Source: Olivibacter sp. SDN3
GTDB taxonomy: Bacteria > Bacteroidota > Bacteroidia > Sphingobacteriales > Sphingobacteriaceae
Assembly (NCBI RefSeq): GCF_014334135.1
Contig: NZ_CP060497.1
Coordinates: 5,084,001 to 5,148,000 of the forward strand
Direction: 5' to 3'
DNA: 64,000 bases
Part shown: piece after piece, positions 1 through 64,000 of the stretch
How the letters are laid out: the number at the start of each line of letters is the position of its first letter
Position numbering within the stretch: the first letter of the stretch is position 1
Notes under the pieces: generated by a model
Seen by the model: only the letters and a program-made list of their open reading frames with translations
Databases searched by the model: none
Told to the model about the DNA's origin: nothing
Position numbers and translations under genes: made by a program

Positions 1-2
1 TA

Positions 3-545
3 AAGGTTGCATCTTTTAATCGTTATCAAACCTTAGACGTTGTACGGGCAGTTTGTCATTCCAGTCGCCCGCAAGATATCGCGTTATATACCGGAAATGA
101 CGATAACATTGTTGCCGATTTATTAACATCCTACACCTTTCCCATAATGGGCAAAAATATTACCAAACAATTTGTAGGGGGCTTACTAGGACATTGGGCG
201 GTTTGGACACAAAAGGCAGTGGAACTGCTTCAAGAAGTTAAACAATGTAAGACAAACGGATATCAGAATGTGGCTCAGCTGTTAACCAAAGGAACGCAGA
301 TAACCGATATGAATGCTGCCATTTTTGATCCTGCTCATGATTTTCATGGTTGTATTCCCGGGATACACGAAGTGTTACGCAAACAAGGTTTACTAAAAGG
401 TAGATGGTGTTTAGATGTTTCAGAGAACTTATCCGAAGGCCAATTAGCAGAAATCGATCGTGTCTGTAAGGCTTACCCACAATTGACCGATGATGCTTTC
501 GTGGAGAAATTTCTATCGACAAACCCAACTGATTACGATGAATAA
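3..545 (+). CDS. Dihydrodipicolinate synthase (DHDPS/KDG aldolase) family protein, 5' end cut by window edge
   Basis: The frame is open from base 3, so the gene begins before the window; about 180 C-terminal residues are visible. Family-typical stretches are FNRYQTLDVVRAV and TGNDDNIVADLL near the edge and IPGIHEVLRKQGLL followed by RWCLD towards the end. These belong to a DHDPS-family subgroup of TIM-barrel aldolases/lyases that form a Schiff base with a 2-oxo acid. The first visible lysine may be the Schiff-base lysine, but the rest of the active site is outside. It overlaps the next gene by 8 bp (538-545), so the two are translationally coupled. With the enolase-superfamily neighbour it could cleave or dehydrate a keto-deoxy sugar acid; this is inference, and the substrate cannot be read from the sequence. 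Confidence 0.8.
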   Translation, partial: KVASFNRYQTLDVVRAVCHSSRPQDIALYTGNDDNIVADLLTSYTFPIMGKNITKQFVGGLLGHWAVWTQKAVELLQEVKQCKTNGYQNVAQLLTKGTQITDMNAAIFDPAHDFHGCIPGIHEVLRKQGLLKGRWCLDVSENLSEGQLAEIDRVCKAYPQLTDDAFVEKFLSTNPTDYDE

Positions 546-1833
546 ACCATTAATTGATATTGAAGATAGCGCGTCAAGTTTTGAGCAGGAGAAATTAATA
601 CGTTCTTTCGGATTCAAAGGAAATTACCTCACAGCATTATGGCAGGTAGCAAGCCAATTAACAAGTGCCAACGGTTACACAGGCCTCGGTTTGTCCACAC
701 AGAGTGTGTTATACAGTGACGCTAGTCTCTTCGCTAAGCATACTGAAACTGCCGGAAACTCGTTAATGTATAAATTAACTCAGGAATCTTTAAGTGTCAT
801 CGAAAAGACGCTATTTTTTGATCCTATTCATTTACAGGAACAAATATTACCTCAGATCACGGCCATAGGCAAACGGCTAACCAATAAAGATGACTTACAT
901 ATTAACTTTATGCTGAATGCTTTGGTCAGTATAGATCATGCAGCGTGGCTGGTATACGCCGGTGAAAATCAACTCACAACTTTCAATCAGCTTCTTCCCG
1001 ACGCCTATCAATCTTCACTTTCCTATCGCAATAACAGGCTTGCCATAGCTTATCAAATTCCCTACAATATGCCTATAGACGATGTCAAACAGGCTGCCAA
1101 ACAAGGTTATTTTGTTTTCAAAATTAAAACAGGTTTCCCCGGAGATCAGGAACAGATGCTTCAGCGGGACTCGGAAAGATTATTACAGATCCACGAGGTC
1201 TTAAGGCACTGCCAAACTCCCTATACTTCTGATGGCAAAATACGGTATACCATGGATGCAAACGGGCGGTATGAAAAGAAGGAAACCTTACTGCGCTATT
1301 TAGATTATGCCGAAAATATCGGAGCCAGGCAACAAATTTTATTTTATGAGGAACCTTTTACCGAAACAAATGAAGAAGATATCTCTGATCTGGAAATTCG
1401 CATTGCCGGCGACGAAAGTATAGTTGATGAAAAAAGCGCTTATCGTCGGATAGAGCAAGGTTACCAAACTTTTATATTGAAAGGAATAGCTAAAACACTA
1501 AGCTTATCCATTAAAATAGCCAAAATCGCACATGAACGAAATATTCCTTGTGCATTTTCTGACTTAACGGTGAACCCTATTTTGGTTGACTGGCATAAAA
1601 ACCTGGTTTGCAGGTACAGGCCTTTCCCTGATATTGGCATGGGATTGATAGAAACCAATGGCCAGCAAAACTATAAAAATTGGGAGCGTATGTGCAGCTA
1701 CCATCCGCTCTGCGGGAAGAGTTGGACAAGTGAGAAAAACGGTGTTTTTATATTGGACGATGATTATTATGAAAACAGCGGTGGTATTTTTAAAGAATCC
1801 GACCATTATCAAGAACATTTTACCAAAAGATAA
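538..1833 (+). CDS. Enolase-superfamily enzyme (mandelate racemase/muconate lactonizing type)
   Basis: This is a 431-residue barrel enzyme that abstracts the proton next to a carboxylate. Visible catalytic elements in order are the KIK motif (K-x-K, about residues 195-197), metal ligands in MDANG (about 239), YEEP (about 269) and GDES (about 292), and a lysine in ILKG (about 314). Lysines on both faces place it with the MLE/epimerase subgroup rather than the His-using mandelate racemases. I chose the ATG at 538, which overlaps the upstream stop, over an ATG 48 bp further up that would lie well inside the aldolase gene. In this operon it probably acts on a sugar acid as dehydratase, epimerase or lactonizing enzyme; the reaction is inferred from context only. 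Confidence 0.85.
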   Translation: MNKPLIDIEDSASSFEQEKLIRSFGFKGNYLTALWQVASQLTSANGYTGLGLSTQSVLYSDASLFAKHTETAGNSLMYKLTQESLSVIEKTLFFDPIHLQEQILPQITAIGKRLTNKDDLHINFMLNALVSIDHAAWLVYAGENQLTTFNQLLPDAYQSSLSYRNNRLAIAYQIPYNMPIDDVKQAAKQGYFVFKIKTGFPGDQEQMLQRDSERLLQIHEVLRHCQTPYTSDGKIRYTMDANGRYEKKETLLRYLDYAENIGARQQILFYEEPFTETNEEDISDLEIRIAGDESIVDEKSAYRRIEQGYQTFILKGIAKTLSLSIKIAKIAHERNIPCAFSDLTVNPILVDWHKNLVCRYRPFPDIGMGLIETNGQQNYKNWERMCSYHPLCGKSWTSEKNGVFILDDDYYENSGGIFKESDHYQEHFTKR

Positions 1834-1847
1834 GGATTGTCAAATAA

Positions 1848-3260
1848 ATGCTAAAGAATATGAAAAACGTAGATATGCAACATTCCAGAAGGTCTTTTCT
1901 GAGAGACTCCACTGCCTTAGCAGCTGTCCTCAGTCTGGGAACCTTACCGGGCTATTCCATGAATAGTGGAACCCCTCAAGATAAAGTAAAGATGGGTTTT
2001 ATCGGTATAGGGAATAGAGGCTCCCAACTGCTGGACATTTTTATGGAACAGGCCAATTGTGAAGTTACTGCTTTATGTGATATCTATGAACCCTATCTTT
2101 TAAGGGATTACAGTAAGGTGCATCGGCGCTTTAAAGAGGAAAATGGTGCCAGGATACCTCAAATGGGGGAAAAGCTACCGACTAATGTTAAACGGTATAA
2201 ACACTACAAAGAACTATTGGCCGACAAAAATGTTGACGCCGTTTGTATATCAACACCTGATCATTGGCACGCCATACAAACCATAGACGCTATCCGCGCT
2301 GGAAAAGATGTCTACATTGAAAAACCTTTAGGTATGACCGTTTATGAAGGACAAAAGATGTTAGAGGCTCAACAACAGAGTGATCGTTTGGTAACAGTCG
2401 GTCTCCATCGCAGGGCCTCCATCGTACACAGAAAAGCAGCGGAAATCATACAAGCCGGCAAACTCGGTAAAATCACCGCAACACGCGCCTATATTTTCAA
2501 CAACCTGTTTCCAAACGGTATCGGAAAATTACAGCCTGAAATACCGCCAGAAAATTTTGATTGGGAGCTATGGCTAGGTCCATGCGCTTACCAGCCCTAT
2601 CAGTATAACATTGCTCCTTATAAATTCAGGTGGTGGCAGGCATATTCAAGCCAGATGGCAAATTGGGGAGTACATTATATTGACCTGATGCGATGGATGC
2701 TGGACGAGACAATGCCTATCTCCGTTTCCGCAATGGGTGGCAATTACTTGATCGATGACGACCGGACAATTCCGGATACCATGCAGATCTGTTATGAATT
2801 TTCCAAAGGTGCCATCGCCTCTCTAGGTATCTATGAAGGATCTAGCGGCAAACCTTTTCCTTATGGAGAGCTGGAGTTCCGGGGGACGAAGGGTACCATG
2901 TATATCAGTGATAAAGGATATAAAATTTACCATACAACTGAAGGACAGTTTCAGCAATGGAACAATGATTACTTAACAGATGAATCTTTTGAACTGACAG
3001 CAGACAATTTACCAGAAGGCCATTCACTTAATATCACAGAAAATATGGTTCGGAATTTCTTAGCTTGCATAAAGAAACGGGAAACGCCCTGCTGCCCGTT
3101 ATTGGAAGGACATTACTCTACTATTTATGCACATTTAGCCAATATCGCACTGGAACTCAAACAACAACTGCACTGGGATCCGAAAAAGGAGGTTTTTATT
3201 GATAACGATGAAGCCAATAAACGGTTACATTACGCATACCGCGAACCTTACAAACTATAA
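1848..3260 (+). CDS. Tat-exported Gfo/Idh/MocA family oxidoreductase
   Basis: The 470-residue protein begins with a twin-arginine signal (RRSFLRD at about residues 15-21, then a hydrophobic stretch). A Rossmann fold follows with GIGNRG near residue 53 and the family lysine in EKP near residue 157. The C-terminal half has the usual HYIDLMRW and Gfo/Idh C-terminal features. Such exported enzymes hold NAD(P) tightly and oxidise, reduce or rearrange sugars in the periplasm. AAGGA lies about 10 bp before the ATG at 1848; a second ATG 12 bp downstream is possible. It is co-directional with the aldolase, enolase-family, PQQ and GMC genes, which suggests a shared sugar-oxidation pathway. The substrate is unknown. 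Confidence 0.9.
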   Translation: MLKNMKNVDMQHSRRSFLRDSTALAAVLSLGTLPGYSMNSGTPQDKVKMGFIGIGNRGSQLLDIFMEQANCEVTALCDIYEPYLLRDYSKVHRRFKEENGARIPQMGEKLPTNVKRYKHYKELLADKNVDAVCISTPDHWHAIQTIDAIRAGKDVYIEKPLGMTVYEGQKMLEAQQQSDRLVTVGLHRRASIVHRKAAEIIQAGKLGKITATRAYIFNNLFPNGIGKLQPEIPPENFDWELWLGPCAYQPYQYNIAPYKFRWWQAYSSQMANWGVHYIDLMRWMLDETMPISVSAMGGNYLIDDDRTIPDTMQICYEFSKGAIASLGIYEGSSGKPFPYGELEFRGTKGTMYISDKGYKIYHTTEGQFQQWNNDYLTDESFELTADNLPEGHSLNITENMVRNFLACIKKRETPCCPLLEGHYSTIYAHLANIALELKQQLHWDPKKEVFIDNDEANKRLHYAYREPYKL

Positions 3261-3310
3261 GATTTTGACCGTTCATGAAATACCGGCAACATGACTGAAA
3301 ATACGCATAC

Positions 3311-4816
3311 ATGAAAAAAGCTATTGTCACACTTGGCATATTAGGCACCCTTCTCGTCATATGGATTTACAGTGGTAGCGAACAAAATACCTTCAACAGT
3401 TCGAAGTATCTTTATCTATTAGATTCTACCATTCTTCGTATTGACACCATAGCAAAAGGTCTATGTGTACCTTGGGAGATCGCCCTGGATACTGATGGTC
3501 ACCTTTGGTTTACCGAACAATTCGGTCGCATAAGCAGATTAGATCTAAAAAGCGGTGAGCAAAAAGTGATGCTCGAACTGACCGACGTCTTCCAGGAAAG
3601 GACGTCAGGCCTGTTGGGAATGACTTTGCACCCAGATTTTGCTAAGAAACCATATGTTTTTATCACTTATACCGCCCGAAAAACAAGTAAAAGGAACGTT
3701 TCTAGGGTAGTACGCTATACCTATGAAGAAGATTCCTTGTTATATCCCTTGGTTTTCTTAGAATACCCAGCATGGAAAGCACATTTTGGAGCGAGGGTTA
3801 TCATATCCCCGGAGGACGAAGTGATCGTGGCAACAGGCGACGGTGCGCAAAATGGGAATGCACAAAGCGTACTGTCCGTCAACGGAAAAATACTGCGCTA
3901 TCATATTGACGGTTCCATTCCCGTAGACAATCCCCTTCCAAATAACCCCGTCTGGGCATGGGGCTTACGCAACCCACAGGGTTTGACCTACACTGAAAAT
4001 AACAAGCTCTTCAGTTCTGATCACGGAGACGCCACTGACGATGAAGTGAACCGCATAGAAAAGGGGAAAAACTACGGGTGGCCAACAATAGAAGGCTATG
4101 TAGATAGCGAACAGGAAAAACATTTTGCAAGGGACACGCCTGTAGTTTCACCGCTGATTGCCTGGACACCAACTGTTGCTCCAGCAGGACTAGCTTATTA
4201 TAATTATGCTACAATTCCTGAATGGAAAAACAGTCTTTTATTAGCGACCTTGAAAGGCAATAGTATCCGGGTCTTACAGCTCAATCCAAACCAAGATAAA
4301 ATAACGGTTGACTATCCTATATTTCAGCAGGTATTTGGTAGGATCCGCGCGATCTGTACGTCCCCTGAAGGCGAAGTGTATTTCTCAACCAGCAATAAGG
4401 ATTGGAATCCTAATGGAATTGCCGAAGAAGCGGACGACAAGATTATCCGGATTTCCAAGCTGAACAGAAAAACCAATAATAAAGACTCCATATTGCACGC
4501 GAAGGCAGTCGTACAAAACACTTCCCTCAGTAATGGAGAAACACTGTATACAAATTATTGCTTGTCCTGTCACAAACCGGATGGACGTGGAATTCCAGCT
4601 ATATACCCTTCCCTTGTGGAGAACACTATTGTGGAAAACAATCAAACAAAATTCATTAAATTAGTTTTGGAAGGCAACAAAGAAATGCCTAACTTTTCGT
4701 TTTTAGAAGACGAAGAATTAGCTGCTATACTTACCTACGTTAGACGAAAATTCACCTCTCAGCAAACAGGTATTTCAAGTCAACAGGTAAAACAGCATAG
4801 AAAGGATTACAAATAA
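3311..4816 (+). CDS. PQQ-dependent sugar dehydrogenase (sorbosone/glucose dehydrogenase type) fused to cytochrome c
   Basis: The 501-residue protein starts with a hydrophobic anchor or signal (residues 4-20). A six-bladed beta-propeller of the soluble glucose/sorbosone dehydrogenase family follows: PWEIALDTDG near residue 56, GLRNPQGLTY near 218 and SDHGD near 237. A C-terminal class I cytochrome c domain carries the heme site CLSCH (C417, C420, H421) and a likely distal methionine in MPNF (M459). Such fusions oxidise a sugar alcohol or aldehyde and pass electrons through heme to the respiratory chain. PQQ synthesis genes are not in this window. The stop codon abuts the ATG of the GMC gene, which argues for tight coupling. 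Confidence 0.88.
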   Translation: MKKAIVTLGILGTLLVIWIYSGSEQNTFNSSKYLYLLDSTILRIDTIAKGLCVPWEIALDTDGHLWFTEQFGRISRLDLKSGEQKVMLELTDVFQERTSGLLGMTLHPDFAKKPYVFITYTARKTSKRNVSRVVRYTYEEDSLLYPLVFLEYPAWKAHFGARVIISPEDEVIVATGDGAQNGNAQSVLSVNGKILRYHIDGSIPVDNPLPNNPVWAWGLRNPQGLTYTENNKLFSSDHGDATDDEVNRIEKGKNYGWPTIEGYVDSEQEKHFARDTPVVSPLIAWTPTVAPAGLAYYNYATIPEWKNSLLLATLKGNSIRVLQLNPNQDKITVDYPIFQQVFGRIRAICTSPEGEVYFSTSNKDWNPNGIAEEADDKIIRISKLNRKTNNKDSILHAKAVVQNTSLSNGETLYTNYCLSCHKPDGRGIPAIYPSLVENTIVENNQTKFIKLVLEGNKEMPNFSFLEDEELAAILTYVRRKFTSQQTGISSQQVKQHRKDYK

Positions 4817-6529
4817 ATGAACATCGATAATACAAAGGAAAACACCTACGATGCTATCGTCATTGGCTCAGGGATAAGTGGTGGTTGGGTAGCCAAAGAA
4901 CTTTGTGAAAAAGGGATAAAAACCCTATTAATTGAGCGCGGACGGATGGTAAAACATATTGAGGATTATCCCACTGCTATGTTAAACCCTTGGGACTTTG
5001 ATCACCGTAATACCAAAACAAAACAGATGATTGGAGCAAATCCTGTCATCAGTAAGCATTACGCCTATAACGAATCTACTGAACATTTTTATGTCAAAGA
5101 CCAGGTCCATCCTTATATTCAGGAAAAACCATTTGATTGGATAAGAGGGTATCAGGTTGGTGGCAAATCGCTCTTATGGGCCAGACAAACACAACGTTGG
5201 AGCGACTATGAATTTATGGCACCACAGCGTGATGGTTTTGCAGTCGACTGGCCGATACGTTACGCGGATATCGCCCCTTGGTATAGCCATGTTGAAAAGT
5301 TCGTGGGTATTTCAGGTAATAAAGATGGCTTGGATAATTTGCCCGATAGTGAAGTGCTACCTGCCTTCGAAATGAATGTTGTGGAGCAGCATTTAAAAAA
5401 ACAAATCAGTCAAAGCTACCCCGACCGGCCCATTATTATGGGTCGATGCGCACATGTGACGCAACCCAAAACTATTCACAGCGAACAAGGAAGAGCGAAA
5501 TGTATGGCGAGATCTTTATGTGAACGAGGCTGCCCTTTTGGTGCATATTTTAGTTCAAATGCCTCTACTCTACCTTGGGCCGAAAAAACCGGACACCTTA
5601 CCATATTGCCAGACACGGTTGTGTCTTCTATTATTTATGACGAACAACTTGATAAAGCAACGGGTGTAAAAGCTATAGATACGCATACAAAAAAGGAAAC
5701 TATTTATCGTGCAGGATTTATATTTGTGAACGGTTCTACCTTAAATACAAATCTCATTTTATTGAATTCGAAATCACCCAAATTCCCTGATGGACTAGGT
5801 AATCTCAACGGACTTTTGGGAAGATATATTGCTTTTCACAACTATAGAGGTAGAATTACCGCTAAATTCGAAGGCTTTACTGACAGCTATTATTATGGAA
5901 GGAGACCTACACAACTGTTTATGCCTTCTTTTAGAAATGTTTATGGTCAGGAAACCGATTTTCTACGAGGTTATATGGTTGCTTTTAGCGCAAGTAGAGC
6001 AAATTGGAATAGACCTGTGGGTGGCATCGGCCGGGAGTTGAAAAACGAACTGACCGAGGCCGGAGATTGGATGATCGCTATGATGATGCAGGGAGAAACT
6101 GTTCCTATTTATGAAAACCATATACGCTTAAGCACGACAGAAAAAGACCAATGGGGTATTCCGCTTTTAATTACATCCGTTGAATACACGAAAAATGATG
6201 ATAAAGTGCTACAAGATTTCTTAAAAGAAGGTAGTGCCATGCTACGAAAAGCCGGTTGCAAAGATATCCGCACAACAGACCAGCAGGCCATTGGTTATCG
6301 AAATCCGGGGCTCGAAGTACATGAAATGGGTGGTGTTAGAATGGGAAATCACCCCGAAACTTCTCTACTTAACAAATGGAACCAGTTACACCATTGCAAG
6401 AATGTATTTGTAACCGATGGCGCATGTATGACTTCTACAGGTAACCAAAACCCTTCCTTAACCTATATGGCGTTGAGCGCAAGAGCCGCAAATTACGCTG
6501 TAGAAGAATGGCGAAAAGGTAATATTTAA
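4817..6529 (+). CDS. GMC-family FAD oxidoreductase
   Basis: The 570-residue flavoenzyme has an N-terminal FAD-binding motif (GSGISGGWVAKEL from residue 17, acidic E near 41) and the GMC C-terminal domain: HEMGG near residue 501, and the terminal TDGACM and TGNQNPSLT stretches that hold the catalytic His/Asn pair. The cysteine-containing motif CMARSLCERGCPFG near 231-244 resembles that of bacterial sugar or alcohol dehydrogenases of this family. There is no export signal. The ATG follows the upstream stop with no gap. In Bacteroidota such enzymes often oxidise glycosides or sugars at ring hydroxyls, for example glucoside 3-dehydrogenases; that assignment here is inference. Only 1 bp separates its stop from the convergent nagB stop. 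Confidence 0.88.
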   Translation: MNIDNTKENTYDAIVIGSGISGGWVAKELCEKGIKTLLIERGRMVKHIEDYPTAMLNPWDFDHRNTKTKQMIGANPVISKHYAYNESTEHFYVKDQVHPYIQEKPFDWIRGYQVGGKSLLWARQTQRWSDYEFMAPQRDGFAVDWPIRYADIAPWYSHVEKFVGISGNKDGLDNLPDSEVLPAFEMNVVEQHLKKQISQSYPDRPIIMGRCAHVTQPKTIHSEQGRAKCMARSLCERGCPFGAYFSSNASTLPWAEKTGHLTILPDTVVSSIIYDEQLDKATGVKAIDTHTKKETIYRAGFIFVNGSTLNTNLILLNSKSPKFPDGLGNLNGLLGRYIAFHNYRGRITAKFEGFTDSYYYGRRPTQLFMPSFRNVYGQETDFLRGYMVAFSASRANWNRPVGGIGRELKNELTEAGDWMIAMMMQGETVPIYENHIRLSTTEKDQWGIPLLITSVEYTKNDDKVLQDFLKEGSAMLRKAGCKDIRTTDQQAIGYRNPGLEVHEMGGVRMGNHPETSLLNKWNQLHHCKNVFVTDGACMTSTGNQNPSLTYMALSARAANYAVEEWRKGNI

Positions 6530-6530
6530 T

Positions 6531-7310
6531 TTAAACACCCATCTTGTTTGCCAAACAGTACTCAGCGCTTTCTTTATCTAAATACAGGCGTGCACTTCGG
6601 TGTGTTCTCAATATCGTTGATGGAAATTCAGTAGATACCCTTTCAGATAACGTATTTTTAACCGCCGAAGCTTTGGTAGCTCCAGGAACCATACAAAAAA
6701 TGTGCGCAGCTCCCATAAGTGTCGGAATTGTTAGTGTAATGGCTCTTAAAGGCACTTGGTCTAAGCGTTCAAAACAACCATCATTAACTTGCTGACGTCT
6801 GCATGCCGCGTCTAAGCTAACGATTTTCACGCGCTTTGGATCCTCAAAATCTGCCTCGGGCGGGTCATTAAACGCTATGTGGCAATTTTCACCTATTCCC
6901 ATGCAAACGATATCCGGAGGATACTGATCGAGTAGTTCGGCATATGCTCTACATGCTTCTTCCATACGTTCCGCACTTCCATCGATATAATGTACCTCGC
7001 GGAAAGACACTTTCGAAAAAATATGCCGATGTAAAAAATTACCAAAGCGCTGTGGCGCGGAGGCTGGCAAACCGACATACTCATCCATATGGAAAGCACG
7101 AATATTATTCCAATTAATGGCTTTATTTTCTATCAGAGCAGCTAAGAACTCGTTCTGAGAAGGGGCTGCGGCAAAAATAACGTTCAAGAGCTTGTCTCCT
7201 TGCTGTAACTGTAAAATTTTTTCTGCCACATCAGCAGCAGCAGCTCTACCCAGTTCGCTACGATTAACGTTTACTTGAACTTCCAATTGATCAACTTTGT
7301 GCGCTATCAT
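6531..7310 (-). CDS. nagB: Glucosamine-6-phosphate deaminase
   Basis: The enzyme converts glucosamine-6-phosphate to fructose-6-phosphate and ammonia in the cytoplasm. Family motifs are HMDEYVGL (general-base Asp), GIGENCHIAFNDPP (ring-opening His) and TIPTLMGA near the C-terminus. The usual glycine before that His (ENGH) is Cys here, a mild oddity. The length, 259 aa, fits the family. I chose the ATG at 7310 because AAGGA sits 10 bp upstream; a TTG at 7316 would be too close to it. The start lies inside the 3' end of nagA (20 bp overlap), so the two are coupled. It is the last gene of the amino-sugar operon. Confidence 0.92.
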   Translation of the reverse strand: MIAHKVDQLEVQVNVNRSELGRAAAADVAEKILQLQQGDKLLNVIFAAAPSQNEFLAALIENKAINWNNIRAFHMDEYVGLPASAPQRFGNFLHRHIFSKVSFREVHYIDGSAERMEEACRAYAELLDQYPPDIVCMGIGENCHIAFNDPPEADFEDPKRVKIVSLDAACRRQQVNDGCFERLDQVPLRAITLTIPTLMGAAHIFCMVPGATKASAVKNTLSERVSTEFPSTILRTHRSARLYLDKESAEYCLANKMGV

Positions 7311-8487
7311 ATACAATTTTTCCTTTTATAATGGTCTGATGTACATTAAAATCCTGGTCTAAAATCACAATATCGGCATCCTTGCCTACTGCAAGGGAAC
7401 CTTTCTTATCTGTTACGCCCATAATACGTGCGGGTGTATAGGTTAACATCTTAATGGCTTCTGTCAATGAAATATCCGCAAGCTGCACCATCGTTCTAAT
7501 CAACCTATTGGTCGTTGCTACGCTGCCAGCAAAAGAACTTCTATCCGGTAGTTTAGCGACGTCATCTTCGATGATCACAGGTAAGCCATTTTTGATATTA
7601 CCCAGCATACTGGGACCCGCAGGCATCGCTGCTCCACGCATAGCGTCGGTTATCAAAGCGATTTTATCAGGTCCCTTTATTTTATAAACAAGCTTTAATA
7701 AAGGAGCTGGAAGATGGATACCGTCCGCAATAATTTCCACATCCATCTCATCAATGATAAAGGCGCTCTCTATAACCCCCGCATAGCGAAATGCATCTTT
7801 CCTTGTAACACCGGACATTGCTGAATACAAATGCGTAGCTAAGTTGTAGCCATTTTCGAAAGCCTCAATAACCTCTTCATATATAGCATCTGTATGTGCT
7901 ATAGAAGGAATAACGCCGTGTTGACGAAGATACCGTCCGAAAGCAATAGCACCCTTTTTTTCCGGAGCAACACTCCATCGTACAATAGCATCGGAAGCGT
8001 GTAATATTTCTTTGTATTCTTTAGGGTCCGGATCGCGGATATACCTCGGATCTTGGGCACCCCGTTGATTCATGGAAAAATAGGGTCCCTCAATATGCAG
8101 ACCTAAAAAAGACGCACCATTCGTGTTCTGTAAATGAGCTTCATCATATATCCGAAGCGTTTCCAACAGATGCGCTTTATCACTGGTCAATGTTGTGGGA
8201 ACCATTGCCGTTGTACCATATTTTGCGTGTGTTTCTGCGACCTTGAGAAATGCCTCCACATTTCCATCCATAAAATCAGCACCGCCGCCCCCATGCACAT
8301 GAATATCAATGAACCCAGCCGTTATATATTTCCCTTGAGCGTTTATCGTTATAGCGTCGGGAATAGTGATATCTCCCTGTGCTATCATGTCTATTTTTCC
8401 ATTACGCAAAACAATAACCGCATGTTCTATTATTCGGTTTATGCCTATTAATTTTCCGTTATATATCTTTATCGTCTGTTCTGTCAT
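7291..8487 (-). CDS. nagA: N-acetylglucosamine-6-phosphate deacetylase
   Basis: This amidohydrolase-fold enzyme of 398 aa removes acetate from GlcNAc-6-phosphate. Motifs are HVHGGGG (metal site, about residues 63-69), HIEGPY (about 131), IAHTD (His about 198), ATHLYSAM (His about 219) and LITDAM (catalytic Asp about 281). I chose the ATG at 8487; a longer reading from a TTG at 8547 would run into the transporter gene and adds residues not typical of the family. A gap of 47 bp separates it from the transporter upstream. It precedes and overlaps nagB, and together they feed amino sugars into glycolysis. A phosphorylating GlcNAc kinase is not visible in the operon. Confidence 0.93.
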   Translation of the reverse strand: MTEQTIKIYNGKLIGINRIIEHAVIVLRNGKIDMIAQGDITIPDAITINAQGKYITAGFIDIHVHGGGGADFMDGNVEAFLKVAETHAKYGTTAMVPTTLTSDKAHLLETLRIYDEAHLQNTNGASFLGLHIEGPYFSMNQRGAQDPRYIRDPDPKEYKEILHASDAIVRWSVAPEKKGAIAFGRYLRQHGVIPSIAHTDAIYEEVIEAFENGYNLATHLYSAMSGVTRKDAFRYAGVIESAFIIDEMDVEIIADGIHLPAPLLKLVYKIKGPDKIALITDAMRGAAMPAGPSMLGNIKNGLPVIIEDDVAKLPDRSSFAGSVATTNRLIRTMVQLADISLTEAIKMLTYTPARIMGVTDKKGSLAVGKDADIVILDQDFNVHQTIIKGKIVYDSAQS

Positions 8488-8534
8488 ATACTGTTTTATA
8501 TCAGCCCTTTGGCTTAAATCTAAATTTTTGAAAA

Positions 8535-9845
8535 TTATTTGGTCCAACTTCTAATTTTGTGCCCCTTTATCGCATAAAAGATAAGGTATAGGTAACAGGG
8601 AAATAAAACCCAGTAGGCGGTCCTCAAATCGTAAATATCCGCATAATGACCATAGATCAAAGGTAATATCGCATTTCCGCAAAGCCCCATAATCAGTAGA
8701 GATCCACCGAGCTTGGTAAAGCGCCCCAAACCATCCAGTGCCAAGGGCCAAATACCGGCCCAAATAAGTGAGTTCCCAAAGCCCAGTAGTACCACAAACC
8801 AAATGGAAATATCTGTTTGATGACCTAATAAAGAAATGTCTCCTTTGGCGAATACGATCAATAAGGTAAGTAAGGCACCGAGAACGGTACATATGCGAAA
8901 AGCGTTAACCTGGCTGATCCATTTTGGAATACAAATGATTCCCAACAAATAACCGCATATAGTTACAAACAGCGTATAAGAGGGAAATACTTTTGCTTCG
9001 AGTAAGGGTACATTCATCGATCCCGCATAATTGATGATTGTATCGATAGCAATCACCTGGGTACCAACGTGTATGAATATGGCCACAGCCCCTAAAATCA
9101 AATATGGAAACTGTATAATACTATGCTTATCACTATTTGCGGCAGCAATCTCCGCGGTTTCTTCCTCCGTATTAATTTCGGGCAAAGGAGATATCTTAAT
9201 ACCTAAACCTATTAGTACAAGCGAGAAGCCCAACACGGTATAAGGAGTGATCACCCTTCTGATTAATGCGTCAAGCTCGTACGCTCTATCCAAAGGTGAT
9301 AATTGATCCAACTGGTCAAAGAGTGCCTGATCAGTCGGCTTGAGAATAACAGCGGCAAATAAAATTGGAGCTAAAATCCCTGCGCCCTTATTACAGATGC
9401 CCATGATGCTTATCCGTTGCGCGGCACGTTCTTTTGGGCCCAATATAGTAATATATGGGTTCGCTGCTGTTTGCAAGATGGCCAGACCAACACCAATCGT
9501 AAATAAACCGACCAAAAAAATCTCATAGGTACGAGTAAAAGCAGCAGGAACAAATATGAAAGCACCTAAAGCCATTGCGAAGAAACCGATCATCATACCT
9601 TGCTTAAACCCAACACGTTTCAACAAGTAGGAAGCAGGGACTGACATTACAAAATAAGCAATATAAAAAGCAAATGCTACCAGATATGACTGAAAATGAG
9701 TTAATTCACAAGCTATCTTAAAGTAAGGGATTAATATAGCATTTACCCAAGAAATAAATCCAAATATAAAAAACATCGAACCAATGATCAGTATAGAAAT
9801 GGTCGTCTGTTTTTTTGAAAGTGCATTAACAGCTATTTTCTCCAT
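8535..9845 (-). CDS. FucP-family MFS sugar:proton symporter, probable N-acetylglucosamine permease
   Basis: The 436-residue membrane protein has about 12 predicted segments. The first carries the FucP/GluP-like stretch FIFGFISWVNAILIPY, followed by an N-half loop with LLKRVGFKQG. This family transports fucose, glucose/galactose or GlcNAc with protons. Its place between a Gfo/Idh gene and nagA-nagB argues for an amino sugar (NagP-like role), which is inference. I chose the ATG at 9845, 4 bp after the upstream stop; the longer start would overlap the preceding gene. The family uses proton symport, not a phosphotransferase system, so a separate kinase must supply GlcNAc-6-phosphate. Confidence 0.85.
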   Translation of the reverse strand: MEKIAVNALSKKQTTISILIIGSMFFIFGFISWVNAILIPYFKIACELTHFQSYLVAFAFYIAYFVMSVPASYLLKRVGFKQGMMIGFFAMALGAFIFVPAAFTRTYEIFLVGLFTIGVGLAILQTAANPYITILGPKERAAQRISIMGICNKGAGILAPILFAAVILKPTDQALFDQLDQLSPLDRAYELDALIRRVITPYTVLGFSLVLIGLGIKISPLPEINTEEETAEIAAANSDKHSIIQFPYLILGAVAIFIHVGTQVIAIDTIINYAGSMNVPLLEAKVFPSYTLFVTICGYLLGIICIPKWISQVNAFRICTVLGALLTLLIVFAKGDISLLGHQTDISIWFVVLLGFGNSLIWAGIWPLALDGLGRFTKLGGSLLIMGLCGNAILPLIYGHYADIYDLRTAYWVLFPCYLYLIFYAIKGHKIRSWTK

Positions 9846-9849
9846 CTTC

Positions 9850-11208
9850 CTATGCAATAGTTGGTTCCCAACCCGGCTCATATTCCCTTTGCCATAATGT
9901 CATTGCTTCGGGATTATCCAAAATATGGCCATTTGAAGAGTCCGTGTTTAAAAGTCCACCACTTCTTTGCGCGATATTTCCTAATTGCACTAGTAACGTA
10001 CTGATGTGTCCACTAACAATATCCGCATTAAGCTGCGTGCCATTTTTTATTCCTTCGAAGAAATTCTGGATATGGATAGCATCCAGCGCCTGCGAGGGAT
10101 TGGTTAAGTTTCTGGTATCAATGCCGGTCTCATTCTTCACTTCTTTCACCACTTTGTTGTCTAGATCAAAAACAGTGTAAGCATTACCACCCTGAATCTC
10201 CAGGGAACCTTTTTCTCCATAAAAAATGACACCAACACTAGCCCCTTCGTTTGACCGTCCATTACAACTACGTCCTTCCCAGGTAATCATCGCCTGATCT
10301 CCAAACTCGATCGATATCATCTGCGTATCAGGAGTTTGCCAATCATCCTTATAATGGTACCTACCACCGGCAGAAGTAACTTTGCTAGGGTAATCAACCT
10401 GTAAGCCCCATCTAGCTAAGTCAACCATATGTGTACCATTATTAAGCGCTTCGCCAGTACCCCAGTGCCAGAACCAATGCCAATTATAATGTATGATATT
10501 GTCCTTGTATGCGTCTCTTGGCGCAGGCCCTTGCCACAGATCAAAATCAAGCCACTCCGGAATCGCAATTTCTTTTCCTATACCAATTGACTTCCGGTTA
10601 TTGGTATACCATGTTTTGGCGAAATACGGCTTTCCTATAATGCCATCATGTAAGGCGGCAATACCTACGGCAACATTCGGCCAAGAGCGTCGCTGATTCC
10701 CCATTTGGATAACATTTTTATACTTTTTTGCCGCTTCGATCAATAATTCACCTTCATGAGGATTGTGACTACACGGTTTCTCCAAATAAACATGTTTACC
10801 AGCTTTAGAAGCAAGAATAGCAGCAGGTGCATGCCAATGATCAGGTGCAGCTACCACCAGTGCATCCACTTCATCTTTGTCCAATGTTTTTCTAAAGTCA
10901 GGCTCCGCTTCCGGCTTTTTTGATTGATTTTTCTCTACTTGACTGATACATTTTGCTGCGGCTCTGCTATCCACATCGCACACAAAGGTAATCTCACAAT
11001 TAGGTTGTTGGGAAAAATTGTTTGCCAAAGCTAACCCCCTAGCGTTGACCCCCATCATGGCTACCTTGATACGTTCGTTCGATCCCATAATCTGCCCATA
11101 ACTCCTTGCGGTAAAACCTGGAAGTATTCCACCGAAAGTAACAGCTGTAGCTCCCACAGTAGCGGTTTTAATAAATTCTCTACGTGTTCTTCTTGTTTTA
11201 TTCATCAT
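9850..11208 (-). CDS. Tat-exported Gfo/Idh/MocA family oxidoreductase, first gene of the amino-sugar operon
   Basis: The protein is about 452 residues with a twin-arginine signal (RRTRREFIKTA) and an alanine-rich export segment. A Rossmann fold holds the nucleotide, and the catalytic-lysine motif EKPCSHNPHEG follows. The region NGTHMVDLARWGL is the usual substrate-pocket helix. An ATGATG pair offers starts at 11208 or 11205; a GTG at 11226 is less likely. It leads a four-gene operon with permease, nagA and nagB, so it probably acts on an amino-sugar-containing glycan in the periplasm. GH109 alpha-N-acetylgalactosaminidases are a related Tat-exported, NAD-using family, but I cannot confirm that this is one. 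Confidence 0.87.
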   Translation of the reverse strand: MMNKTRRTRREFIKTATVGATAVTFGGILPGFTARSYGQIMGSNERIKVAMMGVNARGLALANNFSQQPNCEITFVCDVDSRAAAKCISQVEKNQSKKPEAEPDFRKTLDKDEVDALVVAAPDHWHAPAAILASKAGKHVYLEKPCSHNPHEGELLIEAAKKYKNVIQMGNQRRSWPNVAVGIAALHDGIIGKPYFAKTWYTNNRKSIGIGKEIAIPEWLDFDLWQGPAPRDAYKDNIIHYNWHWFWHWGTGEALNNGTHMVDLARWGLQVDYPSKVTSAGGRYHYKDDWQTPDTQMISIEFGDQAMITWEGRSCNGRSNEGASVGVIFYGEKGSLEIQGGNAYTVFDLDNKVVKEVKNETGIDTRNLTNPSQALDAIHIQNFFEGIKNGTQLNADIVSGHISTLLVQLGNIAQRSGGLLNTDSSNGHILDNPEAMTLWQREYEPGWEPTIA

Positions 11209-11520
11209 AATTAATTTATAAGACACAATCTTTATTAATCTAAATCATTCTAACGAAGTTAATCTATAATCTACTAAAAATAAACACGATATATTAAATC
11301 TATATTGAATAGATTTAATAATCGTACCGTCTAATCGAGTAATTACCAACTATCAACGAGGTAGTAAGTATTTACAATCCATACAAAAACCGAGAAAAAT
11401 GGTATATTAATTTCTTTTCCCGTACCACTTATTAAACAAAGCGTCATTTTCGCATAAATCACTTATATATACCCATACCTATTAAATATAAAATCTAGCC
11501 ACACATTGCCTTCGTTACTA
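11209..11520. other. Intergenic leader/promoter region of the amino-sugar operon
   Basis: The 312 bp are AT-rich with no credible reading frame. They lie upstream of the leftward amino-sugar operon and downstream of the leftward hydrolase. The only clear structure is the long inverted repeat annotated separately at 11292-11320. Confidence 0.6.
11292..11320. promoter_or_regulatory. Perfect 12 bp inverted repeat upstream of the amino-sugar operon
   Basis: The arms TATTAAATCTAT and ATAGATTTAATA are exact reverse complements around a 5 nt spacer (ATTGA). CGAT/ATCG flanks extend the symmetry with one unpaired base. It lies about 85-115 bp before the first ATG of the operon. It could be a regulator site or an AT-rich hairpin ending the upstream hydrolase transcript. 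The regulator is not identifiable. Confidence 0.5.
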
Positions 11521-12693
11521 TCATTCCTTTAAAAAATATTCAAAAAACAAATAAGCTATCTCATTTGATTCTCTATTTGGCTCATGGTTCGGTCTATTGA
11601 TCATTGCAACCCTATTTTCATACCCCAAGTATCTGTTAACCGCTATTGTATGATTCAAAGCAACCCATCTTTCAATCGGATCTTCCGCCCCTCCTAATAC
11701 TAAAAATGGCCTCGGAGCCATTAACGCATGTAACTCATGTAAGTTATACCCTTCAGAAATTAGTTGTGGGTATAGCCCTTTTGCCGGATTTCTCGCTGTT
11801 ATTAAACCTCTCTTTCGCCATGGCTTTGGATGATAACCTAAGTACCAAGGTTCCCAATAGTTAACAGAAGCTCTATCCTGCTGAAAAACAATACCTGGAT
11901 CTGACCACACTGCGCAGGTGAATTTGTCAAACAGACAGGAGGCGAACATAGCCCATTTTCCTCCAAATGAATGTCCGATAATGCCAATCTTGGACGCATC
12001 TACTTCAATGTGGTTAGCCAATACATGATAGGCATTCGCAGCAGCATAAGCCAGCATGGAAAGAGGTTGCACTTTCGCGTGTTCTATAGTGGGATAGAAC
12101 AACGAAAACTCCTGTCGTTCCGACGCATTTTTTGTTCCAACGGATAGTGTGATGAAGCCTCTTTTTGTTAGTTGTAATGCGAAATCACGATTGGGTTTCC
12201 CTTCACCAATAGCTGTTTCCGGCTCATAAAAAACTGTAATAACGGCGGGTTTCTTCCCTTGGCCTTTAGGCACTAACAGGTAAGCTTCTGTCTGTTCTTG
12301 TGGAGTCAAATAAAATTTTACTAGATGCTTATAATAGGTATCTTTATCGATCGTATCTATTATTTCGAACAATTGCTTTTCCAGCAGTGGCGGCCACACC
12401 CCCATCATCGAATGCCACTTTTTCTTAATTTTCATTCTACGCTCCCGCCAGTTCGCTTTTAGCTGCACCTGCTTACTATCATAGTTGTCAAATACTGATC
12501 TATAGTTTCCTTTTCTATCTTTTAAGGAGTCGGGCGCACAGAAATAAGGGGTTAATATATTCCAAACGCTGTCATTACCTAAACACTTAATTGATCGCTG
12601 TTGTGCCGCTAGATCAGTCGTACAACTTATGAATACAACTGTCCATAAGTAACAAATAACGTATATCTGCCGTGTAAACTCCTGGAATAACAT
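11521..12693 (-). CDS. Secreted alpha/beta hydrolase (dienelactone-hydrolase/prolyl-oligopeptidase-like fold)
   Basis: The 390-residue protein has an N-terminal export segment ending in FISC, a possible lipobox. The hydrolase core shows the nucleophile elbow GHSFGG (Ser near residue 244), an acidic GGAEDP turn and a C-terminal PNHEP that supplies the histidine, so the triad appears complete. It resembles bacterial esterase/acetyl-xylan-esterase-like enzymes, but the substrate cannot be assigned. It lies 30 bp after the reduced Gfo/Idh gene and in the same direction as the LacI gene, so the LacI regulator probably controls it. Confidence 0.75.
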   Translation of the reverse strand: MLFQEFTRQIYVICYLWTVVFISCTTDLAAQQRSIKCLGNDSVWNILTPYFCAPDSLKDRKGNYRSVFDNYDSKQVQLKANWRERRMKIKKKWHSMMGVWPPLLEKQLFEIIDTIDKDTYYKHLVKFYLTPQEQTEAYLLVPKGQGKKPAVITVFYEPETAIGEGKPNRDFALQLTKRGFITLSVGTKNASERQEFSLFYPTIEHAKVQPLSMLAYAAANAYHVLANHIEVDASKIGIIGHSFGGKWAMFASCLFDKFTCAVWSDPGIVFQQDRASVNYWEPWYLGYHPKPWRKRGLITARNPAKGLYPQLISEGYNLHELHALMAPRPFLVLGGAEDPIERWVALNHTIAVNRYLGYENRVAMINRPNHEPNRESNEIAYLFFEYFLKE

Positions 12694-12723
12694 TAATCGA
12701 TTTTTTTACTGATTAACAAGTAT

Positions 12724-13098
12724 TTATTTCATTACTTCAGCTAACGCTACACTTTCTCCTCCCCATTTTTTACTGATATCCGCAGCCTCTATAAAAGCCA
12801 AAATTTCCAACGTTTCTTGCTTGCTTACTGGAGGAACAATTGTTCCAAAAAATTTCACAATTTTTTCTAAAAGAGGTTGATATCCTTTATATGGCCCAAT
12901 CTCTCGAACACCTTTTGTATCAAAAGCAATGCTATGAGAAGCATCTAACCCGATAATCCCTACTCGCATACCTTCAGCGCATGTGAACTTTCCAAGTAAA
13001 TCAATCGGCTCGTTTATAAAATTAACTGATATCCCAGCCAAAGCGACATTCTTAATAAAATGTCGACGATTAAGCATATCTTTCATGATTTTTATCAT
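12724..13098 (-). pseudogene. Gfo/Idh/MocA oxidoreductase reduced by an in-frame internal deletion
   Basis: The open frame is only 124 codons, yet it holds both ends of a protein normally about 350-400 residues long. The N-terminus has a Tat-type signal (NRRHFIKNVALAG) and the first Rossmann strand (MRVGIIGLDASHS). Directly after HSIAF the sequence jumps to the family's C-terminal segment: GPYKGYQPLLEKIVKFF, PPVSKQETLEILAF and the final MEAAD-like helix (here IEAAD). The whole NAD-fold remainder, the EKP motif and the substrate domain are missing. The frame is kept, so a short protein could still be made, but it could not be a working dehydrogenase. Candidate starts are 13098, 13086 and 13077. 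Confidence 0.75.
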
Positions 13099-13110
13099 TC
13101 CTTATTTTAT

Positions 13111-13124
13111 CGTGTACGTACACG
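13111..13124. promoter_or_regulatory. Perfect 14 bp palindrome, candidate LacI-family operator
   Basis: CGTGTACGTACACG is its own reverse complement with a central CG, the usual shape of LacI-family sites. It lies 13 bp before the furthest-upstream start of the reduced Gfo/Idh gene and downstream of the lacI-type gene, where a repressor for the 13098-11521 operon would bind. Confidence 0.6.
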
Positions 13125-13199
13125 CAATAAAAATAAAACAACTCGTATTTCCAGCTTTTTCTTATTAATCTATCCTAACTATGGATCTTAATTTGGCTT

Positions 13200-13220
13200 G
13201 TAAAAACGGTTACGTTACCG
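13200..13220. promoter_or_regulatory. Weak second CG-centred site near the LacI gene end
   Basis: The segment contains GTAAAAACGGTTAC (GTAA/TTAC arms) overlapping GGTTACGTTACC, an imperfect inverted repeat with central CG. It may be an auxiliary site for the same LacI regulator. The symmetry is short and may be chance. Confidence 0.25.
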
Positions 13221-13272
13221 CAATATACAAAAATAAAACAACTTACAAATCTTTTTTCACTACTTAAACTTT

Positions 13273-14331
13273 TTAATTGTGATAGAAACGATAGTTTTCC
13301 TTCGTCACGATATCAATAGGCATAAACCGGTCTTTAATGTCTCGTTCATTTAACACAATGTATCGATACAAGGTCATGATTCCTCTATACCCTTGCTCTT
13401 CAGGCTTTTGACATATTAAAAAATCAATGATATCAAGCTCAAGATATTTAATATTCTCACGTAAAAAGTCATATCCAATCAACAGCTTATTAATGCCATT
13501 TACTTCAAAATAATGTGCTACCGACGACACTCTTGAGTTTGTAACAAAAACCCCCTCTATTTCTTTGTGTTGATTAAACGCATGATCCAAAGCTTCTTCG
13601 ACAGACACCCGATCTGTTTTCTTAACGTCAATCTTTACAATCTCCAAAGATCGGTTGTTCTTTTCAAAATAAGCTCTAAACCCCTCTTCCTTACGGACTA
13701 GGTGATGGTACTGATCAATCTCTTTAGATACGTTCACTACTAATAATTTTCCTTTTTTCACTGCAAAATCCATCAGCTGGGCGGCTTGATAACCGCTGCA
13801 AAAAAGGTGTGGGCCAATGTAGCAAACGCTGTTTTGTCTGGGAATATCGGAATTGATGAACACATAAGGAATTTTTCTTTCTCTACATATATCAATTAAT
13901 TCCAATGCTTCATCAATGAACGACGGCGCCATTAATATGCCGTCTATCGGCTGTTGCATCATCAATTCAACTTGTTTAACAAACGATTTCTTGTCATTTA
14001 AATCAAAAAAATAACTTGTTACCCTTATGCCGTATTGTTTCAACTCTTTAAGCGCGCGGTCAACTCCCAACATAGGCGCTTCCCAAAAATCGGTCTCCGT
14101 TGATCTCGGGATTAGCACTACAAAATTGGATGTTTTTTTCGAAGCTAACCGACTAGCTATCACATTAGGTTTGTAATCAAACTCTTTGATAATATCGTTA
14201 ATCTTTTTTTTTGTTGCTTCGGAAACTCCTTTACGATTATGTAACACACGATCTACGGTGGCAATAGAAACATTTGCCAGCCGGGCTATTTCCTTCACTC
14301 CAAAATCTTTCTTTTCTACAGGTTTATACAT
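13273..14331 (-). CDS. LacI-family transcriptional regulator with sugar-binding domain
   Basis: The 352-residue protein starts with a LacI-type helix-turn-helix (VKEIARLANVSIATVDRVLHN, about residues 12-32) and the hinge helix (IASRLASKK, near 60-68). A periplasmic-binding-protein-like effector domain follows. FDYKP and an N-terminal helix-turn-helix with TVDRVL instead of TVSRVL are typical of a LacI subgroup that binds sugars or sugar acids. The genes immediately downstream in the same direction (reduced Gfo/Idh, secreted hydrolase) are the likely targets, supported by the palindrome at 13111-13124. The effector is unknown. It is divergent from the PfkB kinase gene across 259 bp. Confidence 0.9.
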   Translation of the reverse strand: MYKPVEKKDFGVKEIARLANVSIATVDRVLHNRKGVSEATKKKINDIIKEFDYKPNVIASRLASKKTSNFVVLIPRSTETDFWEAPMLGVDRALKELKQYGIRVTSYFFDLNDKKSFVKQVELMMQQPIDGILMAPSFIDEALELIDICRERKIPYVFINSDIPRQNSVCYIGPHLFCSGYQAAQLMDFAVKKGKLLVVNVSKEIDQYHHLVRKEEGFRAYFEKNNRSLEIVKIDVKKTDRVSVEEALDHAFNQHKEIEGVFVTNSRVSSVAHYFEVNGINKLLIGYDFLRENIKYLELDIIDFLICQKPEEQGYRGIMTLYRYIVLNERDIKDRFMPIDIVTKENYRFYHN

Positions 14332-14482
14332 CTTTATACATCACTTAAAATATCATTTTGCTAAAATTAAAACAATTTAACGATTTTCCTAAACAGACGG
14401 TGTTTGTATTTAAGATTCGATAAGAAAAACACAAGCCATAATTTATTTATCAAAATATTATTCAATTATTTTCACTATTAAG

Positions 14483-14490
14483 TACATTTG
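14483..14490 (+). promoter_or_regulatory. Candidate -7 promoter box for the PfkB kinase gene
   Basis: TACATTTG matches the Bacteroidota -7 consensus TAnnTTTG about 100 bp before the kinase ATG. No clear -33 TTTG element is seen upstream, so confidence is low. Confidence 0.3.
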
Positions 14491-14590
14491 CAGGGTTTTG
14501 CTTTGCTCTCAATGCAATAGAATTTGCCTTTATGACGATAAATAGCTCGTTAAACTATAGACAAAAGCAGAAAAACTAAATTACTAGTGA

Positions 14591-15502
14591 ATGAAGACGT
14601 TGATATTTGATATCTGTTGCATTGGTCATATCACCCTTGATACGGTGATCACACCCTCAACTACAAAACGGATGCCCGGTGGCACCTCCTTTTATTTTTC
14701 AAATGCGTTGAAAAATTTTGATGTGTCGTTCAAGTTGGTAACAGCCCTGGGTGAAAAAGAAAAATACATAGCGGATATTATGCAACATAAGAAGATGCAA
14801 GTTAAGGTGTTGCCCAGTAAACATACGGTTTATTTTGAAAACATTTATAGCAAAAACCAAGATCACCGCACGCAGAGAGTATCTCAGCAAGCAGACCCAT
14901 TCAACATGAAAAACCTGCTCGATATAAATGCTAAGATATTCCACTTAGGCCCTTTATTGGAAGAAGATATCCCCGTAGAAATAATTAAATATTTATCGAC
15001 AAAAGGACGGGTGTCTTTGGATATTCAAGGCTATCTGAGAACAATAAAAAATAAAGAAGTATATTACAACGACTGGGGTAAAAAAAAGGAAGCATTGCCG
15101 TATGTGGATATCTTAAAGGCAAATGAATTTGAAATGGAAACGCTTACTGGCACGAAAGATATTTTCGAAGGAGCTAAACGATTGGCCAACCTTGGTGTAA
15201 AAGAAGTAGTTATTACCTTGGGAAGTAAAGGTTCCATTATCTACAAACAAAACATATTTTATACTATACCAGCGTACCCTCCATTAGAGATAATAGACGC
15301 AACTGGTTGTGGAGACACCTATATGGCGGGTTACCTTTACAAAACTATTGCTGGTAAAGGAGTACAGGAAGCGGGAGAATTTGCAGCAGCAATGTCAACC
15401 ATAAAAATAGAGAACTCAGGTCCCTTCACTGGAAGAGCTGAAGATGTAGCACAAGTTTTTCTACGAAATCACGATAAGGATTTCATCCAAAAAGTTTCCT
15501 GA
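14591..15502 (+). CDS. PfkB-family carbohydrate kinase
   Basis: The 303-residue cytoplasmic sugar kinase of the ribokinase fold has an N-terminal substrate-binding GG (MPGGTSFYFSNAL, about residues 27-40), a VITLGSKGS phosphate-region motif near residue 212 and the signature DATGCGDTYMAGY (about 236-248). The last Asp of that motif is the catalytic base. Usual members have DTTGAGD, so GCGD is a variant. The substrate is not evident from the sequence. It stands next to an NlpC/P60 peptidase 37 bp downstream with a small inverted repeat between them. Confidence 0.88.
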   Translation: MKTLIFDICCIGHITLDTVITPSTTKRMPGGTSFYFSNALKNFDVSFKLVTALGEKEKYIADIMQHKKMQVKVLPSKHTVYFENIYSKNQDHRTQRVSQQADPFNMKNLLDINAKIFHLGPLLEEDIPVEIIKYLSTKGRVSLDIQGYLRTIKNKEVYYNDWGKKKEALPYVDILKANEFEMETLTGTKDIFEGAKRLANLGVKEVVITLGSKGSIIYKQNIFYTIPAYPPLEIIDATGCGDTYMAGYLYKTIAGKGVQEAGEFAAAMSTIKIENSGPFTGRAEDVAQVFLRNHDKDFIQKVS

Positions 15503-15520
15503 TCTGTACGACATACAGAT
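15502..15520 (+). promoter_or_regulatory. 7 bp inverted repeat at the end of the PfkB gene
   Basis: ATCTGTA and TACAGAT are exact reverse complements around CGACA and begin within the kinase stop codon. It could be a small transcript hairpin or a regulator site ahead of the NlpC/P60 gene. No T-run follows, so a terminator is unlikely. Confidence 0.35.
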
Positions 15521-15539
15521 ACAATAAGTAACATTTATC

Positions 15540-16055
15540 ATGAATCATTTTAGAAATATTATCTTGCTTTCTTTCGCAGTCACATTTTTCCCCTTGAATA
15601 ATATAGTCGCATTTACCATTGTTAAGAGTTCAGCACCGAGCTTTTCCCTCAACACATCTACGTTGACGGCCGATAAACTGGTTGCTTTTGCCAAAAGCTT
15701 GAAAGGAATAAAATACAAGTATGGAGCTAGTCATCCAAAGGTAGGCTTTGATTGTTCAGGTTTTGTTAACTATGTATTTAAAAATTTTAGTATCGATGTT
15801 CCGAGAAGTTCTGCTAGTTTCAAAAATCACGGCCGTACCATCTCATTAAAGGAAGCCAAACAGGGCGACCTCATACTTTTTACAGGTCCCAACATACAAA
15901 AAAAAACAATCGGTCATATCGGCATTATAACGTCCGCTTCCGGGAAACCTATACATTTTATTCATAGTACTTCAGGTAAGGCTTATAGTGTTACAGAAAC
16001 ACCATTCAATGAAAGTTATAAAAGGCGTTTCGTTAAGGTTGTAAGGGTATTTTAA
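15540..16055 (+). CDS. Exported NlpC/P60 (C40) cell-wall peptidase
   Basis: The 171-residue protein has an N-terminal export signal (to about residue 25) and a single C40 catalytic domain. The nucleophile lies in FDCSGF (Cys about 71), the first histidine in IGHIGI (about 126) and the polar residue in FIHSTSG (His about 142). Such enzymes cut gamma-D-glutamyl-diaminopimelate bonds in peptidoglycan. There is no SH3 or LysM binding domain, so it is the minimal form. It follows the PfkB kinase; no functional link between the two is evident. Confidence 0.9.
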   Translation: MNHFRNIILLSFAVTFFPLNNIVAFTIVKSSAPSFSLNTSTLTADKLVAFAKSLKGIKYKYGASHPKVGFDCSGFVNYVFKNFSIDVPRSSASFKNHGRTISLKEAKQGDLILFTGPNIQKKTIGHIGIITSASGKPIHFIHSTSGKAYSVTETPFNESYKRRFVKVVRVF

Positions 16056-16116
16056 AACAGCTTATTTTAAATGACAATTAAATGTCAATGTATTTCAAAA
16101 ATAATTTCGAAGTTTG

Positions 16117-16131
16117 CCTAACACTGTTAAA
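16117..16131. promoter_or_regulatory. TetR operator copy 1 (upstream of the tetR-type gene)
   Basis: CCTAACACTGTTAAA has the inverted arms TAAC/GTTA around ACT. The same pattern recurs before the efflux genes at 16803-16817. A TTTG at 16113 and TAAATTTA at 16132 could form the promoter that this site would cover, allowing autorepression. Confidence 0.6.
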
Positions 16132-16157
16132 TAAATTTACAATGGCCATAGGAAATC

Positions 16158-16757
16158 ATGGGAAGTAAAGAGCGGATACAACGGTTAAAAGATGGGAACC
16201 GGATAAAAATTCTGGAAGCATCATTACAGATCGTTAAAGAGGAAGGGGTTCAGGCGATAAGCATGCGTAAAATTGCTGACATCATCGAATATACTGCCCC
16301 CATGATTTATGAGTATTTTGTGAATAAGGAGGCCATTCTTTCAGAATTGGCGGGTAAAGGTTATCTTATGTTAGCAAAAGCCGTGAAAGCTGCCAAAGAA
16401 AAAGAAATAACACTTGAAAAACAATTAGAAGCGATGTGGCTGGCTTATTGGTATTTTGCCTTCGAAGAAAAAGAACTTTATCAATTGATGTACGGTGTTG
16501 GAACTCAATGTTGCGAAATGGAAAAATCATTTAAATGTTTTGATTCACATGCAACAATTATCAGTGAGGTAATAAAAGAAGTCATGAAAGACAGTAATCC
16601 TTCAGAAGATTTAATCTGCCAAAAGTATTTTACTTACTGGTCTATTATACATGGTTTAATTTCTATTAATCTGGTAAATAAGGGATTCGGTGATGAAGTC
16701 AATCAGGAGGTACTGAAAGATGCGATACACGGCATTACTCGTTCCTTAGTCGATTAG
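16158..16757 (+). CDS. TetR/AcrR-family transcriptional regulator of the adjacent efflux operon
   Basis: The 199-residue protein has an N-terminal TetR helix-turn-helix (AISMRKIADIIEYTAPMIYEYF, about residues 34-55) and an all-helical ligand domain of ordinary length. It reads in the same direction as the AcrA/AcrB/TolC genes that start 234 bp downstream, the usual arrangement for a local efflux repressor. The matching inverted repeats before its own gene and before the pump genes support autorepression and pump repression. The inducing compound is unknown. Confidence 0.88.
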   Translation: MGSKERIQRLKDGNRIKILEASLQIVKEEGVQAISMRKIADIIEYTAPMIYEYFVNKEAILSELAGKGYLMLAKAVKAAKEKEITLEKQLEAMWLAYWYFAFEEKELYQLMYGVGTQCCEMEKSFKCFDSHATIISEVIKEVMKDSNPSEDLICQKYFTYWSIIHGLISINLVNKGFGDEVNQEVLKDAIHGITRSLVD

Positions 16758-16802
16758 CCGTCAATCGATTTTTTTTAACATATCTATAACAATAATAAAT
16801 TA

Positions 16803-16817
16803 TTTAACACCGTTAAA
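16803..16817. promoter_or_regulatory. TetR operator copy 2 (upstream of the RND efflux operon)
   Basis: TTTAACACCGTTAAA has perfect 6 bp arms (TTTAAC/GTTAAA) around ACC. It shares TAACAC-GTTAAA with the copy at 16117-16131. It lies about 175 bp before the adaptor gene in a 234 bp AT-rich gap with no other gene. Confidence 0.65.
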
Positions 16818-16991
16818 CACTTAGAACAAGATGATTAAAATAACAACTTGTCAGACTTCCATCAACCTATCATCATGTAGGTGTAGTTTTAAGACAACTA
16901 TTTAAGTAATCGAGTTATCACTTAAGCATAAATTCTCGATAACTGCCTAAAAACAGTTAATTAATAAATCGCAATCTAAAAAAATTTACAA

Positions 16992-18212
16992 ATGAAATCG
17001 CTATTTTCGACAATAATAAAGGATAGTTTTTCCCCAGTACTTAACGTTGTTAAATTGTTTAATAATGTTTTAAAAATAGCTACCATAGCTTCAATTCCCT
17101 TTTTAATTAGTAGTTGTACAAACGAAAATAACAACGACGCCGTGTTACCACCAGAAGAAGTTCCTGTTATAGAAGCCTCTTCAAGTATACAAACTATTTA
17201 CCAGGAATACCCGGCAACAATAGAGGGAACGAGTATCGTAGAGATCCGTCCGCAAATTGATGGGATCTTACAGCAAATTTATGTAGATGAGGGAGCAAAA
17301 GTCAGTAAGGGCCAGACGCTCTTTAAAATAGATGATAATCCTTATCGTGAAGAATTAAACAATGCGCTTGCAAATTTGCATGCGGCCGAAGCTGCTCTTG
17401 TAAATGCTCAATTAGAAGTGGAAAAAAAGACTAGGTTAGTGAACAACAAGGTATTGGCAGACTTTCAACTTAAAACAGCTGTTGCTGCGGAAAATGTTGC
17501 AAAAGCAAACCTCGAACAAGCCAAAGCGGGTGTGGCCAGTGCTAAAATTAATTTAAGTTACACGGTCATCAAAGCACCAGTAGACGGTTATATTGGCAGA
17601 TTATTAAAAAAACAGGGAAGTATAATAAGTCCAACTGATGCCTCGGCGCTTACACAATTAACCGATACACATGAATTACATGTATACTTTTCATTGGGTG
17701 AGAACGATTTTGTCAGTTTTAAAAATCAACATGAAGGCAGTACACTGGACGAAAAACTACAAAAACTGCCTCCTGTTACCTTACTCTTATCTGATAGGTC
17801 TCCCTATCCACAATCAGGAAAAATTGATATGATCGATGGGCAATTTGATAAAAACACCGGATCAATTACCCTACGGGCAACCTTCCCAAATAAAGAAGGA
17901 CTATTACGCTCCGGAAACACCGGAAAAATACAGTTAGGGAAACAGTATGAAAGCGTACTGGTTATTCCGCAAATGGCCACAGTAGAAATGCAAGATAAAA
18001 TCTTTGTATACACTGTAGGGGACAGCAATAAGGTGAGTAGGAAACCAATTCAAATTGTAGGTAAAAGCGATGCAAACTATTTAGTAAAAGAGGGAATAAA
18101 AGAAGGCGATTTTATTATTTATAAAGGAATGGATCTCTTACAGGAAGATCAAGTCATTGCCCCTCAAAAAGTATCACTAGACAGCCTCACATTGACAGCA
18201 TTTAACAAATAG
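16992..18212 (+). CDS. RND efflux periplasmic adaptor lipoprotein (AcrA/MexA family)
   Basis: The 406-residue membrane-fusion protein has a long N-terminal export segment ending in the lipobox LISSC (lipidated Cys about 42). The lipoyl halves flank an alpha-hairpin (about residues 125-190, alanine-rich, AANLHAAEAALVNAQ-type heptads) and a beta-barrel domain follows. It links the inner-membrane pump to the TolC-like channel. The export segment is longer than usual, so an internal start is possible. It is followed after 6 bp by the permease gene and is the first gene of the pump operon. Confidence 0.92.
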   Translation: MKSLFSTIIKDSFSPVLNVVKLFNNVLKIATIASIPFLISSCTNENNNDAVLPPEEVPVIEASSSIQTIYQEYPATIEGTSIVEIRPQIDGILQQIYVDEGAKVSKGQTLFKIDDNPYREELNNALANLHAAEAALVNAQLEVEKKTRLVNNKVLADFQLKTAVAAENVAKANLEQAKAGVASAKINLSYTVIKAPVDGYIGRLLKKQGSIISPTDASALTQLTDTHELHVYFSLGENDFVSFKNQHEGSTLDEKLQKLPPVTLLLSDRSPYPQSGKIDMIDGQFDKNTGSITLRATFPNKEGLLRSGNTGKIQLGKQYESVLVIPQMATVEMQDKIFVYTVGDSNKVSRKPIQIVGKSDANYLVKEGIKEGDFIIYKGMDLLQEDQVIAPQKVSLDSLTLTAFNK

Positions 18213-18218
18213 GAAATC

Positions 18219-21200
18219 ATGTTAAAAAGATTTATTGAAAGACCGGTATTAGCCACTGTTATATCTATATTGCTTGTTATACTTGGTGTGTTGGGTATTA
18301 TAAAATTACCTTTGCAGCAATTCCCCGATATTGCCCCACCTGCTGTTCGGGTTATGGCACTCTATCCAGGCGCTAACGCCGAAACGGTTATCCGTGCCGT
18401 AGCCCCCTCATTAGAGGAATCTATCAATGGTGTAGAGAATATGACGTATATGAGCTCTACAGCAAGCAATGATGGGTCCTTAATGATTACGGTATATTTT
18501 AAATTAGGTACCGATCCAGATCAGGCGGCAGTAAATGTGCAAAATAGAGTTGCACAGGCTACCAATCAGCTGCCCGCTGAGGTAGTACAGGCTGGTATTA
18601 CTACCGAGAAGCAGCAAAACAGCTTGATTATGGTACTAGACCTCTATACGGAAGACGAGAATGCCTATGATCAAACGTTTATGGCTAATTATGCACAAAT
18701 CAATATTATTCCAGAACTTAAAAGAATACCCGGAGTTGGTCAGGCCATTATATTTGGAGGTAGCAAGGACTACTCCATGCGCGTCTGGTTAGACCCCAAC
18801 CAAATGGCGACCTATAAACTTACGCCTAATGAAGTAATGGCGGCCATACAAGATAAAAATGTCGAGGCTGCGCCAGGTAAATTTGGAGAAAGCAGCAAGG
18901 AAGCATTTGAGTTTATTATTAAGTACAAAGGAAAACTTAATGAGCCGTTGGACTACGAAAATATTATCCTTCGATCAAACGCCGATGGATCGGTATTACG
19001 GCTAAAAGACGTGGCCAAAATCGAGCTTGGGTCGTATACTTATGCCAGTCATACCAGAATTGATGGCAAGGCAGGTCTTAACATTGGTGTTATGCAATTA
19101 GCAGGCTCCAACGCTAATGAAATTCAGATAGGGATTCAGGATTTCATGGAAAAAGCAGAAAAAAGTTTTCCAAAAGGTGTAAAATATCTAGTGCTATACA
19201 ATACGAAAGACGCGCTAGATCAATCCATCGACCAAGTGAAACATACACTTATCGAAGCCTTCATTTTGGTGTTTTTGGTAGTTTTTATTTTCCTACAGGA
19301 CTTCAGATCAACTCTTATTCCAGCTATTGCAGTGCCTGTTGCTATCATTGGAACGTTCTTCTTTATGCAGTTATTTGGTTTCTCCATTAATTTACTGACC
19401 CTTTTCGCTTTGGTGTTGGCGATTGGAATTGTGGTAGACGATGCCATCGTAGTGGTAGAAGCCGTCCATGCAAAAATGGAGCATCAAAAACTCCCACCAA
19501 GAGTGGCAACTACCTCCGCTATGGGTGAAATTACCGGCGCTATTATATCCATTACTCTGGTGATGTCGGCCGTGTTCCTACCGATAGGTTTTATGGAAGG
19601 ATCAACCGGTGTATTTTATAGACAGTTTGCTTTTACCTTGGCAATAGCCATTGTGCTTTCTGCAATCAACGCGTTAACACTTAGCCCAGCCCTGTGTGCT
19701 TTATTCTTAAAAGAGGTCAACCATGAAGGACAAACTACAAGATCGTTGAGTTTCAAAGAAAAGTTCTTTGCTGGCTTTAACTCGGGTTTCAGTAAATTGA
19801 CCAATAATTATTTAGGTGGGCTCCGTTTTTTGATTCGGTTTAAATGGTTTAGTATTGCGGCTTTAGCCTTAGTTTTAGTGACCACTATTTTAATGGTCAG
19901 AAAAACGCCTACCGGCTTTATACCTTCAGAAGATCAAGGCTTTATTGCTATATCACTTTCTATGCCTCTTGGTGCCTCTTTGGAACGTACTACGAACGCG
20001 TTAAAAGAAGCTGAACAACAGTTACAAAATGCACCATTTACAAAAACGCTTAATATACTTTCTGGTTTCAACATTCTGATAGAAGCCACCAGTCCTTCTG
20101 CCGGTGTCGCGTTTATATTACTTAAACCGCACAATGAAAGAGGCGAGATAAAAGACATCAACGAAATAATGAATGTTGTAAGTGAGAAACTCACCTCTAT
20201 TAAAGGGGCCAATTTCTTTGTCTTTACCTTTCCTACTGTTCCCGGATTCAGCAATGTTGATGGTTTGGACATGGTATTACAAGATCGTACCGGAGGGAAA
20301 TTGGACAAATTTGATCAAGTTGGCCAGACTTTTTTAGCAGAATTAATGAATCGTCCTGAAATACAAGTAGCTTTTACCACCTTTAGAGCGGATTATCCAC
20401 AATACGAACTGGAAGTGGACGATGTTAAGGCAGAACAACTAAGTGTAAGCACGAAGGATATTTTGCAAACCATGCAGGCCTATTTCGGGAGTGCGCAGGC
20501 ATCAGATTTCAATCGCTTCGGAAAATACTATCGGGTGATGGTGCAAGCCAACAAAATAGATAGAACAGAACCTTCTTCCATGGATGGCGTGTATGTAAAA
20601 AATAAACTTGGAGAAATGGTTCCTATCAACACCCTAGTAACGCTGAAACGTGTTTATGGTCCGGAAACCGTTTCCAGGTACAATCTTTTTAATTCCATAG
20701 GCATCAATGCCATACCAACACCAGGGCACAGTTCGGGTGATGCAATCCAAGCGGTTGAACAGGTAGCTGAACGATTCCTTCCAACTGGTTTCTCCTACGA
20801 ATTTTCAGGTATGACCAAGGAAGAAATTACCTCCGGGGGGCAATCGACAGTTATTTTTATATTATGCCTGATTTTTGTTTATTTTCTGTTAGCCGCACAA
20901 TATGAAAGCTACATATTGCCCTTGGCCGTAATACTTTCTATACCAACGGGTGTATTTGGCGTATTTGTGGCCATCGGTTTAACAGGCATTGAAAACAATA
21001 TTTATGTACAGGTTGCGCTGGTAATGCTTATTGGCTTGCTTGCCAAAAACGCTATTTTAATCGTTGAGTTCGCCGTACAAAGAAGAAAAAATGGACTGTC
21101 TATCCGATCGGCTGCATTGGAGGCGGCTCAGCTAAGATTAAGGCCTATTATTATGACATCACTGGCCTTCGTAGTTGGACTGATCCCGATGATGAGCGCT

Positions 21201-21422
21201 AACGGACCTTCGGCACAAGGCAATCATTCCATCAGTATAGGCGCAGCTGGAGGCATGTTATCTGGCGTTATTCTTGGGTTATTTATCATACCGGTACTTT
21301 ACATTATATTTCAATATTTGCAGGAAAAAGTATCTGGTACACCTAAGCCCCTTAACCACTCAACGAACAACAATGTGTCGGTACAACAATTAAGCGAAGC
21401 CGAAACGATTCAATTAAGCTAA
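18219..21422 (+). CDS. RND multidrug efflux permease (AcrB/MexB, HAE1 family)
   Basis: The 1067-residue proton-driven pump has 12 transmembrane segments and two large periplasmic loops. Family marks are the N-terminus FIERPVLATVI, the proton-relay aspartates in IVVDDAIVV (about residues 406-407, TM4), GASLERT and NAILIVEFA in the second half. The length is normal for HAE1. It sits between adaptor and channel genes, giving a complete tripartite system under the TetR regulator. The substrate range (drugs, detergents or plant phenolics) cannot be read from the sequence. The charged tail after TM12 is somewhat long but unremarkable. Confidence 0.95.
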   Translation: MLKRFIERPVLATVISILLVILGVLGIIKLPLQQFPDIAPPAVRVMALYPGANAETVIRAVAPSLEESINGVENMTYMSSTASNDGSLMITVYFKLGTDPDQAAVNVQNRVAQATNQLPAEVVQAGITTEKQQNSLIMVLDLYTEDENAYDQTFMANYAQINIIPELKRIPGVGQAIIFGGSKDYSMRVWLDPNQMATYKLTPNEVMAAIQDKNVEAAPGKFGESSKEAFEFIIKYKGKLNEPLDYENIILRSNADGSVLRLKDVAKIELGSYTYASHTRIDGKAGLNIGVMQLAGSNANEIQIGIQDFMEKAEKSFPKGVKYLVLYNTKDALDQSIDQVKHTLIEAFILVFLVVFIFLQDFRSTLIPAIAVPVAIIGTFFFMQLFGFSINLLTLFALVLAIGIVVDDAIVVVEAVHAKMEHQKLPPRVATTSAMGEITGAIISITLVMSAVFLPIGFMEGSTGVFYRQFAFTLAIAIVLSAINALTLSPALCALFLKEVNHEGQTTRSLSFKEKFFAGFNSGFSKLTNNYLGGLRFLIRFKWFSIAALALVLVTTILMVRKTPTGFIPSEDQGFIAISLSMPLGASLERTTNALKEAEQQLQNAPFTKTLNILSGFNILIEATSPSAGVAFILLKPHNERGEIKDINEIMNVVSEKLTSIKGANFFVFTFPTVPGFSNVDGLDMVLQDRTGGKLDKFDQVGQTFLAELMNRPEIQVAFTTFRADYPQYELEVDDVKAEQLSVSTKDILQTMQAYFGSAQASDFNRFGKYYRVMVQANKIDRTEPSSMDGVYVKNKLGEMVPINTLVTLKRVYGPETVSRYNLFNSIGINAIPTPGHSSGDAIQAVEQVAERFLPTGFSYEFSGMTKEEITSGGQSTVIFILCLIFVYFLLAAQYESYILPLAVILSIPTGVFGVFVAIGLTGIENNIYVQVALVMLIGLLAKNAILIVEFAVQRRKNGLSIRSAALEAAQLRLRPIIMTSLAFVVGLIPMMSANGPSAQGNHSISIGAAGGMLSGVILGLFIIPVLYIIFQYLQEKVSGTPKPLNHSTNNNVSVQQLSEAETIQLS

Positions 21423-21451
21423 CGAAAACATCGCGCATTAAATAATAAAAA

Positions 21452-22870
21452 ATGAACATTAAATTTAATATCATAATAGTTTTAGTTTTGCAAGCACTAT
21501 TTTTTGCTTGCAAAACTACCGATAAAGTCCTAGAGGCCGAGGCGACCATTCCGAATAGTTTCCGTGGTGCCGAGACCAATCCATCAGACACTTCAACCCT
21601 AGCGTCTGTTCCTTGGCGCACGTTCTTTACCGACAGTAAACTTATTGATCTGATTGATACAGCGATCGCTAATAATTATGATCTTCAGATCGCCATAAAA
21701 AATATGGAAACTGCCCAGCTATTATTCAAACAAGCTAAGGCAGGTTATTACCCCGACCTTAATCTCCAAATAGCTGCGAATTCGTCTCGACCGTCCGATA
21801 ATAGCTTGAATGGTATAAGCTTAAATCAATTTCTGGGAACAACACATATAGAAGATTACACAACGGCGCTTGCACTATCGTGGGAAGCAGATGTTTGGGG
21901 TAAAATACGTAATCAAAAGGCAATTGCTCTTGCATCGTATTTACAATCCGAGGAAGCCAAAAAGGCTGTGCAGACCCAGCTCGTTTCAAGTATTGCCAAA
22001 GGCTATTACAACCTGTTAATGCTCAGGGAGCAATTGGACGTTGCCAAACAAAATCTGGCGCTTACTGACAGTACGCTCCATATCATCAAAGAGCAATACG
22101 ATGTTGGCGAAATAACGCTATTAGGACTGGAGCAGGCCGAGGCGCAACGTTTGGCCGCAGCTTCTTTGGTTCCAGAATTTGAACAACGTATAGCTACACA
22201 GGAAAATGCGATCCAGCTCTTAACCGGAAAATTTCCCAGTGAAATAACACCAATTAGTAGTTTGAATCGTGTTATACTTCCAGAAAAACTTACTGCTGGC
22301 GTTCCATCTGCCTTATTGAGCAGAAGGCCTGATGTAAAGAGTGCCGAAATAGGTGTTTTAGCCTCAAACGCGCAGACACGGTTAGCACAGGCCAATATGT
22401 ACCCGTCTTTGACTATAACAGCGCAATCGGGGGTTAACGCCTTTACCGCCAGCAATTGGTTTAATGTACCAGCATCCCTATTCGGTATGGTGGCAGGCAG
22501 TATTACACAACCGATTTTGCAACGTCGTCAACTTAAAACGCAACATGAAACCGCAAAAATAGAACAAGAGAAATCGGTTATAAAATTTAAACAATCTGTA
22601 TTAACTGCAGTTGGAGAAGTTTCCGATGCGCTAATTGCTATTGATAAACTTGAGCAAAGAGAATCCATTGCTTTAAACCGTACCACACGCTTACAAAATG
22701 CTATTAATCATGCTGGACTATTATTTGAAACCGGTATGGCTAATTATCTGGAAATCATCACCGCCCAAGAAAATGTCTTGCAAAGCGAACTGGAATTGGC
22801 AGGCATTAAAAAAGCACAACTAGACGCCTTGGTAGACCTTTATCGTTCATTAGGTGGGGGGTGGGAATAG
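21452..22870 (+). CDS. Outer-membrane efflux channel lipoprotein (TolC/OprM/NodT family)
   Basis: The 472-residue protein has a signal peptide and lipobox (LFFAC, Cys about 20). Two repeated coiled-coil halves carry family stretches such as LALSWEADVWGKIRNQ, LLSRRPDVKSAE and NYLEIITAQENVL. Trimers form the outer-membrane exit duct for the adjacent AcrAB-type pump. It starts 29 bp after the permease stop. A T-rich run right after its stop (22871 onward) may help end the operon transcript. Confidence 0.93.
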   Translation: MNIKFNIIIVLVLQALFFACKTTDKVLEAEATIPNSFRGAETNPSDTSTLASVPWRTFFTDSKLIDLIDTAIANNYDLQIAIKNMETAQLLFKQAKAGYYPDLNLQIAANSSRPSDNSLNGISLNQFLGTTHIEDYTTALALSWEADVWGKIRNQKAIALASYLQSEEAKKAVQTQLVSSIAKGYYNLLMLREQLDVAKQNLALTDSTLHIIKEQYDVGEITLLGLEQAEAQRLAAASLVPEFEQRIATQENAIQLLTGKFPSEITPISSLNRVILPEKLTAGVPSALLSRRPDVKSAEIGVLASNAQTRLAQANMYPSLTITAQSGVNAFTASNWFNVPASLFGMVAGSITQPILQRRQLKTQHETAKIEQEKSVIKFKQSVLTAVGEVSDALIAIDKLEQRESIALNRTTRLQNAINHAGLLFETGMANYLEIITAQENVLQSELELAGIKKAQLDALVDLYRSLGGGWE

Positions 22871-22892
22871 GTTTTTTTTATAACAAATCATA

Positions 22893-22932
22893 ATAATAGT
22901 TGTTATCTCCAGAGATAAACAATTACTATTAT
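22893..22932 (+). promoter_or_regulatory. Bulged hairpin covering the start codon of the pterin dehydratase gene
   Basis: ATAATAGT-TGTT-ATCT pairs with AGAT-AACA-ACTATTAT, with small bulges and a CCAG loop. The right arm includes the AT of the ATG at 22931. As RNA it would sequester the translation start. As DNA it could be a dyad regulator site or part of the transcript end of the efflux operon. Confidence 0.4.
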
Positions 22933-23164
22933 GTGGAAAAAAGAAAACAACTGCCTACATAGACTTTTTGAGTTCAAAGATTTTGCCGAAGCATTTGCCT
23001 TTATGGTAAGAGTAGCCATGATAGCCGAATCCCATAATCATCATCCAAAGTGGACCAATGAATGGAATAAAGTCGAAATATGGCTTTCAACACATGACCA
23101 AGGCAATATTGTTACTGAAAAAGATAAAAGTTTAGCGGAAGCGATCGATAAAGTCGGAGGATAG
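22931..23164 (+). CDS. 4a-hydroxytetrahydrobiopterin dehydratase (pterin-4a-carbinolamine dehydratase)
   Basis: The 77-residue small enzyme carries the family motif ESHNHHPKWTNEWNKVEI followed by LSTHDQGNIVTEKD. The adjacent histidines and the THD histidine are the catalytic set. It regenerates the pterin cofactor after aromatic amino acid hydroxylation and can also be needed for molybdopterin-related chemistry. No hydroxylase gene is in the window. At 77 aa it is somewhat shorter than many homologues (90-110) because the N-terminal helix is abbreviated. It converges on the GNAT gene with 2 bp between stops. Confidence 0.88.
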   Translation: MWKKENNCLHRLFEFKDFAEAFAFMVRVAMIAESHNHHPKWTNEWNKVEIWLSTHDQGNIVTEKDKSLAEAIDKVGG

Positions 23165-23166
23165 GA

Positions 23167-23643
23167 CTAGCTATCCTCCAAATCAAGTGATAACCGTAAC
23201 ATATCACTATGCTGAAGACCGTCCTCTATTATTGGTTCTTTATATTTTTTTAGGAAAAAATCTTTTTCAATACCTGTTACCCGAAAACCTACTTTTTGAT
23301 AAAACTTTAATTGATAACCAAAAGTACCGGTTCCAAGTTCCAGTTTCTTTCCTCCCAATTGCTGCACCTTTTGCACAATAGCCGTCAGTAATTTGATACC
23401 CCAACCCTGCTTCTGAAATTTTTCATAAACGGCTATATTCATTAACTCATAATATCCATGATGTGCTTTCCTAACTATCGCTCCACCAACTGTTTCTCCG
23501 CCTCCATTAAAAGCCAGGTAACAAGCACTGCCTGGAAGATACTCATTAATCGCCTTCATACTGGGATCGGCAAGTAAAAACAAATCCCATGGGTAATCTG
23601 ATTCGATTTTGCTTAAATACAACGTTGACTTATTTTTACGCAT
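23167..23643 (-). CDS. GNAT-family N-acetyltransferase
   Basis: The 158-residue acetyltransferase has the acetyl-CoA-binding region in FQKQGWGIKLL (Q/R-x-x-G-x-G/A form, about residues 96-106) and the C-terminal LKFYQKVGFRVTGIEKDFF typical of the fold. The substrate is not inferable. It is followed in the same direction by the GT39/GtrA pair upstream (14 bp from the GT39 stop), so it is probably co-transcribed with those genes. Confidence 0.85.
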   Translation of the reverse strand: MRKNKSTLYLSKIESDYPWDLFLLADPSMKAINEYLPGSACYLAFNGGGETVGGAIVRKAHHGYYELMNIAVYEKFQKQGWGIKLLTAIVQKVQQLGGKKLELGTGTFGYQLKFYQKVGFRVTGIEKDFFLKKYKEPIIEDGLQHSDMLRLSLDLEDS

Positions 23644-23657
23644 GTAGCTAAAATATA

Positions 23658-25337
23658 CTATTTACTCACCTCTATCAAGGCATAGGACCCTAAGACGGTG
23701 GGTCTCGTTTTATAATACAGAAACTCTTTTTTTAACTTTGTTATATGAAAATGGTGAAATTCTTCAAGTAACCTTACCTTGAATACCTGCTGTAAATAAG
23801 CGATATGCTCCTTGGAAGTAAAAATCACCGTAGCAGATGTGTTATTATCCACTATTGCTGAAACATCGCTCACATACTTCACCTCCCCTGGCGCATAAAA
23901 ATCGAATGCGAAACTTTCAGCGCCGTAAACGAATGATGCATTTTTTGGTCGATGCTTTTTTAACCATAAGCCCGCTTCTCTACCTGATTCATACTTCAAC
24001 AATTGCGGATAAAAGAATCCATAGGCAAACAGCATAAAAACTATAGAAACCACACTACTTCTCCAGACAATCGACTGTACCAGTGAATGGCCCAGCTTAA
24101 AATAGGCCAATACGACAGTTGTTACAAGCAAGACTATTATCCAAGTGGTGTAGGCAAGTTTGAAAACAAAGAGCAAAGCAATTATTAGCGATATGATAGC
24201 GAAAAACACAAAATGCTGAACGGCAATCAATGTGCGTAATTTTCCATGATCAACATGCCCTAAATAAATTGCTGTTATAATAGAAAACTGCGGAATGATG
24301 ATGACTATGTAATGTGGTAATTGAAACTTCGATAGGGAGAATAATACAAAGGTTATCCCCGCACTTGCGGTTATCAACAGCATTTCGGGCACTCGTTTGC
24401 TCCTCAGTTTTTTTGCCAGACCACTTACTACAGCAATGATAAACAGCAGAGACCATGGTAAAAAGGCCCACAGCGTAGTATGCACGAAGAAAAACAGATC
24501 ACCCTTCCCTTTTATTGGTCCGGTATTAAAAAACCGCCCGAACTGGCTATCCCAAAAGAAGAATTTAAGGCCTGATACTCCTTGCCTATCAAAAACTAAT
24601 TTTTCTGGGTGTGAATCAAACTGCACATACAGCGTATACAATTCCGGAATTATAAAAACACCGACCAACGCGAGGGCTAACCACCACTTAGGTCGCAAAA
24701 ACTCCTTCCATTGCTTAGTTATCAACCAATAGCAGACAAATGCCCCTATAACTGGAATGAGTACAAAGATTCCCTTCACCATCACGGCGCAAGCTAAATA
24801 AAAAGAACCTGCAAGTATAGGGAAAAATCCTTGTCGCAGACCTTTATAATAATAATATATTCCGGCGAAAGTAAACGTACTTAGGTAAATTTCGGCACGC
24901 ACATCAAAGTTGGAAATGATAATATGAAACGCTGTTAAGTAGATAATAACAGCTATCAATGCTATTTTCCTTGAATAAATATGCTTTAAAAATTGATAGA
25001 TGTACCAACACCCGAGCCAGCTAATGAGCAAAGAAGGTAGTTTATAGGCAAAGTCATTGATTCCGAAAATTTTAAACGAGATAGCCGCCAACCAGAACGT
25101 TAAATGTGGTTTATCTAACCAATCCTGTCCTCTAACGTATAAGTTTATCCAATCATCCCTCAGAATCATATTTTTTGCTATTGATGCGTATAAAGCACCA
25201 TCCGGCTCCATAATACCACCAAACAACGAAAAAATACTAAAAAAAGCTACAACAACAATAAAAAACGTAAATTTCTTTTCTTCGTTGAACGGTTTGTAAG
25301 AATTGTTCATCCAAAATGACAGATGCCTATCACCCAT
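23658..25337 (-). CDS. GT39/ArnT-like membrane glycosyltransferase
   Basis: The polytopic inner-membrane protein of 559 aa belongs to the PMT_2/ArnT superfamily. After the first membrane segment it has the acidic catalytic loop EPDGALYASIAKNM (about residues 43-56) and DWLDKPHLTFWL (about 72-83), the conserved loops of enzymes that transfer a sugar from an undecaprenyl-phosphate donor to lipid A, glycan or protein. The ATG at 25337 overlaps the GtrA stop by 8 bp (ATGGGTGA), so the two are coupled; an ATG 27 bp further in is an alternative. The acceptor is unknown. Confidence 0.85.
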   Translation of the reverse strand: MGDRHLSFWMNNSYKPFNEEKKFTFFIVVVAFFSIFSLFGGIMEPDGALYASIAKNMILRDDWINLYVRGQDWLDKPHLTFWLAAISFKIFGINDFAYKLPSLLISWLGCWYIYQFLKHIYSRKIALIAVIIYLTAFHIIISNFDVRAEIYLSTFTFAGIYYYYKGLRQGFFPILAGSFYLACAVMVKGIFVLIPVIGAFVCYWLITKQWKEFLRPKWWLALALVGVFIIPELYTLYVQFDSHPEKLVFDRQGVSGLKFFFWDSQFGRFFNTGPIKGKGDLFFFVHTTLWAFLPWSLLFIIAVVSGLAKKLRSKRVPEMLLITASAGITFVLFSLSKFQLPHYIVIIIPQFSIITAIYLGHVDHGKLRTLIAVQHFVFFAIISLIIALLFVFKLAYTTWIIVLLVTTVVLAYFKLGHSLVQSIVWRSSVVSIVFMLFAYGFFYPQLLKYESGREAGLWLKKHRPKNASFVYGAESFAFDFYAPGEVKYVSDVSAIVDNNTSATVIFTSKEHIAYLQQVFKVRLLEEFHHFHITKLKKEFLYYKTRPTVLGSYALIEVSK

Positions 25338-25707
25338 GTTTTTTAAAGGTTATTATGTTATTTATATTATAATTCCATATAAAAACCAAAGCGATGGCTA
25401 TTAGTTTGCTTACATAGAAGTTTAAAGAGAAATAAGAGGTAAACAACAATAGGCACAACGTGTTTAACAGTAAACCTATCAAAGAAAAAGACACAAAAAA
25501 ACTAAATTGCTTCTTTGTGTCTTTTTTTCTATCGTTAAATGTCCATTTTTTATTAATATAGAAATTATTAACAACAGCTACCGTAAAACCGATTGCATTG
25601 GCTAAATAAGGATTTATTCCAACTTTTTCTTTGAAAAGCCAAGTAAACAAAAAATCAAGCACAAAACCTATGCCTCCAGTAATTGCAAACTTTATAATCT
25701 TAGCCAT
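25330..25707 (-). CDS. GtrA-family membrane protein (lipid-linked sugar flippase type)
   Basis: The 125-residue protein has four predicted membrane segments. It begins with FAITGGIGFVLDFLFTWLF and has the conserved VAVVNNFYINKKWTF loop (about residues 44-58). GtrA proteins are thought to flip polyprenyl-phosphate-linked sugars. The coupled downstream GT39 gene would then use the flipped donor, which explains the pairing. I chose the ATG at 25707; a TTG 21 bp upstream gives a longer but less typical N-terminus. Confidence 0.87.
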   Translation of the reverse strand: MAKIIKFAITGGIGFVLDFLFTWLFKEKVGINPYLANAIGFTVAVVNNFYINKKWTFNDRKKDTKKQFSFFVSFSLIGLLLNTLCLLLFTSYFSLNFYVSKLIAIALVFIWNYNINNIITFKKHG

Positions 25708-25869
25708 TTCTATGGTACAAAGAAACAACTTTATTAGAAATTATTAGCGCCTGATTAAATTTATATCCTGCAACCTACTTAAACTGACTTCAGAAAAGGA
25801 GATAGATTTTAAAGAGTCTTTTCTATTTGATGGCCTGTTTCTTAGCAAATTAGCTAAAAGAAATTTTGC

Positions 25870-25877
25870 TAATTTTG
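25870..25877 (+). promoter_or_regulatory. Candidate -7 promoter box for the GNAT gene
   Basis: TAATTTTG matches TAnnTTTG 20 bp before the ATG at 25897, which would give a very short leader. An inverted repeat TTAGCAAA/TTTTGCTAA lies immediately upstream and overlaps the box. No -33 box is clear. Confidence 0.35.
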
Positions 25878-25896
25878 TTATGGGAAAACACAGAAT

Positions 25897-26403
25897 ATGA
25901 TAAAAATTATCGACGGCACTAATGAACACATACCCACTATACAAGAGATAGCCTACAAAACATGGCCCATAACCTTTGTCAATATCTTGTCGGCTCGACA
26001 AATTGACTACATGTTACAAATGATGTACAGCGAAACTGCGCTACAACAACAGTTAGCAGACTTTGGTCATCGCTTTCTACTTGCTAAGAAGGGCGACAAC
26101 TTTTTAGGTTTCCTATCTTACGAAAGCTCCTATAAAGGCACAAATCATACTAAAATTCATAAAATCTATGTCTTACCTCAGACACAAGGAATGGGCATTG
26201 GGAAAAAATTAATGGAAACGGCAGAAACTATTGCTATAAAAAAAGGCAACGATGAGTTACGACTGAATGTCAACAGATTCAATGAAGCTGAGCTCTTCTA
26301 TACCCGAATTGGTTTTGCAACAATAGGTTTCGAAAATATTGATATCGGATCAGGATTCTTAATGGAGGATAAAATAATGGTTAAAAAATTATTCCTAACT
26401 TAA
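25897..26403 (+). CDS. GNAT-family N-acetyltransferase
   Basis: The 168-residue protein has the fold's acetyl-CoA site in LPQTQGMGIGKKLM (about residues 92-105). The core strand HKIYVL precedes it and the C-terminal NRFNEAELFYTRIGFATIG motif follows. The N-terminus (YKTWPITFVNILS) resembles acetyltransferases related to ribosomal-protein or small-molecule modifiers, but the substrate is unknown. It ends 9 bp inside the convergent cupin gene, so the two stops overlap. Confidence 0.87.
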   Translation: MIKIIDGTNEHIPTIQEIAYKTWPITFVNILSARQIDYMLQMMYSETALQQQLADFGHRFLLAKKGDNFLGFLSYESSYKGTNHTKIHKIYVLPQTQGMGIGKKLMETAETIAIKKGNDELRLNVNRFNEAELFYTRIGFATIGFENIDIGSGFLMEDKIMVKKLFLT

Positions 26404-26721
26404 AAAGTCTTCTCTGATTGGTGAAAAAATATCGATTAACTCGCCTTCCTCTATACATACACATCCATGTAATACATTCGAAGGCATTAAACAGGAATCG
26501 CCTCTTTTTATAATTTTCTTCTGCGCTCCAATCGTGAACTCAAACACACCGCTTGCTACAAATGTTTGTTGTGTATGGAAATGTTGGTGTAGCTCTCCCA
26601 CTGCGCCTTTCTCAAACCTGACCTTTACCATCATTAATTGGTCGTTGAAGCTCATGATTTTTCTCCTTAGGCCACCACCTAAATCTGTCCATCCAGTTTC
26701 ATTATCTAAATAAAACATCAT
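26395..26721 (-). CDS. Small cupin protein, KdgF-like (unsaturated uronate ring-opening)
   Basis: The 108-residue single-domain cupin has the metal-binding motif HQHFHTQQTFVASGVFEF (about residues 45-62) and a second motif around PSNVLHGCVCIEEGEL. The order of motifs and the terminal DIFSPIREDFL match KdgF, which turns the 4,5-unsaturated uronate released from pectin, alginate or other lyase products into its linear keto form. A GH88 unsaturated-glucuronyl hydrolase is encoded at 57789-59003 in the same window, consistent with this role, but the two are far apart. Starts at 26721 or 26718 (ATGATG). Confidence 0.78.
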   Translation of the reverse strand: MMFYLDNETGWTDLGGGLRRKIMSFNDQLMMVKVRFEKGAVGELHQHFHTQQTFVASGVFEFTIGAQKKIIKRGDSCLMPSNVLHGCVCIEEGELIDIFSPIREDFLS

Positions 26722-26913
26722 ATACTTTTTGTTAAATCTGGATTATGTATCAGGATTCGTGATAGACGCTAAAAAACAAGAAAATCTGGTTGTTCGGAGA
26801 CTGAAGCATAGCGGCGCTACGGTATGGTCGAAAACAACAATTGGCTGATTTTGAAATTTGTTAACGCATAATAGAAAGTCTAATGCATAATCTGGGTTAA
26901 ATATAAAAATTAG

Positions 26914-26927
26914 ATCGTTTAAACGAT
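26914..26927. promoter_or_regulatory. Perfect 14 bp palindrome in the gap before the GH125 terminator
   Basis: ATCGTTTAAACGAT is self-complementary and lies about 190 bp upstream of the cupin start and just beyond the terminator of the GH125 gene. It could be an operator for the cupin gene. The bound regulator is unknown. Confidence 0.35.
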
Positions 26928-26931
26928 AAAA

Positions 26932-26958
26932 AAGGTCGAAGAATTTATCTTCGACCTT
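26932..26958 (-). terminator. Rho-independent terminator of the GH125 gene
   Basis: A perfect 10 bp stem (AAGGTCGAAG/CTTCGACCTT) with a 7 nt loop is followed on the minus strand by a run of six T. It begins 48 bp after the GH125 stop. Confidence 0.75.
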
Positions 26959-27005
26959 CATATTTACAACACTAAAGCATTTTAGCTGTTTTTAATAAAT
27001 AAATT

Positions 27006-28424
27006 TTAGTTTAATAAACTTCTTTTCCTTTGATAAGTCTCCCAAAGCAACTCACCGAAAAGCGTGTTTGTCCACGCGAACCAAGCTCTTGTGAAATTCT
27101 TCGGATCGTCCTTATGGTAAGATTCATGCATAAAACCCGTATCACCATGACACTTCTGCAGCATTTGTATACACATTTTTATTTCTTTATCATCCTTACT
27201 GGTAAGCGCCCGCATGACGATACTCATCGGCCATATCATATCCTTTCCAATATGGGGTCCGCCAACCCCCTCACCAAATTCACCTTTATAGAAAAAGGGA
27301 TTATCTTCAGATAAAATAAATTTACGTGTATTGACGTACCGTGGATCGTTGGCTTCTACAGCGCCAAGGTAAGGCAAAGACAATAAACTAGGAATATTTG
27401 AATCATCCATTAATAGCTGACCGCCATAACCATCGGTTTCAAAGACAAAAATCTCTCCATATTTTGGATGTTCTGTGGTAGCATGCTTTTCAAGCGCCTC
27501 TTCAACCTCTTGAGCTAAGGCCTTCAATTCGCTGGATAATGCTGTATCGTTGAGAATTGTTTCCACCATTTCGGCAGCCTGTTTTAAAGAAACAACAGCA
27601 AAAAAGTTGGAAGGAATTAAAAAGGACAGCACGGTAGCATCGTCACTTGGCCGGAAAGATGAACATATCAAGCCCACGGGATTCACAGGATAACCGTAAC
27701 CGTCCATCGGCAAAGTGTCTGTGGCTCGCCCTGTCACCCGTTCAAAACGATAGGGACTACTACCATCTTTACGTTGCTGCTCTTTGAATGTTTGTAATAT
27801 CTGCTCTATAGCCAACTTCCAACTTTCATTAAAAGGCGACGTGTCCTTGGTACTTTTCCAATAGTGATAGGCTAAACGAATAGGATAACATAGGGAATCT
27901 ATTTCCCATTTCCGTTCATGTACACCTGGCTTCATTTCGGTTTTATCACTTGCCCATTCACCTACCTTTTCCGGATCGTCATAGAATGCATTCGCGTATG
28001 GGTCTTTTAGTATATAGTCCGTTTGCCTATTTATCACCCCTGCTATTAAATCACTCAACGGCTTATCATTTTTCACTAGTGATAGGTAGGGCCACACTTG
28101 CGCACTACTATCTCTAAGCCACATGGCATCAATATCCCCGGTAATGACATACGTATCCGGTACGCCGTCTGTTGATTGGAAGAAAACCGTGGTATCCAAG
28201 GTATTGGGGAAACAGTTACCAAAGAGCCAGCCAAGTTCTTTATTCTTTACTTTACTTTGAAAGGTCTTTATGACCTTTTCCACTTCTTCGCTGGTAAAAT
28301 TGCGCATATTTTCCGCAATTCTCACCTCCGGAAAATCGTCGGCTTTTGCGAAGGCTAAATTATTACTCAGGTAATAACCAGCCCCTAGAGCGACTGTACT
28401 TTTGATAAAACTTCTTCTTTCCAT
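27006..28424 (-). CDS. GH125 exo-alpha-1,6-mannosidase-like protein, Tat-type signal
   Basis: The 472-residue exported glycosidase has an N-terminal RRSF-type twin-arginine signal (MERRSFIKS). A single (alpha/alpha)6 domain of the GH125 (DUF1237) family follows. Recognisable segments are LFGNCFPNTLDTTV, DAMWLRDSSAQVWPYL (catalytic-acid region), KWEIDSLCYPIRLAYHYW and GVGGPHIG near the end. These are metal-independent exo-acting alpha-1,6-mannosidases that trim mannan or N-glycan cores. I chose the ATG at 28424 over a longer start because it gives the clean Tat signal. The gene stands alone with its own terminator. Confidence 0.87.
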   Translation of the reverse strand: MERRSFIKSTVALGAGYYLSNNLAFAKADDFPEVRIAENMRNFTSEEVEKVIKTFQSKVKNKELGWLFGNCFPNTLDTTVFFQSTDGVPDTYVITGDIDAMWLRDSSAQVWPYLSLVKNDKPLSDLIAGVINRQTDYILKDPYANAFYDDPEKVGEWASDKTEMKPGVHERKWEIDSLCYPIRLAYHYWKSTKDTSPFNESWKLAIEQILQTFKEQQRKDGSSPYRFERVTGRATDTLPMDGYGYPVNPVGLICSSFRPSDDATVLSFLIPSNFFAVVSLKQAAEMVETILNDTALSSELKALAQEVEEALEKHATTEHPKYGEIFVFETDGYGGQLLMDDSNIPSLLSLPYLGAVEANDPRYVNTRKFILSEDNPFFYKGEFGEGVGGPHIGKDMIWPMSIVMRALTSKDDKEIKMCIQMLQKCHGDTGFMHESYHKDDPKNFTRAWFAWTNTLFGELLWETYQRKRSLLN

Positions 28425-28793
28425 TTCAATAATAGCATTTATTTTATATTTACGAACCGTAAACATATGTAAATTCCGCTACAAAACAAATTCAGAAAAA
28501 AGAGGAAATCTTGTTCTGTCTTTTCCACAATCAACACCTGACTACGTTCGGCCGTATACCAAGACCTGATCTGCTACTGATTTATATTTACTTACCTTCC
28601 CTCGATAAATCCCTGTATACGGCGTGGATATTTCCCGATAAACCCCGAAAAATGAGCGCTATTGGTCCGAACTTGATTTGAGTTAGTTAGCTTGTTCAGT
28701 CTGGTCTTATCCTAGGCACGAAGATCCAGTGTTGTAAATCGGGAAGTTATCTTCAAAAAAACATCACAATCCAAGTTACACTCCGCCGGATTT
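28425..28793. other. Gene-poor region between GH125 and the conserved hypothetical gene
   Basis: No reading frame here looks real. There are short near-repeats (CGATAAATCCC and CGATAAACCCC) and no clear hairpin or promoter. The GH125 promoter should lie at its left end. Confidence 0.4.
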
Positions 28794-29099
28794 TTACCTT
28801 TCGGCTGTTTCACTAAGAAGAACAAACAAATCTTCCCACTCTTCTTCCAGTGATTTTTGGGGCAAGGCTCTATTCGCACGTCTATACCAATAATTGGCGT
28901 TCCATTCGTCGCCTTCCTTCCGATGCAGATAAGCGTGCACATGTGCGGACATTGAATCAGTCAATTGGTCAATTAATCCGTGCGCAGCATCCCAGTTGCC
29001 TTTGGCATCATACCAAAGTGCCTGAAAATGAACAGAAAGACCTTTTGGAGGAACGTCGAATGCAAGGGAACCTTTAAATGAGTCGAGAGTCAAAGCCAT
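28794..29099 (-). CDS. Conserved small helical protein of unknown function
   Basis: The 101-residue cytoplasmic protein contains ALWYDAKGNWDAAHGLIDQL, HAYLHRKEGDEWNANYWYRRAN and SLEEEWEDLFVLL. The same order of Trp/Tyr-rich motifs occurs in a widely distributed small protein of proteobacteria and Bacteroidota, but I know no established function. The pattern resembles a pair of TPR-like helices. It is monocistronic as far as can be seen and diverges from the glycine-zipper lipoprotein gene. Confidence 0.75.
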   Translation of the reverse strand: MALTLDSFKGSLAFDVPPKGLSVHFQALWYDAKGNWDAAHGLIDQLTDSMSAHVHAYLHRKEGDEWNANYWYRRANRALPQKSLEEEWEDLFVLLSETAER

Positions 29100-29316
29100 A
29101 CAATATTAGGTGTTTGCTGTAAAAATTCAAAAAATATCGCTAAATAACAAAGAAAAATTTCTGGATAAAAAATCATACATAGGACATGTAATCCCTTTTT
29201 CGGTTGGACGCGGATATTCCGATATCAAATCAAAATTTACGCAGACAACAAGAAAAAAGATAATTTGGCACAGTTTTTTCATAAGTAGCAGCGTAAATAT
29301 TCAAATTGTTAAAGTG

Positions 29317-29823
29317 ATGAACAGAATAATAGCGATGTGTTTAATAGCCGGAATCAGCGTTACGGCATGTAACTCTAATAATAAGACAACGGAGGAAGCT
29401 ATTGCAAAAGAAGCGGCATTAAAACACCTTAAAGATAGCTTAACGCTCGACAGCTTTAGAAATGCCGAAGCAGCTGAGAAAGCGGGTTTAGCACAAGAAG
29501 AGACGGCCGATCAAGACTTTCAACAGCCATACGGTCGTCCATCAGCTGCCGACAATGAAAACACCAATCAAGAAGAGCAGTATGATGAAGTTGGTACATC
29601 GAATACACCGCAGCAACCCGTTGCCACAAACAAGAAGAAAGGCTGGAGTGACGCCGCCAAAGGAACCGCTATTGGCGCAGGTGTTGGAGCTGGTGTCGGT
29701 GCGTTGATCGACAAAGATAAAAGGCTCCGTGGTGCGGCCATTGGCGCAGCTATCGGTGGCGGTGGCGGATATGCAATCGGTAGAAAAAGTGATCGAAAGA
29801 GCGGTCGGGCACAAAAGAAGTAA
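29317..29823 (+). CDS. Glycine-zipper lipoprotein
   Basis: The 168-residue exported protein has a lipobox (ISVTAC), then a charged, Glu/Gln-rich linker. The C-terminal glycine-zipper segment (AIGAGVGAGVGALI and AAIGAAIGGGGGYAIG) is of the YMGG type and probably inserts in a membrane. I chose the ATG at 29317; upstream sequence in the same frame has no export features. Such lipoproteins are common under envelope stress, but no function can be given here. A stem-loop follows its stop. Confidence 0.85.
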   Translation: MNRIIAMCLIAGISVTACNSNNKTTEEAIAKEAALKHLKDSLTLDSFRNAEAAEKAGLAQEETADQDFQQPYGRPSAADNENTNQEEQYDEVGTSNTPQQPVATNKKKGWSDAAKGTAIGAGVGAGVGALIDKDKRLRGAAIGAAIGGGGGYAIGRKSDRKSGRAQKK

Positions 29824-29849
29824 AACGTTACTAAACGTAATATAATAAC

Positions 29850-29879
29850 GCGTCACCAGCGGTTATACCTTGGTGACGC
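29850..29879. terminator. Stem-loop between the convergent lipoprotein and clpP-type genes
   Basis: GCGTCACCA pairs with TGGTGACGC (9 bp, 12 nt loop). The following T tract is weak on both strands. Its position between convergent stops suggests a shared terminator. Confidence 0.5.
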
Positions 29880-29938
29880 TTTCGCTATTTATGTCAACGC
29901 TTACCTATAAATGGCTGAACCGAATAGGCCCCGGTAAA

Positions 29939-30613
29939 TCATTTTCGCTGCAACACCTCATCGATCATTCCATAGCTTTTTGCCTCTTCAGCAGTCATCC
30001 AATAATCACGGCTAGATGATGTATGCACCCATTCATAAGACTGTCCGCTGTGGTCTGCAATTATTTGATACAGCTCCTTCTGCAATTTCAGGATCTCCCG
30101 TGCATTGATTTCCAGATCTGCTGCCGTACCCTGCATACCACCGGACGGTTGATGGATCATTACACGAGCATGTTTCAATGCTGCCCTCTTTTTCGGTGTT
30201 CCCGTACACAACAGCACTGCACCAAAAGATAATGCTATTCCGGTACAGATGGTTGCTACGTCTGGTGAAATATATTGCATCGTATCGTAGATTCCTAAAC
30301 CTGCGTAAACAGATCCTCCCGGGCAATTGATATAGAGTTGAATGTCTTTAAGCGGATCGGCAGATTGTAAAAATAGCAGCTGCGCCTGAATGATATTGGC
30401 TACCCTATCGTCAACGGGCTCTCCCAGAAATATAATACGATCAATCATCAGTCTGGAAAATACGTCCATTTGTGCTACATTGAGTTGTCGCTCCTCCGTA
30501 ATATAGGGAGTCATCGACAAATGTACTTTTTGACTCATTTTCTTTGCGTACTGATCATAGGTGTTCCCACTTATCCCAAAATGGGATACAGCAAATTTTC
30601 TAAATTCCATCAT
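29939..30613 (-). CDS. ClpP-family protease subunit (stand-alone)
   Basis: The 224-residue serine protease of the ClpP fold has Ser129 in GIALSFGA (the usual motif is ASMGA, so the nucleophile is kept in a changed context), His154 in MIHQPSGG and Asp203 in SRDYWM. All three catalytic residues are present. In Bacteroidota the housekeeping clpP is usually next to tig and clpX. Neither is here; instead an ECF sigma gene and an 87-codon gene precede it, apparently in one operon. It may therefore be an additional ClpP with its own regulation. ATGATG gives starts at 30613 or 30610. Confidence 0.85.
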   Translation of the reverse strand: MMEFRKFAVSHFGISGNTYDQYAKKMSQKVHLSMTPYITEERQLNVAQMDVFSRLMIDRIIFLGEPVDDRVANIIQAQLLFLQSADPLKDIQLYINCPGGSVYAGLGIYDTMQYISPDVATICTGIALSFGAVLLCTGTPKKRAALKHARVMIHQPSGGMQGTAADLEINAREILKLQKELYQIIADHSGQSYEWVHTSSSRDYWMTAEEAKSYGMIDEVLQRK

Positions 30614-30676
30614 TTTGATTATGAGTTAAATGATTATCATTAATAAGCGGTTTCTATCCTGAATACTTTATCAGCA

Positions 30677-30940
30677 TCAAAAATAACTCAGGATACGCTG
30701 TACAAAATTTTTATGAACAGATTTTGAAAAAAGCTCTTGTTCAATTTTTTTTAATTGCGTTCGCAGCTGTTCCCGGCCATGAGCTTTCACGATTCCGTAA
30801 CTCCTTTTTTGCCAGTGCAAATTATCCTGCACTTCGCGGTCCAATAGCAATTGTGCATCGAATATTAATCGATCTTCGGGTGAAAGCTTATCCAAAATAT
30901 ACGCCTCTAAGTGCTCAGTATGATTAAATAAAGTCTTCAT
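30677..30940 (-). CDS. Small protein overlapping the ECF sigma gene, possible anti-sigma-like regulator
   Basis: The 87-residue protein has no membrane segment and no zinc-finger cysteines. It begins like the cytosolic N-terminus of Bacteroidota anti-sigma proteins (HLEAYILDKLSPEDRLIFDAQLL). Its ATG lies 17 bp inside the sigma gene, so the two are coupled. Without a transmembrane part it would have to act in the cytoplasm. The role is inferred from pairing, not from a recognised family. Confidence 0.6.
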   Translation of the reverse strand: MKTLFNHTEHLEAYILDKLSPEDRLIFDAQLLLDREVQDNLHWQKRSYGIVKAHGREQLRTQLKKIEQELFSKSVHKNFVQRILSYF

Positions 30941-31505
30941 ATTGTAGTGCCTTTTCCTTCACAAAGTCTCTTATCTTTCCTAAACATTTAAATTTTTGTA
31001 CGGTTGCAGAACGCTCACTGGCAAAGCCAAATTTTTCAGCGAGTGTTTTCATAGAAAGCTTATGATAATAAAATGCGGTTAACAATTGCATACACCGATC
31101 TCCGGCTTTCGATAATAAAATCAACAAGCGTTTTTCGGAGATCTCTTCGTAAGCTCCATCACTCACCTCCTCAAGACGGTCATCTATTGGTCTGTAACTA
31201 TTATTATCCTCACGCTTTTGTTTTTGATACCATAAGTACCGGGAAACACCAAAAATATAGGCTTTTTCGGAGCGCTTTATATGGACAGCAGCACGAAGTA
31301 CCTGCTCATAATAAATGATTAGCGCGTCTTGAAAAACATCTTTGGCTTCATTGAGCGTCCCTCCCATTTTTCCAATGTATCTCGCAACGGCCGGGAATAC
31401 TTCCTTATACAGCGCTAAACATTGCTCATCGGAAATTGGAGAAGTACTTTTATTTGTATCGAAAACTTCCATATCCATAGCTTTATATAATATGTGTAAA
31501 TTCAT
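30924..31505 (-). CDS. ECF-type sigma-70 family RNA polymerase sigma factor
   Basis: The 193-residue protein has a sigma region 2 (NEAKDVFQDALIIYYEQVL, about residues 53-71, with the following AYIFGVSRYLWYQKQ helix that binds the -10 element). A region 4 helix-turn-helix follows (LSMKTLAEKFGFASERSATVQKFKC, about 150-174). Starts at 31505, 31478 or 31472 are possible. Downstream in the same direction lie the coupled 87-codon gene and the ClpP-type gene, which it may control together with itself. Confidence 0.85.
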   Translation of the reverse strand: MNLHILYKAMDMEVFDTNKSTSPISDEQCLALYKEVFPAVARYIGKMGGTLNEAKDVFQDALIIYYEQVLRAAVHIKRSEKAYIFGVSRYLWYQKQKREDNNSYRPIDDRLEEVSDGAYEEISEKRLLILLSKAGDRCMQLLTAFYYHKLSMKTLAEKFGFASERSATVQKFKCLGKIRDFVKEKALQYEDFI

Positions 31506-31638
31506 AAGGAAATATCACCTGGTATAAGCATTTTTTTTACATGTACGAAAAGATGGATTAATTCCGAAACTATTGTTGTAGTATGCCCACGCACGATCGG
31601 TTTATCTCAAAGTGATGTTTTGAAACTTATTATATCCC

Positions 31639-33519
31639 TCACAGCACTTCTATTTCAATATGAGAAGCATTTATCTTATCGTGATAAAGACGGTTAGTCG
31701 CCTTTTGAAAATCATCGTCCTCTGCCTGGCGATAGATATCTATAAATTGTTGCGGATTGCGATCAACCAAGGGAAACCATGAGTGCTGTATCTGTATCAT
31801 GATCCGATGACCTTTTTTAAAGGTATGCGCCACGTCAGGCAATGCATACTGCACATCCGTAATTTCTCCTGAAACAAAAGGTTCAGGTGTCTCGAAGCTG
31901 TTTCTGAATTTTCCACGCAGAACCTCTCCCCGTACAAGCATCTGATAGCCTCCCATAATCACATCCTTTTCCTTTTCACCAGCTTCCGGGGTCTCGGCAT
32001 CGTCAGGATAAACGTCAATTAGTTTAACGACGTAATCGGCATCTGTACCACTTGTGGAAACTTTCAGCTTCGCGGATAGCTCTCCAGTAAGAGTAACGTC
32101 TTCAGTAAGTACCTCCGTTTGATAGACCATAACGTCAGGCCTTTTAGCAGCAAAGCGCTGATCGTCTATCATATATTCCCTGCTCCTCGACCCATGAACG
32201 CCTTGCTGATAGGGCACCGGATTATTTGGATCGCTTATATACTCATCGTAACTATCCACTTCGGTAGGTTTCTCAAAACTCAGCTTACCTTTAGCATGCA
32301 AATAAAGTCGTTTCCTCTCTGTGTCTTTTGGCGGCCAAGCATCAAAAGCTTTCCATTCATTACTTCCTGTGATAAAAATAGTGGCTTCTGCCGGATCAAA
32401 AGTTCCTTTCCCCTTCAAATAGTGATTAAAAAAAGGCAGTTCCATGTTTGTTTGATACCAAGTACTCGTTTCCTGTCCGAAAACAATATCTCCAAAAGAG
32501 CTACCATTGCTTCTCACCCATGCACCATGAAACCATGGCCCCATAACCAGATGATTGGTTCCTTTTGGATTTTGTTCTTCAATAGCACGATAGGTTCGCA
32601 GAGCGCCGTAAGTGTCTTCAGCATCAAAGAAGCCGCCTACCACCATCACCGCGGGTTTTATATTTTTTAAATGGCGGGTAATTTCGCGTGCCTTCCAAAA
32701 AGTGTCCAGTACACCATGTTCCATTAGCGCATTCCAAAATTTAATGCTGTCGCCAAAATATCTCTCCTTCGCATGTTTAATCGCACCCAGTTCCATAAAG
32801 AATCCATAATTATCATTCATCGTAAAAGCAATTTTTTTAGGTGTGTTATCAGGTGTTACGGGGCTGGGTCTCGGCACACCAAATCCGCTATAAAAATTGA
32901 ACGCATCTGCCAAAAAGAAAGCACCATTATGATGAAAGTCGTCTCCTCTAAACCAATCTGTCACCGGTGCCTGCGGCGATACGGCTTTCAAAGCCGGATG
33001 GGCGTCGGGAAGAGCTGCGGTAGAATAGAAACCAGGATATGAAATGCCATATATACCGGCTTTACCATTGTTATTGTCTATATTTTTCAATAACCAGTCG
33101 ATCGTATCATAAGTATCACTACTTTCATCCACTTGTTTGTTGTTATTCTTATTACCAATATGTGGCCTGATGTCTTCAAATGTTCCTTCACTCATCCATT
33201 TTCCCCTAACATCCTGATAAACGAAGATGTATCCTTCTCTAATAAAAAGTGGGTCAGGCCCCAAACTGGGTTTATATTCGCTTTCACCATAGGGAGCAAC
33301 AGTATATGGAGTACGATTGATCAAAAAGGGATATTTTTTCGATTTGTCTTTTGGAATATAAATCGAAGTAAACAGCTTTACACCATCCCGCATCGGGATG
33401 TACCGTTCAATCTTTTCATAATAATTGCGGATATATAGCGAATCTTCGTGCTGTTGAGCATGCGCTGCTTGAAAAAAGAATAAAACGAAAAAAAATACGG
33501 AGTATTTGAACTTTATCAT
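31639..33519 (-). CDS. Exported CocE/NonD (X-Pro dipeptidyl-peptidase S15) family hydrolase
   Basis: The 626-residue protein has a signal peptide (to AHAQQ, about residue 22). An alpha/beta hydrolase domain follows with the nucleophile in GISYPG (Ser about 160), the acid in GFFDAEDTYG and the histidine in QIQHSWFPL near the C-terminal jelly-roll domain. The C-terminal XPD-type beta domain (from about residue 380) is typical of glutaryl-7-ACA acylase, cocaine esterase and related acyl or peptide hydrolases. The substrate cannot be fixed from sequence. It stands alone and diverges from the metal-efflux operon. Confidence 0.9.
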   Translation of the reverse strand: MIKFKYSVFFFVLFFFQAAHAQQHEDSLYIRNYYEKIERYIPMRDGVKLFTSIYIPKDKSKKYPFLINRTPYTVAPYGESEYKPSLGPDPLFIREGYIFVYQDVRGKWMSEGTFEDIRPHIGNKNNNKQVDESSDTYDTIDWLLKNIDNNNGKAGIYGISYPGFYSTAALPDAHPALKAVSPQAPVTDWFRGDDFHHNGAFFLADAFNFYSGFGVPRPSPVTPDNTPKKIAFTMNDNYGFFMELGAIKHAKERYFGDSIKFWNALMEHGVLDTFWKAREITRHLKNIKPAVMVVGGFFDAEDTYGALRTYRAIEEQNPKGTNHLVMGPWFHGAWVRSNGSSFGDIVFGQETSTWYQTNMELPFFNHYLKGKGTFDPAEATIFITGSNEWKAFDAWPPKDTERKRLYLHAKGKLSFEKPTEVDSYDEYISDPNNPVPYQQGVHGSRSREYMIDDQRFAAKRPDVMVYQTEVLTEDVTLTGELSAKLKVSTSGTDADYVVKLIDVYPDDAETPEAGEKEKDVIMGGYQMLVRGEVLRGKFRNSFETPEPFVSGEITDVQYALPDVAHTFKKGHRIMIQIQHSWFPLVDRNPQQFIDIYRQAEDDDFQKATNRLYHDKINASHIEIEVL

Positions 33520-33668
33520 ATTAAGAGTATTAGACGGAAGTAAATATAAGGATAGTTTGTATTATGATATATCAGTTTAATGCAGTTTTGAAAACGCTAC
33601 ATGCAAAAAACCATAAACTATATAACTTCTTCTGGTCAAAATATAAAAGCTGCTATTTATTTTTTTTA

Positions 33669-33676
33669 TACCTTTG
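33669..33676 (+). promoter_or_regulatory. Candidate -7 promoter box before the HYC_CC_PP gene
   Basis: TACCTTTG matches TAnnTTTG 6 bp before the preferred GTG start at 33682, which would make the message leaderless. If the ATG at 33601 is the true start, the match lies inside the gene and is fortuitous. Confidence 0.25.
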
Positions 33677-33681
33677 TACTA

Positions 33682-34086
33682 GTGAAAAAGTTATTTGCTT
33701 TCATATTGGCCTTTTTATACCTTGGCATCGCCACCGGGTTTAGCACATATACCCATTATTGTATGGATCGATATGTGGAAACTACTTTGTGGCAAATAGA
33801 TATGAGCAAATGCGGTGCCTGTGGCATGTCAAAAGACAAATCTTCCGCTGAAAAAAAATGTTGTAAAGAAGAACACAAACAGCTTAAACTAGAGAAAGAT
33901 CACAAAGCGGCTACAGAGATATCGTATAAATATCTTCAGGAGCTGCCTGCCATACTTCTTCACACGGATGTTTTACGTCCTGCAAAAACGTTAACGAATA
34001 TTGCGATAGATTATCCATTTAGTCATGCACCTCCCGATAAAGCATATCACACCATCTATATGCTAAATTGTATCTACAGAATTTAA
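33682..34086 (+). CDS. HYC_CC_PP family metal-associated exported protein
   Basis: The family name describes the motifs: HYC in THYCMDRYV, CC in EKKCCKEEHKQ and PP in SHAPPDKAYH. Two further Cys lie in CGACGMS, so several Cys/His residues could bind copper or another soft metal. The N-terminus (KKLFAFILAFLYLGIATGF) is an export signal beginning at the GTG at 33682. An ATG at 33601 in frame would add 27 residues before the signal and is less likely. It precedes the CusA-like operon, where this family usually occurs. The function is unknown beyond the association with metal efflux. Confidence 0.78.
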   Translation: MKKLFAFILAFLYLGIATGFSTYTHYCMDRYVETTLWQIDMSKCGACGMSKDKSSAEKKCCKEEHKQLKLEKDHKAATEISYKYLQELPAILLHTDVLRPAKTLTNIAIDYPFSHAPPDKAYHTIYMLNCIYRI

Positions 34087-34128
34087 TACCCTTCTATCTA
34101 GATGTTACTTAGTGTGTATCATATATTT

Positions 34129-34144
34129 AGCAATTATAATTGCT
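34129..34144. promoter_or_regulatory. Perfect 16 bp palindrome upstream of the split cusA-like genes
   Basis: AGCAATTATAATTGCT is self-complementary and lies 105 bp before the permease ATG, followed by TTTG-containing promoter-like sequence (GCTTTGTATAGTACTACTTTG region). It is a candidate metal-regulator site. No regulator gene is adjacent. Confidence 0.45.
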
Positions 34145-34248
34145 TTGTATAGTACTACTTTGTAACCTTCCAGCAAATCAGTAACCCTCTGATTTTACAA
34201 TGCTGCTACACAGCTATTCAAATCTTTCATCGTTTATAAATTAAATCC

Positions 34249-35544
34249 ATGGTCCACAACATCATCGATTGGTCATTGCGTAACCGCTATATTGTTTTGG
34301 TGCTTAGCGTCGGATTATTCGTGTGGGGAGCCTTTTCTGTTAAAAAAAATCCTATTGATGCCATTCCCGATTTATCCGAAAATCAAGTTATTATTTTCAC
34401 AGAATGGATGGGCAGATCCCCGCAACTCATTGAAGATCAGATAACTTACCCGTTAGTCACTAATTTACAAGGGCTTCCCAGTATTAAATACGTTCGCGGC
34501 AGCTCTATGTTTGGCATGAGCTTCATCTACATCATCTTTGACGACGAAACGGATATCTATTGGGCACGGGAACGTGTTCTGGAACGGCTGAGTACAATAG
34601 GTAGCACGCTCCCAACCGGTGTAGCACCAACGCTCGGACCTGACGGTACCGGTGTTGGCCACGTATTATGGTATACCTTGGATGCTCCTAATGTTGATTT
34701 GGGAGAGCAACGTGCCATACAAGATTGGTATGTAAAATTTGCGCTTCAGAATGTACCTGGGGTGAGTGAAATCGCATCTTTTGGCGGTTTCCAAAAACAA
34801 TATCAGGTAACCATTGATCCCAATAAGTTGCTATACTATAAACTGTCGGTACCAAATGTAATAAACGCCGTGCGTACCAATAACAATGAAAGTGGTGGAC
34901 GTAAATTTGAAATGAGCGACGTAGGATATATTATTAAAACAAGTGGTTATCTACAATCTAGAGAAGATATCGAACAAATTCCCATCTCCAATCAACAGGG
35001 TAATCCGATCCGGATATCGGATATTGGCACAGTACAGATGACGGGAGAACCGCGCTTGGGTATTTTTGATCAAGACGGAGAAGGAGAACGCGTAGGAGGT
35101 ATTGTGGTCATGCGTTATGGAGAGAATGCTGCAGAGGTTACAGAAAAGGTAAAGAATAAAATGAGAGAAGTAACGAAAGGTCTTCCAGAAGGTGTGAAAT
35201 TTGATATTGTATACGATCGCGGAAAACTTATTAAAGAATCAGTAGATTCTATCAAACATACCTTAATAGAAGAAATGATCGTAGTATCCCTAGTTGTCAT
35301 TATCTTTTTATTCCACTGGAAAAGTGCCTTAAGTATTATTATACAGATTCCTATCACTATTGCGATCAGCTTCATCTTACTGAATGCCTTTGATATTTCA
35401 TCGAACATCATGTCCTTAACAGGTATCGCGTTGGCAATTGGTGTGATCGTAGATAACGGCATTATTATGAGCGAAAATGCTTATAAGCATTTAGCAGAGA
35501 AATATGAAAGTAGGGAACAACAGGAGCATTTAAAAAGTAAGTAA
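34249..35544 (+). CDS. CusA/CzcA heavy-metal RND permease, N-terminal part (split gene)
   Basis: The 431 residues cover the first part of an HME-RND pump: TM1 (YIVLVLSVGLFVWGAFSV), the first periplasmic loop with IKYVRGSSMFGMSFIY, and TM2 to TM4 with the proton-relay Asp in GVIVDNGIIMSENA. The protein stops at TAA 35542-35544, in the cytoplasmic loop between TM4 and TM5. The next gene starts 1 bp later in another frame with the rest of the pump. Normal family members are single chains of about 1040 residues; the two parts sum to 1075. A single extra A in the AAAAA run at 35532-35536 would explain the break (see findings). Confidence 0.85.
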   Translation: MVHNIIDWSLRNRYIVLVLSVGLFVWGAFSVKKNPIDAIPDLSENQVIIFTEWMGRSPQLIEDQITYPLVTNLQGLPSIKYVRGSSMFGMSFIYIIFDDETDIYWARERVLERLSTIGSTLPTGVAPTLGPDGTGVGHVLWYTLDAPNVDLGEQRAIQDWYVKFALQNVPGVSEIASFGGFQKQYQVTIDPNKLLYYKLSVPNVINAVRTNNNESGGRKFEMSDVGYIIKTSGYLQSREDIEQIPISNQQGNPIRISDIGTVQMTGEPRLGIFDQDGEGERVGGIVVMRYGENAAEVTEKVKNKMREVTKGLPEGVKFDIVYDRGKLIKESVDSIKHTLIEEMIVVSLVVIIFLFHWKSALSIIIQIPITIAISFILLNAFDISSNIMSLTGIALAIGVIVDNGIIMSENAYKHLAEKYESREQQEHLKSK

Positions 35545-35545
35545 C

Positions 35546-37480
35546 ATGAATTGGTTGAAAAGATTGTTTAAACGAACACCCCAATGGATCTCCGAAGAAG
35601 AACGCCTGGAAATCATCGGAAAAAGCAGCAAACAGGTTAGCCGCGGAGTTTTCTTTGCTACTATTATCATCATCACTTCCTTTTTACCAGTATTCATGCT
35701 TACTGGCCAAGAAGGCAAACTTTTCCATCCATTAGCTTTTACGAAAACGTTTATTATGATGGTTGACGCTTTATTGGTCATTACGTTAGCACCTGTACTG
35801 ATTTCGTTCTTCATGAAAGGAAAATTCCGACCAGATAACGCCAATCCAATTAATCGATTTTTGGAGAAAATATACGAGCCATTGATCAAGCGCGTATTGA
35901 AATGGCGGAATACAACCATCGCGATCAATGTCATTGCACTGCTAATCACCATCCCCCTCTTGAAAAGGCTGGGAACAGAATTTATGCCTCCTTTGGACGA
36001 ACAAAGTATTCTTTTCATGCCGGTGACCTTACCAGACATTAGTAACAGCGAAGCGAAACGTATATTACAGGTACAAGACAAAATTATTAAAAGCGTACCA
36101 GAAGTAGACAAGGTGCTGGGTAAAGCAGGTCGAGCGAGTACAGCTACAGATAATTCTCCTATTAGCATGATTGAAACGATCATTATGTTGAAACCCAAGA
36201 ACCAATGGCGTGAAAACATGACAAAAGAAAGGCTGATACAAGAATTAGATACAAAGTTACAGATTCCCGGAGTTGTTAATGGTTGGACTCAACCGATAAT
36301 TAACCGGATAAACATGTTGGCTACCGGTATTCGAACTGACGTAGGCGTCAAAGTATTTGGTCAAAATATCGATACAATAGCCGGCATTTCAGAGCGGGTA
36401 CGCGATGCTTTAGAAGGAACGCCAGGAGTTCAAGATTTATTTGTTGAACCGATTACGGGCGGTAAATATCTGCATGTGGATGTGAATAGAGAAGCTCTTG
36501 CCCGATATGGGCTTACCGTCGATGACGTCAATCAAACGGTCGAATCAACCATTGGGGGTGCCAATATTGGTCAGACCATTGAAGGTCGCAGACGCTTCAG
36601 CATCAACCTGCGTTTATTACAGGATCATCGTAATAGCATCTCCCAACTAGGTCGTGTTCCCTTACAGAGCCCTACTTTTGGCGAAGTTCCGCTTAGTGCT
36701 GTAGCAACAATCGATTACGAAAACGGCCCACCCATGATCACTTCAGACAACGCCATTCTTCGCGGGGCGGTCATGTTTAACGTACGTGACCGGGACCTGG
36801 GAAGCACCGTGCAAGATGCAATGGAAAAATTGAATAACGCCGATAATATTGTTCCTGAAGGATATTTTCTCGAGTGGAGCGGACAGTACGAAAACCTTAT
36901 TCGCGGACAACAAACGCTCCTATGGATAGCACCTGTTGTATTGGTAATTATTTTCTTTGCCTTATATTTTGCATTCCACTCCATAAGGGAAGCCTTTTTA
37001 AGCTTAGTAACCATTCCGTTTGCATTAATAGGTGGTGCTTACATGATCTACTTCTGGGGAGTCCATCTTTCTGTAGCTGTCGCCGTAGGTTTTATCGCTT
37101 TGTTCGGAATAGCTGTAGAAACAGGTATTGTCATGGTAATTTATCTGAACGACGCGATGCAGCAACTGGTAAAATTAAAAGGAAATAGCAGCGAAACGAT
37201 AACTAAAGAAGATCTCAGACAATATGTTATCAGAGGAGCAGCAAAAAGATTAAGGCCCAAACTCATGACGGTCTGCGTATCCTTATTTGGTTTGCTTCCG
37301 GTGCTATGGGCTACCGGTGTGGGTACAGATGTTATGCGACCAATTGTACTACCTATGATCGGTGGTGTACTCACCTCATCCACACATATTTTATTGGTTA
37401 CGCCATTAATTTTTCTGATGACGAAAGAATACGAACTACGCAAATATGGAAAATTGGAAATTTATGATGCTAAACATTAA
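35546..37480 (+). CDS. CusA/CzcA heavy-metal RND permease, C-terminal part (split gene)
   Basis: The 644 residues begin MNWLKRLFKRTPQWI and enter TM5 (SRGVFFATIIIITSFLPVFML) with no export signal. The second periplasmic loop, with TPGVQDLFVEP and the metal-pathway region, and the remaining membrane segments through the usual C-terminus follow. The ATG is 1 bp after the TAA of the first part and in the +1 frame relative to it. If the two are made as separate chains, assembly would require complementation at the TM4-TM5 loop. Downstream channel and adaptor genes are intact. Confidence 0.85.
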   Translation: MNWLKRLFKRTPQWISEEERLEIIGKSSKQVSRGVFFATIIIITSFLPVFMLTGQEGKLFHPLAFTKTFIMMVDALLVITLAPVLISFFMKGKFRPDNANPINRFLEKIYEPLIKRVLKWRNTTIAINVIALLITIPLLKRLGTEFMPPLDEQSILFMPVTLPDISNSEAKRILQVQDKIIKSVPEVDKVLGKAGRASTATDNSPISMIETIIMLKPKNQWRENMTKERLIQELDTKLQIPGVVNGWTQPIINRINMLATGIRTDVGVKVFGQNIDTIAGISERVRDALEGTPGVQDLFVEPITGGKYLHVDVNREALARYGLTVDDVNQTVESTIGGANIGQTIEGRRRFSINLRLLQDHRNSISQLGRVPLQSPTFGEVPLSAVATIDYENGPPMITSDNAILRGAVMFNVRDRDLGSTVQDAMEKLNNADNIVPEGYFLEWSGQYENLIRGQQTLLWIAPVVLVIIFFALYFAFHSIREAFLSLVTIPFALIGGAYMIYFWGVHLSVAVAVGFIALFGIAVETGIVMVIYLNDAMQQLVKLKGNSSETITKEDLRQYVIRGAAKRLRPKLMTVCVSLFGLLPVLWATGVGTDVMRPIVLPMIGGVLTSSTHILLVTPLIFLMTKEYELRKYGKLEIYDAKH

Positions 37481-38741
37481 ACATTTCATATACAGCACAT
37501 TAAAAGTTATTTACACCATTCTGCTGCTACCGATGGCATTGCATGCTCAACAGAGCAATGAGGTGTTATCGCTTGATACGATCTTACAACGTATTGATCA
37601 ACAGAACGTAAAACTTAAAGTTTATGCTTTAAAAGGAAAAAGTTTTGAATACAGTGCACAATCTGCTACATCATGGATGGCGCCGATGGTGGGGGCTGGT
37701 ACTTTTATGACTCCCTATCCCGGACAACGGGTCATGAACGATGGCGACAAAGGAGCGCTTATGTTCAATATCGAACAAGAGATACCTAATCCCAGCAAAC
37801 AACAAGCAAACAAACAGTACATTCAATCGCAAAGTGTGATAGAAGAAGCTAACCGTGCAGTTGATCTCAACGAGTTAAAGGCACAGGCAAAAACGCTCTA
37901 CTATAACTGGACTATCGCTGAAAAACGTATAAATCTTCTAAAAGAAAATGAACAGTTAATCAATAGTATGAAGCAACTGGAAACTATCCGCTACGAGTAT
38001 AACCAGTCACAACTTAGCAATGTATACAAGCTCGAGGCTCAACTGGAAGAAAATCATAATATGTTGCGTATGCAAGAAGCAGAAATTGCCCGCTCTAGAG
38101 CATGGTTAAACAGCTTGATGAATCAATCTGCAAATAACTCCTTTGCTATAGATACGGCTTTTAAACCAACATTTATATTGGAAGCTTCGTTAGACACCAC
38201 AGTGTTAGCAGAACGGAGAAAAGATATCCAAAAAATGAATGCCGATATACAAACGATGCGTCACGGCATTGATGCCATGAGAAGCGAACGGAAACCCGAT
38301 TTTAAAATCCGTTTTGACCACATGGCTCCTCTGGGAAACATGATGCCTAGGGCATACAGTATAATGGGAATGGTAAGTATCCCAATAGCTCCATGGAGTA
38401 GTAAGATGTATAAAAGCGAAACAAAGGCCATGCAACTGAATCTTGAGGCCATGCAGAAAGAACGCCAAGGAATGCTACTTGAAAGTCAAGGAATGATCTA
38501 TGGCATGCAGCATGAAATAGCTAGTATGAAAGAGCGCATTAGAAGAATAGAACAGAAAGTTATTCCAGCACTCCAACGCTCAATGGAAGCAAACTTTCAA
38601 TCTTACCGTGAAAACAAACAGCAACTACCTACTTTATTAGCTGATTGGGAAGCACTTAACATGATGCAAAACACCTTATTTGACGAGAAGTTAAAGTTCT
38701 ATCAAATGATTGTAAACTATGAAAAGGAATTATATAAATAA
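37446..38741 (+). CDS. TolC-like outer-membrane channel protein of the metal-efflux operon
   Basis: The 431-residue protein has an N-terminal export segment (ending about HAQQ, residue 36) and a TolC-family coiled-coil core (LKAQAKTLYYNWTIAEKRI, NVYKLEAQLEENHNM). Met residues are frequent (for example MVGAGTFMTPYPGQ and MRHGIDAMRSERK), as in metal-efflux channels. Starts at 37446, 37464 or 37467 are possible; all overlap the end of the permease gene, and the later ones give a shorter signal. The gene overlaps the next adaptor by 23 bp. Confidence 0.83.
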   Translation: MENWKFMMLNIKHFIYSTLKVIYTILLLPMALHAQQSNEVLSLDTILQRIDQQNVKLKVYALKGKSFEYSAQSATSWMAPMVGAGTFMTPYPGQRVMNDGDKGALMFNIEQEIPNPSKQQANKQYIQSQSVIEEANRAVDLNELKAQAKTLYYNWTIAEKRINLLKENEQLINSMKQLETIRYEYNQSQLSNVYKLEAQLEENHNMLRMQEAEIARSRAWLNSLMNQSANNSFAIDTAFKPTFILEASLDTTVLAERRKDIQKMNADIQTMRHGIDAMRSERKPDFKIRFDHMAPLGNMMPRAYSIMGMVSIPIAPWSSKMYKSETKAMQLNLEAMQKERQGMLLESQGMIYGMQHEIASMKERIRRIEQKVIPALQRSMEANFQSYRENKQQLPTLLADWEALNMMQNTLFDEKLKFYQMIVNYEKELYK

Positions 38742-39930
38742 AATATTAGCACTAGTGTTACTATTATTTATACAGGCTTGTTCATCAACAAAGGAAGAAC
38801 ACGCAACATCTCATGAAGCTCATGGATATGAAACTGTTGACACAACAATCCTTCAGCTTACGGGAGCAACTAATCGGCAAATAGTTAGCAATACACCAAC
38901 TATTTCGGTGGAAAAAGGTTCCAAAGTATTACCTATTAATATCTCCGGACGGATCATTTACGACAATCGTAATGCCACCTCTATTAGTAGTAGGATAAGT
39001 GGAAGAATTGAACGTTTATATGTCAAGTATAATTACCAACCAGTCAAGAAAGGCCAGCTCCTTTTGGAGATCTATTCACCTGAATTAGTAACTGCTCAAC
39101 GCGAGTTATTAATGCTACATCAACAGCAGGATGAAAAATTATTGCAAGCAGCGGTTCAGAAATTACAGTATTTAGGTTTCAGCGCTGAGCAAATACAGCA
39201 ACTTTTACAATCAAAAAATGTTTTATACCGGGTTCCAATTTATAGTCCTGCCAGTGGATATATTCTTGAAAAACCAGTGACCCCACCCTCTTCTACAGTA
39301 AATACAATGGCTTCCGTAGGAGATGCTCCTGAGGGAGAAATGGATGGTATGAATAATTCATCAAGCAACCAGCAAGACATTTCTAACTCATCTGCCAGTG
39401 CTCCAGCTCCGGTTATACTGCGAACGGGTCAATACCTCTCAACCGGGCAAACAATTTTTAACATCTACACAAATACAGATTTAATCGCCGAGTTTGCGAT
39501 TCCGCCTTCAATAGCCACACAAATTCAAAAGGGCAAAAAGGTATTGTTTAATAAATTAAGTGATACTGACGAAAGTTACCTGGGGGAAATAAGGCTCATT
39601 CAACCAACCTTTAACGCGGGTGAAAATTTTAGTCTGGCGAGGGTTTATTTAAAAAAGAACGCATTTACTGTCGGAGAATTACTAAATGGAACCGTAGCAA
39701 TAACCACACACGAAGGTTACTGGCTCCCAAAACAAGCAGTTATCCGCTTAGGAAAGAAAAGTGTCGTATTCAGAAAAGAAGGGAGAATATTTCGTCCGAT
39801 CTCTGTCAATACAGGGATTAGTACTGCAAATATGATACAGGTACTAAATCCAATTGAACATTGGCTTATCGCCGAAAACGCGTCTTATCTAGTTGATAGT
39901 GAAGACTTCATTATTTCAGACGATGAATAG
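38719..39930 (+). CDS. RND efflux periplasmic adaptor (CusB-like) lipoprotein 1
   Basis: The 403-residue lipoprotein (lipobox FIQAC, Cys about 21) begins with a His-rich metal-binding stretch (EEHATSHEAHGYE). The lipoyl/hairpin core follows (SSRISGRIERLYVKYNYQPVKKGQLLLEIYSPELVTAQREL, about residues 92-130) with a Ser/Asn-rich insert (about 195-235) that is longer than usual. It bridges the CusA-like pump and the TolC-like channel. A second adaptor follows at once, so two different adaptors may serve one pump. Confidence 0.87.
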   Translation: MKRNYINKILALVLLLFIQACSSTKEEHATSHEAHGYETVDTTILQLTGATNRQIVSNTPTISVEKGSKVLPINISGRIIYDNRNATSISSRISGRIERLYVKYNYQPVKKGQLLLEIYSPELVTAQRELLMLHQQQDEKLLQAAVQKLQYLGFSAEQIQQLLQSKNVLYRVPIYSPASGYILEKPVTPPSSTVNTMASVGDAPEGEMDGMNNSSSNQQDISNSSASAPAPVILRTGQYLSTGQTIFNIYTNTDLIAEFAIPPSIATQIQKGKKVLFNKLSDTDESYLGEIRLIQPTFNAGENFSLARVYLKKNAFTVGELLNGTVAITTHEGYWLPKQAVIRLGKKSVVFRKEGRIFRPISVNTGISTANMIQVLNPIEHWLIAENASYLVDSEDFIISDDE

Positions 39931-39950
39931 ATATTTTATAGAGAAGCATC

Positions 39951-41162
39951 ATGAACAGAAAATATTTTTTAAAAACACTCCTGTGGTCCGCGATCCTACC
40001 TTCTTTGCTGTTAGCGTCCTGTAATAGCAAAGAAAATAAGGAAACAGAAGTGGATGCAACAGCAACAAATACTTATACATGTCCTATGCATCCACAAATC
40101 ATACAGAACAAAGCTGGCACTTGTCCGATATGTGGTATGGATCTCGTTCCTTTCGACAAAAATAATAAAGATGCCTTTTTAACACTAAGTAAAGATCAGC
40201 AAGTATTAGCTAATATTAGTATAGTAGCAGTCGGGACAGGAGCGTTCAATAATTATACTTCAATTAATGGTAGGCTTGTCGTAAATCCCGAGGGCACTAA
40301 CTATATCAGTAGTCGGAATGATGGACGTATTGAAAAACTATATGTGAAGGAAACTGGTATCGCTGTACGTAAAGGGCAACCCCTTTATACTTTATACTCT
40401 GAAGAACTGCTCACATTGCAGCAAGAATTTCTAATAACACACAAACAAGCTAAGCAATTTGCAAAAGATAAAAGGTTTGCAGCTATTTTCGAGGCTGCCA
40501 AGCAAAAGTTACTATTATACGGACAAAATTCCCAGCAATTAGATCTTTTGTTGGCAAAAGGGCAGCCCGCACCATCCGTCACCATATACGCACAAAACAC
40601 TGGTATAATAGCAGAGATTTTAGTAACGGAAGGACAATATGTAAATGAGGGGACATCTATGTTCAATCTAGAAAACTATCAAAATTTGTGGGTAGAGGCC
40701 GATATTTATCCGCATGAAGCATCATTGATAAAAGAAGGGCAAGAACTTAGTGTTTTGATAGGTAACGATACTACGCATCATAAAATGACTATACAGTTCA
40801 TCACACCCGTTTTACAAAATAACGCACAAGTTAGGCAACTCAGGGGAACGATTGATAATCACGCGCACCAAATGCTCCAAGCAGGTATGCCTGCCACCAT
40901 TTTACTGTCTCGCTCATCGGCCTCGAAAACAATAACCGTCCCAACCAACGCCATTATCAACAACGGAAAAAGTAGTCATGTCTGGGTGACCACAACAAAT
41001 GAACGGTTTGAGCCGAAAGCAGTTACTATCGGCAACGCATCACTGAACCGTACAGAAATCATTTCTGGACTGGAAGAAGGAGAACGGGTAGTTATCAGTG
41101 GAGCATATCTACTCTATAGTGAATATGTTTTGAAAAAAGGAGGACAACCGTTAGATCAATAG
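39951..41162 (+). CDS. RND efflux periplasmic adaptor lipoprotein 2 with heavy-metal-binding domain
   Basis: The 403-residue lipoprotein (LLLASC, Cys about 24) carries an N-terminal heavy-metal-binding domain (YTCPMHPQIIQNKAGTCPIC, residues about 41-60, continuing GMDLVPF). This domain is widely fused to CusB-type adaptors and copper ATPases. The lipoyl-hairpin-barrel core and the C-terminal domain with ITVPTNAIINNGKSSHVWV follow. It starts 20 bp after the first adaptor. The Cys/Met/His cluster suggests copper or silver binding; the metal is not proved by sequence. Confidence 0.9.
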   Translation: MNRKYFLKTLLWSAILPSLLLASCNSKENKETEVDATATNTYTCPMHPQIIQNKAGTCPICGMDLVPFDKNNKDAFLTLSKDQQVLANISIVAVGTGAFNNYTSINGRLVVNPEGTNYISSRNDGRIEKLYVKETGIAVRKGQPLYTLYSEELLTLQQEFLITHKQAKQFAKDKRFAAIFEAAKQKLLLYGQNSQQLDLLLAKGQPAPSVTIYAQNTGIIAEILVTEGQYVNEGTSMFNLENYQNLWVEADIYPHEASLIKEGQELSVLIGNDTTHHKMTIQFITPVLQNNAQVRQLRGTIDNHAHQMLQAGMPATILLSRSSASKTITVPTNAIINNGKSSHVWVTTTNERFEPKAVTIGNASLNRTEIISGLEEGERVVISGAYLLYSEYVLKKGGQPLDQ

Positions 41163-41193
41163 TAATAAAGTAATTAAACAATTAACATATAAT

Positions 41194-41748
41194 ATGAAAA
41201 CAACTCATTTAAAAATCGGAATCGCGGTTATCGCTGCCTTAAGCTTTTTTATGTCATGTACATCCGCTGATAATAGCGATAAGCATCAAGATCATAAACA
41301 GCATGAAGAAAATGTTGTTGAAGACAATAGTTCAATAACGGCTACCTCGAACAACGATAGTTTCAATGCTATCTATCCCCATTATCTGACCTTGCAGGAA
41401 GCATTGGTAACAGAAGATGCTAAAAAAGCAAAGGAGGCGGCTCTTCTAATCGAAGAGGCCGCGGAGCATCTACCTGCTAACTCAAAGAGCATTAAAACGG
41501 CAGCCGGTGAAATTTTGGCCTCGGGTACCATTGAAGAGCAACGTGCTAATTTCTCTCCTATGAGCGATGCACTTATTAACTTAGCAAAAGCTGAAGGTGT
41601 AAGTTCGGGTGAGTTTTATATAGCACATTGCCCTATGGCGTTCAACAACCAGGGAGCCAATTGGTTAAGCCCATCAAAATCTATTAAAAACCCTTATTTC
41701 GGAGATAAAATGCTCAGTTGTGGGACTGTAGAAGAGACTTTAAATTAA
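41194..41748 (+). CDS. DUF3347 lipoprotein of the metal-efflux operon
   Basis: The 184-residue exported protein has a lipobox (FMSC, Cys about 22), a His-rich linker (DKHQDHKQHEENVV) and a DUF3347 helical domain with FYIAHCPMAFNNQGANWLS and a final DKMLSCG. The conserved Cys-Pro-Met and second Cys are typical of this family, which occurs with CusA/CusB systems and is suspected of periplasmic metal handling. It is the last gene of the operon, 31 bp after the second adaptor and before a hairpin. Confidence 0.87.
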   Translation: MKTTHLKIGIAVIAALSFFMSCTSADNSDKHQDHKQHEENVVEDNSSITATSNNDSFNAIYPHYLTLQEALVTEDAKKAKEAALLIEEAAEHLPANSKSIKTAAGEILASGTIEEQRANFSPMSDALINLAKAEGVSSGEFYIAHCPMAFNNQGANWLSPSKSIKNPYFGDKMLSCGTVEETLN

Positions 41749-41754
41749 CTTTTT

Positions 41755-41795
41755 TGCTATAAAGTAAGCTTAACTTAACCACTTACTTTGTAGCA
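41755..41795 (+). terminator. Long hairpin directly after the DUF3347 gene
   Basis: TGCTATAAAGTAAG pairs with CTTACTTTGTAGCA over 14 bp, including one G-U pair as RNA, with a 13 nt loop, just after the last stop of the metal operon. No T-run follows, so it may stabilise the 3' end rather than terminate. Confidence 0.45.
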
Positions 41796-41895
41796 TATAA
41801 TTGTTGATGAAATAAAAGGTGATCGATCAACTCGATAATTATCTCAGTGAATCATACTAAATTTAACATGTTTAATAGGGAATACCATAAAAAAT

Positions 41896-41923
41896 CCACC
41901 TACCGAAATAAATCAGTAGGTGG
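41896..41923 (-). terminator. Minus-strand rho-independent terminator
   Basis: An 8 bp stem (CCACCTAC/GTAGGTGG) with a 12 nt loop is followed on the minus strand by ATTTTTTA. It would end transcription coming from the right, yet the nearest leftward gene (SDR) stops about 750 bp away. Confidence 0.6.
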
Positions 41924-42191
41924 TCTCTACACTTAAAATATCCAACCGTAACTGTAGAAGATCTTTATAATTAAGCAATTAATATACTCTCCTGTATCAA
42001 ACTCACACATGAGGAAATCATGCCGATGATTGTGTTACAAATGTATATAATACTTTGTAAAGTTCTATACAATTAGGTTAGAAATGATAATTTAATGATG
42101 AATTAACGGTATATTTATGTGAAAAAATGTGAAAAACAAAGCATCTTCGAGCGAGGATCCCTAATTATCCTTTAAAACAAAGCTATTCAAA

Positions 42192-42230
42192 GAGAAGAGC
42201 CCATCATTTTTTGATGGGCCTACACTTCTC
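42192..42230. other. Nested stem-loop in the gene-poor region
   Basis: The inner stem GCCCATCA/TGATGGGC with a T5 loop lies within outer arms GAGAAG/CTTCTC. It could belong to a small RNA or a 3' UTR of a leftward transcript ending at 41896-41923. Confidence 0.4.
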
Positions 42231-42420
42231 AAAACAAATACCATCGTATCTGTTTTTGGTTACGGTTGGAATAATTTTTTTAAACAGGCTTGTAGAGCAA
42301 TTAAAGATCAGTAGTACAATACCTTATATAAAATCACGTAACAAATCGTTACAAATATATAGATATACTATTTATATCGGGATAGAAGCTTAGAATTGTA
42401 TACCCACCAAAGCAACATGT

Positions 42421-42450
42421 GAAATAATGAGAAATAATGAGAAATAATTA
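42421..42450. repeat. Short tandem repeat
   Basis: Two exact copies of GAAATAATGA are followed by a third with one change (GAAATAATTA) in the noncoding stretch before the SDR gene end. There are too few copies for a CRISPR or satellite. Confidence 0.7.
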
Positions 42451-42676
42451 AATTTCACCTTCGGCTAAAAGGTTTTAAGCCTTGTTGGCTTTATCCAAAC
42501 AAAAACTAAATAGGCAATTATACTCGATCATATGCTATAGAAAACTACTGATGTATAATTAACCATTCTCTTCAGTATGGTAAATAATATAAGTGAATTG
42601 ACTTCGTAGAATGCATCAACTGCTTATCTAACATTTTTAAAAGAGGTCCTCCTCCTTTTCCCGTTAACCTGCGGTA

Positions 42677-43423
42677 CTATATGTTAAATCCCCCGTCAAT
42701 GGTAATAGATGTACCAGTGACGAAGCGTGCTTCATCACTGACGAGATAAGAAACTAAACCTGCGATTTCATCAACTGTACCATATCTACCGATCGCCATC
42801 ATCTCCTTTATCGTTGTAGCAAAAGCGCCATCTTCAGGATTCATATCGGTGTTAACAGGACCTGGCTGAACCAAGTTGACGGTTATATCTGCGCTTCCCA
42901 AATCTCTAGCCAACCCTTTCGTCAAACCTACAAGGGCTGCTTTACTCATCGAATACAAACTACCACCAGGAAAAGCCAGGCGTTCCGCCATATTACTTCC
43001 TATGGTAATAATTCTGCCTCCTCGCTTCATATAGCGGGCAACATATTGCGAAGCAACAAATACTGCCTTCACATTTACATTCATCACTTCCTCAAAATCT
43101 TTTAACGAATATGTTACAATAGGTTTATCTATATAAACACCTGCATTATTGATCAATATATCAACTGTACCATACCTATCGATGGTAGTTTTCAGGGCAT
43201 CGATTAATGACTGGGTATCATTATTATCTGCCACCAACGAAAGACCTTCATTTTTGCCACTTTCTTTAATCTGCTCTAAAACGTAAGCCGCTTGCTCCGG
43301 GTTTCTACCCGAATGTGTAAAAACTACTGTTGCCTCAGCTTTCGACAAACGTTTAGCAATGGCAGCTCCCATCCCCCGGCTTCCACCAGTTATAAAGGCA
43401 ATTTTTCCTTTTAATTTTTCCAT
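42677..43423 (-). CDS. SDR-family oxidoreductase (FabG-like)
   Basis: The 248-residue short-chain dehydrogenase has cofactor motif TGGSRGMG (about residues 13-20), NNAG near 90, catalytic Ser in ITIGSNM and the Tyr-x-x-x-Lys in YSMSK, with C-terminal ASFITGTSI-like VTGTSITIDGG. The N-terminal region between TGG and the second strand suggests NADPH preference, as in FabG relatives. I chose the ATG at 43423; the longer reading lacks family sequence before it. It diverges from a HxlR regulator over about 90 bp and is probably under its control, as is common for quinone- or electrophile-responsive pairs. The substrate is unknown. Confidence 0.9.
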   Translation of the reverse strand: MEKLKGKIAFITGGSRGMGAAIAKRLSKAEATVVFTHSGRNPEQAAYVLEQIKESGKNEGLSLVADNNDTQSLIDALKTTIDRYGTVDILINNAGVYIDKPIVTYSLKDFEEVMNVNVKAVFVASQYVARYMKRGGRIITIGSNMAERLAFPGGSLYSMSKAALVGLTKGLARDLGSADITVNLVQPGPVNTDMNPEDGAFATTIKEMMAIGRYGTVDEIAGLVSYLVSDEARFVTGTSITIDGGFNI

Positions 43424-43486
43424 AATAATTTCATTTTTTCGTAAAAGTAAGTCTATTACTTTATTTTTGTGAGAACTGACAAAATT

Positions 43487-43499
43487 GTTAAGTACTAAC
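43487..43499. promoter_or_regulatory. Candidate HxlR operator between the divergent SDR and hxlR-type genes
   Basis: GTTA and TAAC form inverted arms around AGTAC, in the short gap shared by both promoters. Only 4 bp arms are exact, so this is a weak call supported by position. Confidence 0.35.
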
Positions 43500-43512
43500 A
43501 AAAAAATAAGAA

Positions 43513-43893
43513 ATGAAAAAATTGAGTTCTACAAATACCTTGAATGAAAAAAAAATAAATGCAACTTGTGGCATGGGATATGCGCTTTCACTTATTGGTG
43601 GCCGGTGGAAATCTAATATACTTTGGAGATTGTTAAATGAAGGCAAAATACGTTACAGTACATTACGTAAGTTAATTCCAGATATATCTGAAAGGATGCT
43701 GGTTGCTCAGTTAAGAGAACTGGAAGCAGACCAGCTCATTAACCGCATTATTTATCCTGAGGTGCCTCCCAGAGTAGAATATGAATTAACAGAACTTGGC
43801 CAATCAATGCACGACATGTTAAAAAACATCTCTGACTGGGGGGAAATGCACCGTAATGTAGTATCTGGTCAATTGGATAATTCTAAAAAATGA
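43513..43893 (+). CDS. HxlR-family transcriptional regulator
   Basis: The 126-residue winged-helix protein has WKSNILWRLL and the recognition region ISERMLVAQLRELEADQLINR (about residues 61-81), with the usual YELTELG near the end. A cysteine just before the domain (ATCGMGYAL, about residue 20) is at the position that senses oxidants or electrophiles in some family members such as YodB; that role here is inference. It diverges from the SDR gene, its probable target. Confidence 0.88.
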   Translation: MKKLSSTNTLNEKKINATCGMGYALSLIGGRWKSNILWRLLNEGKIRYSTLRKLIPDISERMLVAQLRELEADQLINRIIYPEVPPRVEYELTELGQSMHDMLKNISDWGEMHRNVVSGQLDNSKK

Positions 43894-43913
43894 ACGAAGA
43901 TGAAAAGGGCTTT

Positions 43914-44651
43914 TCAAAAATACTTTTGCAGTGTAAGTCCATAAGTCAGCAATAAATTTTCACTTGCTGTTCTATTCAATCTGTTATAACTTAAAGCCGT
44001 CGTTAAACTGAGCCAATCGCTCAATTTGAAAGAAAGGCTTGTATTTGAACGTATAATATAGTCGTTCTGATGATTAAACGATTGCTGCCAAAAACTACTA
44101 CTTTCCAATACAATAAACGACTTAATATTAAACCGAAACATCAAGCGGAGCGAATTTCTGAAAGTATCATATATTTCCCGGACAGTGTCATCTTGTAAAA
44201 GATCGCTTTTGTCATAAAGTACGCCATTACTTAAGTTTAAATAGGCTTCATCACCATCTAAGAAGTTATATGCAATACCTAAACCCGTTAGTAATTGATT
44301 GTTGATCTTTAACGAATAATTCGTATTGTAATTTGCTAAACCCCAATAGAAAAAATGCGGGAATGTTTTATAGAGATTAAAATCCAATGAACTGGAAAAA
44401 TCATTGTTGGTAAGGATATCCCGTTGCCGTCCGTAAACCCAATTATTATTGAAATTCAACGAAATATCTTTCTTCTTCACATTGAATTTCAACCCGTTAT
44501 TCAAAAGATAAGCCGTACCGTCTCCCGTTTTATTAACCGAACCTGAAGACGAATAACTCATATGATAATGAGTCGAGTCACTGACTTGGGCGAGCGCTAA
44601 TGGCACCAAATAAAAGCTCAATAGCAGAAACAAACAGATAGACTTTGCCAA
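43914..44651 (-). CDS. DUF481-type outer-membrane beta-barrel protein
   Basis: The 245-residue exported protein (signal to about residue 21, ALAQ) has alternating-hydrophobic strands ending in an aromatic residue (LTYGLTLQKYF), the form of a small outer-membrane barrel. The internal pattern (WGLANYNTNYSLKINNQLLTGLGIAYNFL) fits DUF481/salt-induced outer-membrane proteins of Bacteroidota. The function is unknown. It is not clearly part of a neighbouring operon; its stop lies 20 bp past the convergent hxlR-type stop. Confidence 0.72.
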   Translation of the reverse strand: MAKSICLFLLLSFYLVPLALAQVSDSTHYHMSYSSSGSVNKTGDGTAYLLNNGLKFNVKKKDISLNFNNNWVYGRQRDILTNNDFSSSLDFNLYKTFPHFFYWGLANYNTNYSLKINNQLLTGLGIAYNFLDGDEAYLNLSNGVLYDKSDLLQDDTVREIYDTFRNSLRLMFRFNIKSFIVLESSSFWQQSFNHQNDYIIRSNTSLSFKLSDWLSLTTALSYNRLNRTASENLLLTYGLTLQKYF

Positions 44652-44961
44652 TATTTTTTCTAATTTTTACTTATAACAAAAAATAAAAACGCAAAGTTCT
44701 GTAAAATGCTATTTTCCCCGAAATTCTTGTGCGCATCTCTTATCTTTACCAAAGAAAATGTACAGTAATAGAATTCGTGTTTTAAGCGTATTGCAACAAT
44801 TTATCATATCAAACTATTTTAATGAACGGGAAACAGCAACAAAGTTACCATGGCAAGTAAATAAGATAATAAAAAGGATATTTGCCAAGTGAAAATCCGT
44901 TGAATTCAATAGCGTAAACAATAGTAAATTTTATCAGTTTGTATATCAAAAGCCTTTTAAA
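44652..44961. other. Divergent intergenic region
   Basis: The 310 bp between the leftward DUF481 gene and the rightward DUF2721 gene are AT-rich and should hold both promoters. I see no credible short gene and no clear TAnnTTTG box. Confidence 0.4.
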
Positions 44962-45411
44962 ATGATTACCATAACTACACCAGCTTTGTTATTCCCTGCA
45001 ATAAGCTTAATTATGCTTGCCTATACCAATCGTTTCTTAGCATTGGCAACATTGGTTAGAAGCCTACATGCTAAATATTTAGACAATAATCAAAGCGGCA
45101 TCATTCACGGACAGATTCAAAACCTTCGATATCGCCTTAAACTTATCAAATACATGCAAGCTTATGGTGTTTTAAGTTTTGTAGCATGTGTACTTTGCAT
45201 GCTATTTGTATTTATGCAATGGTCACCCTGGGCTGAACTCCTCTTCGGATTGAGTCTTATTTTCTTCACTGTCTCCTTGATCATTTCCTTAGTTGAAATA
45301 CAAAAAAGTACTACCGCATTGGAACTCGAGCTAAGCAATATGGAAGAAAATGAGGCCAAACCGTCGCTTGTAAAATATATCAAAAAGAAATTAGAGAAAG
45401 GAACTAAATAA
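44962..45411 (+). CDS. DUF2721 membrane protein
   Basis: The 149-residue inner-membrane protein opens with the family mark TPALLFPAISLIMLAYTNRF (residues 5-24). A charged helix follows, and then two close membrane segments (about residues 70-115). The C-terminal cytoplasmic tail is charged. The family has no established function. It stands alone between the DUF481 gene and the xylan locus. Confidence 0.85.
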   Translation: MITITTPALLFPAISLIMLAYTNRFLALATLVRSLHAKYLDNNQSGIIHGQIQNLRYRLKLIKYMQAYGVLSFVACVLCMLFVFMQWSPWAELLFGLSLIFFTVSLIISLVEIQKSTTALELELSNMEENEAKPSLVKYIKKKLEKGTK

Positions 45412-45632
45412 TAAGTTGTCCTAGCTTCCTAACGCGCACGCATCTGTGTCTACTAGCTATTACCAGCACTTAAGGTCGTATACAAAAAAACCTTTTTCTC
45501 CGATCATTCCCATAAACTCCTAAACCATTCTAGATGTCTTTCTATTGGGCATAGTGCATCTATTTTCGACAGCCAAGGGCATCGCACTTATATTCCTTCC
45601 ACAAAAGCGTATCAATATTCCATTATTATAAG

Positions 45633-45670
45633 TAATAAAAAAAATGCAACCGATTGCATTTTTTTTATTA
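45633..45670. promoter_or_regulatory. 17 bp perfect inverted repeat with LacI operator core upstream of the lacI-type gene
   Basis: The core TGCAACCGATTGCA (45645-45658) is repeated at 48958-48971. Here TAAT and A8/T8 runs extend the arms to 17 bp each around CCGA. It would serve as operator, and as RNA would form a strong hairpin ending in T8. It lies 32 bp before the lacI-type ATG. Confidence 0.65.
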
Positions 45671-45701
45671 CTTTTACCTAAACCAATGATGACTAATCCA
45701 A

Positions 45702-46742
45702 ATGATTACCAATAAAAACAAGGAGGTTACTATTTATGATATTGCTGCGGCACTCAATATCTCTCCGACCACAGTAAGTAGAGGCTTAAAAAACAACCCT
45801 GCAATAAAAAAAAGTACACGAAAAAAAATAGCAGAAACAGCTAAAAGTATGGGTTATCGCTCGAACGCTGTTGCCAGCAGCCTAAGAACCAACAGAACCA
45901 ACACTATTGGGGCTATTGTTCCCCGATTAAATAGCCATTTCATGTCGGACACCATCGCGGGTATCGAAAAAGTTATCAACGATGCAGGATTTAACCTTAT
46001 TATCAGTCAATCACAGGAAATGGTAGATAAAGAGATCAAAAATGCCAATACGATGTTCAACAATCGAGTTGATGGCCTGCTAGTTTCTTTGGCTTACGAT
46101 ACGGAAAGTATTCAACACTTTGATCAATTTCTCAAAAAGCAAATCCCCGTAATATTTTTCGACCGGATATTCGATCATCCTAACTTCCCCAATATAGTAC
46201 TCGACAATTACAGAGCTGGCTACGAAGCCACCAAACATTTAATTGATCAAGGCTGCAAAAAACTTGTACATATTACCGCTAACCTGTCAAAAAATGTTTA
46301 TCAGGATCGTTGGAAAGGTTTCCGTGATGCTTTAAAAGATCACGACCTGCCCTACAGTGATGACTCTCTGCTCCTTAACGGTCTTTCACAGGAAGACGGC
46401 ATACAGGCCGCCCACCAGATAATCAATAGGAAGGAAATCCCTGATGGCGTTTTCGTATCAAATGATAACTGTGCTTCCAGTTGTATGCACGAGCTGAAAC
46501 AACACGGACTACATATTCCAAATGATATTGCATTTGTAGGTTTTAATAACGACCCTGTATCTAAAGTGATCGAACCTACCCTTAGCAGCATTAACTATAT
46601 GGGCTTTCAAATGGGAGAACTTGCAGCCAAAACGTTGATTAACCATCTATACAATAATCAACCTATATCACTCACTCATTCCATCGTATTAAGGCATGAA
46701 TTAATCGTAAGAGACTCCTCCTTAAAAAACAATAATAAATAA
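45702..46742 (+). CDS. LacI-family regulator of the glucuronoxylan locus
   Basis: The 346-residue repressor has an N-terminal LacI helix-turn-helix (VTIYDIAAALNISPTTVSRGL, about residues 8-28) and hinge helix (SNAVASSLRTNR). A periplasmic-binding-type sugar domain follows (IVPRLNSHFMSDTIAGIEK, FDRIFDHPNFPNI, and YDNR-like ligand loop GFNNDPVSKVIEPTLSSI). It is 5 bp ahead of the GH67 gene and in the same direction. The matching operators before its own gene and before the GH115 remnant indicate control of this locus, probably relieved by a xylan-derived glucuronic or xylosyl oligosaccharide. Confidence 0.92.
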   Translation: MITNKNKEVTIYDIAAALNISPTTVSRGLKNNPAIKKSTRKKIAETAKSMGYRSNAVASSLRTNRTNTIGAIVPRLNSHFMSDTIAGIEKVINDAGFNLIISQSQEMVDKEIKNANTMFNNRVDGLLVSLAYDTESIQHFDQFLKKQIPVIFFDRIFDHPNFPNIVLDNYRAGYEATKHLIDQGCKKLVHITANLSKNVYQDRWKGFRDALKDHDLPYSDDSLLLNGLSQEDGIQAAHQIINRKEIPDGVFVSNDNCASSCMHELKQHGLHIPNDIAFVGFNNDPVSKVIEPTLSSINYMGFQMGELAAKTLINHLYNNQPISLTHSIVLRHELIVRDSSLKNNNK

Positions 46743-46747
46743 AGGCC

Positions 46748-48904
46748 ATGACTAAACCACGTATCACTAGTATATGTTTATTCTTATGTTTACTGTTTAC
46801 GGGCCTTAAAACAATGGCTGACGACGGGTATAAACTATGGTTAAATTATCAACCTATAAATGATCCTCTGGCTCAGACGTACAAAACGACTTTGCGCAAT
46901 ATCGTTTTTCCGGCCAATAGTCAGACATTGAGGTTAGCAAAAAAGGAGTTACTGAATGGCCTTAAAGATATGTTAAACCACTTGCCGCAGGAGCAAGCAG
47001 CTATTAACAATAATACACTTGTCGTAAGCACATTGGAGAATATCCCCTCCTTAAACCTGGCAATAGACATTAAGCAGCTAAGGCTAAAGGAAGAAGGCTT
47101 TATGATCAAACAAACAACGGTCGATGGTGCTACTATCCTACTGATTATCGGACAGAACGAGATCGGCACTTTGTATGGCATTTTCCATTTTTTACAGCTT
47201 CTTCAAACGCATCGACCTATTTCACATATCGACATAAAAGAAGAACCCCACATAAAACACAGAGTGTTGAACCATTGGGACAATTTAGATGGCAGTGTTG
47301 AAAGAGGGTATGCAGGCCATTCGCTCTGGAATTGGCACAAATTACCGGATTATATCGACCAACGTTACGTCGACTATGCACGGGCTAACGCTTCTGTTGG
47401 CATCAATGGCACCGTGCTCACCAATGTCAACGCCAACGCACTCACACTGACCGAGCGCTACCTGGAAAAAGCCGCAGCGTTAGCTGAAGTTTTTCGCCCT
47501 TATGGTATCAAGGTTTATCTCACCGCCAGATTCAGTGCCCCTTTAGAAATAGGCGGGCTAAACACAGCCGACCCATTAGATTCTACTGTTATTCAATGGT
47601 GGCATGAAAAAATTCAGGAAATCTATAAACATATTCCGGATTTTGGTGGTTTTTTGGTAAAAGCCAATTCTGAAGGCCAGCCCGGACCACAAAATTATGG
47701 AAGAGACCATGCGGAAGGAGCTAACGTATTGGCCAAAGCGCTTCAACCACATGGAGGAATCGTCATGTGGCGTGCCTTTGTATATGACGACGAAGTTCCT
47801 GACGACCGTGCCAAACAGGCATATAGCGAATTTCAACCACTAGATGGCGAATTTGCAGAAAATGTTATCGTCCAAGTTAAAAATGGCGCTATTGATTTCC
47901 AGCCGCGCGAACCTTTTCATCCGCTGTTTGGCGCTATGCCGCAAACGCCTTTAATGATGGAGTTTCAACTAACGCAGGAATATCTTGGCTTTGCCACCCA
48001 CTTGGCTTACCTAGGCCCACTGTTCGAGGAGACCTTACAATCAGACACCTACAGTAAAGGCGAGCAGTCCTATGTCTACAAAGTAATCGAGGGCAGCTTA
48101 GATGAACAAACGCTCACCGCTATGGCAGGCGTGGCGAATATTGGATCTGACAGAAATTGGACAGGCCATCCTTTTGGACAGGCCAATTGGTATGCCTATG
48201 GTAAATTTGCTTGGAATCCAAATGGTAGTGCGGCAGAAATCGCAGCAAATTGGATCCGTCTTACTTTTACAAATGACCAAGGTTTTGTTAAGGATGTGCA
48301 ACAGATGATGATGGAATCACGGGAGACCATTGTTCGATATATGACGCCATTAGGGCTACATCACCTCATGGGCTGGGATCACCATTATGGTCCCGGACCT
48401 TGGATTAAGGATAAAGCCAGAGCAGATTGGACTTCCGTTTATTACCACAACGCAGATGAACAGGGTATCGGCTTTGATCGAACAAGTACGGGAAGCAATG
48501 CCTTAAGTCAATATGCAGATCCCGTACGTAAGAAATTTGAAGATCTAAAAACATGTCCCGAAGAGTTTATTCTCTGGTTTCACCATCTACCCTGGACTTA
48601 TCAGCTACGTTCCGGAGAAAGCCTTTGGGAAGCGCTATGTCAGCACTACGACATGGGAGTGCAAGGGGTCAAAGACATGCAAGAAACTTGGGGAAAGCAG
48701 CGGAATAAAGTAGATAAACAACGTTTCAATCAGATTGATATGCTATTGAGCATCCAGTTAAAGGAAGCGCAATGGTGGCGAGACGCCTGCTTGGCTTATT
48801 TCCAGTCCCAAGCGAAAAAAACATATCCAAAAAACACAAATCCTCCTCTACATCCATTAAACTACTACGAAAACCTTCAGTTTCATTACGTACCGGGAAT
48901 ATAA
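46748..48904 (+). CDS. GH67 alpha-glucuronidase
   Basis: The 718-residue exported enzyme (signal to about residue 25) removes 4-O-methyl-glucuronic acid from the non-reducing end of xylo-oligosaccharides. Family stretches in order are HWDNLDGSVERGYAGHSLW (about residue 176), the acid region KANSEGQPGPQNYGRDHA (Glu about 309), and the base region FQPLDGEFAENV (Asp about 365) and FQPREP (Glu about 387). The length and all three catalytic regions are intact. It is coupled to the lacI-type regulator 5 bp upstream. With GH115 and GH43 remnants it marks a xylan locus; of the three glycosidases it is the only one that still looks functional. Confidence 0.95.
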   Translation: MTKPRITSICLFLCLLFTGLKTMADDGYKLWLNYQPINDPLAQTYKTTLRNIVFPANSQTLRLAKKELLNGLKDMLNHLPQEQAAINNNTLVVSTLENIPSLNLAIDIKQLRLKEEGFMIKQTTVDGATILLIIGQNEIGTLYGIFHFLQLLQTHRPISHIDIKEEPHIKHRVLNHWDNLDGSVERGYAGHSLWNWHKLPDYIDQRYVDYARANASVGINGTVLTNVNANALTLTERYLEKAAALAEVFRPYGIKVYLTARFSAPLEIGGLNTADPLDSTVIQWWHEKIQEIYKHIPDFGGFLVKANSEGQPGPQNYGRDHAEGANVLAKALQPHGGIVMWRAFVYDDEVPDDRAKQAYSEFQPLDGEFAENVIVQVKNGAIDFQPREPFHPLFGAMPQTPLMMEFQLTQEYLGFATHLAYLGPLFEETLQSDTYSKGEQSYVYKVIEGSLDEQTLTAMAGVANIGSDRNWTGHPFGQANWYAYGKFAWNPNGSAAEIAANWIRLTFTNDQGFVKDVQQMMMESRETIVRYMTPLGLHHLMGWDHHYGPGPWIKDKARADWTSVYYHNADEQGIGFDRTSTGSNALSQYADPVRKKFEDLKTCPEEFILWFHHLPWTYQLRSGESLWEALCQHYDMGVQGVKDMQETWGKQRNKVDKQRFNQIDMLLSIQLKEAQWWRDACLAYFQSQAKKTYPKNTNPPLHPLNYYENLQFHYVPGI

Positions 48905-48957
48905 ATAAAAGGAAGTGTTTACAATTTGGTTGAGGATAGCTGATGATTAGAAAAATT

Positions 48958-48971
48958 TGCAACCGATTGCA
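48958..48971. promoter_or_regulatory. Second copy of the LacI operator core
   Basis: TGCAACCGATTGCA is an exact copy of the core at 45645-45658 and lies 14 bp before the start of the GH115 remnant. Repeated operators within one locus support a shared LacI regulator. Confidence 0.7.
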
Positions 48972-48985
48972 TATTTATTAGCCAT

Positions 48986-49837
48986 ATGAATAAAGTAAAT
49001 ATATACCTTGTCCCATTTTCACTACTTATCGGCGGGTCAATAGCCACTGCTCAAATGCTCTCTTCTTACGTAAGCACCGATCCCGCAGCAAACGGATTCA
49101 CCCCTAGCGAAAACGGAAGTGCCCCACCTATTTATTATGACCAGGAAGAGTATAAGCCAATTGTAACGGCAGTTAACGATTTGCAGCGCGATATTATGGC
49201 CGTTAGCGTCTTTCGGCCAGATGTAAAAGCTTGTTCAAATGCATTCCCACCCTCCAACAAAGAGATTATCATTGTAGGAACGATCGGAAAGAACAAGTTG
49301 ATCGATCAGCTTATACAAGAAGGAAGGATAGTAGTAGAAGGCCTTAAGGGTTGCTGGGAAACCTTTTCGATCCAAATGATAAAACAGCCCTTTACGGGTA
49401 TTGAAAAAGCGCTTGTTATCGCCGGAAGTGATCTTCGAGGCACCTTATATGGCATATATGATATCAGTAAAAACATTGGTGTTTCCCCTTGGTAATGGTG
49501 GACCGATGTACCTATCCCTCAACAGACAGTGCTATATATCCGGCCAGGGATACATGGCAGCGGCAGCCCCGCAGTGAAATATCGGGATATTTTTATATAA
49601 ATGATGAATCTCCACAAATAATCAATATCAATGCAAAGGAAGACGAATTTTGGAAACAGTATGTCGCTGATAATATTAAAATTCTCGAAAGCAACCATCA
49701 TTTATTTAGCCTTGGCAAACACCGTAAAATTATGAGCTTTAGACTCGGGAGTATTCGTTCAATGACTCGTCATCGATTTGGGAGAATTGAGGCCTAGTTA
49801 TCTCGGTCCGCCTGAAAGTAATTTTGTAAAAAAATAA
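48986..49837 (+). pseudogene. GH115 alpha-glucuronidase remnant (nonsense, internal deletion, frameshifts)
   Basis: Reading in frame from 48986 gives a signal peptide and the N-terminal part of a GH115 xylan alpha-1,2-glucuronidase, including GTLYGIYDISKNIGVSPW. TAA at 49493 then replaces the Tyr of the SPWYWW motif; beyond it WWTDVP continues the family sequence. Around 49588-49608 the sequence jumps to the C-terminal domain (INDESPQIININ), losing roughly 1.8-2 kb. Near 49720 two bases are missing (frame change), TGA at 49733 replaces a Trp, TGA at 49763 a probable Arg. The final SYLGPPES segment ends at TAA 49835. Only about 280 codons of an expected 800+ remain. Confidence 0.85.
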
Positions 49838-49857
49838 CCTTATAAATTATAAAAAGT

Positions 49858-50418
49858 ATGATCATTCGAAAACAACAATTTAGCAGCTTGACCACGATTG
49901 CTACCATCGTAGCCATGGGTATAATCGCTTGTCAAAACAAGAGAACATCTGGGGATGAAACAACTATTGAAGACAACAAATTATTTCAAGAGTCCATCTC
50001 ACCTCCTTTAATTACAGACAATTACACAGCAGACCCTTCTGCTCACGTCTTTAATGGAAAGATATATCTTTACCCTTCCCACGACATTGATTCGGGTACA
50101 CCAGAAAATGATAATGGTGACCACTTTGACATGAATGACTATCATGTATACTCCATGGATAGTGTTGGCGGAAAGGTTACCGATCACGGGGTTACCCTAA
50201 GCGTAAATGATGTTCCTTGGGCAAAGAAACAATTGTGGGCGCCCGATGCCGCCTATAAGGATGGACAATATTTCCTTTATTTCCCAACGAAAGATCAGGA
50301 TGAAATCTTCCGTATCGGCGTTGCTACTTCCTCTTCCCCCAGTGGTCCGTTTAAAGCGGAGAAAACACCCGTGGCCAGATATCCATCAACCACCAGCGAT
50401 GCAAAAAGTGCTGAATGA
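49858..50418 (+). pseudogene. GH43 family glycosidase, truncated at about one third
   Basis: The 186-codon frame starts with a lipoprotein signal (IIAC). It contains the first blades of a GH43 beta-propeller: DPSAHVFNGKIYLYPSHD (catalytic Asp near residue 60) and the region LWAPDAAYKDGQYFLYFPTKD. Sequence of this family normally runs on to 450-600 residues with the general acid in a later blade. Here it leaves the family at about KTPVA (near 50370) and stops at TGA 50416. GH43 xylosidases/arabinofuranosidases act on xylan side chains, fitting the GH67/GH115 context. It cannot be active. Confidence 0.8.
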
Positions 50419-50452
50419 AACGATCTTTTTTTTCAAGGAATATTTGACGTAA
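50370..50452 (+). pseudogene. Out-of-frame C-terminal tail of a lost esterase/hydrolase (tentative)
   Basis: Directly after the GH43 break, a different frame reads HQPPAMQKVLNETIFFFKEYL then TAA at 50450-50452. This ending (Pro/Ala region, then ETIxFFKEYL) resembles the C-terminus of acetylxylan-esterase or related alpha/beta hydrolases. If correct, a deletion joined the start of the GH43 gene to the end of an esterase gene. The tail is short, so the assignment is tentative. Confidence 0.4.
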
Positions 50453-50473
50453 TACCCAACGTATGCTATTTAT

Positions 50474-51301
50474 TTAAGGAACTTTAATCTCTTTATATTG
50501 AAAAGTATGTGCACTGAAATAACCTAATGCATCCCCCGTCAGATTACTTACCGGATTAGCGGGTGCAGCTGCATTATTATCACCTGTAGCACCATTATTT
50601 AAGCTGAAAAAGTATTTATACACTGATGCGTCAGTGGTCAACATCTCCACTCTAACTAAATCACCGCTCTTGATCCTATCTTCATCATCTTCTTCTTCTG
50701 TAAAATAATATAACCTGACAGCATTTGGATTGCCGTCTGTTAAATCGTCATTAAAAGCAAATATTTGCTTTTTCTTTTCGTTATTGACGTATAACACAAA
50801 ACGATAATAATTAAGAATACCTGCCGGATCCAAAAAGTCAATAGTGGCCAATTTCTCCGTCTGATCAAATAGAAACTCTTCACTGATATATAAACTGTCC
50901 ATCTTCACCACTTCGGGCATTGTCGATTGTGCTGTATATTCCTCTGAATCTATCTTGACAGACAGATGATAAGTCTTACCTGGTAAGCCAACAAGATCAC
51001 TGTTAGTATAAGTTCCAGGTGCCGTCTCAAGCAGATCAAATGCATCTGTTCCGTCACTGATGGTCACTAGGGCATTACTGATCGTCTGCCTTGCGTTATC
51101 TTCATTAAAGTCTTTTGTTTGACTGATTAGCACCTGACATCCACCTGACTGGTCAGTTACCATACCCTCTATTACATATTTTTTGGGCACTCCATCAAGT
51201 TGCATGTCGATCTCTTTTTCACAGGAAATAAAGCTGATAAATCCTAAGATGATCATCAATTTTCTATATATTTTATACCAAAAAGATAATATGTGTCTCA
51301 T
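50474..51301 (-). CDS. DUF4249 lipoprotein partnered with the TonB receptor
   Basis: The 275-residue exported lipoprotein (lipobox FISC, Cys about 27) has an N-terminal DUF4249 beta domain (KKYVIEGMVTDQSGGCQVLIS). A Phe-rich region around residue 190 and a small acidic insert are features of the family. DUF4249 proteins are encoded next to TonB-dependent receptors and are thought to be surface partners, analogous to SusD, for an unknown cargo. The gene follows the receptor in the same direction with an 11 bp gap. Confidence 0.85.
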   Translation of the reverse strand: MRHILSFWYKIYRKLMIILGFISFISCEKEIDMQLDGVPKKYVIEGMVTDQSGGCQVLISQTKDFNEDNARQTISNALVTISDGTDAFDLLETAPGTYTNSDLVGLPGKTYHLSVKIDSEEYTAQSTMPEVVKMDSLYISEEFLFDQTEKLATIDFLDPAGILNYYRFVLYVNNEKKKQIFAFNDDLTDGNPNAVRLYYFTEEEDDEDRIKSGDLVRVEMLTTDASVYKYFFSLNNGATGDNNAAAPANPVSNLTGDALGYFSAHTFQYKEIKVP

Positions 51302-51312
51302 TTTTCCCTATT

Positions 51313-53631
51313 TTAAAATTTAAAATTATAAGATACTGATGGAATAAACCGGAAAAGCGAAAGCTGATTGGCAATAGTTGTATTTCGATCATCTTTACTG
51401 TCCTGAAATTCTATAACATAGGCATTTTCTCTTCCGTACGCATTGTACAAGCTAAAACTGAGTTCCGAACGCCATTTTTTTCTTTGCCTCAGTTGCATCG
51501 TCGCACCTAAATCCAGACGATGATAGTTAGGCATCCGATGGCCATTCCGATCGGTGTAGTAATAAGTCGTCTGATCATCAATAAAGTATTTACCGGCAGG
51601 GAAAGTTACTGCGTCACCGGTATAAAACACCCAGTTGGCAGATAGCGTCCATTTGTCGTTTAACTGGTACATGGCGACGATCGCAATATCATGGGTCCTA
51701 TCCTGCCTAGCATTATACCATTGTCCACTATTGATACCATCGATCTTCCGTTCCGTTTTAGATAGTGTATAACTTATCCACCCGCTCAATCTTCCGGTAT
51801 TTTTCTTTAGTAACCATTCTATTCCGTATGCTCTTCCCTTGCCAAAAAGTAGTTCGGTTTCGATAGCATTATTACTACTATATACATCTGCCCCGTCTCG
51901 ATAGTCAATCTGGTTCTGCAAGCTTTTATAATAGGTTTCCACATTTAACTCATATTGATCATTGAACAGGTTTCGGTAATATCCTAAAGAAAATTGGTCG
52001 GATATTTCAGGTTTTATGATATTGGTACTGGCTATCCATTTATCGGTTGGATTAGTTGTTGTACTATTTGCGATGAGGTGTAAGTTCTGTGTGTTTCTCA
52101 CGTAAGAGGCTTTAACTGATGAATAGCTATTCATTTGATAGCTCGCAGCCAAGCGAGGTTCCAGATTAAAATAGGTTTTAACAAAGTCACCGCTACCATA
52201 ACGCATTGTATCCGTGACTCTTCCTTCTTGATCGACGTTGTAGAAGTCTCCTTCTCCTAAAATGCTAAACGCAGAAAAACGCGTGCCATAGGTAACATTG
52301 AATTTGTCGGAGGCCTGCCATGTATTGCTCGCATAGAGAGCGTTTTCCCAAGAATAACGTTTTTGTAAATAATTGTCGTTAATGCTGGATTCCTCACCAA
52401 CAGCCGTTACTTCCCCTGGACGGATGGTATGGTATATCGTATTTAAACCAAAGCGCAAATGATTCCGATTATTTGCATTCCATTCAAATTCCTGTTTAAG
52501 GTTATAATCAGTGATATTAGAGTAGATATTAAATCTATCCGTTCCACTGTTAATGGATATTTTATAGTCGTAATTGCTATAGATTAGCGAAGTGTTTGAA
52601 AATAAACGACTATTGAAAATATGGTTCCATCTTACGGTACCGGTCTTATTTCCCCAATCTAAACCAAATAAATCACCCACGCTTAATCGATCCTGCCCCA
52701 AATATCCCGACGCATACAAACGATCTCTTTCTCCTAACTGAAAGTTTAGTTTGGCATTTAAATCATAGAAATATAATTGATTGTTGTTGAGCGAAGAGTC
52801 GTTGGAAAGTTTTAAAAACATATCGGCATAGGTTCTTCTACCGGAAATTAAAAATGATGATTTGTCTCGCTGTATGGGCCCTTCAACATTTAATTTGGCA
52901 GATATCAAACCTACCCCACCGCTTACATTCAAGTCTTGATTATTTCCATCATTCATTTTTATATCCAAAACTGACGATAACCTACCACCATACTCTGCGG
53001 GCATGCCTCCCTTATATACGGTAATATCTTTAAGGGCGTCTGAGTTAAATGTGGAAAAAAAACCCAACAAATGTGAGGCATTATAAACCGTTGCTTCATC
53101 CAATAAAATCAAGTTCTGATCGGCACCTCCACCCCGCACAAACATACCACTGTTACCTTCACCAGCCGGTTTAATGCCGGGCAACAATTGCACAACCTTC
53201 AAGACATCCCGTTCGCCCATCAATACGGGCACATGTTTAACCTCTTGTAGGTTTACTTGTTCCCTTCCCATCTGCGGACTGCTTAAGCTTCGGCCTCTGG
53301 AAGAAGAGATAACTACTTCGTCTAATGTCTGTGAAGCGTCGTCCAAACGCACATGTAAGGTGGTATTCTTGTAAATATCAACCGTATCATTAAACGGTGA
53401 AAAGGAAACTGAGCTCACAACAATTTGGTGTCTGCCTGCGGGTACAGTCAAAGAATAAAAACCGTAATCGTTGGTTTGCGTACTATATGTTCCATCTACC
53501 TGAACGGTTGCACTGATAAGTGTTTCCCCCGTCGAGCTTGATTTTACGGTACCACTAAGCGTAACTTTAGTTTGTGCGTAAGAAAACATAAAAACAAAAG
53601 GACTAAGAATTAATAAGCAAATAAACTTCAT
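51313..53631 (-). CDS. TonB-dependent outer-membrane receptor with carboxypeptidase-like N-terminal domain
   Basis: The 772-residue protein has a signal (to about residue 19), a carboxypeptidase-regulatory-like beta domain (about 22-105: KVTLSGTVKSSSTGETLISATVQVDGTY), a plug (about 118-225; VQLLPGIKPAGEGNSGMFVRGG, then NLILLDEATVYNASHLLG) and a 22-strand barrel ending in SVSYNFKF. It lacks the SusC-specific STN and SusC signature regions. It is paired with the DUF4249 lipoprotein; the ligand is not known but may be a peptide, metal complex or glycan. Confidence 0.93.
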   Translation of the reverse strand: MKFICLLILSPFVFMFSYAQTKVTLSGTVKSSSTGETLISATVQVDGTYSTQTNDYGFYSLTVPAGRHQIVVSSVSFSPFNDTVDIYKNTTLHVRLDDASQTLDEVVISSSRGRSLSSPQMGREQVNLQEVKHVPVLMGERDVLKVVQLLPGIKPAGEGNSGMFVRGGGADQNLILLDEATVYNASHLLGFFSTFNSDALKDITVYKGGMPAEYGGRLSSVLDIKMNDGNNQDLNVSGGVGLISAKLNVEGPIQRDKSSFLISGRRTYADMFLKLSNDSSLNNNQLYFYDLNAKLNFQLGERDRLYASGYLGQDRLSVGDLFGLDWGNKTGTVRWNHIFNSRLFSNTSLIYSNYDYKISINSGTDRFNIYSNITDYNLKQEFEWNANNRNHLRFGLNTIYHTIRPGEVTAVGEESSINDNYLQKRYSWENALYASNTWQASDKFNVTYGTRFSAFSILGEGDFYNVDQEGRVTDTMRYGSGDFVKTYFNLEPRLAASYQMNSYSSVKASYVRNTQNLHLIANSTTTNPTDKWIASTNIIKPEISDQFSLGYYRNLFNDQYELNVETYYKSLQNQIDYRDGADVYSSNNAIETELLFGKGRAYGIEWLLKKNTGRLSGWISYTLSKTERKIDGINSGQWYNARQDRTHDIAIVAMYQLNDKWTLSANWVFYTGDAVTFPAGKYFIDDQTTYYYTDRNGHRMPNYHRLDLGATMQLRQRKKWRSELSFSLYNAYGRENAYVIEFQDSKDDRNTTIANQLSLFRFIPSVSYNFKF

Positions 53632-53802
53632 TTTTAATACGTTTTTATACGAGACAGCTTATTCAAGCATCCCCCCTATTCGCTATGGATATTTATTTTA
53701 TGATCGGACGATGCCACTAGTAATAAAGGCTCGCTAATTATATTTTTTTTGCAACATTTTGTTATTTTCCTCGTCATATTACAATAAATAGACAAAAGCC
53801 TT

Positions 53803-56139
53803 ATGCCAGATCATCGTTTTCACACGCTTAAGAGAAAGATATTCCATATCATAGCCTTTCTACGTCCATTAAAAACAACACTATACATATGTGGCGCTGC
53901 TGTTTTAATAACAGCTACTCTATTTTACATAGCAAACTACTTTCTAAACTTGTATAGCCACATTGGTATAGGCTATGCATTGTTATTATTAGCCTTATAC
54001 ATCATCGTTGGATTGATCATATCTTTTGTGGTTGCTTATCTCGTTAAATTTATTGGCCGTCTTCCCCCTCTCCTAATAATCGCTGTTATCTTCACCATCT
54101 TAGTTATCTTTTATTATTACAAACTTGGGAAAACGTATGGCTGGACATTGATTGCTATATTGATGCTCTTCCCATCTTTTTTTGTCGGGGGATTGTATGC
54201 CCTGCACAACAATAAATCCGAGAAAAAAAGGAGGTATCTTCAAATTACCGTATCTGTTATCGGAATCCTGGGAATATTCACCAGTGCTTATCTATTGCTT
54301 TATCCTGGGAAGGACATACAAGCTCCGATTAATGCCAAATCGTTAAGCAATGCGCCGGAACCAATAGAAGCGCTAGATCCATCACTACCAGGAACAGCTG
54401 AAGTCGCCTACTTATGTTATGGAAGCGGAAAAGACAAGTATAGGGACATATATGGCGCTGGGACGACCATTAAAACACCATCAGTGGATGCTTCCTTTTT
54501 ATTAAAATCCTGGAAGGGATTTACGGGTAAATTACGCACTAAATACTTTGGATTTGATCAGACAGCACTTCCCTTAAATGCCCAAGTTTGGTATCCGAAA
54601 CATGCAGAGGCAGCATCTCCTCTAGTACTGATTGTTCACGGAAACCATCTAGCACAGGATTATTCAGATGGAGGCTACGATTACTTGGGAGAATTGCTAG
54701 CTAGTAAAGGATATGTTGTGGCTTCGGTGGATGAAAATTTTTTGAATGGAAGTTTCACCGATCTTTACAAAGGAGGATTGGAGAAAGAAAACGGTACCCG
54801 TGGATGGTTGTTATTAAAGCATCTTGAATTATGGAGAAAATGGAATGATGATCCGTCAAGTAATTTTTATAAAAAAATTGATATGGAACGTATCGCATTG
54901 ATCGGTCATTCAAGAGGAGGAGAAGCAGTTGGACATGCAGCTTTCTTTAACACCCTGCCTTGCTTTCCCGACCACGCCCAGGAACGTTTTAATTTCAACT
55001 TCAATATCCAATCGGTTATTGCTATCGCTCCCGTAGATGGCCAATACAAACCGGCGTCTATTTTGACCCCTTTAAAAGATATTAATTATTTTGTGATTCA
55101 TGGCAGCCATGATATGGATATGCAATCATATGGCGGATTAAGCACATATAATCGTATAAAATTTTCCAATGGTTTCGAAGGTTTTAAAGCCGGTCTGTAT
55201 ATCCATCGAGCTAATCATGGGCAATTCAACACCTCATGGGGTAGGCGTGATAATTGGAGTCCTTCCATTAATCAATTCAATTTGAAACAATTAATGTCAG
55301 CAGAGCAACAGCAGCAGATTGCGAAAGTTTATATCAGTTCTTTTCTGGAAACGACTCTTCGTGATCAATTGGTTTACAAACCTTTATTCATGGATTACCG
55401 CTTTGCCCGTCAATGGTTGCCCAATGAAATATACCTCAACCAGTTTGAAGACAGCAAAACTTTTCTCATCGCAGATTATGAAGAAGATTTAGACCTACAG
55501 AGCGCGACAATCGGTGATAGTGTAATTTCCAGTAATCATTTAAGTGTATGGCATGAACAACAACAGGAACTTATGTGGGGTAATGCACTATCGAGGGCCG
55601 CTTATATTGGATGGGATTGGTCTGCTGTTGATACGCTTGTTGGCTCTTATACGTTCAACTTACCAGATTCGCTTCCAAAAGACATAGCCAACACGCTCCT
55701 TACCTTTACTTTAGCTACAAGCGAAGAAGATGCTGCTCACCAAGAAAAAGGCAAGAAAAAAGAAAACACGGCAAAGGACAATCAAAATAGAACCAAGGAA
55801 GATGAAGAAAATATTAAGAAAAAAGATAAAGATAGCGAAGAAAAACCGATTGATTTCTCTATTGAATTAGTTGATCAAAATGACGAAAAAATACGCTTTC
55901 TATTGAGCGAATGCAGCGCTTTACAACCACAGATTAAGAAGAAGATCACGAAATTTGCTTTCCTCAATCAATGGAGCGATGCCGAGGCCATTTCTGATTT
56001 CTTTTATTTTGACCTACAAAATTTACAGCGGGCAAATCCGACTTTTTCCTTTAACCATTTAAAGAAAATCAGCTTTATATTCGACCAAATCAATAAAGGT
56101 GTCATCATATTAGATAATGTCGGCTTTATTGAAAAATAA
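53803..56139 (+). CDS. Membrane-anchored alpha/beta hydrolase with charged insert, function unknown
   Basis: The 778-residue protein begins with five predicted membrane segments (about residues 25-170). A large extracytoplasmic alpha/beta hydrolase domain follows with the nucleophile in GHSRGGEAVGH (Ser about 368), acid in HGSHDMDMQ and histidine in RANHGQFN. This set is reminiscent of cutinase/PET-hydrolase-type and dienelactone-type hydrolases. A C-terminal beta domain is interrupted by a Lys/Glu-rich low-complexity segment (about residues 645-685). The arrangement is not one I can name. The gene is alone, divergent from the TonB receptor; substrate unknown. Confidence 0.7.
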   Translation: MPDHRFHTLKRKIFHIIAFLRPLKTTLYICGAAVLITATLFYIANYFLNLYSHIGIGYALLLLALYIIVGLIISFVVAYLVKFIGRLPPLLIIAVIFTILVIFYYYKLGKTYGWTLIAILMLFPSFFVGGLYALHNNKSEKKRRYLQITVSVIGILGIFTSAYLLLYPGKDIQAPINAKSLSNAPEPIEALDPSLPGTAEVAYLCYGSGKDKYRDIYGAGTTIKTPSVDASFLLKSWKGFTGKLRTKYFGFDQTALPLNAQVWYPKHAEAASPLVLIVHGNHLAQDYSDGGYDYLGELLASKGYVVASVDENFLNGSFTDLYKGGLEKENGTRGWLLLKHLELWRKWNDDPSSNFYKKIDMERIALIGHSRGGEAVGHAAFFNTLPCFPDHAQERFNFNFNIQSVIAIAPVDGQYKPASILTPLKDINYFVIHGSHDMDMQSYGGLSTYNRIKFSNGFEGFKAGLYIHRANHGQFNTSWGRRDNWSPSINQFNLKQLMSAEQQQQIAKVYISSFLETTLRDQLVYKPLFMDYRFARQWLPNEIYLNQFEDSKTFLIADYEEDLDLQSATIGDSVISSNHLSVWHEQQQELMWGNALSRAAYIGWDWSAVDTLVGSYTFNLPDSLPKDIANTLLTFTLATSEEDAAHQEKGKKKENTAKDNQNRTKEDEENIKKKDKDSEEKPIDFSIELVDQNDEKIRFLLSECSALQPQIKKKITKFAFLNQWSDAEAISDFFYFDLQNLQRANPTFSFNHLKKISFIFDQINKGVIILDNVGFIEK

Positions 56140-56197
56140 CGCAGCAGGCATAATTATCCATATTTGATTAAGCTATTATCGAAAAGAGAAGCTGGTT

Positions 56198-57520
56198 TTA
56201 TTCTATACCCAGCCCTTTTTGTATTTCCTCCAAGCTTTTACCTTTAGTTTCCGGTATAAACTTCCATATAAATAGGAAAGCGAGAAACATCATCGCTGCA
56301 TAAAAAATAAAGGAATAAAAACCGCCCATTTCACTTCCTTCTACCACAATAGGAAACACCCACGAAATAATAGCTGCCATGATCCAGTGGGTAAAGCTTC
56401 CCAGTGAGCCTCCTTGCGACCGTACCGAATTCGGAAAGATCTCTGATATAAAAACCCAAATAACCGCACCCTGCGAAAAAGAAAAGAAAGCGACAAAACC
56501 AATTAAATAGTAAATGACATTTTTATCTGCCATTGCAGGGTTATTGAAAGACATTGCCGTAAGCAGTAAAAAAAAGACCATACCTGCCGCCCCGATTAAT
56601 AGTAAAAGCTTACGCCCAAACTTATCAATTACGGTCATAGCAAAAGCTGTAAAGATAAAATTCGCTAGGCCAATATAAACAGATTGCTGAAAAGCATCTG
56701 CTCTGTCAAAACCTGCCATTGCAAAAATTCTCGGTGCATAATAAAGAATAGCATTTATTCCCGACAGCTGATTAAACATCGCTAATAGTATTGCGTAAAA
56801 AATAGGCTTATTGTATTTTCCATTGAATAAATTTTCCTTAATTCCCGAGCTCGCCAGCGTATGTTCTTCCTTTATTAATTCTATGGCCCTTTGTTCGCCC
56901 AACCGTAAAAAAATAGCTGCGGCCTCTTTGTCCTTTCCATTAATTGCCAACCACCGCGGGCTTTCCGGGATCAACTGCAATAAAGCAAAGAAAAGAATAG
57001 CAGGTACAGCCATGATTCCTAACATATAACGCCAAGATTCATCACCCCCGATACCGGAAATGATATAATTTGTTAGATAGGCAATTAAAATACCCCCTAC
57101 AATATTCAATTGAAACATACCTGCCAAGCGACCGCGGTTTCTTGCCGGAGAAATTTCCGCGATATACATGGGGCCCACCACCGAAGAAGCCCCTACTGCA
57201 ATTCCTCCAAGAAATCTAAAAATGACAAATAGCAACCATTGCGATACAAGCGCACATCCAATAGCCGAAAAAAGATATAATAGCCCAATAATTATTAACA
57301 TCTTTTTCCTGCCATATAACTGCGCTGGTGTTCCAATAATAAGTGAACCCAGTACCGTTCCGATTAAACTCGCAGCAACCGTAAAGCCAAGCCAAAAAGC
57401 GTCAAGTGACCAAAACTGCTGTATAGTACTTTCAGCTCCAGAAATTACCGCGGTTTCAAAACCAAAAAGAAAACCACCTAACGCGGCTATTAGTGCTATT
57501 TTTGTAGGGTATGTAAACAT
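56198..57520 (-). CDS. MFS sugar porter (XylE/Glc-facilitator family)
   Basis: The 440-residue permease has the sugar-porter marks: GFLFGFETAVISGA in TM1, YGRKK between TM2 and TM3, RFLGGIAVGASSVVGPMYIAEISPARNRGRL in TM4-5, PESPRWL after TM6, DKFGRK and the C-terminal PETKGKSLEEI. About 12 membrane segments. It imports a hexose, pentose or uronate by proton symport. It reads in the direction of the SusC/SusD/GH88 genes upstream, separated from GH88 by the inverted-repeat element, and may take up the monosaccharides released by that locus. Confidence 0.93.
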   Translation of the reverse strand: MFTYPTKIALIAALGGFLFGFETAVISGAESTIQQFWSLDAFWLGFTVAASLIGTVLGSLIIGTPAQLYGRKKMLIIIGLLYLFSAIGCALVSQWLLFVIFRFLGGIAVGASSVVGPMYIAEISPARNRGRLAGMFQLNIVGGILIAYLTNYIISGIGGDESWRYMLGIMAVPAILFFALLQLIPESPRWLAINGKDKEAAAIFLRLGEQRAIELIKEEHTLASSGIKENLFNGKYNKPIFYAILLAMFNQLSGINAILYYAPRIFAMAGFDRADAFQQSVYIGLANFIFTAFAMTVIDKFGRKLLLLIGAAGMVFFLLLTAMSFNNPAMADKNVIYYLIGFVAFFSFSQGAVIWVFISEIFPNSVRSQGGSLGSFTHWIMAAIISWVFPIVVEGSEMGGFYSFIFYAAMMFLAFLFIWKFIPETKGKSLEEIQKGLGIE

Positions 57521-57624
57521 ATATTATCGGTATTTATCATTCATAAATGGTTAAGAAAATGCTATATTAAACCGAGCAAACTTAGATAAAATGCTTTACA
57601 TTCAAAAACACAACATAACTAAAA

Positions 57625-57783
57625 CAGGGATTTCGCTTTTAACAAAATTGAATTGGTTTTGCGCCCGTTGCTCCACGTCTGGATCCGGGCGCAGCTTTGG
57701 ATGCGCATAAGCAACCTTGTGACGTGAGCAGAGCGAGCGTTAATTGCGTGGCGTATCCAAAATGCTTAAAAGCGAAATCCCTG
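57625..57783. repeat. 159 bp structured element with perfect 18 bp terminal inverted repeats
   Basis: The ends are CAGGGATTTCGCTTTTAA (57625-57642) and its exact reverse complement (57766-57783). Inside are GCGCCCG/CGGGCGC (57661-57667, 57686-57692) and TTTGGATGCGC paired with GCGTATCCAAA (57696-57706, 57751-57761, one mismatch). The interior is richer in G and C than its flanks. There is no open frame and no evident target duplication. It starts 5 bp after the GH88 stop. The layout is that of a miniature inverted-repeat element or a folded RNA. Confidence 0.7.
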
Positions 57784-57788
57784 ATCGA

Positions 57789-59003
57789 TTAGTCCTCACT
57801 TAACCGCTTTTTATAACGCATGAGTGCCTCAATATAATAGTAGTCTGCATAGGTGAGTGGTACATCGACTTCCGAATTGCCTGGAATGTTACCCACGGAA
57901 TGCAAGAGTATAAAGCCTCCATTACTGCCTGTAGGGGCTTTGTATGCATCTGAAGAGAGACTTTTCAGCATCCGCTCCGAAGCTTGAAGATATTTTGTAG
58001 CCGTACCGCCTTCAGCAAAAGTACTTAATTCCAACAAAGCGGAGGCTATAATAGCAGCGGCAGAAGCATCCCGTTTGGCATCCGGAATATCTTCCGCATC
58101 AAAATCCCAATAAGGCACGCCATCTTCCGGAAGGTTTGGATGATCTAGGATAAAGTCTGCAATGTACTGTGCCTGGTCCAAGTAAGCTTGGTCTTTCGTG
58201 TCGCGGTACATCATGGTGTAACCATACAAGCCCCAAGCCTGGCCCCTAGCCCAAGCGGATTCATGTGTCGCTCCCTGTGCCGTATGACGGTTACGGACCT
58301 CTCCGCTTAATGTATCATAGTCGATCACATGGTACGAACTGTAATCATCCCGAAAGTGATTTTTCAAGGTGGTACGCGCATGTGTATCGGACATTTCGGC
58401 ATACTTCGGATCACCGCTTTCGCGGGACGCCCAATTCAAGAACTCCAGATTCATCATATTATCGATAATTACAGGGAACTGCCATTTATCTCCATTATGA
58501 TCCCAGGAACGAATGCATCCCACAGTGGTGTTAAAACGGGTACCCAAAGATTCTGCTCCCCTTAACATGATTGCCCGGTAAGCCGAGTCGGGCGCTAAAC
58601 GATGTGCATTTCCAAAACTACAGTATAGCATGAACCCGAGATCATGCGTACCGGTATTGTCCTTCTCTTTCTCTAATTGGGACAACTTTGCTTGGGCTTC
58701 TTTCAGCAGTGCTTCATCACCGGAGAACTCGTAAAGATATAGGAGACTGCCTGGATAAAATCCAGAAGTCCACCAACGTGTCCCGCTCGTTTCCAATGAA
58801 TCATCCCGCTGGTAATATGTTTTGGGTAAGGCATCGGGTTCGAGCCGGTTCGCCATCACTTGATATTGCGCTACGGCATCTTGTAACTGTTTGTCGACAA
58901 AATCGGCGTTGAGAGCATACTCATCTTTTTCAGGAGCTTGACAAGCAAAAAGGCCGACGAGTAACAAATAGCAAAGGGATTGAAGATACTTCATGTCATT
59001 CAT
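57789..59003 (-). CDS. GH88 unsaturated glucuronyl hydrolase lipoprotein
   Basis: The 404-residue exported protein has a lipobox (LLVGLFAC, Cys21) and an (alpha/alpha)6 barrel. The two family aspartates are in THDLGF (D121) and IDNMMNL (D181), with WARGQAWGLYGY near residue 251. GH88 removes a 4,5-unsaturated glucuronyl or galacturonyl residue from oligosaccharides made by lyases (chondroitin, heparin, hyaluronan, xanthan or pectin type). ATG at 59003 or 58994. It follows SusD by 58 bp and is the only hydrolase of this small locus. The KdgF-like cupin at 26395 would process its product. Confidence 0.93.
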   Translation of the reverse strand: MNDMKYLQSLCYLLLVGLFACQAPEKDEYALNADFVDKQLQDAVAQYQVMANRLEPDALPKTYYQRDDSLETSGTRWWTSGFYPGSLLYLYEFSGDEALLKEAQAKLSQLEKEKDNTGTHDLGFMLYCSFGNAHRLAPDSAYRAIMLRGAESLGTRFNTTVGCIRSWDHNGDKWQFPVIIDNMMNLEFLNWASRESGDPKYAEMSDTHARTTLKNHFRDDYSSYHVIDYDTLSGEVRNRHTAQGATHESAWARGQAWGLYGYTMMYRDTKDQAYLDQAQYIADFILDHPNLPEDGVPYWDFDAEDIPDAKRDASAAAIIASALLELSTFAEGGTATKYLQASERMLKSLSSDAYKAPTGSNGGFILLHSVGNIPGNSEVDVPLTYADYYYIEALMRYKKRLSED

Positions 59004-59061
59004 GTCTTATTATTTTTTTATTAGTTTTGATTCGTGAAATTCAATACGCTTATCGCTTTTC

Positions 59062-60570
59062 CTAATAACCCGGATTCTGCGGTAACAGATTAGGATTTCT
59101 TCCAATTTCTTCTTGCGGAATAGGCAATAATGCATGAAATTCCCGCACATTCGGACGACTTTCATATGCATCATTGCTTGTAAAAGCTTCAACCACGACT
59201 CCCCAACGTTTCAGGTCATACCACCTTTTCCATTCAAAAGCCAGTTCTATCCGCCTTTCTTCCCATACAGCATCTCTAAACTGCTCCTGACTTAAACCGT
59301 TCGCCAAATCTTCCGGATATGTCCTAGGCCCATCCGGTGTATTCCGAGCTCTGGCCCGTACCGCGTTAATATACTGATAAGCCTGTGCATTCGGGCCTCC
59401 ATTTTGTTCGTTGATAGCTTCGGCAGCCATCAGCAATACTTCAGCATAACGAAATATGACATGCTTTATATCAGAATCTGCACCTTCCGCATTTGCATTA
59501 GCGCCTGGATATAAACACCATTTAGCCGTATGGATACGCGGCCAACGCCATTGCTGATAAGGTGTCATTACACCACGAACTGGCGTTTCGGTCAAATAGC
59601 TTACCTGTTTGCGGTAATCTTCACCAGCAAAACTGTTATACATTCCGGGAGACGGTACAATAACACTCCATCCCAACATATCAGCGTCCCGTACACCTGT
59701 CATGGGTGCCGTGTAATCCTGGTTCGATTCATTTTCACCCGTAATACCTCCGGTAAAATCGGCCACCCAAACATGCTCCGACTGATGCCCCAAGTCTGCA
59801 TTCCAGAGATTCTGAAAATCTTGAACCAAACTGTATTGATAGGTAGCGGCCTGATTAATGACTTCTTCGGCATGTACAACTGCCTGACTCCACTCTTGCA
59901 TAACCATGTACACAGAAGCCAGTAAGGTATGAGCTACACCTTTCGTAGGTCTTGATTTTAAACCATTGGCAAAAGTATTCGGTAAATTGGAAATCCCAAA
60001 TTCACAATCGTCAATAATATGCTGGTAAACTTCCGCAGCCGGCGTTCGGTTAACGTCAGTAATCGTTGTAGGATCCGTTACAAATTCGCCAATGTAGGGA
60101 ACATCCCCAAAAAGTTGAACCAAATGGTAATAGTTCAATGCCCGTAAAACGCGGGCTTCCGCAATTAAAGCAGCTTTACGTTCTTCATTCATATCCACAT
60201 TCGGTATACCGCTGATTGCCGCATTGGCCGCACCGATACCCAAATAAGCTGTACGCCAAACGGCTAAGACATCCTGATTACTGGCATCATGTGTAAATCC
60301 GTTAAGTTGAATACGGCTGGACTGTGTACCGATATCGGCAATGTCGCAATCGTCTCCCAGCAATTGCAATACCATTGTCAATCGCCTACCATAATAATCT
60401 GCGTTAGCCAGCAAGCTGTATATACCCATCACACTCGCTTCGGCGTCAGCCTCTGAGTTAAAATATTGATCGGGAACCAATATACTAACAGGTTCTTCAT
60501 CCAGTTTCGTACAAGAAAATGCCCCGAACAGCAAGGTGCTTAACAATATATATTTAAGATTTCTTTTCAT
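59062..60570 (-). CDS. RagB/SusD-family surface glycan-binding lipoprotein
   Basis: The 502-residue lipoprotein (FGAFSC, Cys20) has the SusD fold: TPR-like helices with LNYYHLVQLFGDVPYI, RPTKGVAHTLLASVYM and YINAVRARARN, then WEERRIELAFEWKRWYDLKRWG and the terminal PNLLPQNPGY. It binds the polysaccharide at the cell surface and caps the SusC channel. It is separated from SusC by 147 bp, longer than most pairs, but nothing is evident in the gap. Confidence 0.93.
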   Translation of the reverse strand: MKRNLKYILLSTLLFGAFSCTKLDEEPVSILVPDQYFNSEADAEASVMGIYSLLANADYYGRRLTMVLQLLGDDCDIADIGTQSSRIQLNGFTHDASNQDVLAVWRTAYLGIGAANAAISGIPNVDMNEERKAALIAEARVLRALNYYHLVQLFGDVPYIGEFVTDPTTITDVNRTPAAEVYQHIIDDCEFGISNLPNTFANGLKSRPTKGVAHTLLASVYMVMQEWSQAVVHAEEVINQAATYQYSLVQDFQNLWNADLGHQSEHVWVADFTGGITGENESNQDYTAPMTGVRDADMLGWSVIVPSPGMYNSFAGEDYRKQVSYLTETPVRGVMTPYQQWRWPRIHTAKWCLYPGANANAEGADSDIKHVIFRYAEVLLMAAEAINEQNGGPNAQAYQYINAVRARARNTPDGPRTYPEDLANGLSQEQFRDAVWEERRIELAFEWKRWYDLKRWGVVVEAFTSNDAYESRPNVREFHALLPIPQEEIGRNPNLLPQNPGY

Positions 60571-60717
60571 CTGTTTATTTCTTTGTTGTCAATTGTCAGA
60601 TGGAGCCTTTGACCAAATTAATCATTACTTCGTGTGTTTTCATGAACGTCATCAAAAGCAGACATGAATATGCATAATGATTATTTTAATCCTATCAGGG
60701 TTCATCGTTTATTTTTT

Positions 60718-63700
60718 CTAAAATCCGACATTAATGCCAACCGTGTAGGACTTGATATTTGGATACCCCATATAGTCCAACCCTACATTGCGGTTCGAGT
60801 CCTGAAAACTAACCTCTGGATCAAAGCCCTTATAATTCGTAAACGTGAGCAAGTTTTGGGCACTCGCAAAAATGCGTAAACGAGCCACTTGCAATTTTCC
60901 CAACATAAATTGAGGCAGATTATATCCCAACGCAATATTCTTTAAACGAAGGTAGGAACCGTCTTCTACCCAGCGAGACGAAACCTCTGGATTGTTGGCA
61001 GCGCTAGCGCGAGGCACGTTCGTGTTGGTATTACTTGGTGTCCACCGGTTCAAGGCATCTTTCGTAGCATTCCCCTTTCCCGCCATCCAATCCAACTCCA
61101 TGCGTGTAATATTCAACATATCATTACCATAAGAACCCTGGAAAAAGATATTTAAATCAAAATTTTTGTATTTAAAATCATTGTTAAAGCCAAAAATAAA
61201 ATCCGGATGCGGGTTTCCGATAATGGTACGGTCATCGGCGTTGACCACCCCGTCAGCCCCTTCAACTAAATTATTATCGGCGTTTCTGCCGTAAATATCA
61301 CGATACTTCACGTCTCCTGGTTGTTTTCCGGGTTGAACGCTAAAATCATCTCCTTCCTGATAAACGCCGTCAAAGATCCATCCGAAAAAAGCGCCAACAA
61401 CTTCGCCTTCCCGTAAAATCTGTGATTCCGTAGATAACATATGGCCAGGTATGGTATTGTACCGAATATCTCCTCCTGGTAATTCCAGAATCCTATTGCG
61501 ATTAAACGTAATATTGAAATCACTGTTCCATTTAAACTCACCGTCCAAATTAACGGTTTGAAGGGCAAATTCCCAGCCTTTATTTTCTACACTTCCGATA
61601 TTTTGTAAGGAAGTAGTGAAGCCTGAATATAACGGTAAGGGAACTTCGTAAAGCAAATCTGTAGTTTTCTTGTAATAATAATCGATCGCCAAATTAACCC
61701 GCCCATTCAAAAAGCCTACATCCAATCCCACATCGGTCTGCTTGGTTGTCTCCCACGTTAAATTTGGATTGGCTACGTTTGTTGGACGAACGGCATTCAC
61801 GGGCATACCTCCCACCGTTGTCAATGTAGGAGAAAAACGTGCAAGTGATTGATAAGAACCGATTTCAGAATTCCCGGTCTCACCGAAACTAGCCCTTATC
61901 TTCAAGTTGCTAATACCCTCCACCTGCTGCATAAAGGGTTCCTGGCTGACGTTCCAAGCCAATGCACCGGAAGGAAAGAAGGCCCATTTATTATTAGTTC
62001 CAAAACGGGATGACCCATCATAACGACTGGTTACCGTCAATAGATATCTTCCTTTGTAACTGTAATTTAATCGACCATAAAAAGAAGACATGATCCAGTC
62101 AATTAATTCTGAAGCTGCATTTTGATAGTTTGAACCCGCACCCAGATTCCAAAAAGAAAAATTATCGGAAATAAAATTTCGATTATTTGCCTGCCAGGTT
62201 TCATTTCGTGAACTCTGATAAGAGTATCCGGCCATGGCATTTAGGTGATGGTCTTCATTGAACGAGCGGTCGTAGGTTAAGAAATTCTCATTAATAATAT
62301 TGGTATTCTTATGTGCCGCCACCGATCCCACGCCGCCAAAATTTCTTCCTTCAACCAAAGCGGTGGAGATGTAATTCCCTGTACGTTGATTACTAATCTG
62401 TACCCCTAAAGTAGTTCTGAACTTCAGATCGGTCAATAATTCCACTTCCCCAAAGGCATTCCCCTGAAAAAGGTCGGTTACAACTTCATTTTCACGCTCA
62501 CGGGCTACGGCAACAGGATTATCATGAGGGTCGCCTACTTGTTTCAGGGTGTAACTTCCCTCTTCAGTATACACGCCCTGCACTGGCTCAAAACGCAGGG
62601 CACCTGAGATTACTCCCGCACCACTGGTTCCACTGCTGGTTTCTTGGGTCCGCACGCCATTCAATGTGTTTCGGTTAAAAAAAAGACGCGTGCCTACCTT
62701 CACCCTGTCCGATATGGCCATATCGAGATTAGAGGTGCCTGATAAACGCCTGAAATCTGAGTTAAGAACGGTCCCCTTCTGTCCATAATGATTGATGGCG
62801 GTATAATACCGTACATTTTCACTCCCTCCGGATACTGTCAATTGGTTATTTGCTAGATTTCCGGTGCGAAAGATAAGATCTTGCCAATCGGTGCCTTCTC
62901 CATAAGACGCCGGATTAGGATAAGGCACCTCATTATTACCACTGTTTATATAGATATCATTGATATAGTCCGCAAACTCAGCTCCGTTTAAAAGTTCCAA
63001 GCGCTTTCCTATTTCCTGGATCGCAAAGGAATTGTTCAGGTCAATAGCAGGCTTACCTACTTTCCCTTTTTTTGTGGTGATCATAATCACACCATTCGCT
63101 CCTCTAGACCCATATATCGCCGTTGCCGAGGCATCTTTTAGGACCTCCACCGATTCTACATCCTCAGGCGGTGGCGGTGTACTCCCCGGAAAACCGTCAA
63201 CTACATACAAGGGATCGCTGCTGGCGTTAATAGAGGTACCTCCCCTGATTCGCACCCTGGGGGCCCTTCCCGGCTCTCCGTTGATGCTGGATACCGCAAC
63301 ACCCGGAGCGCGCCCTTGTAAGGCTTGTGCTGTTCCAGCTAATGGAAAGGCACTGATTTCAGAAGAAGATACGGATGAAACAGCACCCGTCAAATCACTT
63401 TTCCGCTGTGTACCGTATCCCACCACGACCACTTCGTCAAGAGCTGAATCTTCTTCTATTAAGGTAATGCTTATCGTGGTTTGTCCATTCAAGGGTATTT
63501 CTTGACGTTGAAAACCTAAAGAGCTTATAATGATGACCGCATCGGCGGGGACGTTTAAGGAAAAGTTTCCTTGCTCATTAGACAATGTCCCCCTATTGGC
63601 CATCCCTTTCACGCTAATAGATACACCAGAAAGCGCCAGTCCATTTTCGTCAATCACCTTACCTTGGACAGTGATATCCTGCACTTTAAATGCGGTATGC

Positions 63701-63993
63701 TCCTTTCTGGAAATAACAATATTCTTTTCAACTATTCGATAACTTAGAGACTGTTCTGCTAAACATTGCTTCATAGCTTCGTCGATTGACGCCTCATTTA
63801 AGTCAACACTCACCAGTTGGGTGTTTTTAATAACACTTCCTGTATAAAGTATATTGTAACCGCTCTGTTTTCTTATTTCCGCTAGAACGATTTCCAGAGG
63901 CACATTCTTTTTACTAAGTGTTAACCGCTGCGCGAGAACAGTTCCTTGTACTTTCAACATGCCAAATAAGAGCAAGATGAATGACAATTTCAT
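60718..63993 (-). CDS. SusC/RagA-family TonB-linked outer-membrane protein with STN domain
   Basis: The 1091-residue protein has a signal segment (MKLSFILLLFGMLKV), an STN domain (about residues 25-100; LTLSKKNVPLEIVLAEI), a carboxypeptidase-like domain (about 105-190), the SusC plug (VVGYGTQRKSDLTGAVSSV, RIRGGTSINASSDPLYVVDG) and a barrel ending YTVGINVGF. The STN domain usually receives signals for an anti-sigma (FecR)/ECF sigma system, but no such pair is in the window next to it. In this family the reading often starts further upstream; only 7 bp remain to the window edge, so the true start may lie outside. Confidence 0.93.
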   Translation of the reverse strand: MKLSFILLLFGMLKVQGTVLAQRLTLSKKNVPLEIVLAEIRKQSGYNILYTGSVIKNTQLVSVDLNEASIDEAMKQCLAEQSLSYRIVEKNIVISRKEHTAFKVQDITVQGKVIDENGLALSGVSISVKGMANRGTLSNEQGNFSLNVPADAVIIISSLGFQRQEIPLNGQTTISITLIEEDSALDEVVVVGYGTQRKSDLTGAVSSVSSSEISAFPLAGTAQALQGRAPGVAVSSINGEPGRAPRVRIRGGTSINASSDPLYVVDGFPGSTPPPPEDVESVEVLKDASATAIYGSRGANGVIMITTKKGKVGKPAIDLNNSFAIQEIGKRLELLNGAEFADYINDIYINSGNNEVPYPNPASYGEGTDWQDLIFRTGNLANNQLTVSGGSENVRYYTAINHYGQKGTVLNSDFRRLSGTSNLDMAISDRVKVGTRLFFNRNTLNGVRTQETSSGTSGAGVISGALRFEPVQGVYTEEGSYTLKQVGDPHDNPVAVARERENEVVTDLFQGNAFGEVELLTDLKFRTTLGVQISNQRTGNYISTALVEGRNFGGVGSVAAHKNTNIINENFLTYDRSFNEDHHLNAMAGYSYQSSRNETWQANNRNFISDNFSFWNLGAGSNYQNAASELIDWIMSSFYGRLNYSYKGRYLLTVTSRYDGSSRFGTNNKWAFFPSGALAWNVSQEPFMQQVEGISNLKIRASFGETGNSEIGSYQSLARFSPTLTTVGGMPVNAVRPTNVANPNLTWETTKQTDVGLDVGFLNGRVNLAIDYYYKKTTDLLYEVPLPLYSGFTTSLQNIGSVENKGWEFALQTVNLDGEFKWNSDFNITFNRNRILELPGGDIRYNTIPGHMLSTESQILREGEVVGAFFGWIFDGVYQEGDDFSVQPGKQPGDVKYRDIYGRNADNNLVEGADGVVNADDRTIIGNPHPDFIFGFNNDFKYKNFDLNIFFQGSYGNDMLNITRMELDWMAGKGNATKDALNRWTPSNTNTNVPRASAANNPEVSSRWVEDGSYLRLKNIALGYNLPQFMLGKLQVARLRIFASAQNLLTFTNYKGFDPEVSFQDSNRNVGLDYMGYPNIKSYTVGINVGF

Positions 63994-64000
63994 TATAAAT

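Follow-up and report, generated by a model that had tools for sequence, protein, structure and literature searches.

A probable two-chain CusA-type RND permease encoded by split genes in Olivibacter sp. SDN3 and related Bacteroidota

Results

The window, a 64,000-nucleotide stretch of the Olivibacter sp. SDN3 chromosome (6.1 Mb, single contig), contains a CusA-type RND permease that, on direct reading of the sequence, is encoded by two ORFs in different frames. The permease genes and their operon neighbors are as follows.

33601..34086, + strand: small protein of the HYC_CC_PP family (NF047658), the upstream operon gene in most relatives read
34249..35544, + strand: N-half of the permease (431 aa), with TM1-TM4 and the first periplasmic porter region
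35532..35548, + strand: junction, with A-run, TAA (35542-35544), one base, and ATG (35546-35548)
35546..37480, + strand: C-half of the permease (644 aa), with TM5-TM12 and the second porter/docking region
37446..38741, + strand: outer membrane factor of the CusC/TolC type (PF02321, OEP)
38719..39930, + strand: periplasmic adaptor 1, CusB type (PF16576)
39951..41162, + strand: periplasmic adaptor 2, CusB type (PF16576 plus heavy-metal-binding domain PF19335)
41194..41748, + strand: DUF3347 protein (PF11827), the last conserved operon gene

The permease halves are adjoined by adaptor and outer membrane channel genes. The order HYC_CC_PP, N-half, C-half, outer membrane factor, two CusB-type adaptors, and DUF3347 was found in 64 of 83 loci. 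When the seven operon proteins were scanned by profile, none matched the CusF family.

At the junction, the run AAAAA (35532-35536) lies ahead of the N-half stop, and the C-half ATG follows one base past the TAA, in the +1 frame. Upstream of this ATG, the C-half frame is open for just 11 nt, counted through the N-half TAA. The initial annotation had described a CusA-like pump in two adjacent ORFs, and its coordinates, stop, start, and A-run all proved correct on re-reading.

The two ORFs divide the family profiles between them. The N-half matched positions 1-422 and the C-half positions 418-1019 of PF00873 (1021 positions), and the corresponding stretches of TIGR00914 (1051 positions) were 1-431 and 428-1036. 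Since each chain scored below the curated single-chain cut-off of TIGR00914 (458.6 bits for the N-half and 632.1 bits for the C-half; cut-off, 701.45 bits), we class the pair as a two-chain variant and not as a standard single-chain member. Judged by this profile coverage, both ORFs jointly are one RND permease of nearly full length. The closest solved structures were CusA chains (PDB 3k07, the HME-RND permease CusA of Escherichia coli, and others), aligned over 5-418 at an E value of 3.7e-120 for the N-half and over 16-624 at 2.2e-168 for the C-half. From these alignments and the known topology of RND permeases, the cut site is placed in the cytoplasmic TM4-TM5 loop, in agreement with the initial annotation.

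The alignments with the solved CusA chains were also used to transfer CusA positions to the halves. We assumed the CusA numbering to be M573, M623, and M672 for the Met triad and D405, E939, and K984 for the proton relay. In the window, these residues correspond to Met 158, Met 208, and Met 257 of the C-half, to Asp 402 in TM4 of the N-half, and to Glu 525 and Lys 572 of the C-half; the relay Asp is on the N-chain, and the Met triad, Glu, and Lys are on the C-chain. All 145 split C-half rows had the Met triad, and in rows with a letter at the position, the relay was kept at Asp in 142/142, at Glu in 133/133, and at Lys in 130/133 (some rows repeat one gene). Three C-half rows were without the relay Lys.

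The dN/dS values (NG86) of both halves were between 0.009 and 0.031 in seven hand-chosen close pairs, which means strong purifying selection. Because dS was infinite (saturated) in comparisons with Olivibacter relatives, only these seven pairs are quoted. Furthermore, the distance matrices of the N- and C-halves were correlated with r = 0.968 over 145 rows, while the maximum in 200 permutations was 0.190; such matched distances are expected of subunits that are inherited together. The C-chain began with residues that varied and were often basic, and a conserved W-I-x-E-E-x-R-L came next; this region may be a membrane-surface anchor. AlphaFold2 modeling of single halves was of low confidence, with a mean pLDDT of 63.7 for the N-half (32 sequences) and 47.3 for the C-half (35 sequences).

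The same genome harbors a paralogue (C1, approximately 311686-314917, minus strand) that is approximately 85% identical and likewise split. Here too, one base separates stop from start if the nearer ATG is chosen. In the operon of the paralogue, the DUF3347 gene is located upstream of the N-half rather than at the operon end.

GTDB representatives were scanned with the C-half, which retrieved at least 592 relatives. The best-scoring 80 of these, all with 80-90% identity, were used, and the permease was split in 80 of the 80 named loci. Junctions were read via a motif in 77 loci and via tblastn in 79, with L076 read by motif alone and L079, L094, and L138 by tblastn alone. The genera with split loci include Pedobacter, Chitinophaga, Olivibacter, Nubsella, Flavihumibacter, Flavobacterium, Telluribacter, and Persicitalea. 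With a split in every one of these 80 top-scoring relatives, chance is not a sufficient explanation.

Two wider surveys, in which three candidates were scored per genome and which had some genomes in common with other surveys, covered the phylum and the class. In 395 phylum genomes (even draw), the top 30 matches (at least 766 bits, 24 genomes) were all unfused, with C-half frames of 643-728 aa. Matches at or below 725.6 bits were in frames of approximately 1030 aa or more, save five listed at 622-913 aa, of which one was inspected; frames of 720-913 aa were in G371, G402, G433, and G449. In 395 class genomes, 62 matches in 53 genomes were obtained at an E value of 1e-180, and 58 of these were unfused by frame length (631-728 aa). 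The remaining four (G083, G875, G635, and G077) were fused, as confirmed at the junction for all four. Unfused matches reached down to 708.8 bits in the class survey, whereas fused matches of family f60 reached up to 725.6 bits in the phylum survey; therefore, score alone cannot separate the two kinds in this range.

Single loci deserve mention. A lone C-half next to an unrelated gene in G463 was left out of the counts, and one locus in G003 (C73) was truncated by the contig end. In a split copy at G011:C1:2298342-2301575, the C-half contains a premature TGA and also changes frame; this copy is apparently decaying. The automated start search gave no ATG at L030 or at L223.

Split genes were also found in plasmid records. 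In six of 12 such records (60-80% identity), the C-half match overlaps with two features named "efflux RND transporter permease subunit", and in a Fibrella plasmid record, two neighboring genes carry this annotation. In the record of Spirosoma linguale pSLIN01, there is no CDS row over the pump, yet both ORFs are intact; the tag Slin_6821 is missing from the gene table of pSLIN01, a table without pseudogenes.

Other CzcA-like matches, in this genome (C1:5923743-5925551 and C1:3387805-3389634) and in many relatives, were located in open frames of approximately 1450 aa. At six similar loci (L211-L216), the tails resemble outer membrane factor sequence when judged by eye. These frames suggest RND-outer membrane factor fusions in the same phylum that splits the permease.

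C-half trees placed the split forms in one clade. The largest had 157 rows, of which 131 were split and 26 were fused, and there were 3 state changes versus 24.5 with shuffled states, although this was a quick tree with long-branch warnings. The split clade had a support of 100/99 in a tree with 47 rows, with two fused forms nested in it. In a tree with 46 rows, four fused forms were nested and 4 state changes were counted. Here, fused G635 grouped with split G728 with a support of just 86/81, so that the number of re-fusions is two or three. The simplest reading of these trees would be a single fission within a CusA clade of Bacteroidota, followed by the re-fusions; given the 4 state changes, more independent fissions could have occurred instead.

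The architecture of the junction varied among the relatives. Over 79 named loci, the frame offset of the C-half was 2 in 60, 1 in 17, and 0 in 2, and the stop-to-start spacing ranged from -14 to +686 bp, with 72 loci within -14 to +11 bp and 7 at 168 bp or more. An ATGA-type overlap (-4) was present in 32 loci. The frames overlap in 71 loci, including the window, and in the other 8 there is no stretch with both frames open ahead of the stop. A-runs before the N-half stop were seen by eye in many named junctions, which have Lys-rich tails.

In several lineages, the halves are separated by other genes or by repeats. A methyltransferase gene lies between them in Chitinophaga japonensis, and a different methyltransferase is found at this place in four genomes of three genera in family f53 (G476, G500, G534, and G575). 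The f53 methyltransferases are 77-100% identical to each other (Pfam assignment from G476), and no match between them and the C. japonensis methyltransferase was detected at an E value of 1e-3. Related methyltransferases, 56-59% identical, are encoded between the halves in f53 (L148 and L201-L203) and directly after the N-half in G766 (L258, reverse strand, 1254-1871). Methyltransferases beside split CusA genes in distant lineages may be part of the metal operon. Further intervening genes encode a 23S rRNA intervening-sequence protein (G042), small proteins with the heavy-metal-binding domain PF19335 (G664 and G676, loci L260 and L261), and a protein without family assignment (G690); an HMBD gene between the halves of L223 is visible in L261. 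In Nubsella, the halves lie 248 bp apart, and this spacer is filled with palindrome-like repeated units (L070, approximately 6745-6990).

Moreover, eight genomes from seven families (G837, G744, G787, G641, G869, G766, G302, and G318) have a reordered operon, intact and on one strand, in which the C-half is followed by the outer membrane factor, adaptor 1, adaptor 2, and finally the N-half. One or two extra genes precede the N-half in G744 and G766. No second N-half was detected in six of the reordered genomes searched at an E value of 1e-100, and in G302 and G318, the remaining N-like matches had 35% identity and were within frames of 1039-1453 aa. With the C-half ahead of the N-half, in-order reading of one mRNA cannot make a full-length pump in these genomes. 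All six residues of the Met triad and the relay were kept in 8 of 8. Six reordered genomes formed one clade with an SH-aLRT of 100 in a quick tree that had long-branch warnings and left out G302 and G318. In the loci read, N-half and C-half belong to the same operon, except for contig-edge cases and the lone C-half in G463.

These data bear on programmed +1 frameshifting, which the initial annotation had offered as one explanation and which would yield a full-length pump, perhaps alongside separate chains. Beside the A-run of the window, the two frames have 11 nt in common, and no stop would stand in the way of their joining; the +1 offset is common to 17 of the 79 named loci, and A-runs ahead of the stop are frequent, as described above. 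However, the offset is not conserved (2 in 60 loci and 0 in 2), eight loci leave no room for a slip, and in other genomes the halves are separated by genes or repeats or stand in the reverse order. With such variation in offset, spacing, and order, frameshifting was rejected as a general mechanism, and we consider it very improbable as the explanation of the split. Some frameshifted full-length product may be made where the frames overlap and A-runs precede the stop.

Discussion

We propose, with a probability of about 0.91, that the two genes descend from an old fission and encode a two-chain CusA, in which separately translated halves would form one protomer of a six-chain trimer exporting Cu(I)/Ag(I). 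The initial annotation had also raised the possibility that the pump truly consists of two chains, divided in a cytoplasmic loop, and this possibility has gained support beyond the evidence of the window itself, the split being old and widespread. According to this model, a cusA-type gene in Bacteroidota broke long ago into two genuine genes, and each half would be translated from its own start. Since stop and start are one base apart in the window, the C-half is here probably translated by coupled re-initiation. The N-chain would insert TM1-4 with the first porter region into the membrane, and the C-chain TM5-12 with the second. With the cut on the cytoplasmic side, a 4-TM N-chain and an 8-TM C-chain would keep the RND topology. 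The chains would then meet in the membrane and join non-covalently into one CusA protomer, and the trimer would comprise three N-chains and three C-chains. Together with the CusC-type channel and the CusB-type adaptors of the operon, this six-chain pump would export Cu(I)/Ag(I), the presumed substrates. The Asp of the N-chain and the Glu and Lys of the C-chain would be brought together by assembly only.

In a broader and rather doubtful version of this proposal, the RND protomer would have been turned, across a Bacteroidota clade, into two freely separable subunits. The halves could then be expressed or positioned independently of each other or be swapped between paralogous pumps, and operon genes would be interposed as between ordinary subunits.

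Alternatively, the halves could have separate jobs or other partners, for example if the two split copies in the genome exchanged halves. The presence of these two copies is in line with this, as is the separation of the two genes in other species. But with the above-mentioned exceptions of contig edges and the lone C-half in G463, the loci read have both halves in the same operon, their distances co-vary (r = 0.968), and the catalytic residues are distributed over both, and we give this explanation little chance. The initial annotation had also considered a recent frameshift or a sequencing error, and a homopolymer does lie just ahead of the N-half stop. Such a mutation, or an assembly error, in a single-gene cusA can practically be dismissed, as the paralogue is split, as is every one of the 80 named loci, and both halves are strongly constrained in the pairs tested. 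The possibility of a pseudogene was rejected as well: there was no relaxed selection (dN/dS of 0.009-0.031 in seven pairs), and the split did not occur sporadically but in 80 of 80 named loci.

The proposed two-chain pump resembles CusA in that the halves cover it, the Met triad and the relay residues are kept, and CusC- and CusB-type genes are in the operon. It differs from CusA in its division into two polypeptides, with the boundary between TM4 and TM5, in having two adaptors, and in the absence of a CusF family match from the seven operon proteins scanned. Single-chain CusA/CzcA proteins (TIGR00914) from family f60 of the Bacteroidota and, outside this phylum, from Pelobacter pPRO1 are approximately 51-52% identical to the C-half. 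In contrast to the split pump, the Pelobacter permease is encoded by a single CDS of 3138 bp, with adaptor and channel genes alongside, and the f60 permeases are encoded in one open frame, mostly of 1047-1100 aa. The latter were outside the split clade in the C-half trees, from which Pelobacter was left out.

To our knowledge, RND permeases are regarded as single 12-TM chains. The RND-superfamily machine SecD/SecF or SecDF is known as two genes and as one, SecD and SecF being two 6-TM halves; unlike these, split CusA is cut into 4 plus 8 TM, inside the first repeat. MdtB/MdtC is an RND pump of two different polypeptides, both of them full-length 12-TM permeases. Split CusA likewise comprises two different polypeptides, but neither of its chains is full length. 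Among the matches listed from the open-licence PMC literature, which represent a part of it, we found no description of a split CusA or split RND permease; this is weak evidence of absence.

Split pumps can escape annotation, as exemplified by the pSLIN01 record without a pump CDS. An old and selectively kept cut that lies within the first repeat of six helices and spreads the proton relay over two chains would be a direct natural test of RND folding, assembly, and proton coupling.
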